This document shows, in pieces, positions 1 through 64,000 of a stretch of DNA of 64,000 bases. The notes beneath the pieces are model-generated. The model saw only the letters and a list, made by a program, of their open reading frames with translations, was not told where the DNA came from and did not search any database. Within the stretch, counting starts at the first letter, position 1. Each line of letters begins with the position of its first letter. The stretch is taken from contig JAIEUA010000006.1 of NCBI GenBank assembly GCA_019744815.1, forward strand, positions 62,001 to 126,000, in the 5' to 3' direction. The position numbers and the translations under genes were made by a program. The DNA comes from Phycisphaerales bacterium. Lineage in GTDB: Bacteria > Planctomycetota > Phycisphaerae > Phycisphaerales > UBA1924.

Positions 1-292
1 CCATCGGCAGGTCTTCCGGCTTCGGGTACAGCGCTCCCCGCCTTCCCGCCGGTCCGCTCTGGAGAAGAGCGTCGGCAGTGGCCGGGCCAGCGGTCGAGTT
101 CAGGCGAACCCGCTCGCAAGCCCCTGGAGAGCGCCAAGCCCGTCACGGCGGCGCGTCCGCGGTGGAATCGGCACAGGCCTAGGGCCTTTGCCTCACCACA
201 CTTCCCTTTTCAGCCCGAGCCGTGCAGAACACGGTGCGGGCACCGAGGGACAACGGCAGCATAGCAAGTTCGATGCGGGTGTCAAACGAGGC

Positions 293-372
293 CGCCGCGC
301 CTCCTCTCCCCGCGTGCGGGGAGAGGACGACTCGATGCGAAGCGTCGAGTCAGGTGAGGGGAATTGGGTGTC
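293..372. repeat. Dispersed double-hairpin repeat R1, copy A
   Basis: CCTCTCCCCGCgtGCGGGGAGAGG followed by GACTCGATGCGaaGCGTCGAGTC and AGGTGAGGGG. Same architecture at 1013, 12860 and 15280. Confidence 0.8.
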
Positions 373-391
373 CAAACGAGGAAAGGTCCTC

Positions 392-997
392 TCACCCCAC
401 CGCGTGAGCCGCCAAGCACACGGCGGTGGTTCGTTTGGCGCACACAGCCCACGGTGCCCCCAGAGTTTCGCTCAATCGCGCGGCGTACGCACGAGCCCTT
501 GATTCCGTACGGAAAACGCCGACCGCTGTTCGAACGCTGCCTCCCTCGCCGCGGAGCCAAACGATGAAGCGATCACGCCGCCACTGGAGACGCCTCGGCT
601 GCGGCCTGAACACGACAACGCCGCAGACGCCGACCTCGATCCGCAGTCGATCGCGTGCGATCCTGTGGAACCGCGGCCGTCGCGACGGCAAGCGGTGCTC
701 CACCACAATCTCGTCGCGCTCGATTCGGTACCTCATCGACGTAAGGAATCCGCCAGCAATCGCGCGGACCAAGCGCGGACACATCCACAGGACGAAAAGC
801 CAGCAGAGAGCCGCCCAGACGATCCAGCCGATGCCCCACCCACTCCACGGGAGCCAGACGAGCCCCACGGCGGTCGCGACGAGCCAAGAAGTCACAAGCG
901 TTGCGCCAAGGAAGAAGCCCGCGTCGGGTCCCAGCGTCGCACGGTCGGCTCCCTTTGCAAACCGCACGTGATGTGGAGAGTCTTGCTGGATGAGCAC
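392..997 (-). CDS. hypothetical membrane protein, PH-like C-terminal region
   Basis: Two hydrophobic segments, then a soluble part (RYRIERDEIVVEH...). The supplied start at 1057 lies inside a dispersed repeat; a GTG at 997 is more plausible. Confidence 0.5.
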   Translation of the reverse strand: MLIQQDSPHHVRFAKGADRATLGPDAGFFLGATLVTSWLVATAVGLVWLPWSGWGIGWIVWAALCWLFVLWMCPRLVRAIAGGFLTSMRYRIERDEIVVEHRLPSRRPRFHRIARDRLRIEVGVCGVVVFRPQPRRLQWRRDRFIVWLRGEGGSVRTAVGVFRTESRARAYAARLSETLGAPWAVCAKRTTAVCLAAHAVG

Positions 998-1012
998 ACA
1001 GAAGTTCCCTGC

Positions 1013-1160
1013 CGCGCCTCCTCTCCCCGCTTGCGGGGAGAGGACGACTCGACGCAACGCGTCGAGTCAGGTGAGGGGATTGCGGGTGCCTTGTCGCAAC
1101 GAATCTCCGAGCGCGAAGCACCCCTCCCCGGTCTCGCCAAGCCTTGACCACCCCTCCCCG
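1013..1160. repeat. Dispersed repeat R1, copy B, with CACCCCTCCCCGGTCTCGCC module
   Basis: CGCGCCTCCTCTCCCCGCTTGCGGGGAGAGGACGACTCGACGCAACGCGTCGAGTCAGGTGAGGGGAT, then CACCCCTCCCCGGTCTCGCC... Confidence 0.8.
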
Positions 1161-1192
1161 CGGCGCGGGGCGAGCTGGCGCGGCGCTCGTCG

Positions 1193-2116
1193 TTACTTCT
1201 TCTCCGGCTTCTTCATGCCGGGGATCAGGTCGGTGACTTTCTTGGTCGCGTCTTCGACCACCTTGCCCGCCTCGCCGCCGAGCTTCTCGGTGACCTTCTT
1301 CACGGCGTCGCCGCCGATCTTCTCGATGGTGCCTTGAGCCTTCGCCGCGACCGACATCTGCAGGTTGTCGAGATTGCCCAATCCAGCGAGGCCGCCCTGG
1401 AGGTCGCCGAGGATGTCGGCGGGGAGGATGCCGCCGCCCTTGTCGGCCGCGGCCGCGAGCACCGCTTCCACGATGATCGAGGCGAGCTGGCTCATGGTCA
1501 CGCCCGTGCCGCCGACGCCGGTGCCGGTCTTGCCGACGTTGTTGAGCTTGATCTCGTCGATCGGGATGTTCACCTTGGTGAGATCGCCGGGGCCGCCGAT
1601 CAGATCCACGCTGATCTTGATATTGGTCAGCGAGAGCTCGTTGACGACGAACTTCTTGTCGCCGCCCGACGACGACCCGCCTGAACCACCCGAGCCGCCC
1701 GCTTGCTTGGCGACCTTCTTGATGTGATCGAGGATGACGTTGAAGTTGGCCGTGCCGCCGGACTTCTCGAGCGCGACGTTCAGACCATCGAGGCTGAGCT
1801 TGGGCAGCTCGACTACGGGCTTGCTGAGCGTGTTGAACGACACCGCGACGCCGCCCGAGCCGAGCGAGAGGAACGACGCGGACTTGTACCCGGGCGGGTT
1901 GGCGACGTTCAGCCCGTTCATGGAGAACGTGCCGCTGAGGAGGCCGACGTTGGCGGACTGGAGCGTGGTGTTGGTGCCCAGGGCGTACGTGCCGCCCTTC
2001 TCGATGCCGGCCTTGGCCAGCGAGTTGATGTTCATGACGCCCAAGACGACCGCGCCGATCAAGACCAGCACGAGCACAAAGCCGAGGGCGAACAGACGTT
2101 TGACGAGCTTCTTCAT
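1193..2116 (-). CDS. AsmA-like hypothetical membrane-anchored protein
   Basis: N-terminal TM (MKKLVKRLFALGFVLVLVLIGAVVLGVM) and AsmA-like ANVGLLSGTFSMNGLNVANPPGY segment. Start trimmed to the Met before the TM. Confidence 0.65.
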   Translation of the reverse strand: MKKLVKRLFALGFVLVLVLIGAVVLGVMNINSLAKAGIEKGGTYALGTNTTLQSANVGLLSGTFSMNGLNVANPPGYKSASFLSLGSGGVAVSFNTLSKPVVELPKLSLDGLNVALEKSGGTANFNVILDHIKKVAKQAGGSGGSGGSSSGGDKKFVVNELSLTNIKISVDLIGGPGDLTKVNIPIDEIKLNNVGKTGTGVGGTGVTMSQLASIIVEAVLAAAADKGGGILPADILGDLQGGLAGLGNLDNLQMSVAAKAQGTIEKIGGDAVKKVTEKLGGEAGKVVEDATKKVTDLIPGMKKPEKK

Positions 2117-2331
2117 GAGGGTTCCTTCGTGAGCGGGCATTGTACAGAGCGAAAGCGTTCGGCCCCGGGTTGGCGTGCTCGAGCCCAGGATCGAGCCCAG
2201 GAGCATGGGAAACGTCTGCCGCGTCGGGCCAGAGCAGCGAACCCGGAGCGGAGTGGATTCGTACCCCGAACCGTCGCGACAGAATGTTGCACGCTCACCA
2301 CGCGGGATCACCGTTCTTGCCCGGAGAATCC

Positions 2332-2538
2332 ATGCCCTACGTCAACGTCAAAATCACCAAAGACGGCGTCACCCGCGATCAGAAGCTCCGCCTCGTGCAG
2401 GAGATCACCGACACGCTGGTGCGGGTGCTGAACAAAAAGCCCGAGCAGACCCACATCGTCATCGACGAGGTCGAGACCGACAACTGGGGCTTCGCCGGCA
2501 TGCTCACCACCGACTACCGCAAGCAGCACAAGCAGTAA
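2332..2538 (+). CDS. 4-oxalocrotonate tautomerase family protein
   Basis: 68 aa beginning M-P-Y-V-N-V-K-I; catalytic Pro-1 tautomerase pattern with small size. Confidence 0.85.
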   Translation: MPYVNVKITKDGVTRDQKLRLVQEITDTLVRVLNKKPEQTHIVIDEVETDNWGFAGMLTTDYRKQHKQ

Positions 2539-2712
2539 AAACCCCAGGCGCCAGCAGGGAACCGTGGCAGCGAGCGCTGCACCTTTCTCGCATTGGCCGC
2601 TCCGCAGAGCACAGGCCGATCCCACCATGCCCATACAGTCGTCTCGCGTGCGATGACTCGCGGCGGCGCGTTGCGTCGGCACGTCTCACCCGCGTTCACT
2701 CAGGAGACCGCC

Positions 2713-3135
2713 ATGAAAGTTCTCTTCACCGCAGAAGCCAAAGCCGTCGGCGGCCGCAACGGCCACTCCGAGGCCAGCGACAAGAGCGTCTCGGTCGACC
2801 TCTCCATCCCCAAGGCGATGGGCGGCCCCGGCAAGCCCAACACTACGACGCCCGAGCACCTCTTCGCGGTGGGTTACGCCGCGTGCTTCGGCAGCGCGCT
2901 CGACTACGTCGCCAGCCAGAAGAAGATCGCCATCCCCGGCGCCAGCGTGACGTCGCGGGTCAGCATCGGCACCCGCGCCGATGGCGGCTTCCAGCTCGCC
3001 GTGGTTCTCGAGGTCGGACTGCCCGGCCATGAGAAGGCCGCCGCCGACGCCCTGGTCGCCGCGGCCCACCAGGTCTGCCCCTACTCGCACGCGACCCGCA
3101 ACAACATCGAGGTCACGCTGACCACCGTCGTCTGA
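2713..3135 (+). CDS. OsmC/Ohr family organic hydroperoxide resistance protein
   Basis: TTPEHLFAVGYAACFGSALDYVA and AHQVCPYSHATRNNIEVTLTTV match the Ohr pattern with both cysteines. Confidence 0.9.
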   Translation: MKVLFTAEAKAVGGRNGHSEASDKSVSVDLSIPKAMGGPGKPNTTTPEHLFAVGYAACFGSALDYVASQKKIAIPGASVTSRVSIGTRADGGFQLAVVLEVGLPGHEKAAADALVAAAHQVCPYSHATRNNIEVTLTTVV

Positions 3136-3139
3136 GACA

Positions 3140-3275
3140 GACGCCGAGGCTGAGGAGGCTTGGCGACGAAGCCTCGGACGGTCTGGAACGTTGGCGCACG
3201 GGCCCGCTCTTGCGGTTGGGCGCGGAGGTTGCAGTCGATCCGAGGCTTCCTCGCGGACTCGTCAGCCTCGGCGTC
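3140..3275. repeat. MITE-like dispersed element R2, copy 1
   Basis: 14-bp perfect terminal inverted repeats GACGCCGAGGCTGA...TCAGCCTCGGCGTC; related copy in inverted orientation at 52694-52843. Confidence 0.75.
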
Positions 3276-3296
3276 CATTGACGCGTGCCGGCGCTC

Positions 3297-4865
3297 TCAC
3301 GCGCGCCGCCTGAGCAAGGTGCTCGCGATCGCGCCGCTCGCGACGCCGACGCTGAGCAGGATCACGCCCGCCGCGGAGAACTCCTGCGTCCGCATGAAGT
3401 GCAGCTGATTGAGCACCGCCCGCGCCAGCGTGTCCACGCCCGGCGGCTGCAGGATCACCGTGGCTTCGAGCTCGTGCAGCGAGAGCACGCCGCCGATGAT
3501 CGCGGCACCGATGAGCGCTCGGGCGTTGCCGGTGATCGCCGCCGCCCACAGCGCACCAAACGAACGCACGCCGTCGAGCGTGCGCTGATCGCGGGCGTCG
3601 CGTGATTCGATCCCGGCGAGCAAACACCCGAGCGCGACGGGCACAACGCCGAAGCGTGCGAGATGCGCCAGCACCAGCACGAACGTCGAGTCTTCCAGCG
3701 CCGGTGCCAGCGTGCGCACGGCGTGGGCGATCCACAGGCCGAGCATCACGCCCGGCATGATCGCGCCCGCGGCGAGCAAGCCGAGCGCGAGTTGAACAAG
3801 CCGCTTGGACACGCCGCCGGCGAGCGTTCCCACCCAGGCCAGCAGCATCAGCGCGGCGCTGGCGGCACCGACGACGAGCGCGATGCCGCCGGAGGTGAGC
3901 AGTGGTTGCTGGTAGTTTCGGATGAACTCGAGCAAGCCGCCGTCGCGGGCGAGGTGCAGCGCGAGCAGCGCGCCGGGGACCAACGCGCCCAGTGCGGCGA
4001 CCGCGAGCGCGCCGAGCCACACGCCGCGGCTGGCCACCCGCGGCGACAGTCGCGTCTGTGACTCGGGCGCATCGAGACGGATGCCGCGGACGCCGAGGAA
4101 CGCGGCGACGAGTGCGATGGCGATCAAGGGCAGCGTGATGATCCAGGCTCGCCACTGCTGGTCCTGCGGCAGGAGGTCCATGGCCAACCAGACGCGGATG
4201 GTGAGTGTGTGGACACGAGCGACGTGGAGGGGGATGACGGAGCCGAGGGTGAGGGCGAGGACGAGGAGGAACGAGCCGCGGAGGCCGTCGCGCGCCAGCG
4301 AGAGTTCCCCAAGGAACAGATCCCACTTTGTGCGCACAACGCCGTCGGTGTGCGCGCCGGCGTCGAGGGCGAGCTGTTCGAGCGTGGCGTCGTCGATACG
4401 ACGCAGGTGCAGCGCGAGGATGAGCATCGCGACGGGGGCGCTCCAGATCATGATCGAGCCGACGGCGATGGCCTTGCCGAGGGCGACGGGGATCCACGGC
4501 GATTCGCGTCCGAGTTGTTCGGCGAGGTCGCCGAGCGCGGTGCCGGGGGCGCGGAGGAGGTTGAACGCGCCGAAGGCGAGGTAGTTGGGGAGGAGCAACG
4601 GAGCGAAGAGCAATGGCGCAAGTGCCGTGCCGCGGGTGCGGAGGAGCCAGGCGCCGGGCCAGGCAAGGAGCACGGCACCGGCGCTGATGAGGGCGGCCCA
4701 GAGCAGGGATGTCAGGAGCGCGGAGAGTGAGGAGAACGTTGGCAGATCGGCGGCGATGGGGCCGGCGGGTGCGGCGAGGAGGCGGTAGAACGCGACAACA
4801 GCGGGAGCGCCGACGAGGGTGCAGGCGATGAGCAGGAGGAAGATAGAGGCGGCGCGGGTGGACAT
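3297..4865 (-). CDS. ABC transporter permease, two fused permease halves (iron/thiamine type)
   Basis: About 12 hydrophobic segments in duplicated permease layout; ends with LHELEATVILQPPGVDTLARAVLNQLH typical of FbpB/ThiP-type permeases. Confidence 0.7.
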   Translation of the reverse strand: MSTRAASIFLLLIACTLVGAPAVVAFYRLLAAPAGPIAADLPTFSSLSALLTSLLWAALISAGAVLLAWPGAWLLRTRGTALAPLLFAPLLLPNYLAFGAFNLLRAPGTALGDLAEQLGRESPWIPVALGKAIAVGSIMIWSAPVAMLILALHLRRIDDATLEQLALDAGAHTDGVVRTKWDLFLGELSLARDGLRGSFLLVLALTLGSVIPLHVARVHTLTIRVWLAMDLLPQDQQWRAWIITLPLIAIALVAAFLGVRGIRLDAPESQTRLSPRVASRGVWLGALAVAALGALVPGALLALHLARDGGLLEFIRNYQQPLLTSGGIALVVGAASAALMLLAWVGTLAGGVSKRLVQLALGLLAAGAIMPGVMLGLWIAHAVRTLAPALEDSTFVLVLAHLARFGVVPVALGCLLAGIESRDARDQRTLDGVRSFGALWAAAITGNARALIGAAIIGGVLSLHELEATVILQPPGVDTLARAVLNQLHFMRTQEFSAAGVILLSVGVASGAIASTLLRRRA

Positions 4866-4957
4866 GGAGTTGCGGCGGAGCGGGGTTGGGCGCGCTCGCA
4901 CTGCCGACGCAAAGCCGTCGGCAGTGGCACCCGGAGACGCGGGCGGCGCAGCGTATC

Positions 4958-6133
4958 ATGGCGAACATGGCAACTTCAGCGACGAAAAGCGGCAAGGGTG
5001 GTGGTGGCAAGTCGGCGGGCGCGGCGACGGATCCGTTTTTGCCGCGGCAGCGGAAGGTGCGGGAGGCGATGCTGGGGCATGAGCTGACGCATCTCTTGGT
5101 GAGCAGCCCGCTGGATGTGGGGTATCTGACGGGGTTCACGGGTGGTGATTCGTACTTGCTGATCGGTCCGCGGCAGCCGGGGGCGCCGGTGACGGCGGCG
5201 TTGATCAGCGACTTCCGGTATCAGGAAGAGCTGCAGCCGTTCGCGGACAAGCTGGAGATCATCATCCGCAAGCGCTCGATGGGCGAGGCGGTGGCGGATC
5301 TCTTGTCGGGCCCGGGCGTGGAGCGGGTGGGCATTCAGGCCGACATCATGACGGTGGCGGAGCGGGATGCGCTCGCGAAGAAGATCGGCACCAAGAAGGT
5401 GGTGTCGACGGTGGGGCTGATCAACAAGCTGCGCTCGGTGAAGGATGCGCACGAGATCGATCTGATCCGGCGGGCGGTGAAGATTCAGGAAGCGGCGTTG
5501 CTCGAGGTGCTGCCGACGATTGAGGCGGGGCAGACCGAGCAGCAGATCGCGGCGCGGCTGGAGAGCGAGATGAAGGCGCGGGGCTCGGCGGTGCCGAGCT
5601 TCGACACGATCGTGGGTGCGAAGGGGAACAGCGCGCTGCCGCACTATCGCGCGGGGGAGATGAAGGTCGCGAACAACAACGTGCTGTTGATCGACTGGGG
5701 CGCGACGTACAAGGGCTATCACTCGGATATGACGCGGACGTTTGCCCTGGGCAAGTGGCCGAAGAAGATGGCGGAGATTTACGAGATCGTGCTGGAGGCG
5801 CACAAGCTGGCGGCGGCGGCGTTATGCGCCGGCAAGAGCAGCGCGGAGATCGACCGGGTCGCTCGCGATCACATCGCGGCGGCGGGGTATGGTGAGAACT
5901 TCGGGCACAGTCTGGGGCACGGGATCGGGCTGCAGATCCATGAAGAGCCGCGGCTGTCGCACATGCTGGCGGGGGTGAAGCTGCAGGCGGGGCAGGTGGT
6001 GACGATCGAGCCGGGGATCTATCTGCCGGGCGTGGGCGGCGTGCGGCTGGAGAACGATTACGTGGTCACCGAGACGGGCAGCGAGTGCCTCGCGACGTTG
6101 CCGATGACGCTGGAGTGGGCGACGTTGGGGTAG
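4958..6133 (+). CDS. M24 family metallopeptidase (Xaa-Pro aminopeptidase-like)
   Basis: LIDWGATYKGYHSDMTRTFALG, GHSLGHGIGLQIHEEP, VVTIEPGIYLPGVGGVRLENDYVVT. Confidence 0.92.
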   Translation: MANMATSATKSGKGGGGKSAGAATDPFLPRQRKVREAMLGHELTHLLVSSPLDVGYLTGFTGGDSYLLIGPRQPGAPVTAALISDFRYQEELQPFADKLEIIIRKRSMGEAVADLLSGPGVERVGIQADIMTVAERDALAKKIGTKKVVSTVGLINKLRSVKDAHEIDLIRRAVKIQEAALLEVLPTIEAGQTEQQIAARLESEMKARGSAVPSFDTIVGAKGNSALPHYRAGEMKVANNNVLLIDWGATYKGYHSDMTRTFALGKWPKKMAEIYEIVLEAHKLAAAALCAGKSSAEIDRVARDHIAAAGYGENFGHSLGHGIGLQIHEEPRLSHMLAGVKLQAGQVVTIEPGIYLPGVGGVRLENDYVVTETGSECLATLPMTLEWATLG

Positions 6134-6186
6134 GAGGGGAGGAGGGGAGGAGGGGAGGAGGGGGGCAGGGGAGCAGGGGAGCAGGG
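6132..6186. repeat. G-rich short tandem repeat (GGAGGGGA / GGGGAGCA) R5
   Basis: ggaggggaggaggggaggaggggaggagggggcaggggagcaggggagcaggg. Related tracts at 10931, 11353 and 53779. Confidence 0.85.
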
Positions 6187-6211
6187 TGAAGAGGCGATTC
6201 GCTCGTTCGGG

Positions 6212-7156
6212 TCAGAATGAGAAGTTCGCGTTGGCGTCGGTGGAGCCGAGGGTGCTGGCGGCGGCGTTGCCGCTGACGGCGGTGGTGCCTGGCGCGGTGC
6301 GGTCGATGATGGGTCCGAAGATGTTGTTGGCGACGATGGACCAGTTGAGGGTGTTGCCGCTGCAGGTGTTCTTGATGATGATGTTGCCGGCCGCGGCGAT
6401 GTCGATTCCGCGGTCGGCCCTGATGCAGTTGTTGGATTCAACGCGGCTGTCGGTGCCGAGGATGATGATGCCGGCGCCGTCGCCGATTTTGCCGTTCAGA
6501 TTGCAGTTGTTGTTGGAGATGATGCAGGCGTTGGTGGCCTCGATGCCGTTGACGGCGTTCTCGGAGGAGACGCAGCGGTCGACGGTGCTGCCCTGTTCGA
6601 CACGGATGCCGGAGGAGTTGTTGATGGTCACGCAATCGCGGATGACGGTGTTGGTGCCGCCGCGGATGCCGTAGCCGGTGTTGTCGGTGGATCGGACGTC
6701 GGAGATGACGGAGCCGCGGGTGACGCCGACATCGATGCCGCTGCCGCTCCAGCCTCGTATGGAGCCGTTGTGGATGCGGACGAAGGCGCTGGCGAGGACG
6801 AAGATGCCGTTGGACCCGGCGGAGTCGGGGTTGCCGACGAGGTCGAAGCCGTTGAGGTCGACGGTCACGCCGCCGCTGACAACGAGGATGCCGTGCTTTC
6901 CGGGGGCGGCGACGATGTTGGTGGCGAGGTAGTACGAGCCGGGACGGTTGATGACGAAGGTGGCGGTGTCGCCGGGCGGCGTGTTGATCTCGTTGATGGC
7001 GATGCGGGGCTCGACCTCGGCGAGGGGCTTGGCGGTGGGCGCGACGGGGCCGGCGGGCGGGTTGAGGGGGCCGGCGAGGGCGTGCGTTACGACGATGGCG
7101 CCGGTTGCGACGAGGGATGCGAGCGCGAGGATGCGGAGTGATGATGAACGCGGCAT
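6212..7156 (-). CDS. Secreted right-handed parallel beta-helix repeat protein
   Basis: Signal peptide; GPLNPPAGPVAPTAKPLAEVEPRIAIN N-motif; NGFDLVG/GIRG/SGI helix coils; C-terminal GPIIDRTAPGTTAVSGNAAASTLGSTDANANFSF. Confidence 0.8.
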   Translation of the reverse strand: MPRSSSLRILALASLVATGAIVVTHALAGPLNPPAGPVAPTAKPLAEVEPRIAINEINTPPGDTATFVINRPGSYYLATNIVAAPGKHGILVVSGGVTVDLNGFDLVGNPDSAGSNGIFVLASAFVRIHNGSIRGWSGSGIDVGVTRGSVISDVRSTDNTGYGIRGGTNTVIRDCVTINNSSGIRVEQGSTVDRCVSSENAVNGIEATNACIISNNNCNLNGKIGDGAGIIILGTDSRVESNNCIRADRGIDIAAAGNIIIKNTCSGNTLNWSIVANNIFGPIIDRTAPGTTAVSGNAAASTLGSTDANANFSF

Positions 7157-7329
7157 GGTGGCGGCTCCGATCGGGGCGACACCATCAGCCTACCGAGACG
7201 GGCGGTATGTTCAACAAAAAATGGCTTGGAATCAGGGACTCAAGCACGGACTCCGCGAGGGTCGCGCGTGGCGGGGTGGGGGTGTGGGGCGGGGTGGGCG
7301 GACGCGTTGCAGGAGCTGCACTGGGGGAA

Positions 7330-8508
7330 TCAATGGGTGTAGTTCGCGTTGGCGTCGGTGGAGCCGAGGGAGCTTGGGGCGGAGTCGCCGTTGATGGCGG
7401 CGGAGGCTGGAGCGGTGCGGTTGAGGATTGGGCCGACGACGTTGTTGGCGGCGATGAGCCAGTTGACGGAGGTGTTGCCGCTGGCGGAGTTTCGGACGAT
7501 GACGCTGCCGGAACCGATGACGTGGAGGCCGCGGCCGTTCTTGTGCATGATGTTGCCTTCGATGCGGCAGTTGTTGGTGGAGGAGACGAAGATGCCGTCG
7601 CTGGTGTTGCTGTGGCAGGTGTTGCCGCGGACGAGGGAGTCGTTGAGGACGACGATGCCGTCGGCGCCGTTGTCGCTGGCGATGCAGTCGATGATGGTGG
7701 TGCCCTGCTGGCCGTTGATGCCGTCGGCGCCGTTGTTGGAGGCGGAGCAGTTTTTGATGAGGCCGTCGCCGAAGAGAATGATGCCGGTGCCGAGGTTGTT
7801 GTACGCGGAGGAGTCGGTGATGTTGACGCCGTTGCTGCCGTAGAGGCCGTAGGTGCCGTTCTCGAAGGCGGTGCATTGGGAGATGGTGCCGCCGGCGTTG
7901 ACCTGGATGCCCTGTTGGCCGTTGTCGCGTGCGACGCAGCCGATGGCGGAGGCGACGCCGGTGATGCCGTCGAGGGTGTTGAGGGTGACGTGGCAGTTGC
8001 GGACGATGGCGCCGTTGGCGCGGATGCCGTTGCCGGCGTTGTTGGTGGCGGAGAGATCTTCGAGGATGCAGCTTCCGGTGGTGCTGTTGAAAAGATTGAT
8101 GCCGTCTTGGCCCCAGGCGGCGACGGTGCCGTTGCGGATGATGATGCTGTTGCGTGAGGAGATGTCGTTGACGATGCCGTCGAGCGAGCCGGGGACACCG
8201 ATGACGGCAAAGCCGTTGAGATCGATGGTGACGCGGCTGGCGGCGATCTCGATGCCGCTCTTAGCGGCGACGCCGTTGATGTTGCCGGTGAGGTAGTAGG
8301 AGCCGGACTGGGTGATGCGGTAGAGGCTGTTGTTGTCGCCGAGGGTGTTGGCGTCGTTGATGGCGATGCGGGGCTCGGGTCCGGGCGTGGGGGCGACGGG
8401 TCCGGCGGGGGGGTTGAGCGGGCCGGCGAGCGCGGTGGTGATGAACGGTGCGATGCACGCGCCGAGCGCGACGCGAGCGATGAAACGGTGTGAGAACGAA
8501 CGCGGCAT
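7330..8508 (-). CDS. Secreted right-handed parallel beta-helix repeat protein (paralog 2)
   Basis: Same N-terminal GPLNPPAGPVAPT and C-terminal NWLIAANNVVGPILNRTAPASAAINGDSAPSSLGSTDANANYTH signatures. Confidence 0.8.
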   Translation of the reverse strand: MPRSFSHRFIARVALGACIAPFITTALAGPLNPPAGPVAPTPGPEPRIAINDANTLGDNNSLYRITQSGSYYLTGNINGVAAKSGIEIAASRVTIDLNGFAVIGVPGSLDGIVNDISSRNSIIIRNGTVAAWGQDGINLFNSTTGSCILEDLSATNNAGNGIRANGAIVRNCHVTLNTLDGITGVASAIGCVARDNGQQGIQVNAGGTISQCTAFENGTYGLYGSNGVNITDSSAYNNLGTGIILFGDGLIKNCSASNNGADGINGQQGTTIIDCIASDNGADGIVVLNDSLVRGNTCHSNTSDGIFVSSTNNCRIEGNIMHKNGRGLHVIGSGSVIVRNSASGNTSVNWLIAANNVVGPILNRTAPASAAINGDSAPSSLGSTDANANYTH

Positions 8509-8673
8509 GGGAGCGACTCCTCTTGGGGCGACGCTCCCAGCCTACCGCCAATGGGCGAATCTTCAATGGAGATAAGCGCCAGAATCATGGAGTTCTGGGG
8601 GCTGCGTGCGGTTGGCGGGCGCGGCATTGCCTTTTTGGTGGCAAGGCGCCTCGGAGGCAGACTCGGCTGTGGG

Positions 8674-10122
8674 TCAGTTGGTGAAGTTGGCGTTGGGGTC
8701 GGTCGAACCAAGTGCCGCGGCGGCGGCGTTGCCATTGACGGCGGGAGCCGCCGCGGCGGAGCGGTCGATGATCGGGCCGTAGGAGTTGTTGGCGGCGATG
8801 GACCAGTTGGTGGTGGTGTTTCCAAAGCAGCTGTTTCGGACGATGGTGGTGCGGCTGCCGAGGACGCGGATGCCGTAGTCGTTGTCCTTGCAGATGTTGT
8901 CTTCGATACGGTTGGCGAGGTCTTCGGTGCATATGCCGGCGCCGGGGTCGGTGCCCTGGCCGTTGCCGCTGCAGCTGTTGCCTCGGATCGTATTTCCCTG
9001 GAAGGTGACATAGATGCCGTGCTTGAAGTTGAAGCTGGAGACGCAATCCACGATGAGCGTGCCGCCGGTGCTCACAATTCCATTGCCTCTGTTGGAGGTT
9101 GCGGTGCACTTGGAAATGCTGTTCGAAAGGCCGGAGAGAACGAAGCCTTCGAGGCTGTTCCCGTTCGCAACGCATTCGCTCATTTGGGAAGCTGACGCGA
9201 TGAAACCGGTGAAGCCGTTGTTGCTGGCGGTGCAATTCTGGTACACACTGAAGCTGGCGCCGCTGAAGCCCCATTTGGTGTTGTTGGCGGCGGTGCAGCC
9301 GATCAGCGTTGAACCGGCGTTGGTGCCGATCCCGGCCGCGGCGTTGCTCGTCGCGGTGCAGTCGGTGAGCGAGGCGGAGCTGCCCGCCGAGATGCCGTAG
9401 CCGCCGCAGCTTTCCGCGGTGCAGCGATTGAGCACGCAGAAAGACCCGCATTCAATGCCGGTGTCGGTGGTGCCCTTGGCTGTGCAATCAACGAGGATTG
9501 AGTGATTGCCGGTCTTGATGCCGACGGGGCCGGTCGTGAGGGCGAGGCAGTTGCTGATCTGCGAGTTCACCCCGGTCTGGAATCCGCCACCGGAGTTGAA
9601 CTGGGCCTTGCAGTCGGCGATCGAGCCGGTGTCGATGACGAAGCCCTTGCCGCTGTTGCGGGCGGTCTCGACTTTCTCGATGGTGACGCTTTCGGCACCG
9701 ACGAGGTCGACGCCGTTGCCGCCGAACGACATGACGAAGCCGTTGCGGAGGACGACGCGGGGCTTGAAGGGGCCGTCGACGTCGATGCCGTTGAGGGTGC
9801 CTTCGGCGCCGGTGACAGAGAAGCCGTTGAGGTCGATGGTGACGAGGCCGTCGGTGTTGAGGTCGATCTGGATGCCGTGCTCGATGGTGCCGACGCTGAC
9901 GTTGGCGGCGAGGTAGTACGAGCCTGGCTGAGTGATGCGGTAGAAGCTGTTGGCGTCGCCGGGGGTGTTGATAGCGTTGATGGCGATGCGGGGCTCGATC
10001 TCGGCAAGCGGCTTGGCGGTGGGGGCGACGGGCCCGGCGGGCGGGTTGAGCGGACCGGCGAACGCGATGGTTGCGAGCATCGCCGCGAGCGCGGCGATGG
10101 CAAGGCGGAACGGATGTGGCAC
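8674..10122 (-). CDS. Secreted right-handed parallel beta-helix repeat protein (paralog 3)
   Basis: Same end signatures (NWSIAANNSYGPIIDRSAAAAPAVNGNAAAAALGSTDPNANFTN). Likely GTG start VPHPFRLAIAALAAML. Confidence 0.8.
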   Translation of the reverse strand: MPHPFRLAIAALAAMLATIAFAGPLNPPAGPVAPTAKPLAEIEPRIAINAINTPGDANSFYRITQPGSYYLAANVSVGTIEHGIQIDLNTDGLVTIDLNGFSVTGAEGTLNGIDVDGPFKPRVVLRNGFVMSFGGNGVDLVGAESVTIEKVETARNSGKGFVIDTGSIADCKAQFNSGGGFQTGVNSQISNCLALTTGPVGIKTGNHSILVDCTAKGTTDTGIECGSFCVLNRCTAESCGGYGISAGSSASLTDCTATSNAAAGIGTNAGSTLIGCTAANNTKWGFSGASFSVYQNCTASNNGFTGFIASASQMSECVANGNSLEGFVLSGLSNSISKCTATSNRGNGIVSTGGTLIVDCVSSFNFKHGIYVTFQGNTIRGNSCSGNGQGTDPGAGICTEDLANRIEDNICKDNDYGIRVLGSRTTIVRNSCFGNTTTNWSIAANNSYGPIIDRSAAAAPAVNGNAAAAALGSTDPNANFTN

Positions 10123-10424
10123 GGCGACTTCTCTCCTTTTCAACGAGGAGTGCAACGTACCGCGCGGGGTGATTCGGGCAAAGCAGAAAATCGGGCTCAC
10201 CTGCGGGCTCGTGCGCGCAGAACGTCCTTATCGGGCAGGCCGCAGCGAAAGGCGGAGGGGCGCAGTGTCGGCGACCGAGTCGCGGTGAGTGGAACATCGT
10301 GTTCATGATCTGGTCGGGCGTGCCTTCGGGGTGTTTTGTTCATAGGATGAGGGGCCACGGAGGCGGGACGGGAAGAGGCGTTCGCAACGATCCCTGACTG
10401 AGAGCGACGACTGAGAGCTACACC

Positions 10425-10931
10425 ATGATCGATCCGAGCAAGCTGAAGGACCTTGTCAAGCTGATGGTCGAGAACGACCTGACGGAGTTGGACCTGCAGG
10501 ACGAAAAGGAAACCGTGACGATCCGCCGCGGGCCGCAGGGCGGCGTGGTGAATCACTCGCCGGTGTATTACGGCGGCGGTGGCGGTGGTGGTGCTCCGGC
10601 GGCGTTTGCGCCGGCCCCAATGGCGGCGCCTGCTGCGGCTCCTGCCGCGGGCGGCGCGGCTCCTGCTCCCAAGGCCGCCGACTCCGACGCGGGCCTGATC
10701 GCGATCGAATCGCCCATGGTGGGCACGTTCTACTCCGCGGCGAACCCCGACAGCCCGCCGTTCGCGGCGGCCGGCGCGAAGATCACGCCCAGCACGGTCG
10801 TCTGCCTGATCGAGGCCATGAAGGTCTTCAACGAGATCAAGGCCGAGAAGACGGGGACGATCGAGAAGGTGCTGGTGAAGAACGGGGATGCCGTGGAATT
10901 TGGGCAGAAGCTGTTCTTGGTGAGGCCCTGA
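10425..10931 (+). CDS. accB: Acetyl-CoA carboxylase biotin carboxyl carrier protein
   Basis: Biotinyl motif [40 protein letters not shown] and Ala/Pro linker; followed by accC. Confidence 0.95.
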
Positions 10932-10932
10932 G

Positions 10933-10972
10933 AAGGGGAGCAGGGGAGGAGGGGAGCAGCGGAGCAGGGAAG
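10933..10972 (+). repeat. Left inverted arm flanking the four-helix-bundle gene
   Basis: AAGGGGAGCAGGGGAGGAGGGGAGCAGCGGAGCAGGGAAGG; near reverse complement of 11353-11397. Confidence 0.85.
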
Positions 10973-10974
10973 GA

Positions 10975-11352
10975 ATGGCCGTGGGCGTTCCGATTCGCAA
11001 TCACCGCGACCTCATCGCCTGGCAGCGTGCCATGGAGCTTGCGGAGCGGGTGTATGCGGTGGCCACGGAACTTCCGGAATCGGAACGATTCTCCCTCTCG
11101 CAGCAGCTTCGTCGTGCGGCGGTGTCGGTCCCGAGCAACATCGCGGAAGGACACGGACGGCACTCGCGGAAGGACTACGTGAAGTTCCTGCGGATCGCCC
11201 GCGGCTCCTTGGCTGAACTCTCGACGCAGCTCGAACTGGCGACGCGACTCAAGCTTGTTCGCAACGACCCTCAAACCGCTCAACTCATCGAAGAGACCGA
11301 TCGCATTCTAAACGCCCTCATCCGGAGCCTTGTTGTTCGCAGCAACGACTAG
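10975..11352 (+). CDS. Four helix bundle protein (23S rRNA intervening-sequence protein family)
   Basis: DLIAWQRAMELAERVYAVATELP...QQLRRAAVSVPSNIAEGHGR...FLRIARGSLAELSTQLELA is the hallmark of this family. Confidence 0.92.
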   Translation: MAVGVPIRNHRDLIAWQRAMELAERVYAVATELPESERFSLSQQLRRAAVSVPSNIAEGHGRHSRKDYVKFLRIARGSLAELSTQLELATRLKLVRNDPQTAQLIEETDRILNALIRSLVVRSND

Positions 11353-11397
11353 TGTCTTTCCCCTGCTTTCCTGCTCCCCTCCTCCCCTGCCCCCCTC
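11353..11397 (-). repeat. Right inverted arm flanking the four-helix-bundle gene
   Basis: TCTTTCCCCTGCTTTCCTGCTCCCCTCCTCCCCTGCCCCCCTC; contains the perfect 19-nt reverse complement of CAGGGGAGGAGGGGAGCAG in the left arm. Confidence 0.85.
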
Positions 11398-12738
11398 ATG
11401 TTTAAACGCATCCTCATCGCCAACCGTGGAGAAATCGCTCTCCGCATCCTGCGTGCCTGTCGCGAGCTCGGTGTCGAGGCGGTCTGTGTCTACTCGACCG
11501 CTGACAAGGACGCGCCGTATCTGAAGCTTGCCGATCGGGCGATCTGCATCGGGCCCGGGCCGGCCAAGGAGTCCTACCTCAACATCGCGCGGCTGCTCTC
11601 GGCGGCCGAGATCGCGGATGCGGATGCGATCCATCCGGGGTACGGGTTCCTGTCCGAGCGTCCCGACTTCTCGCAGGCGTGCCGCGATTGCAAGATCGAG
11701 TTCATTGGCCCATCGCCCGAGTCGATGCAGGCCCTGGGCGACAAGGTCGAGTGCAAGCGCACGGCCAAGGCCAACGGTGTGCCTGTGTTCCCGGGCTCCG
11801 ACGGCGCGCTCGAGGATGAGAACGAGGCGGTGAAGGTCGCCAACGAGATCGGGTATCCGGTCATCATCAAGGCGTCTGCCGGCGGCGGCGGGCGCGGGAT
11901 GAAGATCTGCCGCGACGAGGCGACGCTGCGCCAGCAGCTCCGCACCGCGAGCCAGGAGGCCCAGGCGGCGTTCGGCAACGGCGCGGTCTTCATTGAGAAG
12001 TTCCTCGAGAAGGCCCGGCACGTCGAATTGCAGATGCTGGGCGACAAGCACGGCAACGCGATCTACCTGTGGGAGCGCGACTGCTCGATGCAGCGGCGGC
12101 ACCAGAAGGTGATCGAGGAGGCGCCGGCGCCGAACATCGATCGCGAGAAGCTGAAGAAGGTCGCGGAGTCGTGCCGCAAGCTGTTGCAGAGCGTGAAGTA
12201 CGCGGGTGCGGCGACGTGCGAGTTCCTGCTCGACGCCAAGGGCGACTTCTACATGCTCGAGGTGAACACCCGCGTGCAGGTGGAGCACCCGGTGACGGAG
12301 CTGATCACCGGCGTCGACGTCGTGAAGATGTCGATCAAGATCGCGTCGGGCGAGAAGATCCCGTACAAGCAGGAAGAGATCAAGATCAACGGGCACGCGG
12401 TGGAGTGCCGCATCTGTGCCGAGGACCCGGCGATGGGCTTCCGCCCGAGCGCGGGCAAGATCACGACGTGGGAGCCGCCGGGTGGACCGGGCGTGCGGAT
12501 GGACACGCACGTGGTGGCGGGGTACGTGGTGCCGCCGAACTACGACAGCATGATCGGGAAGCTGATCGTGCACGCGGAGACGCGGGATCTGGCGCTCGAC
12601 CGCGCCGTGCGGGCGTTGAAGGAGTTCACCGTCGGCCCGATCAAGACGACGATCCCGCTGCATATTCAGCTGTGCAACAACGCGGACTTCCGCAAGGGCG
12701 GTGTGGATATCCACTACCTGGAGCGGCTGCTGAAGTAG
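11398..12738 (+). CDS. accC: Acetyl-CoA carboxylase biotin carboxylase subunit
   Basis: MFKRILIANRGEIALRILRACRELG, IHPGYGFLSE, KASAGGGGRGMK, EVNTRVQVEHPVTE. Confidence 0.97.
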   Translation: MFKRILIANRGEIALRILRACRELGVEAVCVYSTADKDAPYLKLADRAICIGPGPAKESYLNIARLLSAAEIADADAIHPGYGFLSERPDFSQACRDCKIEFIGPSPESMQALGDKVECKRTAKANGVPVFPGSDGALEDENEAVKVANEIGYPVIIKASAGGGGRGMKICRDEATLRQQLRTASQEAQAAFGNGAVFIEKFLEKARHVELQMLGDKHGNAIYLWERDCSMQRRHQKVIEEAPAPNIDREKLKKVAESCRKLLQSVKYAGAATCEFLLDAKGDFYMLEVNTRVQVEHPVTELITGVDVVKMSIKIASGEKIPYKQEEIKINGHAVECRICAEDPAMGFRPSAGKITTWEPPGGPGVRMDTHVVAGYVVPPNYDSMIGKLIVHAETRDLALDRAVRALKEFTVGPIKTTIPLHIQLCNNADFRKGGVDIHYLERLLK

Positions 12739-12768
12739 ATCGATGACGCCTGTGCGGATCGCAACTCA

Positions 12769-12940
12769 CCGCCCTGCGGAGCGGGGAGGGGTGGTCGAGG
12801 CCCCTGCAGGGCCGAGACCGGAGACGGGCCTTGGCCGGTTCGAAGTCACAGCGTGTAGGTACCCGCAATCCCCTCACCTGACTTGAGGCTTTGCCTCAAG
12901 CCGTCCTCTCCCCGCACGCGGGGAGAGGAGGCGCATCAGC
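12769..12940. repeat. Dispersed repeat R1, copy C
   Basis: GGGGAGGGGTGGTCGAGG...GTGTAGGTACCCGCAATCCCCTCACCTGACTTGAGGCTTTGCCTCAAGCCGTCCTCTCCCCGCACGCGGGGAGAGGAGGCGC. Confidence 0.8.
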
Positions 12941-14411
12941 CGTTGATGACCCGCGCCGCCTCGTCGAGCAACTCATTGGCCACCTGCGTCGTCGGCGCCT
13001 CGGCGATCAGGCGCATGATCGGCTCGGTGTTGCTGCCGCGAACGTGCAGCCAGGCCCGCTTGCTCTCGAGATCGACACGCACGCCGTCCTGGCGGTCGAG
13101 GCGCTCGCTCGCGAAGTGCTTGGCGATCTTCTCCGCGGCGATCTTGGCCTGTGACGTATCCGAGAGATCGACCTTGCGCTTCACGATCGCGTACGCGGGC
13201 ATGTCCTGCACGATCGCCGAGAGCGGCTTCTTGAACATCTTGAGCAGGCCCAGCGTGAGGGCGATCGCGGTGATCGAGTCGCGGACGTAGGTGACGCGGG
13301 GCCAGATCACCCCGCCGTTGCCCTCGCCGCCGACCACGGACTGATGCGACTTCATCGCGTTGACGACGTTGGCTTCGCCGACGGCGGTGCGCAGCACCGT
13401 GCAGCCGTAGCGAGCGGCGAGGTCGTCGAGCATGCGGCTGGTGGAGAGATTGGCCGCGAGCGTGAGGCCCTTGGTCGATTCGCCGCGGCGCTTCATCGCT
13501 TCGAGGATCGCCAGCGTCGAGAGCACCAGCGTGTACTCCTCGCCGATGTACGCGCCGGTCTCATCGATGAGCGCAAGGCGGTCGGCGTCGGGGTCCTGCG
13601 CAAAGCCGGCGACGCAGTTGTTGCGGCGGACGCTGTCGCAGAGCCCGCCGGGTGCGGAGAGGTTGTCGAGCGTGGGCTCGGGCGGGTGCGGGAACAGGCC
13701 GCTGGTGTTGTTGCCGAGATGGAAGAACTCGTCCACGCCCAGCGATTCCGCGGCATTGATGCAGCCGGCGACGCCGCTAGCGTTGACCGAATCAGCCGCA
13801 ATCTTGAAGCCCTCGCCCAGGACCGACGCGTCCTCGCAGATGCCGGCGTCCTCGACGGCTCCGAGCACGCGGGCGACATGGGTCGGCGTCGCCGCGTCGT
13901 CGTGACAGACGGTGCCGATCTCGTTCCAGGTGACGCCGGTGTGGACGTTGGTCTTGAATCGCTCGACGATCGAGGTCGCCAGCGAGGCCTCCGGCGCGCA
14001 CGCCGCGGACGCGAAGCGATCCCGTCCCTCGGCGAGCAGGCACTTCAGCCCGTTCCATTCCTGCGGGTTGTGGCTCGCGGTGAGCACCATGCCCGCGACC
14101 ATCTGCTTGCTGCGCACACCCAACGCGTCGGTGGCGGTCGCGACCGTCGGCGTCATCGCCACGCCGACATCGACCACATCGACGCCCGAGCCCACCAGCC
14201 CCGCGATCGCGGCGTGGTGGAGCATCTGGTTGCCGGCCCGCCCGTCGCGTCCGAGCACCACGATCGGCTTGCCCGCGTCGCGCCCCGCACGCTCCCGGAG
14301 GAAATGGGCGTAGCACCCGGCGAAGCGGGCGGCGACATCGGGCGTGAGAGAGCGGCCGACGATGCCGCGGCAGCCGCTGACCGACAACATGAGAGGAGCG
14401 TTGGAACTCAT
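12936..14411 (-). CDS. glmM: Phosphoglucosamine mutase
   Basis: LSVSGCRGIVGRSLTPDV, MVLTASHNPQEWNG, DPDADRLALIDETG, HVRGSNTEPIMRLIAEAP. Confidence 0.9.
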   Translation of the reverse strand: MSSNAPLMLSVSGCRGIVGRSLTPDVAARFAGCYAHFLRERAGRDAGKPIVVLGRDGRAGNQMLHHAAIAGLVGSGVDVVDVGVAMTPTVATATDALGVRSKQMVAGMVLTASHNPQEWNGLKCLLAEGRDRFASAACAPEASLATSIVERFKTNVHTGVTWNEIGTVCHDDAATPTHVARVLGAVEDAGICEDASVLGEGFKIAADSVNASGVAGCINAAESLGVDEFFHLGNNTSGLFPHPPEPTLDNLSAPGGLCDSVRRNNCVAGFAQDPDADRLALIDETGAYIGEEYTLVLSTLAILEAMKRRGESTKGLTLAANLSTSRMLDDLAARYGCTVLRTAVGEANVVNAMKSHQSVVGGEGNGGVIWPRVTYVRDSITAIALTLGLLKMFKKPLSAIVQDMPAYAIVKRKVDLSDTSQAKIAAEKIAKHFASERLDRQDGVRVDLESKRAWLHVRGSNTEPIMRLIAEAPTTQVANELLDEAARVING

Positions 14412-14474
14412 CGCGTCTCCAAAGAGAAGGATGATTGTCGCAGGCGAAACCCACGGCGTCGAACCCGGGTGACC

Positions 14475-14557
14475 TTGACGAGCCCCGAGCGTGAGCGAGG
14501 GGTTCCTTCGGTTCTTGATCGCAAAGGACCCACTCGCTCACGCTCGGGGCTCGTCAA
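14475..14557. repeat. Large perfect hairpin (R3), 25-bp stem
   Basis: TTGACGAGCCCCGAGCGTGAGCGAG (14475-14499) is the exact reverse complement of 14533-14557. The motif recurs at 21674-21693. Confidence 0.85.
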
Positions 14558-14758
14558 GGCACGTGAGGGCTTCTCCGGGCATCGCGCAAGAATCAAACCA
14601 AACGCCACGCGAACAGATCTTCAAGTTCCGAAAACCTTGGCCCGCTCCCGCGGCTTCGCTGAGCCGGGATCGATCTCTGGTCGATCCCGGCGATGCGGAG
14701 CGGAGTACCCACGTCGGAATCCCAAGGTGTGCTCAGGAGCCTGATCTAGGATCGCCGG

Positions 14759-15154
14759 ATGTTCGAGATCGCCGTCCATACCGAGTTCTGCGCGGCCCAC
14801 GCCCTGATGATCTCGGGCCAGCGTGAGCCCGTGCACGGGCACAACTGGAAGGTGACCGCCGTCCTCGCTGGCACCACCCTCGACGCCGACGGCCTGCTCT
14901 GCGACTTCCACACCGCCGAGGACGTGCTTAAGGAAATCGTCTCCCCCTTCGACAACAACAACCTCAACGCCTGCGAGCCGTTCAGCAAAGGAACCAACCC
15001 CAGCGCGGAGCTGGTTGCCAAGTACATCGCCGACGAACTCGCCGACCGGCTCGACGAGGCCCTGCGCCCCCACGCCCGGGTCGCCAGCGTGAGCGTGACC
15101 GAAGCCCCCGGATGTGTGGCGAAGTACGTGCGAGCGGGAAGGGGTGAGGGATGA
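14759..15154 (+). CDS. queD: 6-pyruvoyl-tetrahydropterin synthase / 6-carboxytetrahydropterin synthase family
   Basis: FCAAHAL...GHNWKVTAVLAG, LCDFH, NNLNACEP, NPSAELVAKYIADEL, VTEAPGCVAKY. Confidence 0.85.
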   Translation: MFEIAVHTEFCAAHALMISGQREPVHGHNWKVTAVLAGTTLDADGLLCDFHTAEDVLKEIVSPFDNNNLNACEPFSKGTNPSAELVAKYIADELADRLDEALRPHARVASVSVTEAPGCVAKYVRAGRGEG

Positions 15155-15169
15155 GGGGTGAGATCAAGC

Positions 15170-15352
15170 AACGCGGAGGCGTGCGCCTCCCCGCCCCGCG
15201 CAGCGGGAAGGGGTGGTCGAGCGAAGCGAGACCGGGGAGGGGTGCGTTGGACGTCCGGATGTGCGATCGTGTAGGTACCCGCCATCCCCTCACCTGACTT
15301 GATGCGTTGCATCAAGTCTTCCTCTCCCCGCAAGCGGGGAGAGGAGGCGCGG
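15170..15352. repeat. Dispersed repeat R1, copy D
   Basis: GTGGTCGAGCGAAGCGAGACCGGGGAGGGGTG...TGTAGGTACCCGCCATCCCCTCACCTGACTTGATGCGTTGCATCAAGTCTTCCTCTCCCCGCAAGCGGGGAGAGGAGGCGCGG. Confidence 0.8.
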
Positions 15353-15390
15353 AAGGGTTCGCGACAGAGGCAGATAGAAGAACAGTTCGG

Positions 15391-17742
15391 ATGGAAGAAC
15401 AGTCAGGAACGGAGTCTGTTGTGAGTTCGCCCGAGCAGGAAAGTCGTTCGCGTAGCACGCCCCGCCCGAGCGGCGAGGTGAACGGAGAAGCCGCGCCCGG
15501 TCGGCACGCCGAGGGGGCGGAGCCGGTGCATCCCGCGCCGTCGGCCGAGACCGCGCTCCCCGCGCCGGGCGAGCACGACGACGGCCCGCGGTTCTTCAAC
15601 CGCGATCTCTCCTGGCTCGAGTTCAACCGCCGCGTGCTGTGGCAGGCCGCCGACACCCGCGTGCCGCTGCTCGACCGCGTGAAGTTCCTGGCCATCTTCA
15701 CCAGCAACCTCGACGAGTTCTTCATGAAGCGGGTCGGGCTGCTGCGTCGCCTGATCCACACCGACCCGAATTCCCTGAGCCACGACGGCATGACGCCGCG
15801 GCAGCAGCTCGTCGCTATCCGCGCCGCGGTCAACGAGTTGGTCGCCGAACAGGCCCGCATCTACACCAAGGAGATCCAGCCCGCGCTGGTGGCGGCCGAC
15901 ATCCACATCGTCAGCTATTCCGAGCTCTCGCAGCGCGACCGGCGCTACGTCGACGAGTGGTACCGGGCCCACATCTTCGCCTCGCTCACGCCGCTGGCCG
16001 TCGATCAGGGGCACAAGTTCCCGTTCATCTCCAACCTGTCGGACAACATCGCGGTGCTGGCCATGCCGCCGCGCTCGCTCAGCCCGCGGCTCAAGTCCGC
16101 TCAGGGCGATCTCGACGAGCCGCGCTTCGCCCGCGTCAAGATCCCCGTCGGCGTCGGCGTCCGCCGCTTCATCCCGCTTCCCACCCGCCCCGGCCAGCGC
16201 CAGGGCAAGCGCGTCGATCGCTTCGTCCCGCTGCTCGAGGTCATCCGCCACAACCTGCCCGATCTCTTCCCCGGCGTCAAGATCAGCGAGCAGGCGGCGT
16301 TCCGCGTCACCCGCTCCGCCGGCGTGCAGCGCGACGACATCATCGAAGCCGGCACCGGCTCGCTGATGCGCACCGTCGAGGAAGACCTCAAGCAGCGCCG
16401 CTTCGCCAAGGCCGTGCGCCTTGAGCTCGAAGAGAACGCCAGCCAGGACATGCGTCAGTGGCTGCTCGACAAGCTCAACCTCGTGCCGCAGGACGTCTAC
16501 GACCATCCGCCCATCGACTACGCCGCGCTCTTCGAGGTCGCCGACATCGATCGCCCTGATCTGAAGGAACGCCCGTACCGGGCCGTCGTGCCGCAGCGTT
16601 TCGCGCACGTCGGCGCCCCGGGTGTCGACCCCGCCAAGGGCGCGAACTTCTTCGCGACCATCCGCAAGCAGGACGTGCTGGTCCATCACCCCTACGAGAG
16701 CTTCAAGCACTCGGTCGAGCGCTTCATCGCCGCCGCCGCGGTCGACCCCGACGTGATGGCGATCAAGCAGACGCTCTATCGCACCACCCCCGACTCGCCA
16801 TTCGTCGAGAACCTCATCCGCGCCGCCGAGAGCGGCAAGCAGGTCGCCTGTCTCGTCGAGCTCCGCGCCCGCTTCGACGAAGGCCGCAACGTGCGGTTCG
16901 CGCGCCAGCTCGAAAAAGCCGGCGTCCACGTCGCCTACGGCGTCGCCGGCCTCAAGACCCACTGCAAGACCTCGCTCGTCGTCCGACGCGAACGCACCGG
17001 CCTGCGCTGCTACGCCCACCTGGGCACCGGCAACTACCACCCCAAGACCGCGCAGCTCTACACCGACGTGGGGCTGTTCACCAGCGACCCGGGCATCACC
17101 GCCGATCTCGTCACGCTCTTCAATTTCCTCACCGGCCTCTCGGCTCCCCCCAGCTACCAGCACCTGCTCGTCGCGCCGTTCACAATGCGCCACCGCTTCG
17201 GGCAGCTCATCGACCGCGAGATCGAGAACGCCAAGCGCGGTCTGCCCAGCGGCATCACCGCCAAGATGAACGCCGTCGAGGACCGCGAGGTCGCCGAGAA
17301 GCTCTACCAGGCCTCGCAGGCGGGCGTGCCCGTCACCCTCATCGTCCGCGGGTTCTGCTGCGTCCGCCCCGGCGTGCCGGGCTTGTCGGAGAACATCCGC
17401 GTCGTCAGCGTCATCGGGCGCTTCCTCGAACACTCCCGCATCTTCCACTTCCGGAGCGGCTTCGAGGACGCGATCGACGGCGAATGGATCATCAGCAGCG
17501 CCGACTGGATGTACCGCAACCTCTCCAACCGCGTCGAGGTCGCGGTGCCCATCCGCGACACCGAGGCGCGGCGGAAGCTCCACCGAATCATCGAGGTCGC
17601 GCTCCACGATCACCGCAACGCCTGGGACCTCCGCCCCGACGGCACCTACGACCTGCGCAAGCCCCGTGAGGACGCCGAGCCCGATTCGCCCCAGAGCGCC
17701 GGCACCTTCAACACGCTCATGTTCGAGGCCCTGGAGGGCTAG
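15391..17742 (+). CDS. ppk1: Polyphosphate kinase 1
   Basis: FFNRDLSWLEFNRRVLWQA, LYRTTPDSPFVENLIRAAESGKQVACLVELRARFDE, GVHVAYGVAGLKTHCKTSLV, GTGNYHPKTAQLYTDVGLFT. The upstream start at 15307 lies inside repeat R1. Confidence 0.95.
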   Translation: MEEQSGTESVVSSPEQESRSRSTPRPSGEVNGEAAPGRHAEGAEPVHPAPSAETALPAPGEHDDGPRFFNRDLSWLEFNRRVLWQAADTRVPLLDRVKFLAIFTSNLDEFFMKRVGLLRRLIHTDPNSLSHDGMTPRQQLVAIRAAVNELVAEQARIYTKEIQPALVAADIHIVSYSELSQRDRRYVDEWYRAHIFASLTPLAVDQGHKFPFISNLSDNIAVLAMPPRSLSPRLKSAQGDLDEPRFARVKIPVGVGVRRFIPLPTRPGQRQGKRVDRFVPLLEVIRHNLPDLFPGVKISEQAAFRVTRSAGVQRDDIIEAGTGSLMRTVEEDLKQRRFAKAVRLELEENASQDMRQWLLDKLNLVPQDVYDHPPIDYAALFEVADIDRPDLKERPYRAVVPQRFAHVGAPGVDPAKGANFFATIRKQDVLVHHPYESFKHSVERFIAAAAVDPDVMAIKQTLYRTTPDSPFVENLIRAAESGKQVACLVELRARFDEGRNVRFARQLEKAGVHVAYGVAGLKTHCKTSLVVRRERTGLRCYAHLGTGNYHPKTAQLYTDVGLFTSDPGITADLVTLFNFLTGLSAPPSYQHLLVAPFTMRHRFGQLIDREIENAKRGLPSGITAKMNAVEDREVAEKLYQASQAGVPVTLIVRGFCCVRPGVPGLSENIRVVSVIGRFLEHSRIFHFRSGFEDAIDGEWIISSADWMYRNLSNRVEVAVPIRDTEARRKLHRIIEVALHDHRNAWDLRPDGTYDLRKPREDAEPDSPQSAGTFNTLMFEALEG

Positions 17743-17912
17743 ACGCCGGTCGCGGACCCGACGCGCCACGCCGCGCCGAACTTGCCGACACCCTTCAGGA
17801 AAGGGGTGCGGTGGTCCATCCCATGAAGGCGGCGGCGGATCCTCGCCGGGGGTCTCGACAGGACGCCCGCGGATGGTGTATTGTCTCCGCTTCGCCCGCC
17901 TCGGGGACCTGT

Positions 17913-20579
17913 GTGCTCAGAACTCGACTCGACCAAACCTCGCTCGCCGCACTCGCGCTCGTTGCCGGCCTGGCGGCTCCGCTCTCGCTGGCTCCCGTCG
18001 CATCGGCCCAGGACGCGCCGCGCCCCGAGACCCGCCCCGTCCCCGCCGAGGCCAAGCCCGAGCGTCCCGTCGGCGCCCCGCCCACCGACGGCCCCATGCC
18101 CCGCGAGGAGCCCAAGCCCCAGCCCGGTGATCAGGTCGCGATCTTCGAGGGCCGCCCCATCCGCGAGGTGCGGCTGGTGAAGCCCATCAAGCCCGCCGCC
18201 GACGCCCCCGAGGGCACGCCCACCACTTACGAGCCCATCGATCCCGACACCGACAAGCTGGTGCGCAACCAGCTCCGTCTTCGCGAGGGTGCGGCGTACG
18301 AGCAGGACGTGGTGAGCGCCGACATCACCCGCCTCAACCGCATCGGCCGCTTCAAGCAGGTCGAGAGCCGCGTCCAGTCCTTCGACGACGGGACGATCGC
18401 GCTCGTGTACGTGCTGCAGCTCCAGCCCATCGTGCAGGACGTGCAGTCGGTCGGCAACCGGCGCTTCAGCGACCAGCAGATCAACAAGGAAGTCGACATC
18501 CTGCGGGGCACGCCGGTGGACCCGCTCCAGCTCGAGCGTGCCGCCCGGCGCATCGAGGCGATGTACCGCAAGAAGGGCTATTACCTCTGCCGCGTCACCA
18601 CCGATCTCGAGGAGATCGAGAAGACCGGCATCGTGCTCTTCAAGATCCGCGAGGGCGAGCGGATGAAGGTCATGGACATCCGCTTCGAGGGCAACCGCTC
18701 CTTCGCCCCCGACGAGATCCGCACCGTCGTCAAGACCAAGACCGCCTGGCTCTTCGAGCGCGGCCCGCTCGACGACGATGTCCTCGACGACGACGTCGCC
18801 AACGTCATCAAGTTCTACAAGGACCGCGGGCACCTCGACGTGCGGGTCGACCGCATCGTCCGCCCCGCCCCCAACGGCAAGGAGGCCATCGTCTCCTTCG
18901 TCATCGACGAGGGCCCGGTCTACACCCTCCGCGAGGTCGAGACCGTTTACCTCGAGTTCTCCCGCAGCTTCCCGACCATCGAGAAGGCCAAGGCCGCGAT
19001 GGTGGCCGGCGAGAAGATGATCATCCTGGGCCCCGAGTCGCCCACCGGCAAGGACGCCAACATCCTCGTCTACCGCGAGGGCCAGATCAACAACGAGCAG
19101 GCCAAGGGCCTGATGCTCATCAAGCCCGGCGATGTCTACAGCATCGACAAGCTGGAGAAGTCGAGCAAGATCCTGACCAACGCCCTGGGCATGATGGGCT
19201 TCGTGGACGCCAAGGTCGAACGCCGCGAGCGGCGTGACACCGAGAAGCCGGTGGTCGACATCGTGCTCTTTGTCTTCCAGGGCAAGGACTTCAAGACCGG
19301 CGAGGTCATCATCCAGGGCAACGACATCACCCAGCACAAGGTGGCCCGGCGCCAGATCGAGGTCAAGCCCGACCGTCCGCTCGACACCGTCGCGATCGAG
19401 AACAGCAAGAACCGGCTGAAGAACCTCAACGTCTTCGACAACCAGCGGCTGCGCATCACCAACCAGAAGCCCACCGACGACGACCCCGAACACCGCGACG
19501 TGCTGGTCGAGGTCGCCGAGACCAACACCGGCGAGTTCAACGTCGGTGCCGCGGTCAGCAGCGACGGCGGCGTGGTCGGGCGCATCTCGGTGACGCAGCG
19601 CAACTTCGACGTTTCCGACACGCCCGACACCTTCGGCGAGCTCTTCGCCGGACGCGCCTTCCGCGGCGCGGGCCAGACGTTCACCCTCCAAGCCCTGCCC
19701 GGCGACCGCGTCCAGAGCTACTCGATCCGTCTCTCCGAGCCCTATCTCTTCGAGACCAACTACAGCGGCGCCGCCGCCTTCGCGTACAACAAGCGGGTTT
19801 ACGACGAGTACGACGAGCAGCGCCTCGGCCCGCGCTTCTCGCTGGCCCGCCGCTTCGGCACCCGCTGGACCGCCAGCGTGCCCGTCCGCTTCGAGCGCAT
19901 CACCGTCTTCAACGTCCCGCCCGACTCGGCGGTGGACATCGTCAACAGCGCCGGCACCAACAACGCCGTCGGCGTCGGCCTCGAGCTCACCCGCAACACC
20001 TTCGACAACCCCGTCTCGCCCACCACCGGCACCAAGCTCAGCCTCGGCGGCGAGCAGGTCATGGGCAGCAAGTCCTACAACATCTTCAAGCTCGAGCACC
20101 AGATCTACATCCCCATCCGCGAGGACTACCTCGGCCGCAAGACCACCCTCAGCTTCCGCACCCGCGCGTACTACATCCCCCAGAACAAAGACGAGGTCCC
20201 CGTCTACGACCGCTTCTACCTCGGCGGCGGCGACCTCCGCGGCTTCGGCTACCGCACCGTCTCCCCACGCTCCGTCCGCGCCGACAACGGCCAGCCCTCC
20301 AACCAGCCCGTCGGCGGCACCTGGCTCTTCGCCTTCACCCCCGAGGTCAAGGTCCCCATCTTCGACGAGCTGCTCTCGATCGTCTTCTTCCTCGACACCG
20401 GCACCGTTCTCAACAAGCCCGGCCTCCAGGACTACCGCGTCGCCGTCGGCACCGGTCTTCGCGTCAACATCCCCGCCCTCTCCGGCGCCCCCCTCGCGTT
20501 CGACTTCGGCATCCCGCTCAAGAAAGAGCCCGACGACCGCAAGCGCATCTTCACCTTCAGCATCGACGTGCCGTTCTGA
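17913..20579 (+). CDS. bamA: Outer membrane protein assembly factor, BamA family (POTRA plus beta-barrel)
   Basis: Repeated POTRA domains (IVQDVQSVGNRRFSDQQI; VMDIRFEGNRSFAPDEIR), barrel end FYLGGGDLRGFGYRTVSPR and terminal FTFSIDVPF. GTG start before LRTRLDQTSLAALALVAGL is inferred. Confidence 0.88.
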   Translation: MLRTRLDQTSLAALALVAGLAAPLSLAPVASAQDAPRPETRPVPAEAKPERPVGAPPTDGPMPREEPKPQPGDQVAIFEGRPIREVRLVKPIKPAADAPEGTPTTYEPIDPDTDKLVRNQLRLREGAAYEQDVVSADITRLNRIGRFKQVESRVQSFDDGTIALVYVLQLQPIVQDVQSVGNRRFSDQQINKEVDILRGTPVDPLQLERAARRIEAMYRKKGYYLCRVTTDLEEIEKTGIVLFKIREGERMKVMDIRFEGNRSFAPDEIRTVVKTKTAWLFERGPLDDDVLDDDVANVIKFYKDRGHLDVRVDRIVRPAPNGKEAIVSFVIDEGPVYTLREVETVYLEFSRSFPTIEKAKAAMVAGEKMIILGPESPTGKDANILVYREGQINNEQAKGLMLIKPGDVYSIDKLEKSSKILTNALGMMGFVDAKVERRERRDTEKPVVDIVLFVFQGKDFKTGEVIIQGNDITQHKVARRQIEVKPDRPLDTVAIENSKNRLKNLNVFDNQRLRITNQKPTDDDPEHRDVLVEVAETNTGEFNVGAAVSSDGGVVGRISVTQRNFDVSDTPDTFGELFAGRAFRGAGQTFTLQALPGDRVQSYSIRLSEPYLFETNYSGAAAFAYNKRVYDEYDEQRLGPRFSLARRFGTRWTASVPVRFERITVFNVPPDSAVDIVNSAGTNNAVGVGLELTRNTFDNPVSPTTGTKLSLGGEQVMGSKSYNIFKLEHQIYIPIREDYLGRKTTLSFRTRAYYIPQNKDEVPVYDRFYLGGGDLRGFGYRTVSPRSVRADNGQPSNQPVGGTWLFAFTPEVKVPIFDELLSIVFFLDTGTVLNKPGLQDYRVAVGTGLRVNIPALSGAPLAFDFGIPLKKEPDDRKRIFTFSIDVPF

Positions 20580-20652
20580 TCGTCGGGACCGAGCGTCCCC
20601 AGCCTCCTTCGCCTTGCGCCGCGGGGCTTGACAAGCGTGCGATGATCGCCTC

Positions 20653-21618
20653 GTGATGCAGACAAGCCGGAACCGATTCCGGGCGGGGCGAGCCTTCACG
20701 CTGATCGAGCTGCTGGTGGCGATCGCCGTCATCGCGATCCTGATCTCGCTGCTGGTGCCCGGCCTCAAGATGGCGAGGAAGCGGGCCTGGGAACTCAAGT
20801 GCCAGGCCAACCTCAAGCAGCAGATCACCGCCTGGCACGCGTACATCAACGACTTCAAGGTCTTCCCCGTCCCGCGGTCGGAGGAGATCGCGAAGTGGCT
20901 GCGTCCAGGCCAGGCTCGCCCGCCGGGAGCGCCTCAGGCGCTCGACTCCAGCGTGCTCTGGTCGCACGGCGGCGTCCACTGGTACGGGAGAAACGCCACG
21001 GGCGGATACAACGTCCCGCTCGTGCTGGCCGACGCGGAGCGACCGGTGAATGTCTACATCGCCGGCACCCGCGCGATCGAGGCACCGTCGCCCACCTTTG
21101 AGTGCCCGTTCGACAACGGGTCCAAAGACACCGTGACCAACTCGCCCAACGTGTGGGTCAACGTCGGACCGTCCAAGGACCGCAAGCCCGGCGGCGCCCG
21201 CGGCACACGCATGTACGACCAGCTCGGCACCAGCTACGAGGCCAACGACTGGATGTACTGCAAGCCCGGATCGTTCTATGGCACGGGCGATCCGCTGGAC
21301 GAGAAGAAGAGCAACTTCGCCTGGTGGCTCGGCCCCCAGCACATGGTCACGACGCCCTCGCGTTTCGTCACCCTGGGCGACTCCGGCCCCTTCGCCGCGG
21401 GTCGGTACTCGACCGACTACATCAACCAGAATCCCACCCGCCACGGCTGGTGGCACGGCATCCAGATCGGCACGCTGGCCTTCTTCGACGGCTCGGTCCG
21501 CCGCACCCCGATGGGGGACGTCACCACCAAGGACTACTCGTTCTATATGGATGAGACCAAGCACGTCGGGACCGACGCCCGCGGGTACGGGCCCTACCGC
21601 ATGATCCGGCGGCAATAA
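20653..21618 (+). CDS. Prepilin-type N-terminal cleavage/methylation domain protein
   Basis: RAFTLIELLVAIAVIAILISLLVPGLKMARKRA pseudopilin signal; internal LAFFDGSVR. Confidence 0.85.
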   Translation: MMQTSRNRFRAGRAFTLIELLVAIAVIAILISLLVPGLKMARKRAWELKCQANLKQQITAWHAYINDFKVFPVPRSEEIAKWLRPGQARPPGAPQALDSSVLWSHGGVHWYGRNATGGYNVPLVLADAERPVNVYIAGTRAIEAPSPTFECPFDNGSKDTVTNSPNVWVNVGPSKDRKPGGARGTRMYDQLGTSYEANDWMYCKPGSFYGTGDPLDEKKSNFAWWLGPQHMVTTPSRFVTLGDSGPFAAGRYSTDYINQNPTRHGWWHGIQIGTLAFFDGSVRRTPMGDVTTKDYSFYMDETKHVGTDARGYGPYRMIRRQ

Positions 21619-21638
21619 CCGTCCAGGCCCCTGCACCG

Positions 21639-21696
21639 AGCCCCGCCAAGAGCCCCGCCAAGAGTCCCGCGAAGAGCCCCGAGCGTGAGCGAGCGG
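21639..21696. repeat. 12-bp tandem repeat (AGCCCCGCCAAG x3) leading into an R3 motif
   Basis: agccccgccaag agccccgccaag agtcccgcgaag then GAGCCCCGAGCGTGAGCGAG. Confidence 0.7.
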
Positions 21697-21946
21697 GTCG
21701 TGCGGTGCCACGAAGCCCGTGCGTTTCTCTCCAACACCGATTCCGAAACCGGATAAACCGCGCGGGTTGGTCAGGTTCGCTGGACCGGGGTTCGAGATCG
21801 TCCGATCCCCGATCCGTCGCCGTGGATTCGGCGGCGATGTTTGTTCTCGGACGTGAAAGGGAGACAGCGGCGTCGGAAGCGGGTCGTCCACGGGTGTGGG
21901 CGCTCGGTGGATTATCTGGGTTTTTCGGCCTGTGCAAGAAAAGGCA

Positions 21947-21975
21947 TTGACAGGGGTTATGCGGGGATGTATCTT
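21947..21975 (+). promoter_or_regulatory. Sigma-70-like promoter
   Basis: TTGACA (21947-21952), 17-nt spacer, TATCTT (21970-21975), upstream of the 22171 gene. Confidence 0.65.
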
Positions 21976-22037
21976 GAACACGGACGCAATCTCGTGAGGG
22001 GATTCACAGGGAGATCTTTTGGAGATTCCGAGTCGTT

Positions 22038-22093
22038 GATGTGAAAGCCGTTGGGTGACACGAGGCGGTCGTGTCGCTGTCGGCCTTCACATC
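22038..22093 (+). promoter_or_regulatory. 5' leader hairpin of the 22171 gene
   Basis: GATGTGAAAGCCG pairs with CGGCCTTCACATC (one mismatch) and encloses GACACGA/TCGTGTC. Confidence 0.55.
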
Positions 22094-22170
22094 CGCGCGA
22101 ATCAACCGGCGAGGTTGTGTCAGTGAAAATGGTCCAGTCTGTTTGCGCAAACTTTATTGGAGGTGTCTCA

Positions 22171-24408
22171 ATGGATCGGAAGAAGCTTGCTCTCGTTCTC
22201 ATGGGTGCTGCCGGTGCGACGTTCTCCGTCGCTCAGGCCAGCGATGTCGACACGACGGTCAGCATGGGCGCCCGCAAGGTGCTCATCGACCGCAAGGATG
22301 AGGCTCATCGTCTGAACAGCCAGCAGGGCACGTTCGGCGATCGCGCGACGATCAACGTCGTCGTCTACAACAACTCGTCCAACTCGTTCCTGTACTTCGG
22401 TGCGACGCTCGGCGTCTGCTCGCACATCCTCGATGACATCAGCTTTGCCGGCGGCCCCTACGGCCCGTCCTTCGCCGGCCCCCGCACCCTCACCGGTATG
22501 GAGTACAGCTATGGCCTCACCGGCGGCACCGCCAGCTGGGACCAGCGGTTCTCCTTCTACCGCCCCAGCGACGTGAACTTCGCCGGCTTCAGCGGCGACG
22601 GCTCGGGCATGATCAACCCCAGCGCGACCCCCTACTACACCCTCACCATCACGGGCTTTGACACCAACATCTGCCCCGGCTTCGTGACCCGCTCGGGCTT
22701 CTTCCTCCTGCCCAGCGCCGTCAACGTCCCCACGGGCGACAGCGCCCTCGTGCTGCAGACCGCGTTCGTGGAGCCCGGCACCCCCGGCACCGCGCCGCTG
22801 ACCAGCACCAACCTCTTCCAGACCAACCTCACCACCAGCCGCGTGGTGTTCTTCTTCGGCACCAACAGCAACGCTGCGTTCTCCGCCGCTCCGTCTGGTC
22901 CGCAGACCGAGGCGTTCTTGACCACGGCTCAGGCTGGCGGCAACCCCGCTTCGCCCGGCTACACCCACCCGCAGTACGGCCGCGACCGTAACTTCAGCGC
23001 GACCTTCACCGGTCAGTCGCTCGTGAACAGCGCCGCCGGCGCCCCGTTCCCGAACCAGAACGAGCGCATGTACATCTCCAACCTCCGGCAGACGAGCTAC
23101 GTCTTCGGTCTCATCGGCGAGGTCGAGGCTCCGGCCCCGATCCCGGCCCAGAGCCTGAACGTCGCCGGCTCGCTGCCCGACGGCATCAACCAGATCGCCG
23201 GCACCCTGACCCCGGCCAACCCCTTCAAGTGGTACAAGTTCAATATCCCCACGGATATCAACTACGCCAACACGAAGTTCCTGGACATCGACACCGAGGG
23301 TTCCGCTTCGCCGGTCGCCTTCGCGATCTACACCCCCGACTCGGCCGTGTTTGACTTCGGCGAGAGCCGCGGCTCGGGCCCCGACGCTCCTCCGAGCACC
23401 AACGACGCCAACGCCTTCCAGATCTCCTACGGCGTCGCCCGTCGCCCCGGCTTCGGCAACGGCGAGCAGTACAGCGGCCAGGAGGGCACCCTCCCCGCCG
23501 GCGAGTACTACCTGATCGTCGCTCCGGCTGGCTCGGGCTTCGGTGACGGCTGGGCGACCAACGCCTCCACCGCCGCCAACATCGCCTACAGCCTCAACTT
23601 CAACGGCAACCCCGGCTCTCTCGCCGCTGGTCCGGCCGTCTCCCCGGCGCTTCCCGCCGGCGGCGACCTGGGCATCCTGCTCGGCGGCCCGCAGGTCGCC
23701 ACGGGTCTGGCTGTCCGCGCTCGCGGCGTGGGCTGGGTCCGCTTCGGTCTCACCAACCCGATCCCCACGATCGGCGCGGTCGACCAGCGTGACGGTTCCA
23801 CCCCGCTGAGCGATGTCGAATACCTCGACATCACCCAGCCCGGCTCGTCGATCGTCGGCGAGTGGAACTTCGCCCTCTATAACTTCAACGGCCTCGCCGC
23901 CAACGGCACCAGCGTGTCGCTCGCGGGCGCCGGCTTCAACAACAACAACGGCGGCGGCGACGGTCCCTTCGGCTGCGGCGGTTCGTTCGCTCAGCTCTCC
24001 TACGGCGTGCAGGCTTCGCGCGGCTTCGCTCCGCTCGACGCCGGCCACACCACCCTGGGCCGCCCGCTCAACAACCAGAACGGCTCCTCGCTCGCCAGCG
24101 ACGAGTACTACCTGGCCATCACGATGGGCACCGCCCTCTTCGCCGGTGACCGCTGGGGCGCTCGCAGCACCCGCGGCTCGTCGCTGACCGCCTCCATCAC
24201 CATCGACAGCGACAACCGCGGCCCGTCCGTGAATTGCCCCGCTGACTTCAACGGTGACTTCGGCGTCGACGACACCGACTTCGTGATCTTCGCCAAGGCC
24301 TACAACAACCTCACCGACCTGGTGGGCGACCTGAACGCCGACACCCTCACCGAGGACGGCGACTTCTCGATCTTCGCCACCGCCTACGACACCCTCGTCT
24401 GCCCGTAA
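22171..24408 (+). CDS. Secreted protein with C-terminal dockerin-like EF-hand domain (paralog 1)
   Basis: Signal peptide MDRKKLALVLMGAAGATFSVAQA, strong SD (GGAGGTG), C-terminal NCPADFNGDFGVDDTDFVIFAKAYN...GDLNADTLTEDGDFSIFATAYDTLVCP. Confidence 0.8.
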   Translation: MDRKKLALVLMGAAGATFSVAQASDVDTTVSMGARKVLIDRKDEAHRLNSQQGTFGDRATINVVVYNNSSNSFLYFGATLGVCSHILDDISFAGGPYGPSFAGPRTLTGMEYSYGLTGGTASWDQRFSFYRPSDVNFAGFSGDGSGMINPSATPYYTLTITGFDTNICPGFVTRSGFFLLPSAVNVPTGDSALVLQTAFVEPGTPGTAPLTSTNLFQTNLTTSRVVFFFGTNSNAAFSAAPSGPQTEAFLTTAQAGGNPASPGYTHPQYGRDRNFSATFTGQSLVNSAAGAPFPNQNERMYISNLRQTSYVFGLIGEVEAPAPIPAQSLNVAGSLPDGINQIAGTLTPANPFKWYKFNIPTDINYANTKFLDIDTEGSASPVAFAIYTPDSAVFDFGESRGSGPDAPPSTNDANAFQISYGVARRPGFGNGEQYSGQEGTLPAGEYYLIVAPAGSGFGDGWATNASTAANIAYSLNFNGNPGSLAAGPAVSPALPAGGDLGILLGGPQVATGLAVRARGVGWVRFGLTNPIPTIGAVDQRDGSTPLSDVEYLDITQPGSSIVGEWNFALYNFNGLAANGTSVSLAGAGFNNNNGGGDGPFGCGGSFAQLSYGVQASRGFAPLDAGHTTLGRPLNNQNGSSLASDEYYLAITMGTALFAGDRWGARSTRGSSLTASITIDSDNRGPSVNCPADFNGDFGVDDTDFVIFAKAYNNLTDLVGDLNADTLTEDGDFSIFATAYDTLVCP

Positions 24409-24469
24409 GGTTCTCTCACGGTCAGCGACGGATCGGGGCGACCTGATCCGTGTCTGAAGCAAGCTTCCG

Positions 24470-24504
24470 AAGGGGCCCCTGAAAGGGGGCCCCTTTTCTT
24501 TTCA
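24470..24504 (+). terminator. Rho-independent terminator
   Basis: AAGGGGCCCCTgaaAGGGGGCCCCTTTTCTTTT. Confidence 0.85.
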
Positions 24505-24671
24505 GGACTCCTCGCGTCCCCCGGCCGCCCGCTTTCTTCTCGGCCCTCAGGCCGCTCGGTTCGCCGACAAGTTTGTGCGAATACGCGGCATCACTCTTGT
24601 CTTTTGCCTCCCTTCATGAAAGAATGCCCATCAAGAGTTTCCGCCCCGCCGGGCGAGAGAGAGGTACCGTG

Positions 24672-26426
24672 ATGATGTCACGTCGATGTGTCGTTGCCGC
24701 CCCCGCCGCTCTGGTGCTCTGCCTCGTGGCCGGCACCGCGTTCGCCGATCCGTACGACCCGCCCGCGAACTACTACAACGCCGCCACCGGCACCGGCACC
24801 ACGCTCAAGGCCAATCTGCGCACGCTGCTGGGCGTCGGCTTCCTGAGCCGCTCGTACGGCGACTCCCGCTTCGCGCTGCCGGTCATCGACCGCGATCCCA
24901 ACAACGCGAACAACGTCATCCTCGTGTACAACGCTCAGTCGGTGCCCGGCACTTGGGACGCGGGCATCACCTGGAACCGTGAGCACACCTGGCCCCAGTC
25001 CTACGGCAACACCGCGACCTCGGCGCCGCAGTACTCCGACCTCCACATGCTCCGGCCCTGCAACCCGAGCATCAACAGCAGCCGCGGCAACGATCCGTAC
25101 GGCGAGGGATCGCCCAGCACGTTCTGGGATCCCACCATGGCGGGTTCGACGATCCAGTACCGCGGCGAGATGGCCCGCGCGATGTTCTACGCAGCCACCC
25201 GCTACGGCGACGCCAGCGGCTCGATCACCACCGGGAACTTCCTGCTCACCGATTCGGGCTGGGGCACGGGCATCAGCAAGATGGGCAAGTTGAGCGACCT
25301 GCTCAAGTGGCACTTCGAAAACCCGGTCGATGACCGCGAGCGGCTCCGCAACCAGCGCGTCTACTCGCAGGCCTTGAACCCCACGTACTACCAGAACAAC
25401 CGCAACGCCTACGTCGATCGCCCCGAGTTCGTCTGGGCGATCTGGGGCACGCAGCCCAACAACTCGACGCTCTACGTCGGCGGCTCGGCGGCGAGCGACG
25501 GCTCGAGCTCGCAGAACGTGGTCTTTGGCCCGGTGATCACCGGCGCTCCGGCCTTCGGCACGCAGAACGTCACCCTCAACAAGAGCGGCTTCACGCCGAC
25601 CACCTACGACGTGACCGTGACCGGCGCGGCGACCTCGAGCTTCAGCGGGCCCCGCAAGGCCTTCGCCTACAACCCGCAGTTCCGCACGCTCGCGGTCGGT
25701 GTGACCACGAGCGGCGTCGGCTCGTACAGCGGCACGATCACGGTCGACAACACCGATCTGACCACGCAGGGCCCGGGCTTCGGCGCCGCGGATGCGAACG
25801 ACACGATCAATGTGACCGGGACGATCCTGGATCACGCCTCGCCGTCGCTGGCGGCGGGCTCGGCGGTGCTGAATCAGACGATCGACTTTGGAACCGTGAG
25901 CCGCAACACCGGCACGTACACGCTGTCGGCGAACGTCTACAACCGAGCCGTGACCTTCCCGCCGTCGCTGACGTGCGGGCTGGACGCGGACTCGATCGGC
26001 GTGGCGGCGACGCCCTTGAGCTCGACGTCGGTGATCTCGACGACGCTGGCGCCGACGCTGAACATCGCGGCGGGCTCGTCGCTGTCCGGCCAGGTGGCGT
26101 TCGACAGCACGCAGGCGGCGGGCACGTACCAGGTGGTTTACACCATCGCGACCAGCGATCAGGATCTGCCCGGCGCGATCGCGCGGCCGTCGCTGACGCT
26201 CACGGTGCTGGGGACGATCCAGGCTTCCTGCCCCGGCGACCTGAACGGCGACACGCTGGTGGATGACTCGGACTTTGTGATCTTCGCCGAGGCGTACCAG
26301 ATCCTGGACTGCGCCGATCCGGCGATGCCCGCGGGCTGCCCGTCGGATCTGAACGCCGACCTGATCGTGGACGACAGCGACTTTGTGCTGTTCGCGGCGG
26401 CGTACGAGGCCTTGCTGTGCCCGTGA
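24672..26426 (+). CDS. Endonuclease I family nuclease with dockerin-like C-terminus
   Basis: WNREHTWPQSYGN, YSDLHMLRPCNPSINSSRGNDPYG, YRGEMARAMFYAATRYG; C-terminal CPGDLNGDTLVDDSDFVIFAEAYQ and CPSDLNADLIVDDSDFVLFAAAYEALLCP. Confidence 0.85.
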   Translation: MMSRRCVVAAPAALVLCLVAGTAFADPYDPPANYYNAATGTGTTLKANLRTLLGVGFLSRSYGDSRFALPVIDRDPNNANNVILVYNAQSVPGTWDAGITWNREHTWPQSYGNTATSAPQYSDLHMLRPCNPSINSSRGNDPYGEGSPSTFWDPTMAGSTIQYRGEMARAMFYAATRYGDASGSITTGNFLLTDSGWGTGISKMGKLSDLLKWHFENPVDDRERLRNQRVYSQALNPTYYQNNRNAYVDRPEFVWAIWGTQPNNSTLYVGGSAASDGSSSQNVVFGPVITGAPAFGTQNVTLNKSGFTPTTYDVTVTGAATSSFSGPRKAFAYNPQFRTLAVGVTTSGVGSYSGTITVDNTDLTTQGPGFGAADANDTINVTGTILDHASPSLAAGSAVLNQTIDFGTVSRNTGTYTLSANVYNRAVTFPPSLTCGLDADSIGVAATPLSSTSVISTTLAPTLNIAAGSSLSGQVAFDSTQAAGTYQVVYTIATSDQDLPGAIARPSLTLTVLGTIQASCPGDLNGDTLVDDSDFVIFAEAYQILDCADPAMPAGCPSDLNADLIVDDSDFVLFAAAYEALLCP

Positions 26427-26496
26427 GCCGACGCGGTTCTTGAGCCCATCAGGTTCCTGAGCCGACCCGAACCTTGATCAGATCCGGTTCTTGAGC

Positions 26497-26521
26497 AAGC
26501 CCCCTTCACGGGGGCTTTTTC
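26497..26521 (+). terminator. Rho-independent terminator
   Basis: AAGCCCCCttcacGGGGGCTTTTT. Confidence 0.85.
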
Positions 26522-27044
26522 ATTCCATTCGCTGAGCGGCGGGAGTGAGCCAAACGCGGGCGGGAGATCGTTCCTCATCCGGCTTGCGTGCGTCCGCTTC
26601 GCTCGGCGCCGGCCGCAAGCTGTGGCGAGGCCCGGCGTGACGAGACCCCACGGATCGTGGGGAAGGCCGCGTGTTTGCAGAAACGACTCGGCAAACACTG
26701 CCCAAGAAGTTCACGCTGTTGTTTGACATACATTTTCTAATGTTGTTCAACAATTCGTTTGTGATAGTGCAGTGGTTTTTCTCATTGCTCTTTGGAATGA
26801 CGCAACACATTTGTGCCGAATCAGATATGCTGACATGTATCACGCGACGCATGTTGTGTTTCTTTGGGCCGGGTCCGGCCCCGTCGCGGCGACATCGGCG
26901 AAGTGAAGCGACCCGAGACTCAGGCGGTCGGCGGGTCGCAGATTGTGCGCGAAGGGTGGAAGGGGCTGTGTGGCCCCGACTTTCGCACGATCGGTGCCGA
27001 GCCGTCCGGGCCTGAACCCGGCAGAGGCAGAAGGAGTGTTCGTA

Positions 27045-29309
27045 ATGAAGACCAGGACTCTCGGTTTGATGCTCGTGGGGGCGTGCGGAGCGGTCGCCTC
27101 GGTGGCGATGGCGGATGAGATCGACCGGCGTTGGGATCGCTCGGCCCTGAAGGACATGAGCCGTGAATCGTTGAAGGAAATCCGCCAGAACGCGGCTCCT
27201 TCCGGCGCCTTCGGCGATCGCGCGACGATTCTGGCCATCGTGTACGACATGATGACCAACACGTTCGCCAACCAAGGCTTCTTCCTTGGAAACTGCTCGC
27301 ACCTGATGGAGGACATCAGCTTCGGGAACGGGCTCTACGGCCCTTCGTACACCGGAACGCGCGTGCTGCGCGGCGTGCAGTATTCCTATGACCTCCGCGG
27401 CGGCACGGCGTCGTGGGATCACCGGCTTGCGTTCTACCTGCCCGCCGACGTGAACTTCGCGGGGTTCTCCGGGGACAACTCCGGCATGATCAACCCGAAC
27501 GCCACGCCCTACTACACCCTCACCATCACGGGCTTCGACACCAACATCTGCCCGGGATTCTCCACGACTTCGGCCCTCGTCACGCTGCCCTCTGAGGTCA
27601 CGCTCCCGGCGAACACACTCGGCCTCGTCCTGGACCAGGCCTTCGTCGAGCCCGGCACGCCCGGGACTGCTCCGCTGACGAGCACCAACTTGTTCCAGAC
27701 GAACCTCACCACCAGCCGCGTGAACTTCATCATCGGAACCAGCTCCAACGCGAACTTCCTGGATGCGAACCCTGGCGCTCCGGGCATTCAGCCCGTGACC
27801 GGGCCGCAGACCGAGGCTTTTCTGTCGGCTCCGGAGATCAATCCGGCCAGCGTCGGCTACACCCATCCGCAGTACGCCCGCGATCGGAACTTCAGCGCCA
27901 CGTACACCGGCCAGTCGCTGGTGAACAGCGGTGCCGGCGCCCCGTTCCCGAACCAGAACGAGCGTCAGTACATCGCGAATGCCAAGTCCCAGGCCTTGGT
28001 CTTCCGGCTCTGGGGCGGCGTCGAGTCTCCCGCGGCGCCGGCGGCTCAGAGCCTCAACGGCGGCGGCGGGGTCCTCCCCGACGGCATCAGTCAGATCGCC
28101 GGCACGCTCACGCCTTCGAGCCCGTTCAAGTGGTACAAGTTTAATGTCGCCACCGATATCAACTACGCGAACGTGAAGTTCCTGGACATCGACACCGAAG
28201 GCTCGTCTGCCCCGGTCTCGTTCGCCATCTTTGCGAGCGATTCTTCTGTCTACGACGAAGCCGAGAGCCGCGGCTCGGGCCCCGACACCCCGCCCAGCCA
28301 GGACGGCAACAACGCCTTCCAGATCTCCTACGGCGTCGCTCGTCGCCCCGGCTTCGGCAACGGCGAGCAGTACAGCGGCCAGGAGGGCGTCCTCGCGGCC
28401 GGTGAGTATTACCTCCTCGTGGCACCCGCGGGCGCCGGTTTCGGCGACGGCTTCGCGACCAATGCTTCCACCGCTTCGGACATCGCCTACAGCCTCAACT
28501 TCAACGGCAACCCCGGCGCCCTCGCGGCCGGTCCGGCCGTCTCCCCCGCGCTCCCCTCGGGCGGCGACCTCGGCATCCTGCTCGGCGGCCCGCAGGTCGC
28601 CACGAATCTGGCGGTCCGGGCTCGCGGCGTCGGCTGGGTCCGCTTCGGCCTCACCAACCCGATCCCCACGATCGGCGCGGTCGATCAGCGTGACGGTTCC
28701 ACCCCGCTGAGCGATGTCGAATACCTCGACATCACCCAGCCCGGCTCGTCGATCGTCGGCGAGTGGAACTTCGCCCTCTATAACTTCAACGGCCTCCTGG
28801 CCAACGGGACCTCGATCTCCAAGGCCGGCGGCGGATTCAACGGCAACAACGGCGGCGGCGACGGCCCCTTCGGCTGCGGCGGCTCGTTCGCTCAGCTCTC
28901 CTACGGCGTGCAGGGTTCGCGCGGCTTCGCTCCGCTCGACGCCGGCCACACCACTCTGGGCCGCCCGCTCAACAACCAGAACGGCTCTTCGCTCGCCAGC
29001 GACGAGTACTACCTGGCCATCACGATGGGCACCACCCTCTTCGCCAGCGACCGCTGGGGCGCCCGCAGCACCCGCGGCTCGTCGCTTGCAGCGTCGATCA
29101 CCATTGACAGCGACAACCGCGGCCCGTCCGTGAATTGCCCCGCTGACTTCAACGGCGACTTCGGCGTCGACGACGTCGACTTCGTGATCTTCGCCAAGGC
29201 CTACAACAACCTCACCGACCTGGTGGGCGACCTCAACGCCGACACCCTCACCGAGGACGGCGACTTCTCGATCTTCGCCACCGCCTACGACACCCTCGTC
29301 TGCCCGTAA
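27045..29309 (+). CDS. Secreted protein with C-terminal dockerin-like EF-hand domain (paralog 2)
   Basis: Signal peptide MKTRTLGLMLVGACGAVASVAMA; very close to paralog 1, including NCPADFNGDFGVDDVDFVIFAKAYN. Confidence 0.8.
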   Translation: MKTRTLGLMLVGACGAVASVAMADEIDRRWDRSALKDMSRESLKEIRQNAAPSGAFGDRATILAIVYDMMTNTFANQGFFLGNCSHLMEDISFGNGLYGPSYTGTRVLRGVQYSYDLRGGTASWDHRLAFYLPADVNFAGFSGDNSGMINPNATPYYTLTITGFDTNICPGFSTTSALVTLPSEVTLPANTLGLVLDQAFVEPGTPGTAPLTSTNLFQTNLTTSRVNFIIGTSSNANFLDANPGAPGIQPVTGPQTEAFLSAPEINPASVGYTHPQYARDRNFSATYTGQSLVNSGAGAPFPNQNERQYIANAKSQALVFRLWGGVESPAAPAAQSLNGGGGVLPDGISQIAGTLTPSSPFKWYKFNVATDINYANVKFLDIDTEGSSAPVSFAIFASDSSVYDEAESRGSGPDTPPSQDGNNAFQISYGVARRPGFGNGEQYSGQEGVLAAGEYYLLVAPAGAGFGDGFATNASTASDIAYSLNFNGNPGALAAGPAVSPALPSGGDLGILLGGPQVATNLAVRARGVGWVRFGLTNPIPTIGAVDQRDGSTPLSDVEYLDITQPGSSIVGEWNFALYNFNGLLANGTSISKAGGGFNGNNGGGDGPFGCGGSFAQLSYGVQGSRGFAPLDAGHTTLGRPLNNQNGSSLASDEYYLAITMGTTLFASDRWGARSTRGSSLAASITIDSDNRGPSVNCPADFNGDFGVDDVDFVIFAKAYNNLTDLVGDLNADTLTEDGDFSIFATAYDTLVCP

Positions 29310-29384
29310 GGCGGACGGTCGGGGCGGCCCGGGCTTGGCCGTAAGCCCTGCCGCGACAATATCTTGACTGCCACGCTATGCTGA

Positions 29385-29423
29385 GCGGCGGCGGATCCGA
29401 CAGACACCCGGATCCGCCGCCGC
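29385..29423. terminator. Perfect 14-bp hairpin, probable terminator-like or regulatory structure
   Basis: GCGGCGGCGGATCC gacagacaccc GGATCCGCCGCCGC, followed by TTTCGCTT. Confidence 0.55.
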
Positions 29424-29536
29424 TTTCGCTTGCGTATAGAAGATGGCCACCGGCGGGGAGCGTGGCACGAAGTGAATTGAACCTTGCCGGCCTGCATCGT
29501 GCGGGAGGCAGAGAGGATGGGCGTTTGGGATTCCGA

Positions 29537-31759
29537 ATGACCGGAATTGTGTTGCTCTGCGCCATTGGCCAAGCGGTTTCTGCCCAACAGATCGATCAAG
29601 TTCTCGGACCATCTCCGCTGGGTCCATCGGGTCCTTGGCTGGGCACGCGTACGGAGCTGGACCCTGAGCGGTCGCAGCTGGCATCCCGCTATGCGCCCGG
29701 CGTTTTCGAAGACCGTGACACGCTCACGGTGGTGGTGTACGACTGCATCACCAACGCGTTCAACTATCCGGGCGCGACGCTCGCGCGGTGCTCGCACATC
29801 GCCGAGGACATCGCGTTCACCAACGGGCCGTTCGGTCCGGAGTTCACGGGCGCGCGCGTTATCACCGGCCTCAACTACGCCTGGGGCTTGCAGGGCGGCC
29901 CGGCCAAGTGGGACGTGCGCTTCTCGTTCTATCGCGCCGCGGACTTCAACTTCGCGGGTTTCTCGGGGCTGGGCACGGGCATGCTGAACACGGCGGCGCT
30001 GCCCCTGTACACGCTCACGATCACGGGCTTTGACACCAACATCTTCCCGGGCTTCGTGACCCGCAGCGGGTTCTTCGCGTTGCCCACGTCCTTCACGCTG
30101 CCGTTCGGCGACACGGGCGTGATCGTCGATGCCGCGTTTCTGGAGCCCGGCACGTCTCCCACCGCGCCGGTGACCGGCAGCAACCTGCTCCAGATCAACA
30201 AGACCGACACCCGGGTGGTCTGGTTCTTTGGCACCAACACGGGGCTGCAGCTGGGCGCGCTGACCGGGCCCAAGACCTTTGCGGAGCTGGCCCCCATCGG
30301 CAACGCCGCGTCACCGGGAAGCACCCACCCGCAGTACGCCCGCGACGTCGATTTCAGCGGCACCTTCGGCGGGCAATCGCTGGTCTATCCGATCAACTCC
30401 CCCGAAGAGCGCCGCTATCAGAACTCGACCAACCTCACGCTCGGGTTCGCGTTCGGGCTCACCGGCGAGACCGACGCTCCGGCGGTGGTGCCCGCGGTGG
30501 ACTTGGACTCTCAGAACGGCTTCCTCGCCGATTCGATCACCCAGGTGAACAACTCGCTGACCTCTCTCCAGCCGTACCGGGTGTACAAGTTTGTCACCCG
30601 GTTCCCGGCGGATTATGCCAACATCACCTACCTCGACATCGACACCGAGGGGTCCAGCCGGCCCATCACCTTTGCGCTCTACAAGCCCAACTCGTCGGTC
30701 TATCAGGTCGCCGAGAGCCGAGGAAGCGGGCCCGACCTGCCTCCCAGCAGCGGGAATCTCAACGCGTTCCAGATGAGCTTTGGCGTGGGACGCCGCACCG
30801 GTCCGGGCAACGCGGCCCAGTACGGTGGTCAGGAGGGCGACCTGCCCCCGGGCGAGTACTACCTCGTCGTGGCTCCCGCCGGTTCAACCTTCGGTGACGC
30901 GTGGACGTTCAACACCGCCGCGGTCAACGGCACCACGCCCTTCTCGCTCAACATCTACAGCAACACGCAGAAGACAACCCCCGCGCCCGCCGCCGCGCCC
31001 CCGGACCTCAACCCGGGCGCCGACCTGGGCGTGCTCCGAGGCGTGTCGATCGCGTCGACGACCTTCAACGTGCGCCCGCGGACGGTGGGATGGGTGCGAT
31101 TCACGCTGGCCAACGCGATCCCCACGACCAACCAGATCAGCCTGAAGACCGGGGCCACCCTGCCGGCGGTGAACTTCCTGGACATCACCCAGCCGGGCTC
31201 CTCGCTGATGGGCGAATGGAACTTCGCGCTGTACAACAGCACCGGGGTTCTCGCCAACGCCTCGAGCATCAGCCTTGCAGGAGCGAGCTTCAACGGGAAC
31301 AACGGCTGCGCCGACGGGCCGTGCGGGGCGCAGACCACGTTCGCCCAGCTCTCCTACGGCACCGCCGCGTCGCGCGGCACCCCGACGCCCGACGTGGGCC
31401 TCGTGGCGGGCAAGCCTCTCAGCAACCAGAACGGCCCGAGCCTGGCGGCCGATCAGTACTACCTCGCGGTCTCGCTGGGGCAGGCGAGCTTCGCCCCCAC
31501 GCGGTGGGGGGCTCGCAGCACCCGCCTCAGCAGCCTCAACGCCCGAGTCACGATCAACTCCAACACCCGCGGGCCGGCGGCGAACTGCCCCGCCGACATC
31601 AACGGCGATCAGGGCGTGGACGACCTGGATTTCGCGCTCTTCGCCAAGTTCTACAACAACCTGATTGACCTCAGCGGCGATCTCAACGGCGACGAGTTGA
31701 CCGACGACTCGGATTTCATCGTCTTCGCGCAGGCGTACGACGCGCTCGTCTGCCCGTGA
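29537..31759 (+). CDS. Secreted protein with C-terminal dockerin-like EF-hand domain (paralog 3)
   Basis: Same architecture as paralogs 1 and 2; C-terminal NCPADINGDQGVDDLDFALFAKFYN...GDLNGDELTDDSDFIVFAQAYDALVCP. Confidence 0.8.
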   Translation: MTGIVLLCAIGQAVSAQQIDQVLGPSPLGPSGPWLGTRTELDPERSQLASRYAPGVFEDRDTLTVVVYDCITNAFNYPGATLARCSHIAEDIAFTNGPFGPEFTGARVITGLNYAWGLQGGPAKWDVRFSFYRAADFNFAGFSGLGTGMLNTAALPLYTLTITGFDTNIFPGFVTRSGFFALPTSFTLPFGDTGVIVDAAFLEPGTSPTAPVTGSNLLQINKTDTRVVWFFGTNTGLQLGALTGPKTFAELAPIGNAASPGSTHPQYARDVDFSGTFGGQSLVYPINSPEERRYQNSTNLTLGFAFGLTGETDAPAVVPAVDLDSQNGFLADSITQVNNSLTSLQPYRVYKFVTRFPADYANITYLDIDTEGSSRPITFALYKPNSSVYQVAESRGSGPDLPPSSGNLNAFQMSFGVGRRTGPGNAAQYGGQEGDLPPGEYYLVVAPAGSTFGDAWTFNTAAVNGTTPFSLNIYSNTQKTTPAPAAAPPDLNPGADLGVLRGVSIASTTFNVRPRTVGWVRFTLANAIPTTNQISLKTGATLPAVNFLDITQPGSSLMGEWNFALYNSTGVLANASSISLAGASFNGNNGCADGPCGAQTTFAQLSYGTAASRGTPTPDVGLVAGKPLSNQNGPSLAADQYYLAVSLGQASFAPTRWGARSTRLSSLNARVTINSNTRGPAANCPADINGDQGVDDLDFALFAKFYNNLIDLSGDLNGDELTDDSDFIVFAQAYDALVCP

Positions 31760-31768
31760 GGCGGGTCC

Positions 31769-33055
31769 TCACGTCGCGACGTAGCCCGATGGCTTCGGCA
31801 CCGGCGAGCCGGGCGGGAACGCCGCCTGCAGCACCTTGGCGTACTTCTCGCCCGCGGCTTCCAGGGTGAATTCACGCTCGAAGAGCGCGCGGGCGTTGCG
31901 ACCTTGCTGCTCGGTTTTGGCGCGGTCCGCCATCATCTGCCGCAGGCCTTCCGCCAGACCCTTCGAGTCGCCCACCTTGAACCAGCGGCCGACGTCGTGC
32001 GTGTCCACCATGTCCTTGAGCTCGCTCCGCTCCTCGCTGATCGCGATGATCGGGCGGCCGACGGCCAGCGACGAGTAGAGCTTGCTGGGGAAGCTGATGC
32101 CCTCGATCCCCTTCGCGATCGTCACAAACGACGCGTCGCTCGCGGTCAGCGAATCCGGCAGCTTCTCGAACGGCTGATAGGGCAGCAGCAGCGTGTTCTT
32201 CAGCCCACGCTTCTTGATCTGCTCCTCGATCCACGACTTCCGCCCGCCGGCGCCGATGAGCACCAGACGGAAGTTCTCGTTCTGGAGAAGCTCCGCCGCG
32301 CCCAGCAGCGTCTCGAAGTCGTAGTACAGACCCAGATTGCCCGAGTACAGCACCGTGAACGGATCGATCAGGCCGTGCTCTTTGGCGAACGTGCTCTCGC
32401 TCTTGGGCTTGGGGCGGAGTTCGTTGGCGTCGGCCCAGTTGTAGATCACGTGCACGCGATTGGGGTCGAGGCCGTAGTTCTCGCAGACGAGCTTCTTCGC
32501 GCTCTCGCACAGCACGATCGTGTGCTCGGCGCGGCGGTAGATCAGCTTGTTGCCGGCATGCCAGATCCGCTCGATCAGGCCACCCTTCTGAATCGTGCCG
32601 ACCCACACCGCCATCTCGGGGTAGGCGTCGTGCAGCAGCTTCACATAGCGGTGGCGCCGGAAGAAGCTGACGAACGCACCGATGATCCCAAGGAACGGCG
32701 GATTGGTCGTGTACAGGTGCACCGTGTCGCTGCGCGAAAGCAGCATCATCCGGATCGTCGCCGGCACCATAAACGTCAGAAAGTTGAGCAAGCGCCCCGG
32801 CAGGATGTCCTTGCTGAAGCGGGTGGTGATGAGGCGACGCACGTACACGCCGTCGCGCCACTCGCGCAGCTCGACCGGTTGCCAGGTCTCACGCGGCCCG
32901 TAACACGGGCGGCACGTATCCACCTGCACAAAGAACCCGCGGCGGACGAGGTCGGTCGCCAGCTCGTGCAGCAAGTGACCCGTCGACGCCACGTCCGGAA
33001 CGTAGAACTGGTTCAGGATCGCGATGCGGGGCTTGTCGGAGTGGCGTGAGGGCAT
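31769..33055 (-). CDS. Glycosyltransferase family 4 protein (WbuB-like)
   Basis: PRIAILNQFYVPDVASTGHLLHELATDLVRRG, FTVLYSGNLGLYYDFETLLGAAELL, SFPSKLYSSLAVGRPIIAI. Confidence 0.85.
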   Translation of the reverse strand: MPSRHSDKPRIAILNQFYVPDVASTGHLLHELATDLVRRGFFVQVDTCRPCYGPRETWQPVELREWRDGVYVRRLITTRFSKDILPGRLLNFLTFMVPATIRMMLLSRSDTVHLYTTNPPFLGIIGAFVSFFRRHRYVKLLHDAYPEMAVWVGTIQKGGLIERIWHAGNKLIYRRAEHTIVLCESAKKLVCENYGLDPNRVHVIYNWADANELRPKPKSESTFAKEHGLIDPFTVLYSGNLGLYYDFETLLGAAELLQNENFRLVLIGAGGRKSWIEEQIKKRGLKNTLLLPYQPFEKLPDSLTASDASFVTIAKGIEGISFPSKLYSSLAVGRPIIAISEERSELKDMVDTHDVGRWFKVGDSKGLAEGLRQMMADRAKTEQQGRNARALFEREFTLEAAGEKYAKVLQAAFPPGSPVPKPSGYVAT

Positions 33056-33399
33056 GAGGGCAGGGAACCAGTGGCGGATCCAACGCGAGAGCGGCACGGC
33101 CGGTTCTCGGACCCCGCCAGAGGACGGCGGGGCGGGCATTGTTGCCCCCAGAGCGTCTCCCAGCGCGGTGCCGAGAGAGGATCCGGACGCGGGCGCGGCG
33201 AAACCGTCAGCCGAGAGAACGCCGCCCTGTTCTTGTATCGTAAGGATGTCGCCCTGCCTTGATCGGATATCGCGCTCCCGACGGGTGTTTGGGTTCGCCC
33301 CGGAGTCGTCCGACGGACCCGTTCGAACCGATGTCTGTTTGCCGTGCATTTCTTGCCGGGAAGGCGGCGAGGGACGGTTCTCAGACGCCGGAAGGAGAA

Positions 33400-33438
33400 G
33401 GCATTTCACCGCGGAGGACGCAGAGAGCGCGGAGAAGA
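33400..33438. repeat. R4 motif (TTCACCGCGGAGGACGCAGAGAGCGCGGAGAAGA), left arm
   Basis: Inverted counterpart at 33525-33562; related copies at 34558, 34610 and 34783. Confidence 0.75.
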
Positions 33439-33524
33439 GCGGTGGGGCTCGAGATCGTCCGTCCAACGCGAGCGACTTGGGTGAACCACTCGGACGAGCT
33501 TCTGCCTCTGTTCTGAACCAACCG

Positions 33525-33562
33525 GCTCTCTCTGCGTCCTCGGCGTCCTCCGCGGTGAAACT
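33525..33562. repeat. R4 motif, right (inverted) arm
   Basis: CTCTCTCTGCGTCCTCGGCGTCCTCCGCGGTGAAA. Confidence 0.75.
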
Positions 33563-33576
33563 CGTTGCCTCAAGCC

Positions 33577-34449
33577 ATGCCCAAGCCCCTCGCCGAGATC
33601 TCCCGCAGCTACCAAGGACCCAGGCCGCAGGTCTCGGTGGTGATCCTCACGCTGGATGAAGAGATCAACATCGAGGCCGCGATCGCGAGCTGCTCGTGGT
33701 GCGACGACATCCACGTGCTCGACTCCGCCTCCACCGACCGCACCGCCGAGCTCGCGAAAGCCGCCGGCGCGTCCGTGCACGTCAACCGCTTTGAGTCCTT
33801 CGGCAAGCAACGCAACTGGGCCATCGACCACATCCCGCTCAAGCACGACTGGGTCTTCCACCTCGACGCCGACGAACGATTCACGCCCGAACTGGTGCGC
33901 GAAATCGACGATGTGCTGCGGACCGACCCGCCGCATGCGGGGTACTACGTCGCAAACCAGATGATCCTGGACGGCACGTGGATCAAGCGTTCCAGCGGCT
34001 ACCCGGCGTACCAGATGCGTCTGTTCCACAAGGGCCGCATGCGCTTCAGCGACCACGGCCACGGCCAGCGCGAAGCCACCGCGGGAACGCTCGGCACACT
34101 CCGCTCGCCCTACGTGCACCACAACTTCTCCAAAGGCCTCGACGACTGGAAGCGTCGGCATGAGAAGTACAGCGAACAGGAAGCACGACAGATCGTCGAT
34201 GCCGAGAAACGGGGCGAGAAACCGTCGCTCGCCGCGGTGCTCTCCTCGGACGCGATCGCGCGGCGTCGGGCCCTCAAGGCGATCGCCGCCCGCCTGCCCC
34301 TGCGAGCCCCGCTCCGCTGGCTGCACACCGTGCTCCTCAAGGGCGCGATCCTCGACGGCGCGGCTGGGATCCGCTACGCGAACCTCCTGTACTGGTACGA
34401 AAAGCGCATCGCGGAAAAGGCCCGGGTGATACGGGCGAACGGGCGGTAA
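33577..34449 (+). CDS. Glycosyltransferase family 2 (WaaE/KdtX-like)
   Basis: VSVVILTLDEEINIEAAIASCSWCDDIHVLDSASTDRTAELAKAAGA...HDWVFHLDADERFTPEL. Confidence 0.88.
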   Translation: MPKPLAEISRSYQGPRPQVSVVILTLDEEINIEAAIASCSWCDDIHVLDSASTDRTAELAKAAGASVHVNRFESFGKQRNWAIDHIPLKHDWVFHLDADERFTPELVREIDDVLRTDPPHAGYYVANQMILDGTWIKRSSGYPAYQMRLFHKGRMRFSDHGHGQREATAGTLGTLRSPYVHHNFSKGLDDWKRRHEKYSEQEARQIVDAEKRGEKPSLAAVLSSDAIARRRALKAIAARLPLRAPLRWLHTVLLKGAILDGAAGIRYANLLYWYEKRIAEKARVIRANGR

Positions 34450-34549
34450 CCAGCCTCACCCATGCTCGGTCGAGCTTCCCTAGAGCGAGCCGGGGCGTCC
34501 CCGCCCCGGCACGGTTGCGCTGATTCGCGAGACGCGTTGCCAAAGCCGG

Positions 34550-34872
<323 letters not shown>

Positions 34873-34958
34873 AAAGATCGGAACCGGGTCGAGTAACTGG
34901 GAGCAGCAGAGCACGGGGCGAGGACGCCCCGGCTCGCTGACGTGAACGGACTCGCGCG

Positions 34959-35801
<843 letters not shown>

Positions 35802-35921
35802 GCACACAACGTAGCACGAACGATCCGTGAGAGTGGAGGGCGTGTTGCGTGTCCAGCCAGCCAAATGTGCACAAACGCGTCCGCGGCCCCACGCTGGCGC
35901 GTGGGGTTCGTCAAGCGACGC

Positions 35922-36569
35922 TCACTTCAGCGTCTTGCTCAAAATCGCGCTGCGGTAGTTCGTGTACGGCCACTTCCAGTGCTCGACGAACCGGTACCCG
36001 CGCCGGATGTAGAAGTCGTACAGCTCGCGATCCGGCTCCGCCATCGACAGGCCGAGCTCCTTCGCGCCCTCTTCCACCGCGCGTCGTTCCACGATCTCCA
36101 GCAGCATCCGACCGATGCCGCAGCCCTGATAGTCGGGATCGACCGCCAGCTGCGAGAAGCTCGCGACCTCTTTCTTCTCGAACCACGGCGGGCCCTTGCT
36201 CTCCTCGCTCTCGTGGAAGAGGATCGTCCCGACCAGCTTCTGCTTGGTGCGCCCGTCGTCGAGCGGGAGGTGATCGACCGCGACGTAGCACTCGCCGCTG
36301 AAGACCCGCTTCTCGGTGATGTCGGCCGACTGACGACCCGCCAAAGGCTGCAGCCCCATGGCGACCTGCTTGGCGTACGCGCGGTGCAGGAGCGTGGTCA
36401 GCTCCTGCAGCGAATCGCTCGGCGACAGACGGCGGGTCGTGATGTTGGCGGCGTGCTGGCGTTCGAGCAACGGTGACACCGAGGGTTCGCCGCGGCGGGC
36501 GTCGCGGCCGTTGGTGCGAGAAGGAACTTCGATCGAGATCGCGCGGGCGCCGCCGCGGATGACGTTCAT
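35922..36569 (-). CDS. GNAT family N-acetyltransferase
   Basis: ASFSQLAVDPDYQGCGIGRMLLEIVERRA...LYDFYIRRGYRFVEHWKW. Confidence 0.85.
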   Translation of the reverse strand: MNVIRGGARAISIEVPSRTNGRDARRGEPSVSPLLERQHAANITTRRLSPSDSLQELTTLLHRAYAKQVAMGLQPLAGRQSADITEKRVFSGECYVAVDHLPLDDGRTKQKLVGTILFHESEESKGPPWFEKKEVASFSQLAVDPDYQGCGIGRMLLEIVERRAVEEGAKELGLSMAEPDRELYDFYIRRGYRFVEHWKWPYTNYRSAILSKTLK

Positions 36570-36759
36570 GGGAAGAGGAGTGTACACAACAACTTCTGTC
36601 GGTAAACCGCCGCCCGGGTTTCGATCGCGTGAAATCCAACGAGTTGGGGTGCCACTGCTGGACCGGCTCGGCGGTCCGCCAGTGCGGCCGCGGGAACGAC
36701 GCCCTCGCACGGCTTGGCTCCAAAGCCGCCAAGCCGTGGCACCCGCCTCCGCGCCGCCG

Positions 36760-37056
36760 CTACCGCTTCGCGCTGATCTCCGCGATCAATGCCGCCAGTT
36801 TCTCGACGCTCTTGCTTTCGACGACCGCCAGCGCCTTCTTGGAATCGACCAGCACCTCGCCCGGCTTCCCCTGGCTCAGGTGGCCCAGCGCCAGATCGAC
36901 CTTGGCCCACAGCTTGTCCTTGGCCTTCTGGCTCTCGGCCAGGTAGAGCTCGCTGGCGGCTTCCTGCAGGGTGGTCAGGTGCCGCGTGTCCGCGTGCTCA
37001 TAAAAGCGGTTGATCGCGCCCTTCGCCTTCTTGCCGTAGTGCCCGCCGTAGGTCAT
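36760..37056 (-). CDS. Small hypothetical protein
   Basis: 98 aa MTYGGHYGKKAKGAINRFYEHADTRHLTTLQEAASELYLAES...; coherent composition, directly downstream of asnB on the same strand. Confidence 0.6.
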   Translation of the reverse strand: MTYGGHYGKKAKGAINRFYEHADTRHLTTLQEAASELYLAESQKAKDKLWAKVDLALGHLSQGKPGEVLVDSKKALAVVESKSVEKLAALIAEISAKR

Positions 37057-37082
37057 GGCCGATGGTACCCGTCCGAACCTGC

Positions 37083-38972
37083 TCAGGGCTCCGCGGTGCG
37101 GGTCGTCGCCGAGCTCGAGCGGCGTGCCCGCGTGTGCGCCTCCAGCGCCTCGAACCACAGCGCCAGGTTCAGCATCGGCCAGGCCAGGTGCCACAGCCGC
37201 GACGGGCCGGCGCACACGGCTTCGATGATCTCGGGGTTGTAGATCGTCCGCAGCCGCTCGCTCTCCAGGGCCGAACGCCGCGCCGTGCCGATCCAGTTCT
37301 GGAACGGCAGCGGGAAGCTCGCCTTCTCGCGCTCCAGCACGTTGGTGCTGAGCTTGGACGCGAACGCCTCGCGGAGCACGACCTTGGTGTCCTGCACCCG
37401 GCGCTGTCCGTCGCTGCGGGCGACGAACTTGCGGTGCATCGGCAAGCGCTCGGCCAGGCCCGCGACCACGACGTCGGCGAAGGGCGTGCGGCCCTCGACG
37501 CCCTCGAGCATCGCCGCGGAATCCAGCCGCAGGAGCAACGACGCGAGGTTGTTGCGACGCTGGAAGATCAGATGTGGCTGCAGCGGGTCGTGATGCCCGA
37601 GCATGGACGCCGCCTCTTCGCACTTCGCAAACTCGCGGGCGAAGTCGGCCCGCAGCGTCTCGGCGTGGCCGACGCCCTCGAGGAACGCGGGCGTGAACGC
37701 TTCGCCGTAGGACTCGGGCGTGAGCCAGGCGTTGGCGAGCATCTCGAACTCGCCGGGGGTGAGGCTTTGGTGGCGAGCCTGGAGCGGGTGCGAGCCGTCG
37801 TGGAACTGGACCGCGCCGAGGAGCGCGAGGTCGTAGCCGCCGAAGAGCTCGTCGGCGCCCTCGCCGCTGAGGGTGACGATGCAGCCGCGGGCCCGCAGGG
37901 TGCGGGCGACCTCGTTGATCGCGACCTCGTTGGGCGTGCTGAGCGGGAGCAGGGTCTTGGAGATGATCTCCTGCCAGCGGGATTCGAACAGCTCTTGGGT
38001 CACCACCGCTTCGGTGTGGACGGTGCCAATCTTCTCGGCGACGTGGCGGGCGAAGGCGAAATCGTCTTGCCCCGGGGCCGAGGCGCCCTTGGCGCCGGCG
38101 GCGAAGGAGAGCAGCTCCTTGCCGGCGAGGGTCTCTTTCGCGATGGTGGCGATGATGGAGCTGTCGAGCCCGCCCGAGAGCAGCGTGCACAGGGGCACAT
38201 CGCTGCGGAGGTGCCGACGCACGCTTTCCTCGATGGCCGCTCCGACATCGGCGCTGACGCGGGCGGTGAAGGCGTCCCACAGCGATCGCCGCGTGATGCG
38301 CAGTTCGCCGGGCGCGAAGCGCACCCGCAGCACGGCGCCGGGCTCAAGCAGCTTCACGCCCTCGATCAGCGTCCGCTCGGCGAACGAGGTCCGCGAAGTG
38401 GTGAGGTAGGACACCACGCCGAGGGGATCGGGCGTCGGCTCGATCAACGGGTGCTGCAAGATGGCCGCCATCTCGCTGGCGAAGACCAGTTCGGGCGCTC
38501 CGTCGCGGGTGACCTCGGCCAGGTAGAGCGGCTTGATGCCCAACGGGTCCCGTGCCAGCCAAGCGACCCGTCGCTCCAGGTCCACGGCACACAGCGCAAA
38601 CATGCCCCGCAGCTTGTCGAACGCGTGCTCGCCGAAGACCCCGAACGCCGCGAGCACCGTCTCGGTGTCGCTCTGGGTGCGGAACTGGACGCCCATGCGG
38701 GTCAGCTCGGCCCGCAGCTCGGCGTCGTTGTACAGCTCGCCGTTGTAGACGATCGCGAAGCGGCCGTCGGACGAGACCATGGGTTGGCTCGCCTCGGCGG
38801 AGAGGTCCACGACCGCGAGGCGTCGGTGCCCGAGGACGCAGCCGGGGCGTTCCAGCAGCCCCTCGCCGTCGGGCCCGCGGTGGGCCATGCGGTCGCGCAT
38901 GGCGACCACGGCGTCCCGCCGCGACGGATCAGGTTGACGAGAGGACGACAGAATGCCCGCGATGCCGCACAT
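37083..38972 (-). CDS. asnB: Asparagine synthase (glutamine-hydrolysing)
   Basis: MCGIAGILSSS (Cys-2 nucleophile), RGPDGEG, IVYNGELYND, LLSGGLDSSIIATIA, LSGEGADELFGGYD. Confidence 0.93.
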   Translation of the reverse strand: MCGIAGILSSSRQPDPSRRDAVVAMRDRMAHRGPDGEGLLERPGCVLGHRRLAVVDLSAEASQPMVSSDGRFAIVYNGELYNDAELRAELTRMGVQFRTQSDTETVLAAFGVFGEHAFDKLRGMFALCAVDLERRVAWLARDPLGIKPLYLAEVTRDGAPELVFASEMAAILQHPLIEPTPDPLGVVSYLTTSRTSFAERTLIEGVKLLEPGAVLRVRFAPGELRITRRSLWDAFTARVSADVGAAIEESVRRHLRSDVPLCTLLSGGLDSSIIATIAKETLAGKELLSFAAGAKGASAPGQDDFAFARHVAEKIGTVHTEAVVTQELFESRWQEIISKTLLPLSTPNEVAINEVARTLRARGCIVTLSGEGADELFGGYDLALLGAVQFHDGSHPLQARHQSLTPGEFEMLANAWLTPESYGEAFTPAFLEGVGHAETLRADFAREFAKCEEAASMLGHHDPLQPHLIFQRRNNLASLLLRLDSAAMLEGVEGRTPFADVVVAGLAERLPMHRKFVARSDGQRRVQDTKVVLREAFASKLSTNVLEREKASFPLPFQNWIGTARRSALESERLRTIYNPEIIEAVCAGPSRLWHLAWPMLNLALWFEALEAHTRARRSSSATTRTAEP

Positions 38973-39085
38973 CGGAGCGAATATCGGCGGAATCGGGGGT
39001 GGGTCATCGAAGTCCGCGGGCCGTCTCTTCACACTCTGCGTCGAATGAGCCTGTGCACAGCGGGCGTAGGGACTCGGATGTCTTT

Positions 39086-39305
39086 CGCCCGGCAGGGCGC
39101 ACGACCGTTGCCGGCGGCTTCAGCCGCCGGTCAAGTCCTCCTGTTCTGTGTTCGCCCCGGAGGGGCGGACGAGTGCCGGGTTCCATCATCACCCGCGTCT
39201 ATCTCGCCTCGTCCGCCCTTTGCCGGGGCGGAAAGACACAGAAAAGCACCAAAGCACGCACCGGCAGATGAATCTGCCGGCAACAGTCGTGCGCCCTGCC
39301 GGGCG
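39086..39305. repeat. Long imperfect inverted repeat with nested hairpins (R6)
   Basis: Left arm 39086-39173 (CGCCCGGCAGGGCGCACGACCGTTGCCGGCGGCTTCAGCCGCCGG...GGGGCGGACGAG) matches the reverse complement of 39208-39305. Confidence 0.8.
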
Positions 39306-39460
39306 GAAGGCAGGGCCGGAACTCGGTCGTTCGGCAACCATGGCGCCGCGTCCAGCATGGTGGCGCCCGAACCTCACCCCCGAACTTCGTTCCAGCCGAT
39401 TCGTACTGGCAACGCCCCGCTCGCGTATCCCAATGATCTGCCGCACCTTGGAGTCTCCCC

Positions 39461-40075
39461 ATGCACGCCGCTCTCCGCCTCGTCGCGCTGATGACCATCC
39501 TGCCCCTCGTGGCCTCCTGCGGCGAGCAGCCCCAGGCCAAGAAGCAAACCCAGGCTCCGATCTCGCCCATCGAAGCCAAGCCCGAAGCGAATCCCAGCAC
39601 CACGACCGAGACCATGACGCCGCCGAGCGCTGAGGTCAAGCCGGAAGCCAAGCCGGAGACCAAGCCGGAACCGAAGCCCGAAGCCCCCGCCGTGCCGGCC
39701 AATCCGACCTACTCCACCCGCGGCGAGATCGTCTCGCTGCCCGGCATCGAGGGCGACGCGCTCAAGCTCCATCACGAGCGCATCCCGACGTTCGCCAACA
39801 AAGACGGCAAGGTCGGCAAGGACTCGCAGGGCAAGCCGGGCATGAAGCCCATGACGATGCCCTTCGGCAAGTCGCCGGGCGTGTCGTACGAGGGACTCAA
39901 GATCGGCGACAAGATCGCGGTGGTCTTCGAAGTGAACTGGGCCGCGGAACGCCCCGACCAGCGCATCGTGATCACCAAGGTCGAGAAGCTCGCGGCCGAC
40001 ACCAAGCTCGACTTCGAGGGACAGCCTTCGATCAACGACCCCAAGCCGACGACGCCGCCGAAGGAACCGAAGTAA
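39461..40075 (+). CDS. Lipoprotein with Pro/Lys/Glu-rich linker and CusF-like copper-binding domain
   Basis: Lipobox LPLVASC; TRGEIVSLPGIEGDALKLHHERIPTF...MKPMTMPFGKSPGVSYEGLKIGDKIAVVFEV. Confidence 0.7.
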   Translation: MHAALRLVALMTILPLVASCGEQPQAKKQTQAPISPIEAKPEANPSTTTETMTPPSAEVKPEAKPETKPEPKPEAPAVPANPTYSTRGEIVSLPGIEGDALKLHHERIPTFANKDGKVGKDSQGKPGMKPMTMPFGKSPGVSYEGLKIGDKIAVVFEVNWAAERPDQRIVITKVEKLAADTKLDFEGQPSINDPKPTTPPKEPK

Positions 40076-40248
40076 GAGCCGCGGCTCGCGTCCGAGAACG
40101 GCGTGCGTTGCGTTCCGTGCGGATCACGCCGCGCCTCTTTCGGATCGATCGGCAAGTCGCACCCAAGACACGGCCCACGCCCACCGATGCGCGATCCCGA
40201 TGCGCCGCCTGCGCCCTCGCGGCGGCCGTGCCCGCGATCGGAGGCGTC

Positions 40249-40674
40249 ATGGCCATCGAGCACATCATGTCGCGGCACGTCGTCACGGTGCAGCTCGACG
40301 ACACGCTCAAGCAGGTCCGCGATCTCTTCGCCGCGTTCCGCTTCCATCACCTGCTCGTGCTCGAACACGGCAAGCTGGTCGGCATCGTGTCGGACCGCGA
40401 TCTGCTCGCGAACATCAGTCCATTCATCGGCAAGATGCAGGAAAAGCCGATCGACGTCGCGAGCCTGCAGAAGCACGTGCACCAGATCATGTCGCGCCAC
40501 GTCATCACCGTCACGCCTTCGACCGCGCTGCAGGACGCCGCCAAGCTCATGCTCGACCGCAGCATTTCGTGCCTGCCGGTCGTCGATGCCGAGCAGCGCG
40601 TGGTCGGAATCGTGACCTGGCGCGATCTGCTCCGCGGCGCGTACGGCATCGAGCCCGCGAAGAGTGCGGCGTAG
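40249..40674 (+). CDS. CBS domain-containing protein
   Basis: Two CBS motifs: IMSRHVVTVQLDDTLKQVRDLF...GIVSDRDLL and IMSRHVITVTPSTALQDAAKLML...GIVTWRDLL. Confidence 0.92.
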   Translation: MAIEHIMSRHVVTVQLDDTLKQVRDLFAAFRFHHLLVLEHGKLVGIVSDRDLLANISPFIGKMQEKPIDVASLQKHVHQIMSRHVITVTPSTALQDAAKLMLDRSISCLPVVDAEQRVVGIVTWRDLLRGAYGIEPAKSAA

Positions 40675-40860
40675 CGTCGCGAACAGGCGGCTGGGCGACG
40701 ATCGCCACGCGTGATTGCCCAGCTTGCCACGCTCGAAACTTGGGCAAGGGGTAACCCCTGATCCGGCGTCTTGTTCGCCATTGAGCGCTCGGTCCCGCGT
40801 CCCGTCGCAGTCGTTCGGGGCTTCCGCCGATGCTGCGCCGACGCGCCGCCGCGTCGACTG

Positions 40861-42285
40861 ATGGAACGCCCCGCGTCCATCTCGATTCAGATCAGCCCCG
40901 ACTCTGCCGAGGCCGTGGCGACGTTTCCGATCGGGCCGGTCGACGCCGAGGCGGTCCGAGCCGCCGCCGCGAAGGCCGGCGTCGATCTCAACCCTGAAGT
41001 TCGCGCGACGATCGAGTCGCTTGCCGCCGCACACGCCACGGATGCACCGGCGTCGGCCGTGATCGCCCGGGCCACCCCGCCCCGCCACGGCGAGGACGGA
41101 CGCATCGAGTGGGCGGAGAACATGAATCCCCGTGCCGCTCGCGATGAAGGCGCCAAAACCGATCACTACACCGGCGCGCGCTACGTGCGAGTCGCTCTGG
41201 GCGCCACGATTGCCACGCTTGTTCCGCCCACCGAGGGCACGCCGGGCCGCGATGTGCGTGGCCAGACCATCTCGCCGACCCGCGGCAAGCCCGCGGTGCT
41301 GCGCGCCGGCGACGGCGTGATGCTCGGCACCGAATCGCGCCTGGTCGCCAAGCGCGCCGGGATTGTGATCCTGCAGGACGACGAGATCCGCGTCTCCGAC
41401 ACGCTCGAGATCAACGGCGGCGTGGACTTCGCCGTCGGACACATCGACTTCGAAGGACACGTCCACATCGCCAAGGGCATCGGGCCGGGGTTCCGCGTCC
41501 GCGCCCGCGGCGACATCCGCGTCGGCGATCTGGTCGAGCCCTGCGACATTCTCTGCGGCGGATCGCTGGATTGCCGAAGCGGTATCGCCGGCCACGGCCG
41601 CGGCACGATCTCGGTCGCGCGGTCGGCACGGGTCGGACACATGGAACAGGTCAAGGGTGTCGTCCGCGAAGACCTGATCGTCGATCGCGAGATCATCGAC
41701 TGCAATCTCATCGTCGGACGCGATCTGAACAGCCCCAGCGCCACCGTGCTCGGCGGCTCGATCGAGGTCACCGGCTCGGTGCGCATCGCCACACTCGGAT
41801 CGGAACGCTCACCGGTGACCGTCCTGTGCGTCGGCGACGCGCCGCTGCTCCGCGGGGCGCGGCTCGAAGCCAAGAACGCGGTCGTGAAGTTCCAGACCCA
41901 GCTCGACACGCTGACCGAGCAGCGACGCATGATCCAGCTCAACCCCAAGCCCTCCGCGGCCGATCGCGAGCGGATGTGCGAACTCGAGTACGAACTCAAC
42001 GCGGCGGAAAAGGGACACGCCGAGGCATCGGCGCGTCTCGCCGACCTCGACGCCCGCTTCAACGCTCAAGCGAAGGTCGACATCCACATCGGCAAGATGA
42101 TCCATCCCGGCGTTCGCATCAAGATCGGCGACCGCACGGCGAGCTTCACCAAGCCCGTCCGCGGGCCGCTCGCGATCTGTTGGAACGAGCAGCACCAGCT
42201 GGTGATTGTGCCCTCGGGCGGCACGCCGCAGGAGCTGTCGCGGGTCGCGCGGGTCGAGCGCTTCGCGCCCGCCGCGGCGGCGTGA
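40861..42285 (+). CDS. DUF342 / FapA family protein
   Basis: TEGTPGRDVRGQTI, GGVDFAVGHIDFEGHVHIAKGIGPGFRVRARGDIRVGDLVE, coiled coil region near C-terminus. Confidence 0.85.
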   Translation: MERPASISIQISPDSAEAVATFPIGPVDAEAVRAAAAKAGVDLNPEVRATIESLAAAHATDAPASAVIARATPPRHGEDGRIEWAENMNPRAARDEGAKTDHYTGARYVRVALGATIATLVPPTEGTPGRDVRGQTISPTRGKPAVLRAGDGVMLGTESRLVAKRAGIVILQDDEIRVSDTLEINGGVDFAVGHIDFEGHVHIAKGIGPGFRVRARGDIRVGDLVEPCDILCGGSLDCRSGIAGHGRGTISVARSARVGHMEQVKGVVREDLIVDREIIDCNLIVGRDLNSPSATVLGGSIEVTGSVRIATLGSERSPVTVLCVGDAPLLRGARLEAKNAVVKFQTQLDTLTEQRRMIQLNPKPSAADRERMCELEYELNAAEKGHAEASARLADLDARFNAQAKVDIHIGKMIHPGVRIKIGDRTASFTKPVRGPLAICWNEQHQLVIVPSGGTPQELSRVARVERFAPAAAA

Positions 42286-42329
42286 ACGCTACCGGTTCAA
42301 CACCCTTTCGGGCCAAAAGTCACCTCGGA

Positions 42330-43331
42330 CTACTTGCGCTCTCCTTCAGCGTTCTTCTCGTCGGCACCTTCGTTCGGTCTGGCGTTCGCCTTGTCATCCT
42401 CCATTGGCCGCAGACGCATCGAGATGTCGTAGGTCGCGGTCATCGGCATTTTCTGACCGGCGGTCGTCATCTCCATCTCGGCCTTCGAAGTTCCGGTCAT
42501 GGACGAGGTCCACGGCATCATCTCACGGAACCGGATCGAGCAGCGTCCGCTCATCTCGCTCGCGAGCGATCTGGCCACGCCCTCCACGCCCGCGGGCAGG
42601 TTCTCCATCTTGGCGTCCGGCGTTGCCAGCGACTGCTCGACGGTGACTGTGAGGATGGCACCCCGCTCGCCCAAGCTCGCGACCCGGTACACGTAGCGTT
42701 GCCGCAGCGGGAGCCCGTTCATCTTGAGCTCGCTGCTCACCGCCCAACGCGCGTCCACGCCCACGGCCTCTTCCGGGAACGGCACGGACATCTGCGAGAA
42801 TGACTGCTTCATCGAATCGAGCATCGCCAGCATCTGCGGATTGGTCGACTTCGTCTGCACCTTCCCTTCGGTCTGAAAGCCGCGGGGCGAGACGCGTGCC
42901 GAGACTCGAGTGCCGGCCATGTCGGCGAGTTGGGCTTTGAGCATCGCCTGCATCGCCGGAGTCATGTCCGCGGTGTCGAATGTGGCCTCGCCCATCTCGG
43001 CGGAGTATCGCGCGTGGAACTCGGCGTCGACCGACTCGATCTCGCCGCGCATCGCCACCGAGATCGTCGGCGTCGGCACCTCGGGCATCGGTTCCCCGTT
43101 GATGCTCATCCGCACGCCCATGCGCATCGACATCACGCGCTCGAACGTGTCGCCCTTCTGAAAGGTGAGCCGCAGCGGCGTCCGGGGTTCCTTGCCCGCG
43201 TCCAGAAGCTCGACCTTTGGCGGCGTGTCCGCCGCGGTCGGAAGACGTGCCGGATTCTCCGGGGCCGCCCACGCCTGAAATGATGCACCAATGAGCACAA
43301 CCGCCGCCACCAGCCAATGAGAGTGCTTCAT
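42330..43331 (-). CDS. Secreted hypothetical protein (DUF6263-like)
   Basis: Signal peptide MKHSHWLVAAVVLIGASFQAWA; layout LRLTFQKGDTFERVMSMRM... and EAVGVDARWAVSSELKMNGLPLRQRYVYRV. Confidence 0.6.
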   Translation of the reverse strand: MKHSHWLVAAVVLIGASFQAWAAPENPARLPTAADTPPKVELLDAGKEPRTPLRLTFQKGDTFERVMSMRMGVRMSINGEPMPEVPTPTISVAMRGEIESVDAEFHARYSAEMGEATFDTADMTPAMQAMLKAQLADMAGTRVSARVSPRGFQTEGKVQTKSTNPQMLAMLDSMKQSFSQMSVPFPEEAVGVDARWAVSSELKMNGLPLRQRYVYRVASLGERGAILTVTVEQSLATPDAKMENLPAGVEGVARSLASEMSGRCSIRFREMMPWTSSMTGTSKAEMEMTTAGQKMPMTATYDISMRLRPMEDDKANARPNEGADEKNAEGERK

Positions 43332-43446
43332 GGCCGGAGAGTATCAGAGGTGATCCCCGAGATGCAGGCCCGCGCTGGTTGCAGCGTCCGCCTCGGAAGA
43401 AACCGGAGCCTGGAAGGCCCCGCCCCGGGAACGCATGCTCACAACG

Positions 43447-43490
43447 AAAAAAAGCCCCGGCGCCGCGAGCATTCACTCGTGTGCGCCGGG
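43447..43490 (-). terminator. Rho-independent terminator on the minus strand
   Basis: Reverse strand: CCCGGCGC...(CGAG/CTCG inner stem)...GCGCCGGGGCTTTTTTT. Confidence 0.8.
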
Positions 43491-43746
43491 TCTCGTGGGG
43501 GTCGTTTCGATCTCGAGCATCGCGGCGAACACGCGCGAGCGACAGAATGCCGCCCGCCCCGGATCCCCGCGCCGATCCGTGAGCAGTGACCGATACGGGC
43601 ATCGCAACCCTCGGTTCCGGCGTGGTTCCGCGAATCTGCACAAATCTGAACACGCCCGTCCGGAACCCGCCCGGCCGCATTATGGCTCGACTGGGGGGCC
43701 CCGGTGCCCGTGTCGACCCACCACGCCCGCACCACCCCCGCTCCAC

Positions 43747-44637
43747 TCACGCCGGCTTGGAGCCCGACGCAAGTCCAAGTCTCACCATGACTTGCTGCAG
43801 GTCCGACCACACCTTCGCCCGGTTCTCGGGCGTGTAGTCCCGCAGCAGATACGCCGGGTGATACGTCGGCATCACCGCCACCTCGACACTTGCATGATCT
43901 TGCCCGAGTGCGTCTTCGACGGAACCGTGCAGCACGCCCTCGGCCCCGTCGAACCGTGCGGGGGTGAACTTCCCCCGCAGCCGCCCCATCGACTCCTCGC
44001 TCCGCAGGATCGTCCGCGACGCGGGCAGACCCAGGGTCACGATCACCTCGGGTTTGATGATCCGCACTTGATCGATCAAGTACGGCCTGCACAGCTCCGC
44101 CTCGCGGCTGGTCGGCGTCGCGTTGCCGGGCGGGCGGGTCTTGAGCACGTTGCAGATGTACACCTGCTCGCGCGACAGGCCCATCGCCACGATCATCTTC
44201 TCGAGCAGTTGTCCGGCCTTGCCCACGAACGGTCGACCGGTGCGGTCCTCGTCGGCGCCCGGCGCTTCGCCGATGAAGACCAGCCGCGCGCACGGATCAC
44301 CCTCGCCAAAGACGATCGAGTGATGATCGGTGACAAAGTGCTGGTGCGGCGCATCCGCCTCGTAGCGTTCACGCAGGGCGTCGAGCATGCGCTGCGACGC
44401 TTCGCGGTCGCGGCCGCCGGTCGCGGGTGTCAGAGCCGCGGCTTCACGGGGCACCGCGGCCTGCTTGCTCGCGGGCACTACCGTGGTCACGATCGGCGGC
44501 TCACGGTCGAGCGTCGAGGGCGAGCTCCCGCCCGCGGGGCCGCCTGTTCCGCGCTTGCGGATCGGCACAACATCCACGCCGAACATCGAAGCAGTTCGAG
44601 CGCTCACCGCGGCGTAGCGACGGGTCAGTTCGTCCAT
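43747..44637 (-). CDS. Uracil-DNA glycosylase (family 4 type)
   Basis: LVFIGEAPGADEDRTGRPFVGKAGQLLEKMI, VYICNVLKTRPPGNATP, VMPTYHPAYLLRD. Confidence 0.93.
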   Translation of the reverse strand: MDELTRRYAAVSARTASMFGVDVVPIRKRGTGGPAGGSSPSTLDREPPIVTTVVPASKQAAVPREAAALTPATGGRDREASQRMLDALRERYEADAPHQHFVTDHHSIVFGEGDPCARLVFIGEAPGADEDRTGRPFVGKAGQLLEKMIVAMGLSREQVYICNVLKTRPPGNATPTSREAELCRPYLIDQVRIIKPEVIVTLGLPASRTILRSEESMGRLRGKFTPARFDGAEGVLHGSVEDALGQDHASVEVAVMPTYHPAYLLRDYTPENRAKVWSDLQQVMVRLGLASGSKPA

Positions 44638-44691
44638 TCCAAACGGTACGCCCGGGCTCCGTCCTGGCGGACGCATCGACGCCCCGGCCGG

Positions 44692-45831
44692 CTACGGCTG
44701 CGGCGATTTCTTCACAACCCGTCCATCCGGGCTGACCGCTTGGTCGGCCTCGGGATCGACAGGGATCGGCTCGCCCGGGGCGGCGGCGGGGGCGCTGGGG
44801 GCCGAGCCGCTGCCGGGGTAGATCACGCCGTAGATCACATCGCGGGCCGTGGTGTCGTAGAAGTTCTGCCACGCCGCCAGCTCGGTGTCGTCGTAGAAGA
44901 AGTCCCAGATCACCAATCCCGCGGCACCGACCTGGCGCGGGATCTCCAGACCCTGGCGCAGGTTGATCGAGTTGATGAACTGGTTCGCGAAGCGGCCCGC
45001 CGAGGGGTGGTACTTGAGCAGGAAGAAGGGGTACACAGGCTTGCCGCGGCTGAAGCGGACGGATTCGCCGACCATCCCGAGGATGTACGCCTCGTTGCCC
45101 GAGGGCTCGACCTGATTCTGCCCGGCGGGCACCGCGACCGAGTAGACCGGGTAGATCGACGGGCAGAGCACGTCGACCAGGTCGAAGTACCACTTCATCT
45201 CGACCTCGTGGATCTCGCGGTAGCGGGCGAGGTCGACACCATACTGCGGCACGCCGTTGAAGATCCAGTACGACCGCAGCGGGATGCCGTACCAGCTCAG
45301 CTTGGCCTTGGGGCGCTGCTGGCGGACGATGTTGGCGGTGAACTCGTAGTACTGGCGGACGGTCTTCTTGTACTCGGCCTGGATGATCGAGTCCCACTCG
45401 GTGTCGGGCTTGCCGGCGAGCAGGTCGGGCCTCTGGGTCTTGATGTACGTCGTCCACGCAGGCTGGACGCTGTCGCTCCACTCCCACGAAGGCCACCACG
45501 ACTCGTGATCGATGCAGATGATGCCGCTGAAGTTGACGTCGGGGATGGTCTCGTTGAGGTCCTTGATCAGCTCGGCCTGATGGCGTGGGTAGAAGGACGG
45601 ATCCCCCGCGATCATGTGAGGGCCCTCGTGCGGATGCAGGCCGATCGTCCCGCCGGAGACGTCGTTGACCAGCGGCACGCCCCGGTACTGAATGAGGTTG
45701 GCGTTGCGGCTCTGGATGGCGAGACGCACGTCATACGACGCGCCAGGTCCGGCGAGCGCAACCGAGGCCAGCGTGCCGGCAAAAAGCCCGGCGAGCGCGA
45801 CAAAGCGATGCGAACTGCGTGAGATCGACAT
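44692..45831 (-). CDS. Secreted protein, possible hyaluronidase-like TIM barrel
   Basis: Signal peptide; ICIDHESWWPSWEWSDSVQPAW, RQQRPKAKLSWYGIPLRSYW, LCPSIYPVYS, LEIPRQVGAAGLVIWDFFYDD. Confidence 0.55.
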   Translation of the reverse strand: MSISRSSHRFVALAGLFAGTLASVALAGPGASYDVRLAIQSRNANLIQYRGVPLVNDVSGGTIGLHPHEGPHMIAGDPSFYPRHQAELIKDLNETIPDVNFSGIICIDHESWWPSWEWSDSVQPAWTTYIKTQRPDLLAGKPDTEWDSIIQAEYKKTVRQYYEFTANIVRQQRPKAKLSWYGIPLRSYWIFNGVPQYGVDLARYREIHEVEMKWYFDLVDVLCPSIYPVYSVAVPAGQNQVEPSGNEAYILGMVGESVRFSRGKPVYPFFLLKYHPSAGRFANQFINSINLRQGLEIPRQVGAAGLVIWDFFYDDTELAAWQNFYDTTARDVIYGVIYPGSGSAPSAPAAAPGEPIPVDPEADQAVSPDGRVVKKSPQP

Positions 45832-46138
45832 GCCCACGATCCTCTCTTTGCTCCCGACGGGAGGGTACACGACAAGGCCCGGAAACAGAAGCGTGAACGG
45901 CCGCTGGGACCGAGCGAATTTTGAGGAACAGTCGCAAGATTCTCCGCGTGAAAACACGCGATTTGTGTCCGCTGAACGCACCCGACGAGGGACCAGACGT
46001 ACCCAGAGCCGCGGGCTTCAGCCCCGGCGGGGTCTTGCCGGGGCGCGATGGGAGCCCGACTCGACGTTCTCCCCGCCCTTTCTTCGGCCCCTTCCCTCCG
46101 GGAACGGGGGTGGGTCTGGCCGATCAAGTGTCGAACGC

Positions 46139-47329
46139 ATGACCATGGAACCCGATCATCCGCCGCACATCCTGATCAACGCGCTGTCGGTGAGCAGCGG
46201 CGGGGGGTTCACGGTCGCGCGGGAGGTGCTTCACGGCCTCGCGACGCGGCGGCCGGCGTGGACCTTCACGCTGGCGATGACCGGAGGCAGCGCGTTCCAC
46301 GAGCCGATGCGGCGCGAATCGTTCCCTGCCAACGTGCGGTTCCTCTGGGCACCGGAAGGTACCGGTCGCTTGCGCTCGCGGCTCGTGTTTGAGAACTTCA
46401 CGCTGGTGGATTGGTGCCGCGAGCAAAAGGTGAGCGCGGTGGTGCAGCTCAACGGCCAGAAGCCCCCGCGGCTGAACCTGCCGATGATCGCGCACTGCCA
46501 GGACCCGGTGCCGTACTTGCCCCATGTGTGGGGGCGGGGCCTTCCAGGCCCCGCGCCCCTGCGCGCACGCCTCGGTGCCGCCATGAGACGCCGCGCCATC
46601 AGGCACTCTCTCAAGCACGCCGCGTGCGTCGGCTTCACCAGCGGCTACTTGCGTGATCTCATTCTGGGTTGGGAAAAGGTCAAACCCGCGCGGGCCGAGG
46701 TCTTCTACAACGCCGTGCCCGATGCGTGGGCGTCGCGCGATGCGGCGGCGATGACGTCGCTGGCGTCGCGGCCGATGGAAGTGCTGACAGTGAGCGACGT
46801 CACGCCCCACAAGCGGCAGCATCTGGTCGCGCGGGCGGTGTGCGCCCTGCGCCAGGAGCGCGGGCTGGAGTCGCTGACGTATCGCGCTGTCGGCCGGGTG
46901 TTTGACGAGCGCTACGCGGAGTCGCTGAGGCAGATCGCCCGCGATGCGGGCACTCCCGATGCGGTGAGGATCGAGGGGCGACTCGCCGGCGACGCGGTCG
47001 AAGCGGCGTTCCAGCGGGCGCGGTGCTTCGCGTTCATGAGCGTGTGCGAGAGCTTCGGGATTCCGCCCTTGGAGGCGCTGAGCTTTGGCGCACCCGTCGT
47101 CTCGAGCCGCTGCTGCGCGATGCCGGAGGTGCTGGGCGACGCCGCGGCGTTCGTGGAGCCCGACGATGAGGCGGGCCTGATCGCGACACTGCGGCGGGTG
47201 TTGACGGACGCGCCGCACTCGGAGGAGCTGCGCCGCCGCGGGTTTGAGCGGTGTCTGCGGTTCCGCTGGGGCGAGACGTGCGCGAAGATGGTGACGAGTC
47301 TGGAAGAGATGGTTTCGCGTGGTCGATAA
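46139..47329 (+). CDS. Glycosyltransferase family 1/4
   Basis: ILINALSVSSGGGFTVAREVLHGL, VLTVSDVTPHKRQHLVARAV, CFAFMSVCESFGIPPLEALSFGAPVVSSRCCAMPEVLGDAA. Confidence 0.88.
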   Translation: MTMEPDHPPHILINALSVSSGGGFTVAREVLHGLATRRPAWTFTLAMTGGSAFHEPMRRESFPANVRFLWAPEGTGRLRSRLVFENFTLVDWCREQKVSAVVQLNGQKPPRLNLPMIAHCQDPVPYLPHVWGRGLPGPAPLRARLGAAMRRRAIRHSLKHAACVGFTSGYLRDLILGWEKVKPARAEVFYNAVPDAWASRDAAAMTSLASRPMEVLTVSDVTPHKRQHLVARAVCALRQERGLESLTYRAVGRVFDERYAESLRQIARDAGTPDAVRIEGRLAGDAVEAAFQRARCFAFMSVCESFGIPPLEALSFGAPVVSSRCCAMPEVLGDAAAFVEPDDEAGLIATLRRVLTDAPHSEELRRRGFERCLRFRWGETCAKMVTSLEEMVSRGR

Positions 47330-47363
47330 CTCTGTTCCCTCCCGCATCACACCCACAACACCT

Positions 47364-48389
47364 ATGCCCCACTTCATCCCCACACAGTTCCCGCAGGTTG
47401 CCTCGAAGCTGAAGGGCCGCGTCGCGGTCATCACCGGCGGCTGCGGCTTCATCGGCTCGCACTTGGCCCACGCCCTCGCCGCCAGCGGCGCGACGGTGCG
47501 GGTGCTCGACGACCTCTCCGGCGGATTTGAGTCAAACCTCGCGCCCGCGCGGGACGCCGCCAAAGCCAGCGGCGGAAGCGTGGAGTTCATCAAGGCTTCG
47601 ATTCTCGACGACGCCGCGCTGCGAAAGGCGATCTCGGGGAGCGACTTCATCTTCCATCAAGCCGCGCTCGTGAGCGTGCCGGAATCCGTCGAGAAGCCGG
47701 AGAAGTGCCTCAGCGTGAACGTCGAAGGCACACAGCGCGTGCTGCTCGCGGCCAAGGACCTGAAAGCCCAAGAGAAGAAGGAAAAGCGGGTGATGTTCGC
47801 CGCCAGTGCCGCGGCATACGGCAACACGCCCAGCCTGCCCAGCAAGGAGACCGACAACCCGGATGTCTGGTCGCCCTACGCGATGAGCAAAGTCAGCGGC
47901 GAGCTCCTGCTCCGCACCTTCGCCCGCTGCTTCGGCCTCTCGTGCATCAGCCTGCGCTACTTCAACATCTTCGGCCCGCGCCAAGACCCCAAGAGCCCGT
48001 ACGCCGCGGTGATCAGCGCGTTCGCGGACACCCTGAGCGCCGGCAAACAGCCCCGCGTCCTGGGCGACGGCGAACAGACCCGCGACTTCACCTACATCGA
48101 TAACGTGGTGCTGGCCAACATGCTGGCGGCGACGAGCGAGAAGCCCCTCTCGGGCGAGGTCGTCAACATCGGCACCGGTGCTCGCATCCGGCTGCTGGAC
48201 GTCCTGAAGCACATGGGCGAGTCGCTGAAAGTGGACTCGACGCCGACGTTCGGCCCGCCCCGGGCGGGCGATGTGCGGCACTCCTCGGCGGACATCTCCG
48301 CGGCCCGTTCGCTCCTCGGCTATGAGCCGGTGGTGGACTTCGGCGAGGGGATTCGGCGAACGCTGGAGTGGGCGCGGGTAAACAAGTAG
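47364..48389 (+). CDS. NAD-dependent epimerase/dehydratase (SDR)
   Basis: VAVITGGCGFIGSHLAHALAASGATVRVLDDLSGG, SAAAYGNTPSLP, SPYAMSKVSGE, RYFNIFGPRQDP. Confidence 0.9.
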   Translation: MPHFIPTQFPQVASKLKGRVAVITGGCGFIGSHLAHALAASGATVRVLDDLSGGFESNLAPARDAAKASGGSVEFIKASILDDAALRKAISGSDFIFHQAALVSVPESVEKPEKCLSVNVEGTQRVLLAAKDLKAQEKKEKRVMFAASAAAYGNTPSLPSKETDNPDVWSPYAMSKVSGELLLRTFARCFGLSCISLRYFNIFGPRQDPKSPYAAVISAFADTLSAGKQPRVLGDGEQTRDFTYIDNVVLANMLAATSEKPLSGEVVNIGTGARIRLLDVLKHMGESLKVDSTPTFGPPRAGDVRHSSADISAARSLLGYEPVVDFGEGIRRTLEWARVNK

Positions 48390-48453
48390 TTCGTGAATCA
48401 AAGTTGGTAGACTTCGTTCTCGCTCTTGCACGGGCGGGAAAGGAGTGGTGATC

Positions 48454-48912
48454 ATGAAACTCGCCGAAGCGTTGCTGTTGCGCGCGGACATGCAGACCAA
48501 GCTGGCGCGTCTGCGGGAGCGGACGGTGGCGAACGTGCTCACGCAGCAGGGCGACAAGCCGCACGAGGCGCCGGACAAACTGATGCGAGAGGCGATGGGC
48601 CTGATCTCGGATCTGGAGACGCTCATCGCCCAGATCAATCGCACCAACGCCAAGTCCAAGAGCAAGGACGGTCGGACGCTCATGGAGCAGATCGCGGCAC
48701 GCGACGCGCTCAAGATGCGGCATGCGTTTCTCGAAGCGACGATCGCCGGGACCAAGCGTGAGCCGGATCGCTACAGCGCCCGCGAGATCAAGTGGGTCGC
48801 ACAGGTTGACGTCGCGAAGCTGCAGAAGCAAGTCGAAGACACCGCCAAGCAACTGCGTGAGCTGAACGCTCAGATTCAAGAGAGCAACTGGAAGATCGAA
48901 CTGGAGAGTTGA
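48454..48912 (+). CDS. DIP1984 family protein
   Basis: MKLAEALLLRADMQTKLARLRERTVANVLTQQGDKPHE...INRTNAKSK..DGRTLMEQIAARDALK. Confidence 0.8.
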   Translation: MKLAEALLLRADMQTKLARLRERTVANVLTQQGDKPHEAPDKLMREAMGLISDLETLIAQINRTNAKSKSKDGRTLMEQIAARDALKMRHAFLEATIAGTKREPDRYSAREIKWVAQVDVAKLQKQVEDTAKQLRELNAQIQESNWKIELES

Positions 48913-49359
48913 AGGAAGGGCCTCGGGCGAGCGCACGACCCCGTTCCCGCCGCAGCGAGGGGTCTCACAAGTATCGGAGCGGCATGCTGCGCTGCGGGCG
49001 GGCGCAACAACCCGGTACCCCTATCGCCCTGTACAACGCACCCTTCACGCCGCACTTTGCACCCTGTACCACTTGTGCGTTGACGAGGCCCTTCCTTCAG
49101 ACCTCCCGTTCAACAGTCGGCTGTCAGTCCGAGTGAGGTTGGCGCTGCAGTCCTGTACGCGCCAACCACACCGCTGAGGATTTCAACCTGACGCGCACTA
49201 TTCGCCGATACACCTCCCGTCCGCTCTCACCCGGAGGTTGTTGTGCGCGCCGAATGTTCCTGGGATCAAGCCGCCTGGTTGGATGATCGGGTCGATGGCC
49301 TTCTCGAAGGCGTGGCCACGGGCATCACGTCCGGTCTTGCGGCGTCCGATCGCGCGGGC

Positions 49360-50589
49360 ATGATCGTGCGAGGCGCCGTGCCGCGATCGATGCACGCGTC
49401 GCGCCGGGCGGCAAGTGCTTTGAGCCACGCCGCGGGGCTCGCCCTCGCCGCGATGACGCTGGTGGGCTGCGCCGGTGGGAGTGGGGGCGGCGGCGGAACC
49501 GGCGGCGGTCTGTCCGCCAATCGTCCGCAAGATGTCAACGCCGGCCTCAACGCTCTCGCCAACGACAACCGGCCCACGCCCGACGAGCTGCACAAGTTCA
49601 TCGAGCGGGCCGCGACCGATCTCGAGGACCTGAAGGCCGCCCAAGAAGAGCGGCGGCGCCGGCTCGCGCAGGCCAACCTGACCCCGCCGCCCGAACCCAC
49701 GCCCGTCGCCACGACGCCCGCCGATCCCGCCACCGCGCCCGACTCCTCGCTCGCCGGTCTGGCCGGCGCGACGCCGAGTGACACGAAGCCCGAACCCGCA
49801 CCCGCCGCCACGGCTCCCGCCGCTCAGCCCTCGGCACAGGAGCGTGTCCGGGCCCTGGCCGCGGAGCTACGCAACGCGATCAACCAGCAGGTGGGCGATC
49901 CGGAGAGCTCAGTGTCGAGTTCGCTGGCTCTGGCGATGCTCGAGATGCTGAGTGCGCAGGAGACCGGCGCCGGTGCGCCGTCGCTGGCGAACCTCAGCGA
50001 GCGCGAGCGCCAGGCGGTGCAGTCGGTGCGAGAGCTGATCGATGCACTCGCCAAGGACCCCGCCGCGGCATCAGACCCGAGCCGCGTCGCCCAGATGCTT
50101 GCCCGCAGCATGGACGCGCTCGCCAGCGCCCAGAGCGTGCGCGTCGCCAGAGCGGAACTGTGCCGCAAGGTCGAGGCGTTCGGCCGGTTCACGCCCTTTG
50201 AGTTCAACACCTTCCTGGCCGGCCAGGCCCACCGCGTGATCATCTACACCGAAGCCGCGAACTTCGCCTACCGCGATCTCGGCGCCGAAGGGAACATGAA
50301 GAACGGCGACCGCTGGTCGGTCGAGCTTGGGCAGGAGCTGCAGCTCTACACCGGCGACGGCAGCATGCTCGCCTGGCGCAAGCCCGAGCAGAGCGTGGTC
50401 GAGACCTCCCGCAACAAGCGGCGTGACTTCTTCATCACCCAGATGGTGGAGCTGCCGCGAACCTTGACGGTCGGGCAGTACTCGCTGAAGGTGGTGCTGC
50501 GCGACCGCGTGAGCGGGGCCCGGGCCGAGGCGATCATCCCGATCCAGATCGTCGCGGATCAGGCGCTGGTGCGGGGCGAAGATCGGTAA
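49360..50589 (+). CDS. Hypothetical lipoprotein
   Basis: Lipobox AAMTLVGCAGGSGGGGG, Ala/Pro-rich linker, C-terminal beta-type domain (IIYTEAANFAYRDLG...LYTGDGSMLAWRKPEQSVVE). Confidence 0.65.
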   Translation: MIVRGAVPRSMHASRRAASALSHAAGLALAAMTLVGCAGGSGGGGGTGGGLSANRPQDVNAGLNALANDNRPTPDELHKFIERAATDLEDLKAAQEERRRRLAQANLTPPPEPTPVATTPADPATAPDSSLAGLAGATPSDTKPEPAPAATAPAAQPSAQERVRALAAELRNAINQQVGDPESSVSSSLALAMLEMLSAQETGAGAPSLANLSERERQAVQSVRELIDALAKDPAAASDPSRVAQMLARSMDALASAQSVRVARAELCRKVEAFGRFTPFEFNTFLAGQAHRVIIYTEAANFAYRDLGAEGNMKNGDRWSVELGQELQLYTGDGSMLAWRKPEQSVVETSRNKRRDFFITQMVELPRTLTVGQYSLKVVLRDRVSGARAEAIIPIQIVADQALVRGEDR

Positions 50590-50614
50590 CGCCAGTGGGA
50601 CCCCAGTGGAAACC

Positions 50615-50718
50615 CAGTGGGACCGGCCTCCGGCCGGTCTGCCTTGTTCAGAGTGCTGCGTGTTGCAAGCTGTTCCAGTCCATCCGCCTGTCGACCGGCC
50701 GGGAGGCCGGTCCCACTG
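50615..50718. terminator. Bidirectional hairpin between convergent genes
   Basis: CAGTGGGACCGGCCTCCGGCCGGTC (50615-50639) vs inverted 50693-50718, 25/26 identity. Confidence 0.6.
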
Positions 50719-50774
50719 GCGCGAGGTCGGTCTTGGCGTCGGGGCCTGGAAGGCCCCGCTCCCGACTCATTGCC

Positions 50775-51221
50775 TCACGAATACCCGAGCTGATCGAGGT
50801 CGTCTTCCGACAACCCGAACTCGTGGCCGATCTCGTGCAGCAGCGTGACCATGATCTCTTCGTACACGACATCGTCCGCCTCGGGCTGATCGAAGCCGCC
50901 CGCCAGATCGAGAATGCCCTCGCGGAAGAGGTGGATCTCCGACGGCAGCTCACCCGAGCGATCCACGGCACGCTCGGTGGCGGCGACGCCGGTGTGCAGG
51001 CCACACAACTCCAGCGCCGCTTCCTCGTCCTTCGGATCAATGCCCAGATCGCGCAGCATCTCCGGCGTCGGTCGATCAAGGGCGACGACGGGGACCTCGT
51101 CCAGCAACGCCCGCACCGCCGGCGGCAGCTGCTCGATCGCTTCCTCGAGCAACGCATCGAACCGATCTCGGATCGCCTGTGACAGCACCGCGCGGGTCCT
51201 TTTCTCTGGCGTGTCCGCCAT
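50775..51221 (-). CDS. Metallopeptidase family protein (minimal zincin)
   Basis: TLLHEIGHEFGLSEDDLDQLGY C-terminus; EIHLFREGILDL. Confidence 0.85.
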   Translation of the reverse strand: MADTPEKRTRAVLSQAIRDRFDALLEEAIEQLPPAVRALLDEVPVVALDRPTPEMLRDLGIDPKDEEAALELCGLHTGVAATERAVDRSGELPSEIHLFREGILDLAGGFDQPEADDVVYEEIMVTLLHEIGHEFGLSEDDLDQLGYS

Positions 51222-51229
51222 CCACGTCG

Positions 51230-52270
51230 TTATTGCGGCCGCGAGCCCGCGGCATCGAAGATCGCGGTCGCTTCATCGTTGCTCGCGCCGGTGATCGACT
51301 CCAGCGAGATCGGGCGGCTCAGCACCGCGGGCACGATCCGCACGCAATCGACGAGCACGCCCAAAATGCCCACGGTGAAGAACATCGAGCCCACCGCGAT
51401 CAGGATGGTCCCCACCAAGAGAGCCGATTGGGACGCGCCGGTGCTCAAGAACGATGCGAGCACCTGGGCCAGGTCACCCAAGGTGACAACCCCCAGCGCC
51501 CCGACCATCGCCAGCATCGTCTGTCGATCGACTCTTCCAGAGCGCAGCAGCATCGAGCGCTGCACGAACAGCCGCGCGTTGGGACGCAGGCACGCCAGGA
51601 TGACCGCGAGGATCAGGCTCAGCGCGATCCGCAGCCCGCTGCGCTCGAGATTCGCCTGCCCGCTGGGAAGAAACGGCGTCGGGCCCAGCGGGTCCAGCCG
51701 CGTGTAGAGCACGTGCAGCCCCAGGGCCAGGGGCAGATACAAGAACACGCCCACCGCGGCCCGCGCGATCCCGTCGGCGGGAATGTGCGCGTGCGGTCGG
51801 ATGATGACCAAAGCGCCCGCGCCCGACGCGAGCACGCCCCCGATCACCGCGAGCCCGAGCCACTCGTGCACCGCGTGGCCGAACATCTCCGCCCAGCGGA
51901 TGTACCAGATGGCGACCACCGCGACCAACGCGCCCAGCGGCCAGACCAACAGCCCGACGCCGACCAGGCTCGCGAACGGGATGGGCTGCAGCTCCGACGC
52001 CGCGGGATCGACCTTGATCAGGATCGTGCCCCGCACCGACATCCCGCACTCCGGGCAGCGCCCCCGGACCGACAACCCGCGGAGGTTGTAGCGGCAGCGG
52101 GCGCAGAGCAGGTCGCCGGTCAGCTCGCGCGCGAGCATCGGCGTCTCTTCGCCTTCGTCGTGGGTGTAGGCGCTCTGGGTTGGTTCGAACGTGTCCGACA
52201 AAGCGGGCGAAGCCTCCTCTGGTCTCCGATCCCGCGGCCTCATCGCGCGATCGAACCCCCACGACCCCAT
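51230..52270 (-). CDS. Membrane protein with N-terminal zinc-ribbon
   Basis: LCARCRYNLRGLSVRGRCPECG followed by several TM segments. Exact start uncertain (52240 also possible). Confidence 0.65.
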   Translation of the reverse strand: MGSWGFDRAMRPRDRRPEEASPALSDTFEPTQSAYTHDEGEETPMLARELTGDLLCARCRYNLRGLSVRGRCPECGMSVRGTILIKVDPAASELQPIPFASLVGVGLLVWPLGALVAVVAIWYIRWAEMFGHAVHEWLGLAVIGGVLASGAGALVIIRPHAHIPADGIARAAVGVFLYLPLALGLHVLYTRLDPLGPTPFLPSGQANLERSGLRIALSLILAVILACLRPNARLFVQRSMLLRSGRVDRQTMLAMVGALGVVTLGDLAQVLASFLSTGASQSALLVGTILIAVGSMFFTVGILGVLVDCVRIVPAVLSRPISLESITGASNDEATAIFDAAGSRPQ

Positions 52271-52355
52271 CCCTCACGCCCTCCCCAAACTCGCAACGAG
52301 TGTACCAGAGACGCCCGCCGCCGCGTGTAGACTTCCCACCTTCCCCGGAGCTCCC

Positions 52356-52589
52356 ATGGCACGCCTCGTCCGCCACGAACAAACCGCACCCATCAAGATC
52401 GACCCCGCCACCTGGCCCCGCGACGAGCAGGGGAACCTCAAGGTCCTCTCGATCTGCGCCTGCGGCATCTCCTCGAAGTTCCCGTTCTGCGACGGCGCCC
52501 ACAAGGGCTGCAAAGCCGAAGAGCCCGGGAAGGTCTATCGCTACGACCCGGTGACCAAGGCGATCCTCGACGCGTCTCAGGAAGGGTGA
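52356..52589 (+). CDS. CDGSH iron-sulfur domain protein
   Basis: LSICACGISSKFPFCDGAHKGC matches the CDGSH C-X-C-X8-C-D-G-x-H pattern. Confidence 0.9.
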   Translation: MARLVRHEQTAPIKIDPATWPRDEQGNLKVLSICACGISSKFPFCDGAHKGCKAEEPGKVYRYDPVTKAILDASQEG

Positions 52590-52680
52590 GAGACGAAGAG
52601 ACGAAGAGACGGAGAGACGGAGAGACGGAGAGACGGAGAGACGGAGAGACGAAGAGACGAAGAGAAGGAGAGCGGAGAGG
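52590..52680. repeat. 8-bp tandem repeat (AGACGGAG/AGACGAAG)n
   Basis: gagacgaagagacgaagagacggagagacggagagacggag... read directly. Confidence 0.95.
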
Positions 52681-52693
52681 CCAAGGCGACTGG

Positions 52694-52843
52694 GACGCCG
52701 AGGCTGACGAGTCCGCGAGGAAGCCTCGGATCGCTCGCGTGGCCCGAGTGCGAATCTCGCGAGCGTGTCAATCGAGCAAGGTCCGCGCGCGCCCGTTCCC
52801 GGTCATCCGAAGCCTCGTCGCAACGCCTCCTCAGCCTCGGTGC
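52694..52843. repeat. MITE-like element R2, copy 2
   Basis: GACGCCGAGGCTGACGAGTCCGCGAGGAAGCCTCGGATCG...ATCCGAAGCCTCGTCGCAACGCCTCCTCAGCCTCGGTGCC; same termini as copy 1. Confidence 0.75.
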
Positions 52844-53102
52844 CCGAGGCGGGCTGGAATCGCTCGCCCATCGCGTCGCCTCAGAAATCTGAACCAGCAC
52901 TGCAAGGTATCCCCGGCCGCGGGCAAGTCCTTGTGTCCGAGGCGGTTTTCCGCCCGCCTCGGGCCGGTCGGGAACGACCGCTGTTGATGAGAGCCGATCC
53001 GGCTCGCCGCGTCACTCGAAAGAGAGCGGCGGGGGATCGAGGGACAAGACACACCAACCGCACCCCAACTGCACACCGGGTGCACTTCGAAGGAGCCGCA
53101 TC

Positions 53103-53723
53103 ATGCGCCGCATCACCGCTATCGCTCTGTCCACGCTTGCCGTTTCGCAACTGGTCTCGACCGCCGGTGCCGCCATCATCAGCGTCAGCGGCCAGACCAC
53201 ATTGCTGGGTGTCAATCCGCCCTCCGCCACTTTCGGCACGCTCACGGGCCCGAACCTCTACTGCTGGAACGAGAAGACCAACATCACCACCACCGGCGTG
53301 TGGGCCGACATGACCAACAACCCCGCCAACGAGTCGAGCGCGATCCCCGGCGTCGTCGCCGGCACCTACGACAGCCACTTCCTCCACCTCGACAACCCCA
53401 ACGGCTTCTTCGGCACCAGCGGCAGCGTCACATTCAGCTCGCAGATCGTCGCCGTCTTCTTCCGGGCCGTGAACCTCGACAACACCGACGCCCTCTTCGG
53501 CAACAACACCACGACCTACGACACCTTTTACCCGCTCCGCGGGCTGAACGCGGCGTCCTTGTTTGGCATCTCCGGCAACACCCTGAAGTTCAACCTCACC
53601 GCCCTCGCGCCCACCGCCGAGATGATCGAGCTCCGCGTGCTGACCCACAGCGTGCCCGCCCCCGGCTCCGCGGCGACGCTCGGCCTCGCCGGCCTCTTCG
53701 CCGCACGCCGCAAGCGGCGCTGA
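53103..53723 (+). CDS. Secreted protein with PEP-CTERM-like C-terminus (tandem paralog 1)
   Basis: Signal peptide; SVSGQTTLLGVNPPSATFGTLTGPNLYCWNE; C-terminal VPAPGSAATLGLAGLFAARRKRR. Confidence 0.8.
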   Translation: MRRITAIALSTLAVSQLVSTAGAAIISVSGQTTLLGVNPPSATFGTLTGPNLYCWNEKTNITTTGVWADMTNNPANESSAIPGVVAGTYDSHFLHLDNPNGFFGTSGSVTFSSQIVAVFFRAVNLDNTDALFGNNTTTYDTFYPLRGLNAASLFGISGNTLKFNLTALAPTAEMIELRVLTHSVPAPGSAATLGLAGLFAARRKRR

Positions 53724-53778
53724 AGCGACTCCGCACACGCATCCCGCACGGGCCGAAGCCCGCGGCCCAGAATCGCAA

Positions 53779-53820
53779 TTCCCCTGCTCCCCTGCTCCCC
53801 TGCTCCCCTCTTCCCCTCCG
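53779..53820. repeat. C-rich member of R5 short tandem repeat
   Basis: ttcccctgctcccctgctcccctgctcccctcttcccctcc. Confidence 0.85.
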
Positions 53821-53848
53821 CAAACACCCACCAACTCAGGATTCCCCC

Positions 53849-54463
53849 ATGAACACCCGCCCCGCCGCTCTCCTCCTCACCGCCGCCTTCGTCGCCCACA
53901 CCGCCTCCGCCGCCATCACCGGCGTCAGCGGGCAGACCACCTGGCTCTTCGCGTCACCCGCGTCGTGCGCCTCCAACGCCCTCACCGGCTTCAACGCCTT
54001 CGCCTGGGACGAGCAGCAGAACGTGCCCCTCGTCAACACCTTCGTCGACATGACCAACAACCCCGGCAACAGCGGCGGCCCGATCCCCGGCCTGCTCAAC
54101 GGCAGCTTCGACAGCCACTTCATCCACTTCCAGGGCATCCCCGGCGTCATCAGCGCGCAGGGCAGCGTCACCTTCAACGGCACCATCGTCGGCGTCGCGT
54201 TCAAGAATACCACCCTCGACGTGACCGACCCGCTCGTCGGCGCCTTCGGCACCGTCTACCCCACCGGGTATCCGTTCCGCGGGATCAACACCAGCATCCC
54301 CTCGTTCTTCTCGATCAGCGGCAACACCATCAACTTCAATCTCGCCGCCCTCGCCTCGGTCGGTGAGGTCGCCCAGCTCCGTGTCTTCACCCAGGTCCCG
54401 TCGCCCGGCCCGGTCGCGCTGCTCGGCCTTGGTGGTCTGGTCGCGATCCGTCGCCGTCGCTGA
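53849..54463 (+). CDS. Secreted protein with PEP-CTERM-like C-terminus (tandem paralog 2)
   Basis: GVSGQTTWLFASPASCASNALTGFNAFAWDEQQNV; C-terminal VPSPGPVALLGLGGLVAIRRRR. Confidence 0.8.
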   Translation: MNTRPAALLLTAAFVAHTASAAITGVSGQTTWLFASPASCASNALTGFNAFAWDEQQNVPLVNTFVDMTNNPGNSGGPIPGLLNGSFDSHFIHFQGIPGVISAQGSVTFNGTIVGVAFKNTTLDVTDPLVGAFGTVYPTGYPFRGINTSIPSFFSISGNTINFNLAALASVGEVAQLRVFTQVPSPGPVALLGLGGLVAIRRRR

Positions 54464-54514
54464 TCGCCGCGAGTTCCCGAACCAAGGCGTCCAAGTGGCC
54501 CCGCACCCGCGGGG

Positions 54515-54874
54515 TCACTTCGGTGCGTCGGGCTTGGACGGCGCCGGGGCCTTGATCGCCTCCGCCGCCTTCTCGCCTTCCTTCTTTACCTCTTCGACGC
54601 CCTTCTCCACCGCCTTCTTGGTCTCTTCGACCGCCTTCTCGGCGTTCTCCTTCACCGCTTCGGTGGCTTGCTCCACCGGCGCCGGTTGGGCCGGGAACTT
54701 CGCCGCCTCGGCCTTCGAGCGCTCGATCTGGGCCGCCGGACCGCTGCTCTCGGCGATGATCGGAGCCAGGAACGCGCCGCCCACCGCGCCGACCACCAGC
54801 CCGATGATCAGACCCGGAAGAAACGCCTTGGCAAAGCCGCCGTTGGCGGCCGGTGAGTTGGTGGATTCGGACAT
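54515..54874 (-). CDS. Small membrane protein with Ala/Lys/Glu-rich helical tail
   Basis: TM LPGLIIGLVVGAVGGAFLAPII followed by EAVKENAEKAVEETKKAVEKGVEEVKKEGEKAAEAIKAP. Confidence 0.6.
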   Translation of the reverse strand: MSESTNSPAANGGFAKAFLPGLIIGLVVGAVGGAFLAPIIAESSGPAAQIERSKAEAAKFPAQPAPVEQATEAVKENAEKAVEETKKAVEKGVEEVKKEGEKAAEAIKAPAPSKPDAPK

Positions 54875-54988
54875 GGCAAACCTCCCAGCAAGCCGGTGCA
54901 TCCGGCGCGACGGCGGGGGACCCCGCAGGAACCAGCATACCCGCTACCGGCCGCGGCACGAGCCCGCACACGACCGTTCGGACGAGGA

Positions 54989-55195
54989 TCATCGGAATCG
55001 CCGCATCCGATGCATCCAAATTCCGTACGAAATCACGCTTTTCACCAGCTCCCAGCGGCTGGATGGGTACCCCTTCCCGAACGCCGTGTGAAGACGCCAC
55101 TGCCAGTAGGGCCCCCGGAAGCGAAACCGCGAGATCACCCCCAGCCGCAGAAGCTGGTAGAGCCCTCCGAGGATGTCCAGTGGTGAGTGGGTCAC
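54989..55195 (-). CDS. Small hypothetical protein
   Basis: 68 aa SPLDILGGLYQLLRLGVISRFRFRGPYWQWRLHTAFGKGYPSSRWELVKSVISYGIWMHRMRRF; protein-like composition in otherwise gene-free DNA. Confidence 0.5.
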   Translation of the reverse strand: MTHSPLDILGGLYQLLRLGVISRFRFRGPYWQWRLHTAFGKGYPSSRWELVKSVISYGIWMHRMRRFR

Positions 55196-55383
55196 GCCGC
55201 GTGAGTATTGGAGGGCATCCGGGCGTTCAGGCAGGGCGGCGTTGCCATGGGTCCGATCGTCTGGCGGTCCTCGTGGCCTTGGGCGCGACCACGCTGTCGA
55301 TCGATGAAGGGTTGATTGCGGCGAACAAGCCTTGTGTCATCCCGCCTTATCTGGGACAATGGCCCAAAGTCCCGGAGGTTGAG

Positions 55384-58300
55384 ATGCGTTGTTGGATGAG
55401 ACTGGTCACCGCGATCGTGGCGGCTATGGCTCCGTGCCTCGCGCTCGCGCAGCGTTCGACACCGCTCCGAATTCCCAACCCGGACGTTCTGGCGAGCGAT
55501 CTGTTCGGGGTCTCGGTCGCGATCGACGGCGACACCCTGGTCGTCGGTGTGCCCTTTGACAACGTCGGGTCCAATGTCGATCAGGGCTCGGCCAATGTGT
55601 ATCGCTGGACGGGAACCGACTGGACACGGGAGGCCACGCTGATTGCCCCCGACAGTGCGGCGAACGATTTCTTCGGGTTCTCCGTCGCGATCACCGGCGA
55701 CACGGTGATCATCGGTGCGTACGGCGACGACGTAGGCGTCAACGCCGACCAAGGCTCGGTGTATCTCTTTACCCGTGCTGGATCGAGCTGGACCCAACAG
55801 GCCAAGCTCATCGCCTCGGATGGGGCATCAGGTGATCGTCTCGGCTACGCCGTCGCGATCTCCGGCGACACCGTGATCATGGGTGCTTCCGGCGACGACA
55901 TCGGAGTGAAGGCCAACCAGGGCTCGGCGTACGTCTTCGCCCGCGCTGGATCGAGCTGGACCCAGCAGGCCAAGCTCACCGCTGCGGATGGCGCGGCCGA
56001 TGACAACCTCGGTCAGTCCGTCGCCATCTCTGGTGATACAGCGATTGTCGGCGCGGGCCTTGATGACGCCGGCGCGAACGTCGACCAGGGTTCGGCGTAC
56101 GTCTTTGTTCGCGTTGGCCCGACATGGACGCAACAGGCCAAGCTCGCGGCGAATGACGGCGCCGCCGGCGACGCCTTTGGCTCCGCCGTCGCGCTCACGG
56201 GTGACACGGCCGTGATAGGCGCCGCCACCGACGACGCGGGCGCCAACGTCGATCAAGGCTCGGCGTACGTGTTTGTTCGCGCGGGCTCAAGCTGGTCGCA
56301 GCAGGCCAAACTATCCGCCGCGGACGGCGCTGCCGGGGACGGCTTTGGTCTTTCGGTGGCGATCTCCGGTGACACGGCGATCGTCGGCGCGAACCTCGAT
56401 GACATCGGTATCAGCGTCGATCAGGGTTCCGCGTACGTGTTCATCCGCTCAGGCACAACCTGGGTCCAGCAGTCCAAGCTCGCCACCGCTCTCGACGGCC
56501 GCGCGGGAGACCGCTTCGGCTCGTCCGTCGCGATCTCGGGCGATACCGCGATCATCGGCGCGCCGAATCAAGATTTGGGGTTCTTGACCCCCGATCAAGG
56601 TGCGGCGTGGGTCTTCTCCCGCATCGGCTCCACGTGGATCGGCCCCGATCTGCAGCTGCTGGCATCCGGCGGCGCGGCGAGCGACAACTTCGGCTTCTCC
56701 GTTGCGCTCTCGGGCGACACGGCGCTGGTGGGGGCGTCCGGCGACGACGTCGGGGCCAACATCGACCAGGGCTCGGTGTACGTCTTCACGCGCTCGGGCA
56801 CCACGTGGACCCAGCAGGCTCAGTTGACCGCCACGGGCGGCGCGGCGGGCGACAGCTTCGGCATCTCCGTCGCGCTCTCGGGCGACACAGCGCTGGTGGG
56901 GGCGAATGCCGACGACGTCGGAGCCAACGCCAACCAAGGCTCGGCGTACATCTTCACCCGCTCGGGCAGCACGTGGACCCAGCAGGCTCAGTTGACGGCG
57001 TCCGGCGGCGCGGCCAACGACCTCTTCGGCGTTTCCGTCGCGCTTTCGGGCGACACGGCGCTGGTGGGGGCGTACGGCGACGACATCGGCGCCAACACCA
57101 ACCAAGGCTCGGCGTACATCTTCACCCGCTCGGGCAGCACGTGGATCCAGCAGGCTCAGTTGACGGCGACCGGCGGCGCGGCCAACGACCTCTTCGGCGT
57201 TTTCGTCGCGCTCTCGGGCGACACAGCGCTGGTGGGGGCGTCTGCCGACGACGTCGGTGCCAACACCGACCAGGGCTCGGCATATATCTTCACCCGCTCG
57301 GGCATCACGTGGACCCAGCAGGCTCAGTTGACCGCCACGGGCGGCTCGGCGGGCGACCAGTTCGGCTACTCCGTCGCGCTCTCGGGCGACACGGCGCTGG
57401 TGGGGGCGAACCTCGACGACGTCGGGGCCAACCTCGACCAAGGCTCGGCGTACGTGTTCACCCGCTCGGGCACAACTTGGACCCAGCAGGCCCAGTTGAC
57501 CGCCACAAGCGGCGCGGCGTTCGACTACTTCGGCATCACCGTCGCGCTCTCGGGCGACACGGCGCTGGTGGGGGCGAACCTCGACAACGTCGGGGCCAAC
57601 ACCGACCAGGGCTCGGCGTGGACCTTCGATGTGCCCGCCGATGACTTCTCGCTGGCCCACAACGATGTCACTGACGTGTCGTACCCCACACTTTCTGCGG
57701 CACTGCTTCCCGCCACCAGCGGCCAGCAGATCACCGCGACCGAGGCCGCTTGGCGTCAGACCGGAAGTCTGAACACCTTCGGGCGTTCGATCGGACTCTT
57801 CAGTTCCGCCGATCTCCGCACGCCTTCCACCGCGGTGCTCGACCTCAGCGGCTCATCCGCTCTCGCCGCCGCGACCGGCTCGTCGGTCGATGTCTTTGGA
57901 CAGTTGCGGGTTGGGGCCGGTGCCTCGGTGGACGTGACCGGTACGACCTTCCGCCTCGGCTCGCGCGGCATACTGACCGCCCGTGCCGGCTCCTCGCTGA
58001 CGATCAACGCTCTCGCTGCCGCCCTCGACGGTCAAACCCGCCTCGAGCAGAACGCGTCGATCACTTTCTCCGGTGACGTCACCGCGAACGGGCCCACCAC
58101 GGCCAATCTCAACACCTCTCTGACGATGGGTGGCAGGTTCAGCAACTTCGACATATTCACCATCAACACCGGCACGATCTCCACGCCGCTCTTCTCAAAT
58201 CGAGTCCAGACCAACATCCTCGGTGACTGCGCGTTCTTCGGCTCATACACCAACGAGTACGGTGCCACCACCTCGATCCGCTCCGGAACCCTCTTGGTCT

Positions 58301-59037
58301 TCGGGACTCTCACCAACAGCGGCACGATCGTGGGTGCGGCGTGCACCGGCTGCCTGTCTGTCCCGCCGAATCTGGATATCGGTGGCGACCTCACTCTTGG
58401 TGCCCCCGCCAACCTCAATATGCCCTTTGTCGGATCTCAAGTACACGTCGGGGGTGACTTCGACAACTCGATCAACGCCAACACCCGCTATGACCTGAGC
58501 CTGGCGACGCTGCAGTTGGAAGGCACCGGCTCGGAGCAGACGCTGGAGGTGATGTCGAGGGACATCGGTGCAAGTGCATCGGGCCTCGACCGCACCATTG
58601 CTGGTCACTACCCGATCGGCACGCTCCGCATCGGGCCGTCGCCGAGCACCGTGCGGCTGGTCGATGCGTACGACAACGACAACCTCGGCCAGGGCTCGTG
58701 CGAAGCGATCTACGTCGACACGCTGCAGATCGACGCGGGCTCGCGTCTGATCAATCCGGCGTGCCGCATCTACTACAAGACTCTCATCAGGAACGGCACC
58801 ATTGATGTGCCCGCCAACGTGATCCCGCTGACCGCACCCTGTCCTGCCGATCTGAACAACGACGGCCTCGTCGATGACGCGGACTTCTCGATCTTCGTGG
58901 TGGCCTACGACATCCTCGACTGCGCCGATCCGACAATGCCGCCATCCTGCCCGGCGGACCTGAACAGCGATGCGCTGGTGGACGACGCCGACTTCCAGAT
59001 CTTCGTGGTCGCCTACAACGCCGTGTTGTGTTCGTAA
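55384..59037 (+). CDS. Secreted FG-GAP-like beta-propeller repeat protein with dockerin-like C-terminus
   Basis: 13 units of LTATGGAAGDSFGISVALSGDTALVGANADDVGANANQGSAYIFTRSGSTWTQQAQ type (56 aa); C-terminal CPADLNNDGLVDDADFSIFVVAYD / CPADLNSDALVDDADFQIFVVAYN. Confidence 0.85.
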   Translation: MRCWMRLVTAIVAAMAPCLALAQRSTPLRIPNPDVLASDLFGVSVAIDGDTLVVGVPFDNVGSNVDQGSANVYRWTGTDWTREATLIAPDSAANDFFGFSVAITGDTVIIGAYGDDVGVNADQGSVYLFTRAGSSWTQQAKLIASDGASGDRLGYAVAISGDTVIMGASGDDIGVKANQGSAYVFARAGSSWTQQAKLTAADGAADDNLGQSVAISGDTAIVGAGLDDAGANVDQGSAYVFVRVGPTWTQQAKLAANDGAAGDAFGSAVALTGDTAVIGAATDDAGANVDQGSAYVFVRAGSSWSQQAKLSAADGAAGDGFGLSVAISGDTAIVGANLDDIGISVDQGSAYVFIRSGTTWVQQSKLATALDGRAGDRFGSSVAISGDTAIIGAPNQDLGFLTPDQGAAWVFSRIGSTWIGPDLQLLASGGAASDNFGFSVALSGDTALVGASGDDVGANIDQGSVYVFTRSGTTWTQQAQLTATGGAAGDSFGISVALSGDTALVGANADDVGANANQGSAYIFTRSGSTWTQQAQLTASGGAANDLFGVSVALSGDTALVGAYGDDIGANTNQGSAYIFTRSGSTWIQQAQLTATGGAANDLFGVFVALSGDTALVGASADDVGANTDQGSAYIFTRSGITWTQQAQLTATGGSAGDQFGYSVALSGDTALVGANLDDVGANLDQGSAYVFTRSGTTWTQQAQLTATSGAAFDYFGITVALSGDTALVGANLDNVGANTDQGSAWTFDVPADDFSLAHNDVTDVSYPTLSAALLPATSGQQITATEAAWRQTGSLNTFGRSIGLFSSADLRTPSTAVLDLSGSSALAAATGSSVDVFGQLRVGAGASVDVTGTTFRLGSRGILTARAGSSLTINALAAALDGQTRLEQNASITFSGDVTANGPTTANLNTSLTMGGRFSNFDIFTINTGTISTPLFSNRVQTNILGDCAFFGSYTNEYGATTSIRSGTLLVFGTLTNSGTIVGAACTGCLSVPPNLDIGGDLTLGAPANLNMPFVGSQVHVGGDFDNSINANTRYDLSLATLQLEGTGSEQTLEVMSRDIGASASGLDRTIAGHYPIGTLRIGPSPSTVRLVDAYDNDNLGQGSCEAIYVDTLQIDAGSRLINPACRIYYKTLIRNGTIDVPANVIPLTAPCPADLNNDGLVDDADFSIFVVAYDILDCADPTMPPSCPADLNSDALVDDADFQIFVVAYNAVLCS

Positions 59038-59086
59038 GGTAGCGCTCAGTGCACGCGGCGGGCGTTCTCGTCGAACGCCCACGAAA

Positions 59087-60124
59087 TCACCGGTTCGTCG
59101 ACTCGCTCGCCGCCTGTCGGTGCCACGCGATCAGATCCTGCAGCCCCGCTTCGAGCGTGTACCCGGGCTCGAAGCCCAGCAGCTCCTTGGCCTTGCTGAT
59201 GTCGGCCAGCGAGTGCTTCACGTCGGCCGGGCGACCGGGCTGCAGCTGCGGGTGGATCTGAGGCACGCCCGCGGCATTGGCCATGGCACGCGCCAGTTCC
59301 AGCATGGTCACGCTGGTACCCGTGCCGATGTTCACGACCTCGCCGCGGGGCGGAACCTTGACCGAGCCGGCGAGCAGGAACGCCATCACCGCATCGGCGA
59401 CATAGGTGAAGTCGCGGGTCTGAAGGCCGTCGCCGAAGATCACCGGGGCCTCGCCCCGCAGCAGCTTCTGGGCGAACGCGGCGATCACGCCGGAGTAGGG
59501 CGAGTTGCCGGGTTGGCGCGGGCCAAAGACGTTGAACAGCCGCAGCGCCAGCGTGCTCATGCCGTAGGTCTTGGAGTGCACGCTCAGCAGGCTCTCGGCC
59601 GAGAGCTTGCTGGCGGCGTAGGGCGAGACGGGCGCGGGCAACTGCGTCTCGACGCGGGGAAGGTGCGGGTCGTCGCCGTAGGGTGACGAGCTCGACGCCA
59701 GGATCACGCGTTCAACGCCGGCGCCGGAGAGCGACGTGGTCTTCTTCGCGGCCTGCAGCACCCGGAGCGTGCCCGTCGCGTTGACGCTGAAGGTCCGCTG
59801 CGGATCATCGACCGAGCGCTGCACGCTCCCGACGGCGGCCAGGTGGAAAACGGTCGCGGCGCCGCTAAAGGCGTCGGCGAGGGCTTCGTCATCAAGCACG
59901 CTGCCGCGCACGAAACGCACGCGATCGGGCTCGAGGTCGATCAACTCCGAGAGATGCTCCAACGTCGAGTTCGACAAGTCGTCCACGACGCGGACGGTGG
60001 AGCCGAGCGCCAGCAAGGCGTCGACCAGATGCCCGCCGATGAAGCCGGCGCCGCCGGTCACGCAAACAGTCCTTCCGTTGTAGAAGGGCCGGAGGCGATT
60101 GACCTTTTCTGCGGGAAGCTTCAT
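59087..60124 (-). CDS. NAD-dependent epimerase/dehydratase (SDR)
   Basis: VCVTGGAGFIGGHLVDALLALGSTVRVVDDLS, ASSSSPYGDDPHLP, SPYAASKLSAE, RLFNVFGPRQPG. Confidence 0.9.
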   Translation of the reverse strand: MKLPAEKVNRLRPFYNGRTVCVTGGAGFIGGHLVDALLALGSTVRVVDDLSNSTLEHLSELIDLEPDRVRFVRGSVLDDEALADAFSGAATVFHLAAVGSVQRSVDDPQRTFSVNATGTLRVLQAAKKTTSLSGAGVERVILASSSSPYGDDPHLPRVETQLPAPVSPYAASKLSAESLLSVHSKTYGMSTLALRLFNVFGPRQPGNSPYSGVIAAFAQKLLRGEAPVIFGDGLQTRDFTYVADAVMAFLLAGSVKVPPRGEVVNIGTGTSVTMLELARAMANAAGVPQIHPQLQPGRPADVKHSLADISKAKELLGFEPGYTLEAGLQDLIAWHRQAASESTNR

Positions 60125-60265
60125 CTCGGGAGGAAGTGTAAGGAATCACGGGATCGTTTGCAGGGACGATCCGTGAGTCTGCATTGGCATTTGGGCTTTG
60201 ATCGGAGAGCCGCAGCGGAGCGCTGGAGCGCAGAACGGGAGCGGCGCCGAGGATTCAGTGGTATC

Positions 60266-61993
60266 TCAGGGGCAAACCAACGTGGCGTAGGCCTGCGCAA
60301 AGCGGACGAAGTCCGAGTCGGAGGTGAGGCCGTCGCGATCCAGGTCGCCCGGCCCGCCGGCGAGCTCGGAGAAGTACTCCGAGAAGACGATGAAGTCGTA
60401 GTCGTCGACGATCCGGTTCCCGTCGAAATCGCCCGGGCACGCGGGGCGGAGGACGTTCCGGCACAAGGCCGAGGAAGAATCCGTGAACTCGAGTCGGAAG
60501 ACGAACGAGCCGGAGGCGTTGATGGCGCTGGGCTGCCCGTCCTGGTTGTTGCCCGCCCAGAAGTTCGGGATGCCCGAGACGGTCTTGGTGATCCCGGGCG
60601 CGACCGTGACGCGGTCGCCGCTGGCGACGACCTTGCTGATCTCGCCGCTGGGGTAGCTGGTCATGAGCACGCGCTCGAACGCGTTGTTCGGCGTCGGACC
60701 GGACATCGGGGCGACGAGGAAGAGCTCGCCGTTGGGCCCGCACGCGGCGTAGGGCGAGAGCTCGCGGAGACGGCGCTGCCCGAGCATGCCCGGAGCGCCG
60801 TCGTTGGCGCGGAGCCGCTGCACCAGCGTGCCGTTGGAGGTGGCGCTGAAGAACGCGTTGTCGTTCTGGCTGGTGACGAACTGGCCGGCCAGCGAGGCCT
60901 TGAAGTGAATGTGGTTGTTCGCGTCGATGATCAGCGACGAGTAACTCGCGAGGCTGACGGCTTCGCCCAGCGCGGTGACGGGCGTGGTTCTGGTCGCGAC
61001 GGGCTTGATGCCGGTCGGGGTCGTGGTCCAGATGCCGTGGGCGAACTTGCTGGGTGAGTTCCAGTCCTCGTGGTCGGCGAAGAACGCGATGGTCCCGGCC
61101 CCGTTCATGCGGTGCATGCCCGGGAGCACGCGGCGGATCTGCAGCGTGATCTGGTCCCCGCCCTCACCCGGAGTGCCGACGAGTGTCCCGCCAAAGGACT
61201 GGATCGTGGGGGTCCAGTTGGTCGCGATCCAGCGGGCGCTGTCGTTCCAGGGGTTGACCAGCGGGCCCTGCACCACACCGCCGAACGCGGCCTTGGAGTT
61301 GTTGTTGAGGATGGGCGAGAGCAGGTCGCGGACGGTGGTGGAGGGCTGCGAGATGATCATCATGTCGCCCCCCTTCATGACGGTGCGGAGCACCCCGCCG
61401 CTGTAGAGCCAGGCGCTGCCCTGGTTGGCGTCGGTGATGCCCGGTCCCTGCAGCGAGGCGTTGAAGGCGATCTGACCCGAAGCGTTCATCACCGGCTCAC
61501 CCAGGTCGCGGAAGGTGACGCCGTTGGCCAGCCCCGGGGCCTGCATGCCGACGCTGGCGATGACGGTGACCGTGCCGGCTCGCGTGGCGCGGAAGATCGA
61601 GAGCTTGCCCGCCCCGGTGCCCGATCGGGCCGCGAAAGCGACGGCGTCGGCGTTGTTGAGCACGATGGCGGAGCGATCCAGGCGTTGCAGCGCGCCGAGG
61701 TTCGAGGGCATCGCCTGCCCTTCGCGCACCAGCAAACGCCAGTTGCCCGGCACGCCGATCCAGATGCCGGTCTTGTTGGCGCTGGCGCTCGTGAGCGTGG
61801 CCGCGAACGCGTACGTGCCCAGATCGTTGGTCACCGGCGCGCCGAAGCTGGCGAAGACCGTGCCCGCTTCGGTGTTGGGTGCTGGCGTGCCCGAACGCAC
61901 GAGCACTTCGAGCGGCGCGGTGTCCGCGCGGGCCGACGAAAGTCCTTGCGTCGTCGCCAAAGCGACGCAGAGCGAAACAACGATTTTGTGCAT
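60266..61993 (-). CDS. Secreted NxxGxxxF-type repeat protein with dockerin-like C-terminus
   Basis: Repeats such as NASGQIAFNASLQGPGITDAN and NNNSKAAFGGVVQGP; C-terminal CPGDFDGNRIVDDYDFIVFSEYF...GDLDRDGLTSDSDFVRFAQAYATLVCP. Confidence 0.75.
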   Translation of the reverse strand: MHKIVVSLCVALATTQGLSSARADTAPLEVLVRSGTPAPNTEAGTVFASFGAPVTNDLGTYAFAATLTSASANKTGIWIGVPGNWRLLVREGQAMPSNLGALQRLDRSAIVLNNADAVAFAARSGTGAGKLSIFRATRAGTVTVIASVGMQAPGLANGVTFRDLGEPVMNASGQIAFNASLQGPGITDANQGSAWLYSGGVLRTVMKGGDMMIISQPSTTVRDLLSPILNNNSKAAFGGVVQGPLVNPWNDSARWIATNWTPTIQSFGGTLVGTPGEGGDQITLQIRRVLPGMHRMNGAGTIAFFADHEDWNSPSKFAHGIWTTTPTGIKPVATRTTPVTALGEAVSLASYSSLIIDANNHIHFKASLAGQFVTSQNDNAFFSATSNGTLVQRLRANDGAPGMLGQRRLRELSPYAACGPNGELFLVAPMSGPTPNNAFERVLMTSYPSGEISKVVASGDRVTVAPGITKTVSGIPNFWAGNNQDGQPSAINASGSFVFRLEFTDSSSALCRNVLRPACPGDFDGNRIVDDYDFIVFSEYFSELAGGPGDLDRDGLTSDSDFVRFAQAYATLVCP

Positions 61994-62417
61994 GCTGCCC
62001 TCGTCTACACCGGTGCCGGAGCGCCTGGATGCCACACAACCTCATACCCGTAGCGTGAAAGAATCGGCGCGCCAACAGATTTCGAGAAGATTTCCCTAGG
62101 TTTTGATGCTGGCCGGCTCCGCCAGCAACCCCAACGCTCCGAACAAATTCCGTGAACCGTTGGCCTGTCGCGGGCGCTGGATCAGGGGAGGGGTTCCGGC
62201 CGGGACCCCGCGGCGGCCGCGCCCCTCCTTGACAACCCTTTTGCCCCTCGTTTGCTCCTCTTTTGGTCCTCTGCGGCCCCATCCCTCCAGCGGTCCCGGG
62301 CCGGCCGCGCGATCTTGCTCAGGCGACGTTTCCTGCAACCAACAATCAGCACCGCACGATGAACTCGTGCGTCCATGTGCGGCGGCCCCACCGGGCCGCC
62401 CGATCCGGAGAACTCAC

Positions 62418-63941
62418 ATGCCCCAGCTTCCACGCACCCTCGCACTGATCGCCGTTCTGGTTTCGGGAGGGACACTCTCGCTCGACTGCCTCGCCCAGGC
62501 ACCCAACTCCAACCCCGCCCCCAACCCCGCACCCAAGCCCGGCGATTCCAAGGGCGTGGACACCATCGATCCCAAGATCCTGGAGGTCCTGCAGAGTGCC
62601 CGGGCGGTGATGAACGATGTCCAGAGCCTCAGCTACACCGCGGACGTGATCGGCGCGATGCCCGATGGCAACCGCAACTCGGTGATCAAGGCCAACGTGG
62701 TCGCGGAGCGGGGCGATCAGGGCAACTGGAAGTACGACGTCGAGGGCACGTTCGCGATCGAGGGCAAGGGCGGCGGGAAGCGCGAGAGCGAGTTCGCCAT
62801 CCGGGCCGCGTTCGACGGGACCGAGCTCCTGGTGGTCGACACGCGCCGGAAGCTGGTGCGTCAGACCGAGCCCAAGGAGATCGAGAACGTCCGCGTGCAG
62901 ATGAACCAGGGCAACGCCGCTACCTCCGTCGCCTGGGAGCTCTTCACCGACCCGGTGCTGAACGGCTGCGACATCGCGGTGAAGGCCGAGTTCGAAGCGC
63001 CGCAGACGATCGACGGGCTCGAGTGCGACGTGATCTGGTTCGTGCCGCCCAAGGCCAAGACCGCCGCCGGCACGGCGAGCGAGTCCGCGATCGTGCCCAG
63101 CAAGATCTACTTCGCCAAGCGCGACGGCCTGCCCCGGCGTTTCGAGATCTTCCGCCCCGCGACCGCAACCCTCCCCGCCGACAAACGCGGGGAGCCAAGC
63201 CGCACGCTGACCCTCAGCAAGTTCGTCGCCAAGGCCGAGCTGAGCGGCAAGTCGTTCACACTCGAAACGCCCGACGGCTACACCGTCACCGACGGCGACG
63301 GCCGACGCAAGCCCAAGACCGCCGCCCCCAAGCCCAAGCCCGAAACGACTCCGGCCAGCACGCCGGACATGAAGCCGGAAACCAAGCCAGACAACAAGCC
63401 AGACAGCAAGCCCGACACCGCCACGCCCACCACGTACAAGCACCCGCTGCTGAACTCCGACAACAACCTGATGAGCATCGGCTCGATGGCGCCCGCCTTC
63501 GACCTCAAGGACTTCGAGGGCAAGAGCGTGAAGCTGTCGGACTTCAAGGACAAGGTGCTGGTGCTCAACTTCTGGGGCACCGGCAGCGATCAGTCCAAGG
63601 ACGCCGCCCCGGCCGTGCAGAAGGTGTTCGCCAAGTACCAGAGCAAGGGCGTCGCGGTGCTGGGCCTCAACACCGAGTCCAACCCCAAGGCCGACCCGCA
63701 GAAGTTCATGAAGGACAACGGCCTCACCTTCCCCAGCGTGACCAAGGCCGAGACCATCGCGGGCCTGTACCGCCTCAAGAGCTGGCCGACCTTCTACGTC
63801 ATCGGAAAGAACGGCAAGGTCGTCTGGGCCGGGCACAAGCTCCCGTCGCCCCCCGGCGGCGGCGGCGGCACACCCGCGGCGGTCGACTACCTCGAGAGCA
63901 ATCTCAGCCAGGCGATCGACAAAGCGCTCGCGGAGAAGTAG
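62418..63941 (+). CDS. Secreted two-domain protein: DUF2092-like N-terminal domain plus TlpA/thioredoxin-like redoxin
   Basis: Signal peptide; VMNDVQSLSYTADVIGAMPDGN...; KPKPETTPASTPDMKPETKPDNKPDSKP linker; MAPAFDLKDFEGKSVKLSDFKDKVLVLNFWGTGSDQSKDAAPAVQKVFAKYQSKGVAVLGLN. Confidence 0.8.
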   Translation: MPQLPRTLALIAVLVSGGTLSLDCLAQAPNSNPAPNPAPKPGDSKGVDTIDPKILEVLQSARAVMNDVQSLSYTADVIGAMPDGNRNSVIKANVVAERGDQGNWKYDVEGTFAIEGKGGGKRESEFAIRAAFDGTELLVVDTRRKLVRQTEPKEIENVRVQMNQGNAATSVAWELFTDPVLNGCDIAVKAEFEAPQTIDGLECDVIWFVPPKAKTAAGTASESAIVPSKIYFAKRDGLPRRFEIFRPATATLPADKRGEPSRTLTLSKFVAKAELSGKSFTLETPDGYTVTDGDGRRKPKTAAPKPKPETTPASTPDMKPETKPDNKPDSKPDTATPTTYKHPLLNSDNNLMSIGSMAPAFDLKDFEGKSVKLSDFKDKVLVLNFWGTGSDQSKDAAPAVQKVFAKYQSKGVAVLGLNTESNPKADPQKFMKDNGLTFPSVTKAETIAGLYRLKSWPTFYVIGKNGKVVWAGHKLPSPPGGGGGTPAAVDYLESNLSQAIDKALAEK

Positions 63942-64000
63942 CCCGATCCGGCCGGCTTGAGCACGCTCGACAGCAGCCAGTCTGTGCTGCCGCCTTTGCC

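Follow-up and report, generated by a model that had tools for sequence, protein, structure and literature searches.

A four-helix-bundle gene between inverted octamer arrays fills the accB-accC spacer of a Phycisphaerales bacterium: a probable copy of a widespread small insertion element

The spacer between accB and accC in the 64,000-nt stretch of Phycisphaerales DNA analyzed here (the window) is filled by one four-helix-bundle gene lying between two inverted octamer arrays, and this arrangement probably represents a small, widespread kind of insertion element of 0.4–0.5 kb, the IVP element. In such an element an S23/IVP gene for a four-helix bundle is enclosed by two inverted arrays, each with about five copies of a unit of 7 or 8 nt; the unit is loosely YAG-N4/5, and its purine-rich strand lies on the 5' side of the gene. 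Both the architecture and its wide occurrence are well supported. The presumed mobility is supported by the pattern of presence and absence among compared genomes and by one case in mutS, while recognition of the array by the protein is put forward as a hypothesis.

Anatomy of the accB-accC insert

The accB-accC region comprises the following features:

10425..10931, plus strand: accB, upstream flanking gene (Biotin_lipoyl, 4e-18)
10932..11397, plus strand: whole inserted unit, 466 nt, the entire accB-accC spacer (spacers without the gene measure 2–120 nt in most sister genomes)
10934..10969, plus strand: left arm, purine-rich tandem array of the octamer GGGGAGCA
10975..11352, plus strand: four-helix-bundle gene, PF05635 / TIGR02436, 125 aa (profile matches; PDB relatives 2GSC and 2RLD)
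11361..11396, plus strand: right arm, reverse-complement array, touching the accC start codon
11398..12738, plus strand: accC, downstream flanking gene (biotin carboxylase domains)

The ORF at 10975–11352 is co-directional with accB and accC and is the single one occupying the spacer. It belongs both to PF05635 ("23S rRNA-intervening sequence protein"; 1.3e-36, 125.5 bits against a curated cut-off of 33.8) and to TIGR02436 ("four helix bundle protein"; 5.3e-36, 123.2 bits, cut-off 24). The arms are 36 nt each, 89% complementary and 391 nt apart, and both are tandem arrays of the 8-nt unit GGGGAGCA. Their alignment score of 52 is far beyond controls, as mispaired flanks scored 40 or more in 0.4% of cases and positional controls in 0.5%. 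They also pair in the minimum-energy RNA fold (−230 kcal/mol vs. −211 ± 6.2 for shuffles, z = −3.06), as a previous sequence-only reading of this DNA had anticipated. The boundaries given by that reading (accB ending at 10931, accC starting at 11398 and the CDS between them), its assignment of the CDS to the family named for rRNA intervening sequences and its view that the unit fills the whole spacer all agree with our results. The perfect 19-nt inverted match that it reported is present inside the longer 36-nt arms; it had overlooked that these are octamer arrays, the rest of its description being correct.

Other copies and bare arrays in the same genome

Besides the accB-accC copy, the genome contains two further PF05635 genes, one with 30-nt arms (100% complementary, unit GGGGTGA) and the other with 47-nt arms (91% complementary, GGCATCGA-like units), so that all three IVP genes of this genome have inverted 7–8-nt arrays, each with its own unit. 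The three units are also dispersed genome-wide without a gene, and with 151 matches for GGGGAGCAGGGGAG (17 for the pattern read backward), 60 for GGGGTGAGGGGTGA and 59 for GGCATCRAGGCATC (2 and 0 for the respective reversed-pattern controls) the arrays qualify as dispersed tandem 7–8-nt repeats of the STRR type. Bare arrays and short hairpins, inverted or single, greatly exceed IVP genes in number and frequently start directly past stop codons. Two bare arrays of the accB-accC octamer family, with no four-helix-bundle gene, lie in the window:

6128..6186, plus strand: bare array of the octamer family GGGGAGGA/GGGGAGCA
53780..53818, minus strand: bare array of the GGGGAGCA family

A bare GGGGAGCA hairpin was also found in frame within the mutS ORF (L027, G000:C2:165109-165191), between FVPND and ITGPNMAGKS. 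The mutS loop is 41 codons long here vs. 17–29 in most relatives where it is readable, and the hairpin is absent from the relatives read. Longer loops occur in three relatives (33, 34, and 57 codons), and one of these (L429) contains a different heptamer-like array.

At 52589–52665 the window contains nine to ten AGAGACGG/AGAGACGA octamers, a unit that is used by none of the three IVPs of the genome. Elsewhere it builds the arms of two IVPs, one at accB-accC in another genus (L103) and one from Planctomycetota (L213). Separately, positions 6212–10200 hold three tandem minus-strand ORFs (314, 392, and 508 aa) resembling paralogous secreted proteins, with common PLNPPAGPVAPT and IAIN motifs.

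Arms around PF05635 genes across phyla

We compared the 200 nt preceding each IVP domain with the 200 nt following it; mispaired flanks and shifted positions served as controls. An arm score of at least 30 was obtained for 71% of 83 IVP genes of the same class (1.4% mispaired, 2.9% positional) and for 63% of 82 in a multi-phylum set (1.1 and 0.3%) that included Acidobacteria, Nitrospirae, Cyanobacteria, Bacteroidota, Chloroflexi, Proteobacteria, Clostridia, Verrucomicrobia, candidate phyla, and one archaeon. Overall, inverted 7–8-nt arrays flank 63–71% of about 160 PF05635 genes from many phyla vs. 0.3–3% of controls, percentages that are not unbiased frequencies because both sets favor good profile or query matches; detectable arms are missing in about 30% of the IVP genes surveyed. 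The family itself is present in 78% of the sampled genomes of the class.

The consensus unit has a period of 7 in 79 loci and of 8 in 19, AG is present in 83% of units (60% expected from composition), and the purine-rich arm is the 5' arm of the gene in 89 loci vs. 18. Among arms preselected for strength, the median array length is five units on either side.

IVP relatives are also encoded by 32 IMG/VR viral contigs (L396–L427), 24 of which have inverted arms. The window protein is unmatched in the phage collection, although these viral contigs carry its relatives, and phage cargo was rejected as an identity for the insert, as was a defense system, with no PADLOC match. In three Nostoc plasmids (L350, L351, and L353) the IVP gene adjoins ISL3/IS204-type transposase sequence, and an identical IVP protein is found beside such sequence on two plasmids of Nostoc PCC 7120, a neighborhood that suggests that IVP can ride on an insertion sequence.

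Coupling of the repeat unit to the IVP lineage

Different IVPs of one genome have different units and related IVPs from different genomes have common ones: AAGGCATCAAGGCA arms recur in three genomes of the genus to which the window belongs, and arms resembling GCTGTTAGCTGTTGG are found in both Capnocytophaga and Winogradskyella. On the IVP tree the period is clustered (11 changes, with a shuffled mean of 17.4 and none of 500 shuffles as low), and unit similarity correlates positively with IVP protein similarity (Mantel r 0.127, p 0.0005). Judging from these comparisons, the unit follows the IVP lineage and not the host. Between phyla the coupling is weak (r 0.10, with 0.06 from composition alone) and the best-partner test across phyla was null, so we discarded a universal code between unit and IVP; the relation is strong solely between close IVPs and, across phyla, is partly compositional.

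Insertion sites and empty sites

The elements sit tightly in their junctions. For 82 strongly armed elements the median distance from the upstream stop codon to the left arm is 3 nt, and that from the end of the right arm to the next ORF is 16 nt. Both neighbors are on the strand of the gene in at least 50 of 76 cases and both are opposite in 2, the former figure being a lower bound because our crude ORF caller misplaces the known accC in several cases. Besides accB-accC, the host junctions identified by profile are nuoC-nuoD, sdhA-sdhB, pheS-pheT, and dcd-nrdJ; judged by sequence, nuoC-nuoD and sdhA-sdhB are each occupied in several genera, by elements with differing arms. Core operons (acc, nuo, sdh, pheST) thus recurrently carry an extra cistron at subunit junctions.

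We resolved the accB-accC spacer in 67 genomes of the family. The IVP gene is present in 10, with differing arms, and a gene-less inverted repeat scoring at least 28 occurs in 8 more, several of them clearly of the heptamer type (L080, L088, and L096); the remaining spacers have neither. One genome of the same genus lacks the gene; its spacer measures 91 nt and contains a GGCACTA array on one side. The ten accB-accC copies belong to at least two IVP lineages, with at least three site changes on well-supported branches.

At nuoC-nuoD of Bosea, a spacer of 3–12 nt is found in 21 genomes and an IVP element with common GGCAGTC arms in three. Units within one arm can homogenize here while the opposite arm is unchanged. 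IVP dN/dS is about 0.1 in two Bosea pairs, so the protein is under purifying selection in those copies. The same junction (L305–L343) is a hotspot of unrelated inserts, mostly a GFA-like or other small ORF and not IVP.

A classical transposon with target-site duplication was rejected: at 82 loci direct similarity outside the arms is about at the level of the mispaired control, and an 8-nt AGGCGAAG repeat at the Bosea junction is not general. No transposase, reverse transcriptase or catalytic motif was found in the element, whose sole filling ORF is the four-helix bundle, and the genome comparisons caught no transposition event.

RNA stem or DNA-level property

The arms could alternatively belong to an RNA-level intervening sequence, forming a stem in the accB-accC transcript from which RNase III excises the IVP segment, so that accB and accC are uncoupled or tuned. 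The stem is predicted (z −3.06), element orientation mostly follows the operon, and the anatomy equals that of the 23S intervening sequence of Coxiella burnetii, which is 428–444 nt long, with a 28-bp stem cut by RNase III and an S23/IVP ORF in the loop (PMC4990558). We nevertheless consider this reading unlikely. Among the transition mismatches between arms at 108 loci, G-U compatible ones (91) show no bias over those of the A-C type (89), and with this asymmetry test null we rejected an RNA stem kept by selection. Moreover, the unit sequence is free except for its period and AG, the arrays also occur single or as bare short hairpins, and most relatives lack the gene at accB-accC.

Since the G-U excess is missing, arm complementarity looks like a DNA-level property, perhaps a product later eroded by slippage and homogenization of the kind seen in Bosea. 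At one locus (L039) the arms match perfectly at 34 of 34 positions across heterogeneous units, as if one arm had been copied from the other. With complementarity apparently a DNA-level feature, we favor a mobile element whose protein reads the repeat rather than a device for RNA processing; the stem may nonetheless form in the transcript and be cut.

These results split the central proposal of the sequence-only reading, an IVS-type element relocated into an mRNA. The IVS anatomy, the mRNA location, the sister genomes with no gene at accB-accC, and the arms at both other PF05635 genes all speak for it, and gene and arms are not conserved at this position across the family, many sites being empty, contrary to the conservation that would have refuted it. 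The parts not supported are the maintenance of the arms as an RNA stem, with G-U and A-C mismatches at 91 and 89, and the rRNA origin. 23S rRNA was not detectable in the flanks at any sampled IVP locus, and for that lack we rejected a 23S rRNA origin of the element. The relocation thus probably has its direction reversed, rRNA being probably one of many landing sites rather than the source.

Passenger, retroelement, and regulator alternatives

The arrays might also be independent dispersed repeats, with IVP genes merely sitting within them or being spread as array copies undergo homologous recombination. Bare arrays do far outnumber IVP genes, and for at least one of the array families in the window the genome encodes no matching IVP. 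This alternative has a low probability, considering that the units differ among IVPs of one genome yet are common to related IVPs elsewhere, that the period tracks the IVP tree, and that arm polarity is fixed relative to the gene.

Rather improbable is a retroelement-like movement, in which an Avd-type IVP would present the element RNA to a reverse transcriptase encoded elsewhere and the tandem units would come from cDNA slippage. It is consistent with co-oriented insertion at transcribed junctions and with homology of IVP to DGR Avd (phrog_3206 1e-7, bAvd 1e-5, NF033474 4.5e-6; PMC10053308), a homology that makes a reverse transcriptase in trans possible, but the Avd matches stay under curated cut-offs.

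A vertically inherited acc-operon regulator whose arms are its expression signals is hardly credible: purifying selection on orthologous IVP copies at another site (dN/dS about 0.1) and the persistence of orthologous copies within a genus would suit it, but in 57 of the 67 family genomes, among them one of the same genus, the accB-accC site lacks the gene, the copies that do occur there represent two IVP lineages and require at least three label changes, and other operons host the same structure, so that the sporadic distribution already contradicts it as a general account and empty sites plus separate lineages rule out a conserved accBC regulator.

A model of the IVP element

The best explanation, which we hold to be the probable one, joins a class of elements, their spread as DNA, binding of the cognate array by IVP, and bare derivatives that have lost the gene. 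The element would spread as DNA, and an IVP homopentamer would bind its own array, possibly with one unit per subunit. Pentamers are consistent with the two solved family members, PDB 2GSC (XCC0516) and 2RLD, which have five chains each; the Xanthomonas one of the two is reported as a toroidal homopentamer (PMC4990558). Because IVP has no recognizable catalytic domain, we propose that movement would rely on a recombinase or reverse transcriptase supplied in trans. Bare arrays and hairpins would be gene-less derivatives. Insertions would persist where splitting the transcript does little harm, at operon junctions and, as the classical intervening sequences, at rRNA helix tips. Several points speak against the model: the bare array at 52589–52665, whose unit has no resident IVP; the failure to find a target-site duplication, transposase, reverse transcriptase or catalytic motif; the weak coupling of unit and IVP across phyla; the IVP genes in which no arms were detected; and the one-sided homogenization of units in Bosea.

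More tentatively, we suggest a mobile class that might extend across bacteria, in which a four-helix-bundle protein, as a pentamer, would read its cognate 7–8-nt array and drive spread into operon junctions. Special or derived cases of this class would be the intervening sequences of rRNA and the heptamer repeats dispersed in cyanobacteria, xanthomonads, and others.

Comparison with known systems

RAYT/REPIN and IS/MITE pairs resemble the IVP element in having a gene between inverted repeats that are also dispersed without the gene. RAYT and IS encode a transposase, whereas IVP has a four-helix-bundle fold and no known catalytic site, and no target-site duplication was found. Instead of a Y1 (HUH) transposase between REP palindromes, as in RAYT/REPIN, the element has a PF05635 protein between 7–8-nt arrays. 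The Avd protein of DGRs has a homologous four-helix-bundle fold; the window protein, at 26.9 bits, is below the Avd equivalog cut-off of 80 (NF033474), and, unlike in DGRs, the gene lies between inverted arrays, not template and variable repeats, with accB and accC as immediate neighbors. A large CRISPR-discovery scan names the 23S rRNA IVP among novel CRISPR-associated genes (PMC10910872), possibly because tandem heptamer arrays were taken for CRISPR arrays.

The closest anatomical counterpart is the 23S rRNA intervening sequence, which likewise has about 450 nt, an ORF of this family in the loop, a terminal inverted repeat of about 30 bp, and a sporadic distribution. At accB-accC, too, terminal inverted repeats enclose an S23 ORF, and the gene occurs sporadically, in 10 of the 67 family genomes, with empty sites in others. 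In contrast to it, our element sits in a protein operon, between accB and accC and not in an rRNA gene, and its arms are tandem 7–8-nt arrays that are also dispersed.

To our knowledge, PF05635 occurs in many phyla with no known function, and heptamer arrays are a recurrent finding in bacteria for which no agent has been described. Our search of the open-access literature (subscription journals and most preprints lying outside it) found no paper joining heptamer arrays to the PF05635 family. Described arrays include the STRR of cyanobacteria, GGGAATC of Xanthomonas and GGGGA(C/T)T of Nostoc (PMC4692102), and TAACTGA of Beggiatoaceae and others (PMC4679880); TCAGTTA-type units are also found as IVP arms (L058). 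The arrays of the IVP element differ in bracketing a gene, and we found no link to a protein family in the text of those two papers. Linking arrays and PF05635 gives both a testable job, the binding of a cognate array by a pentamer. In this view a general element has rRNA among its landing sites, and the model may explain both rRNA intervening sequences and the heptamer repeats of bacteria.
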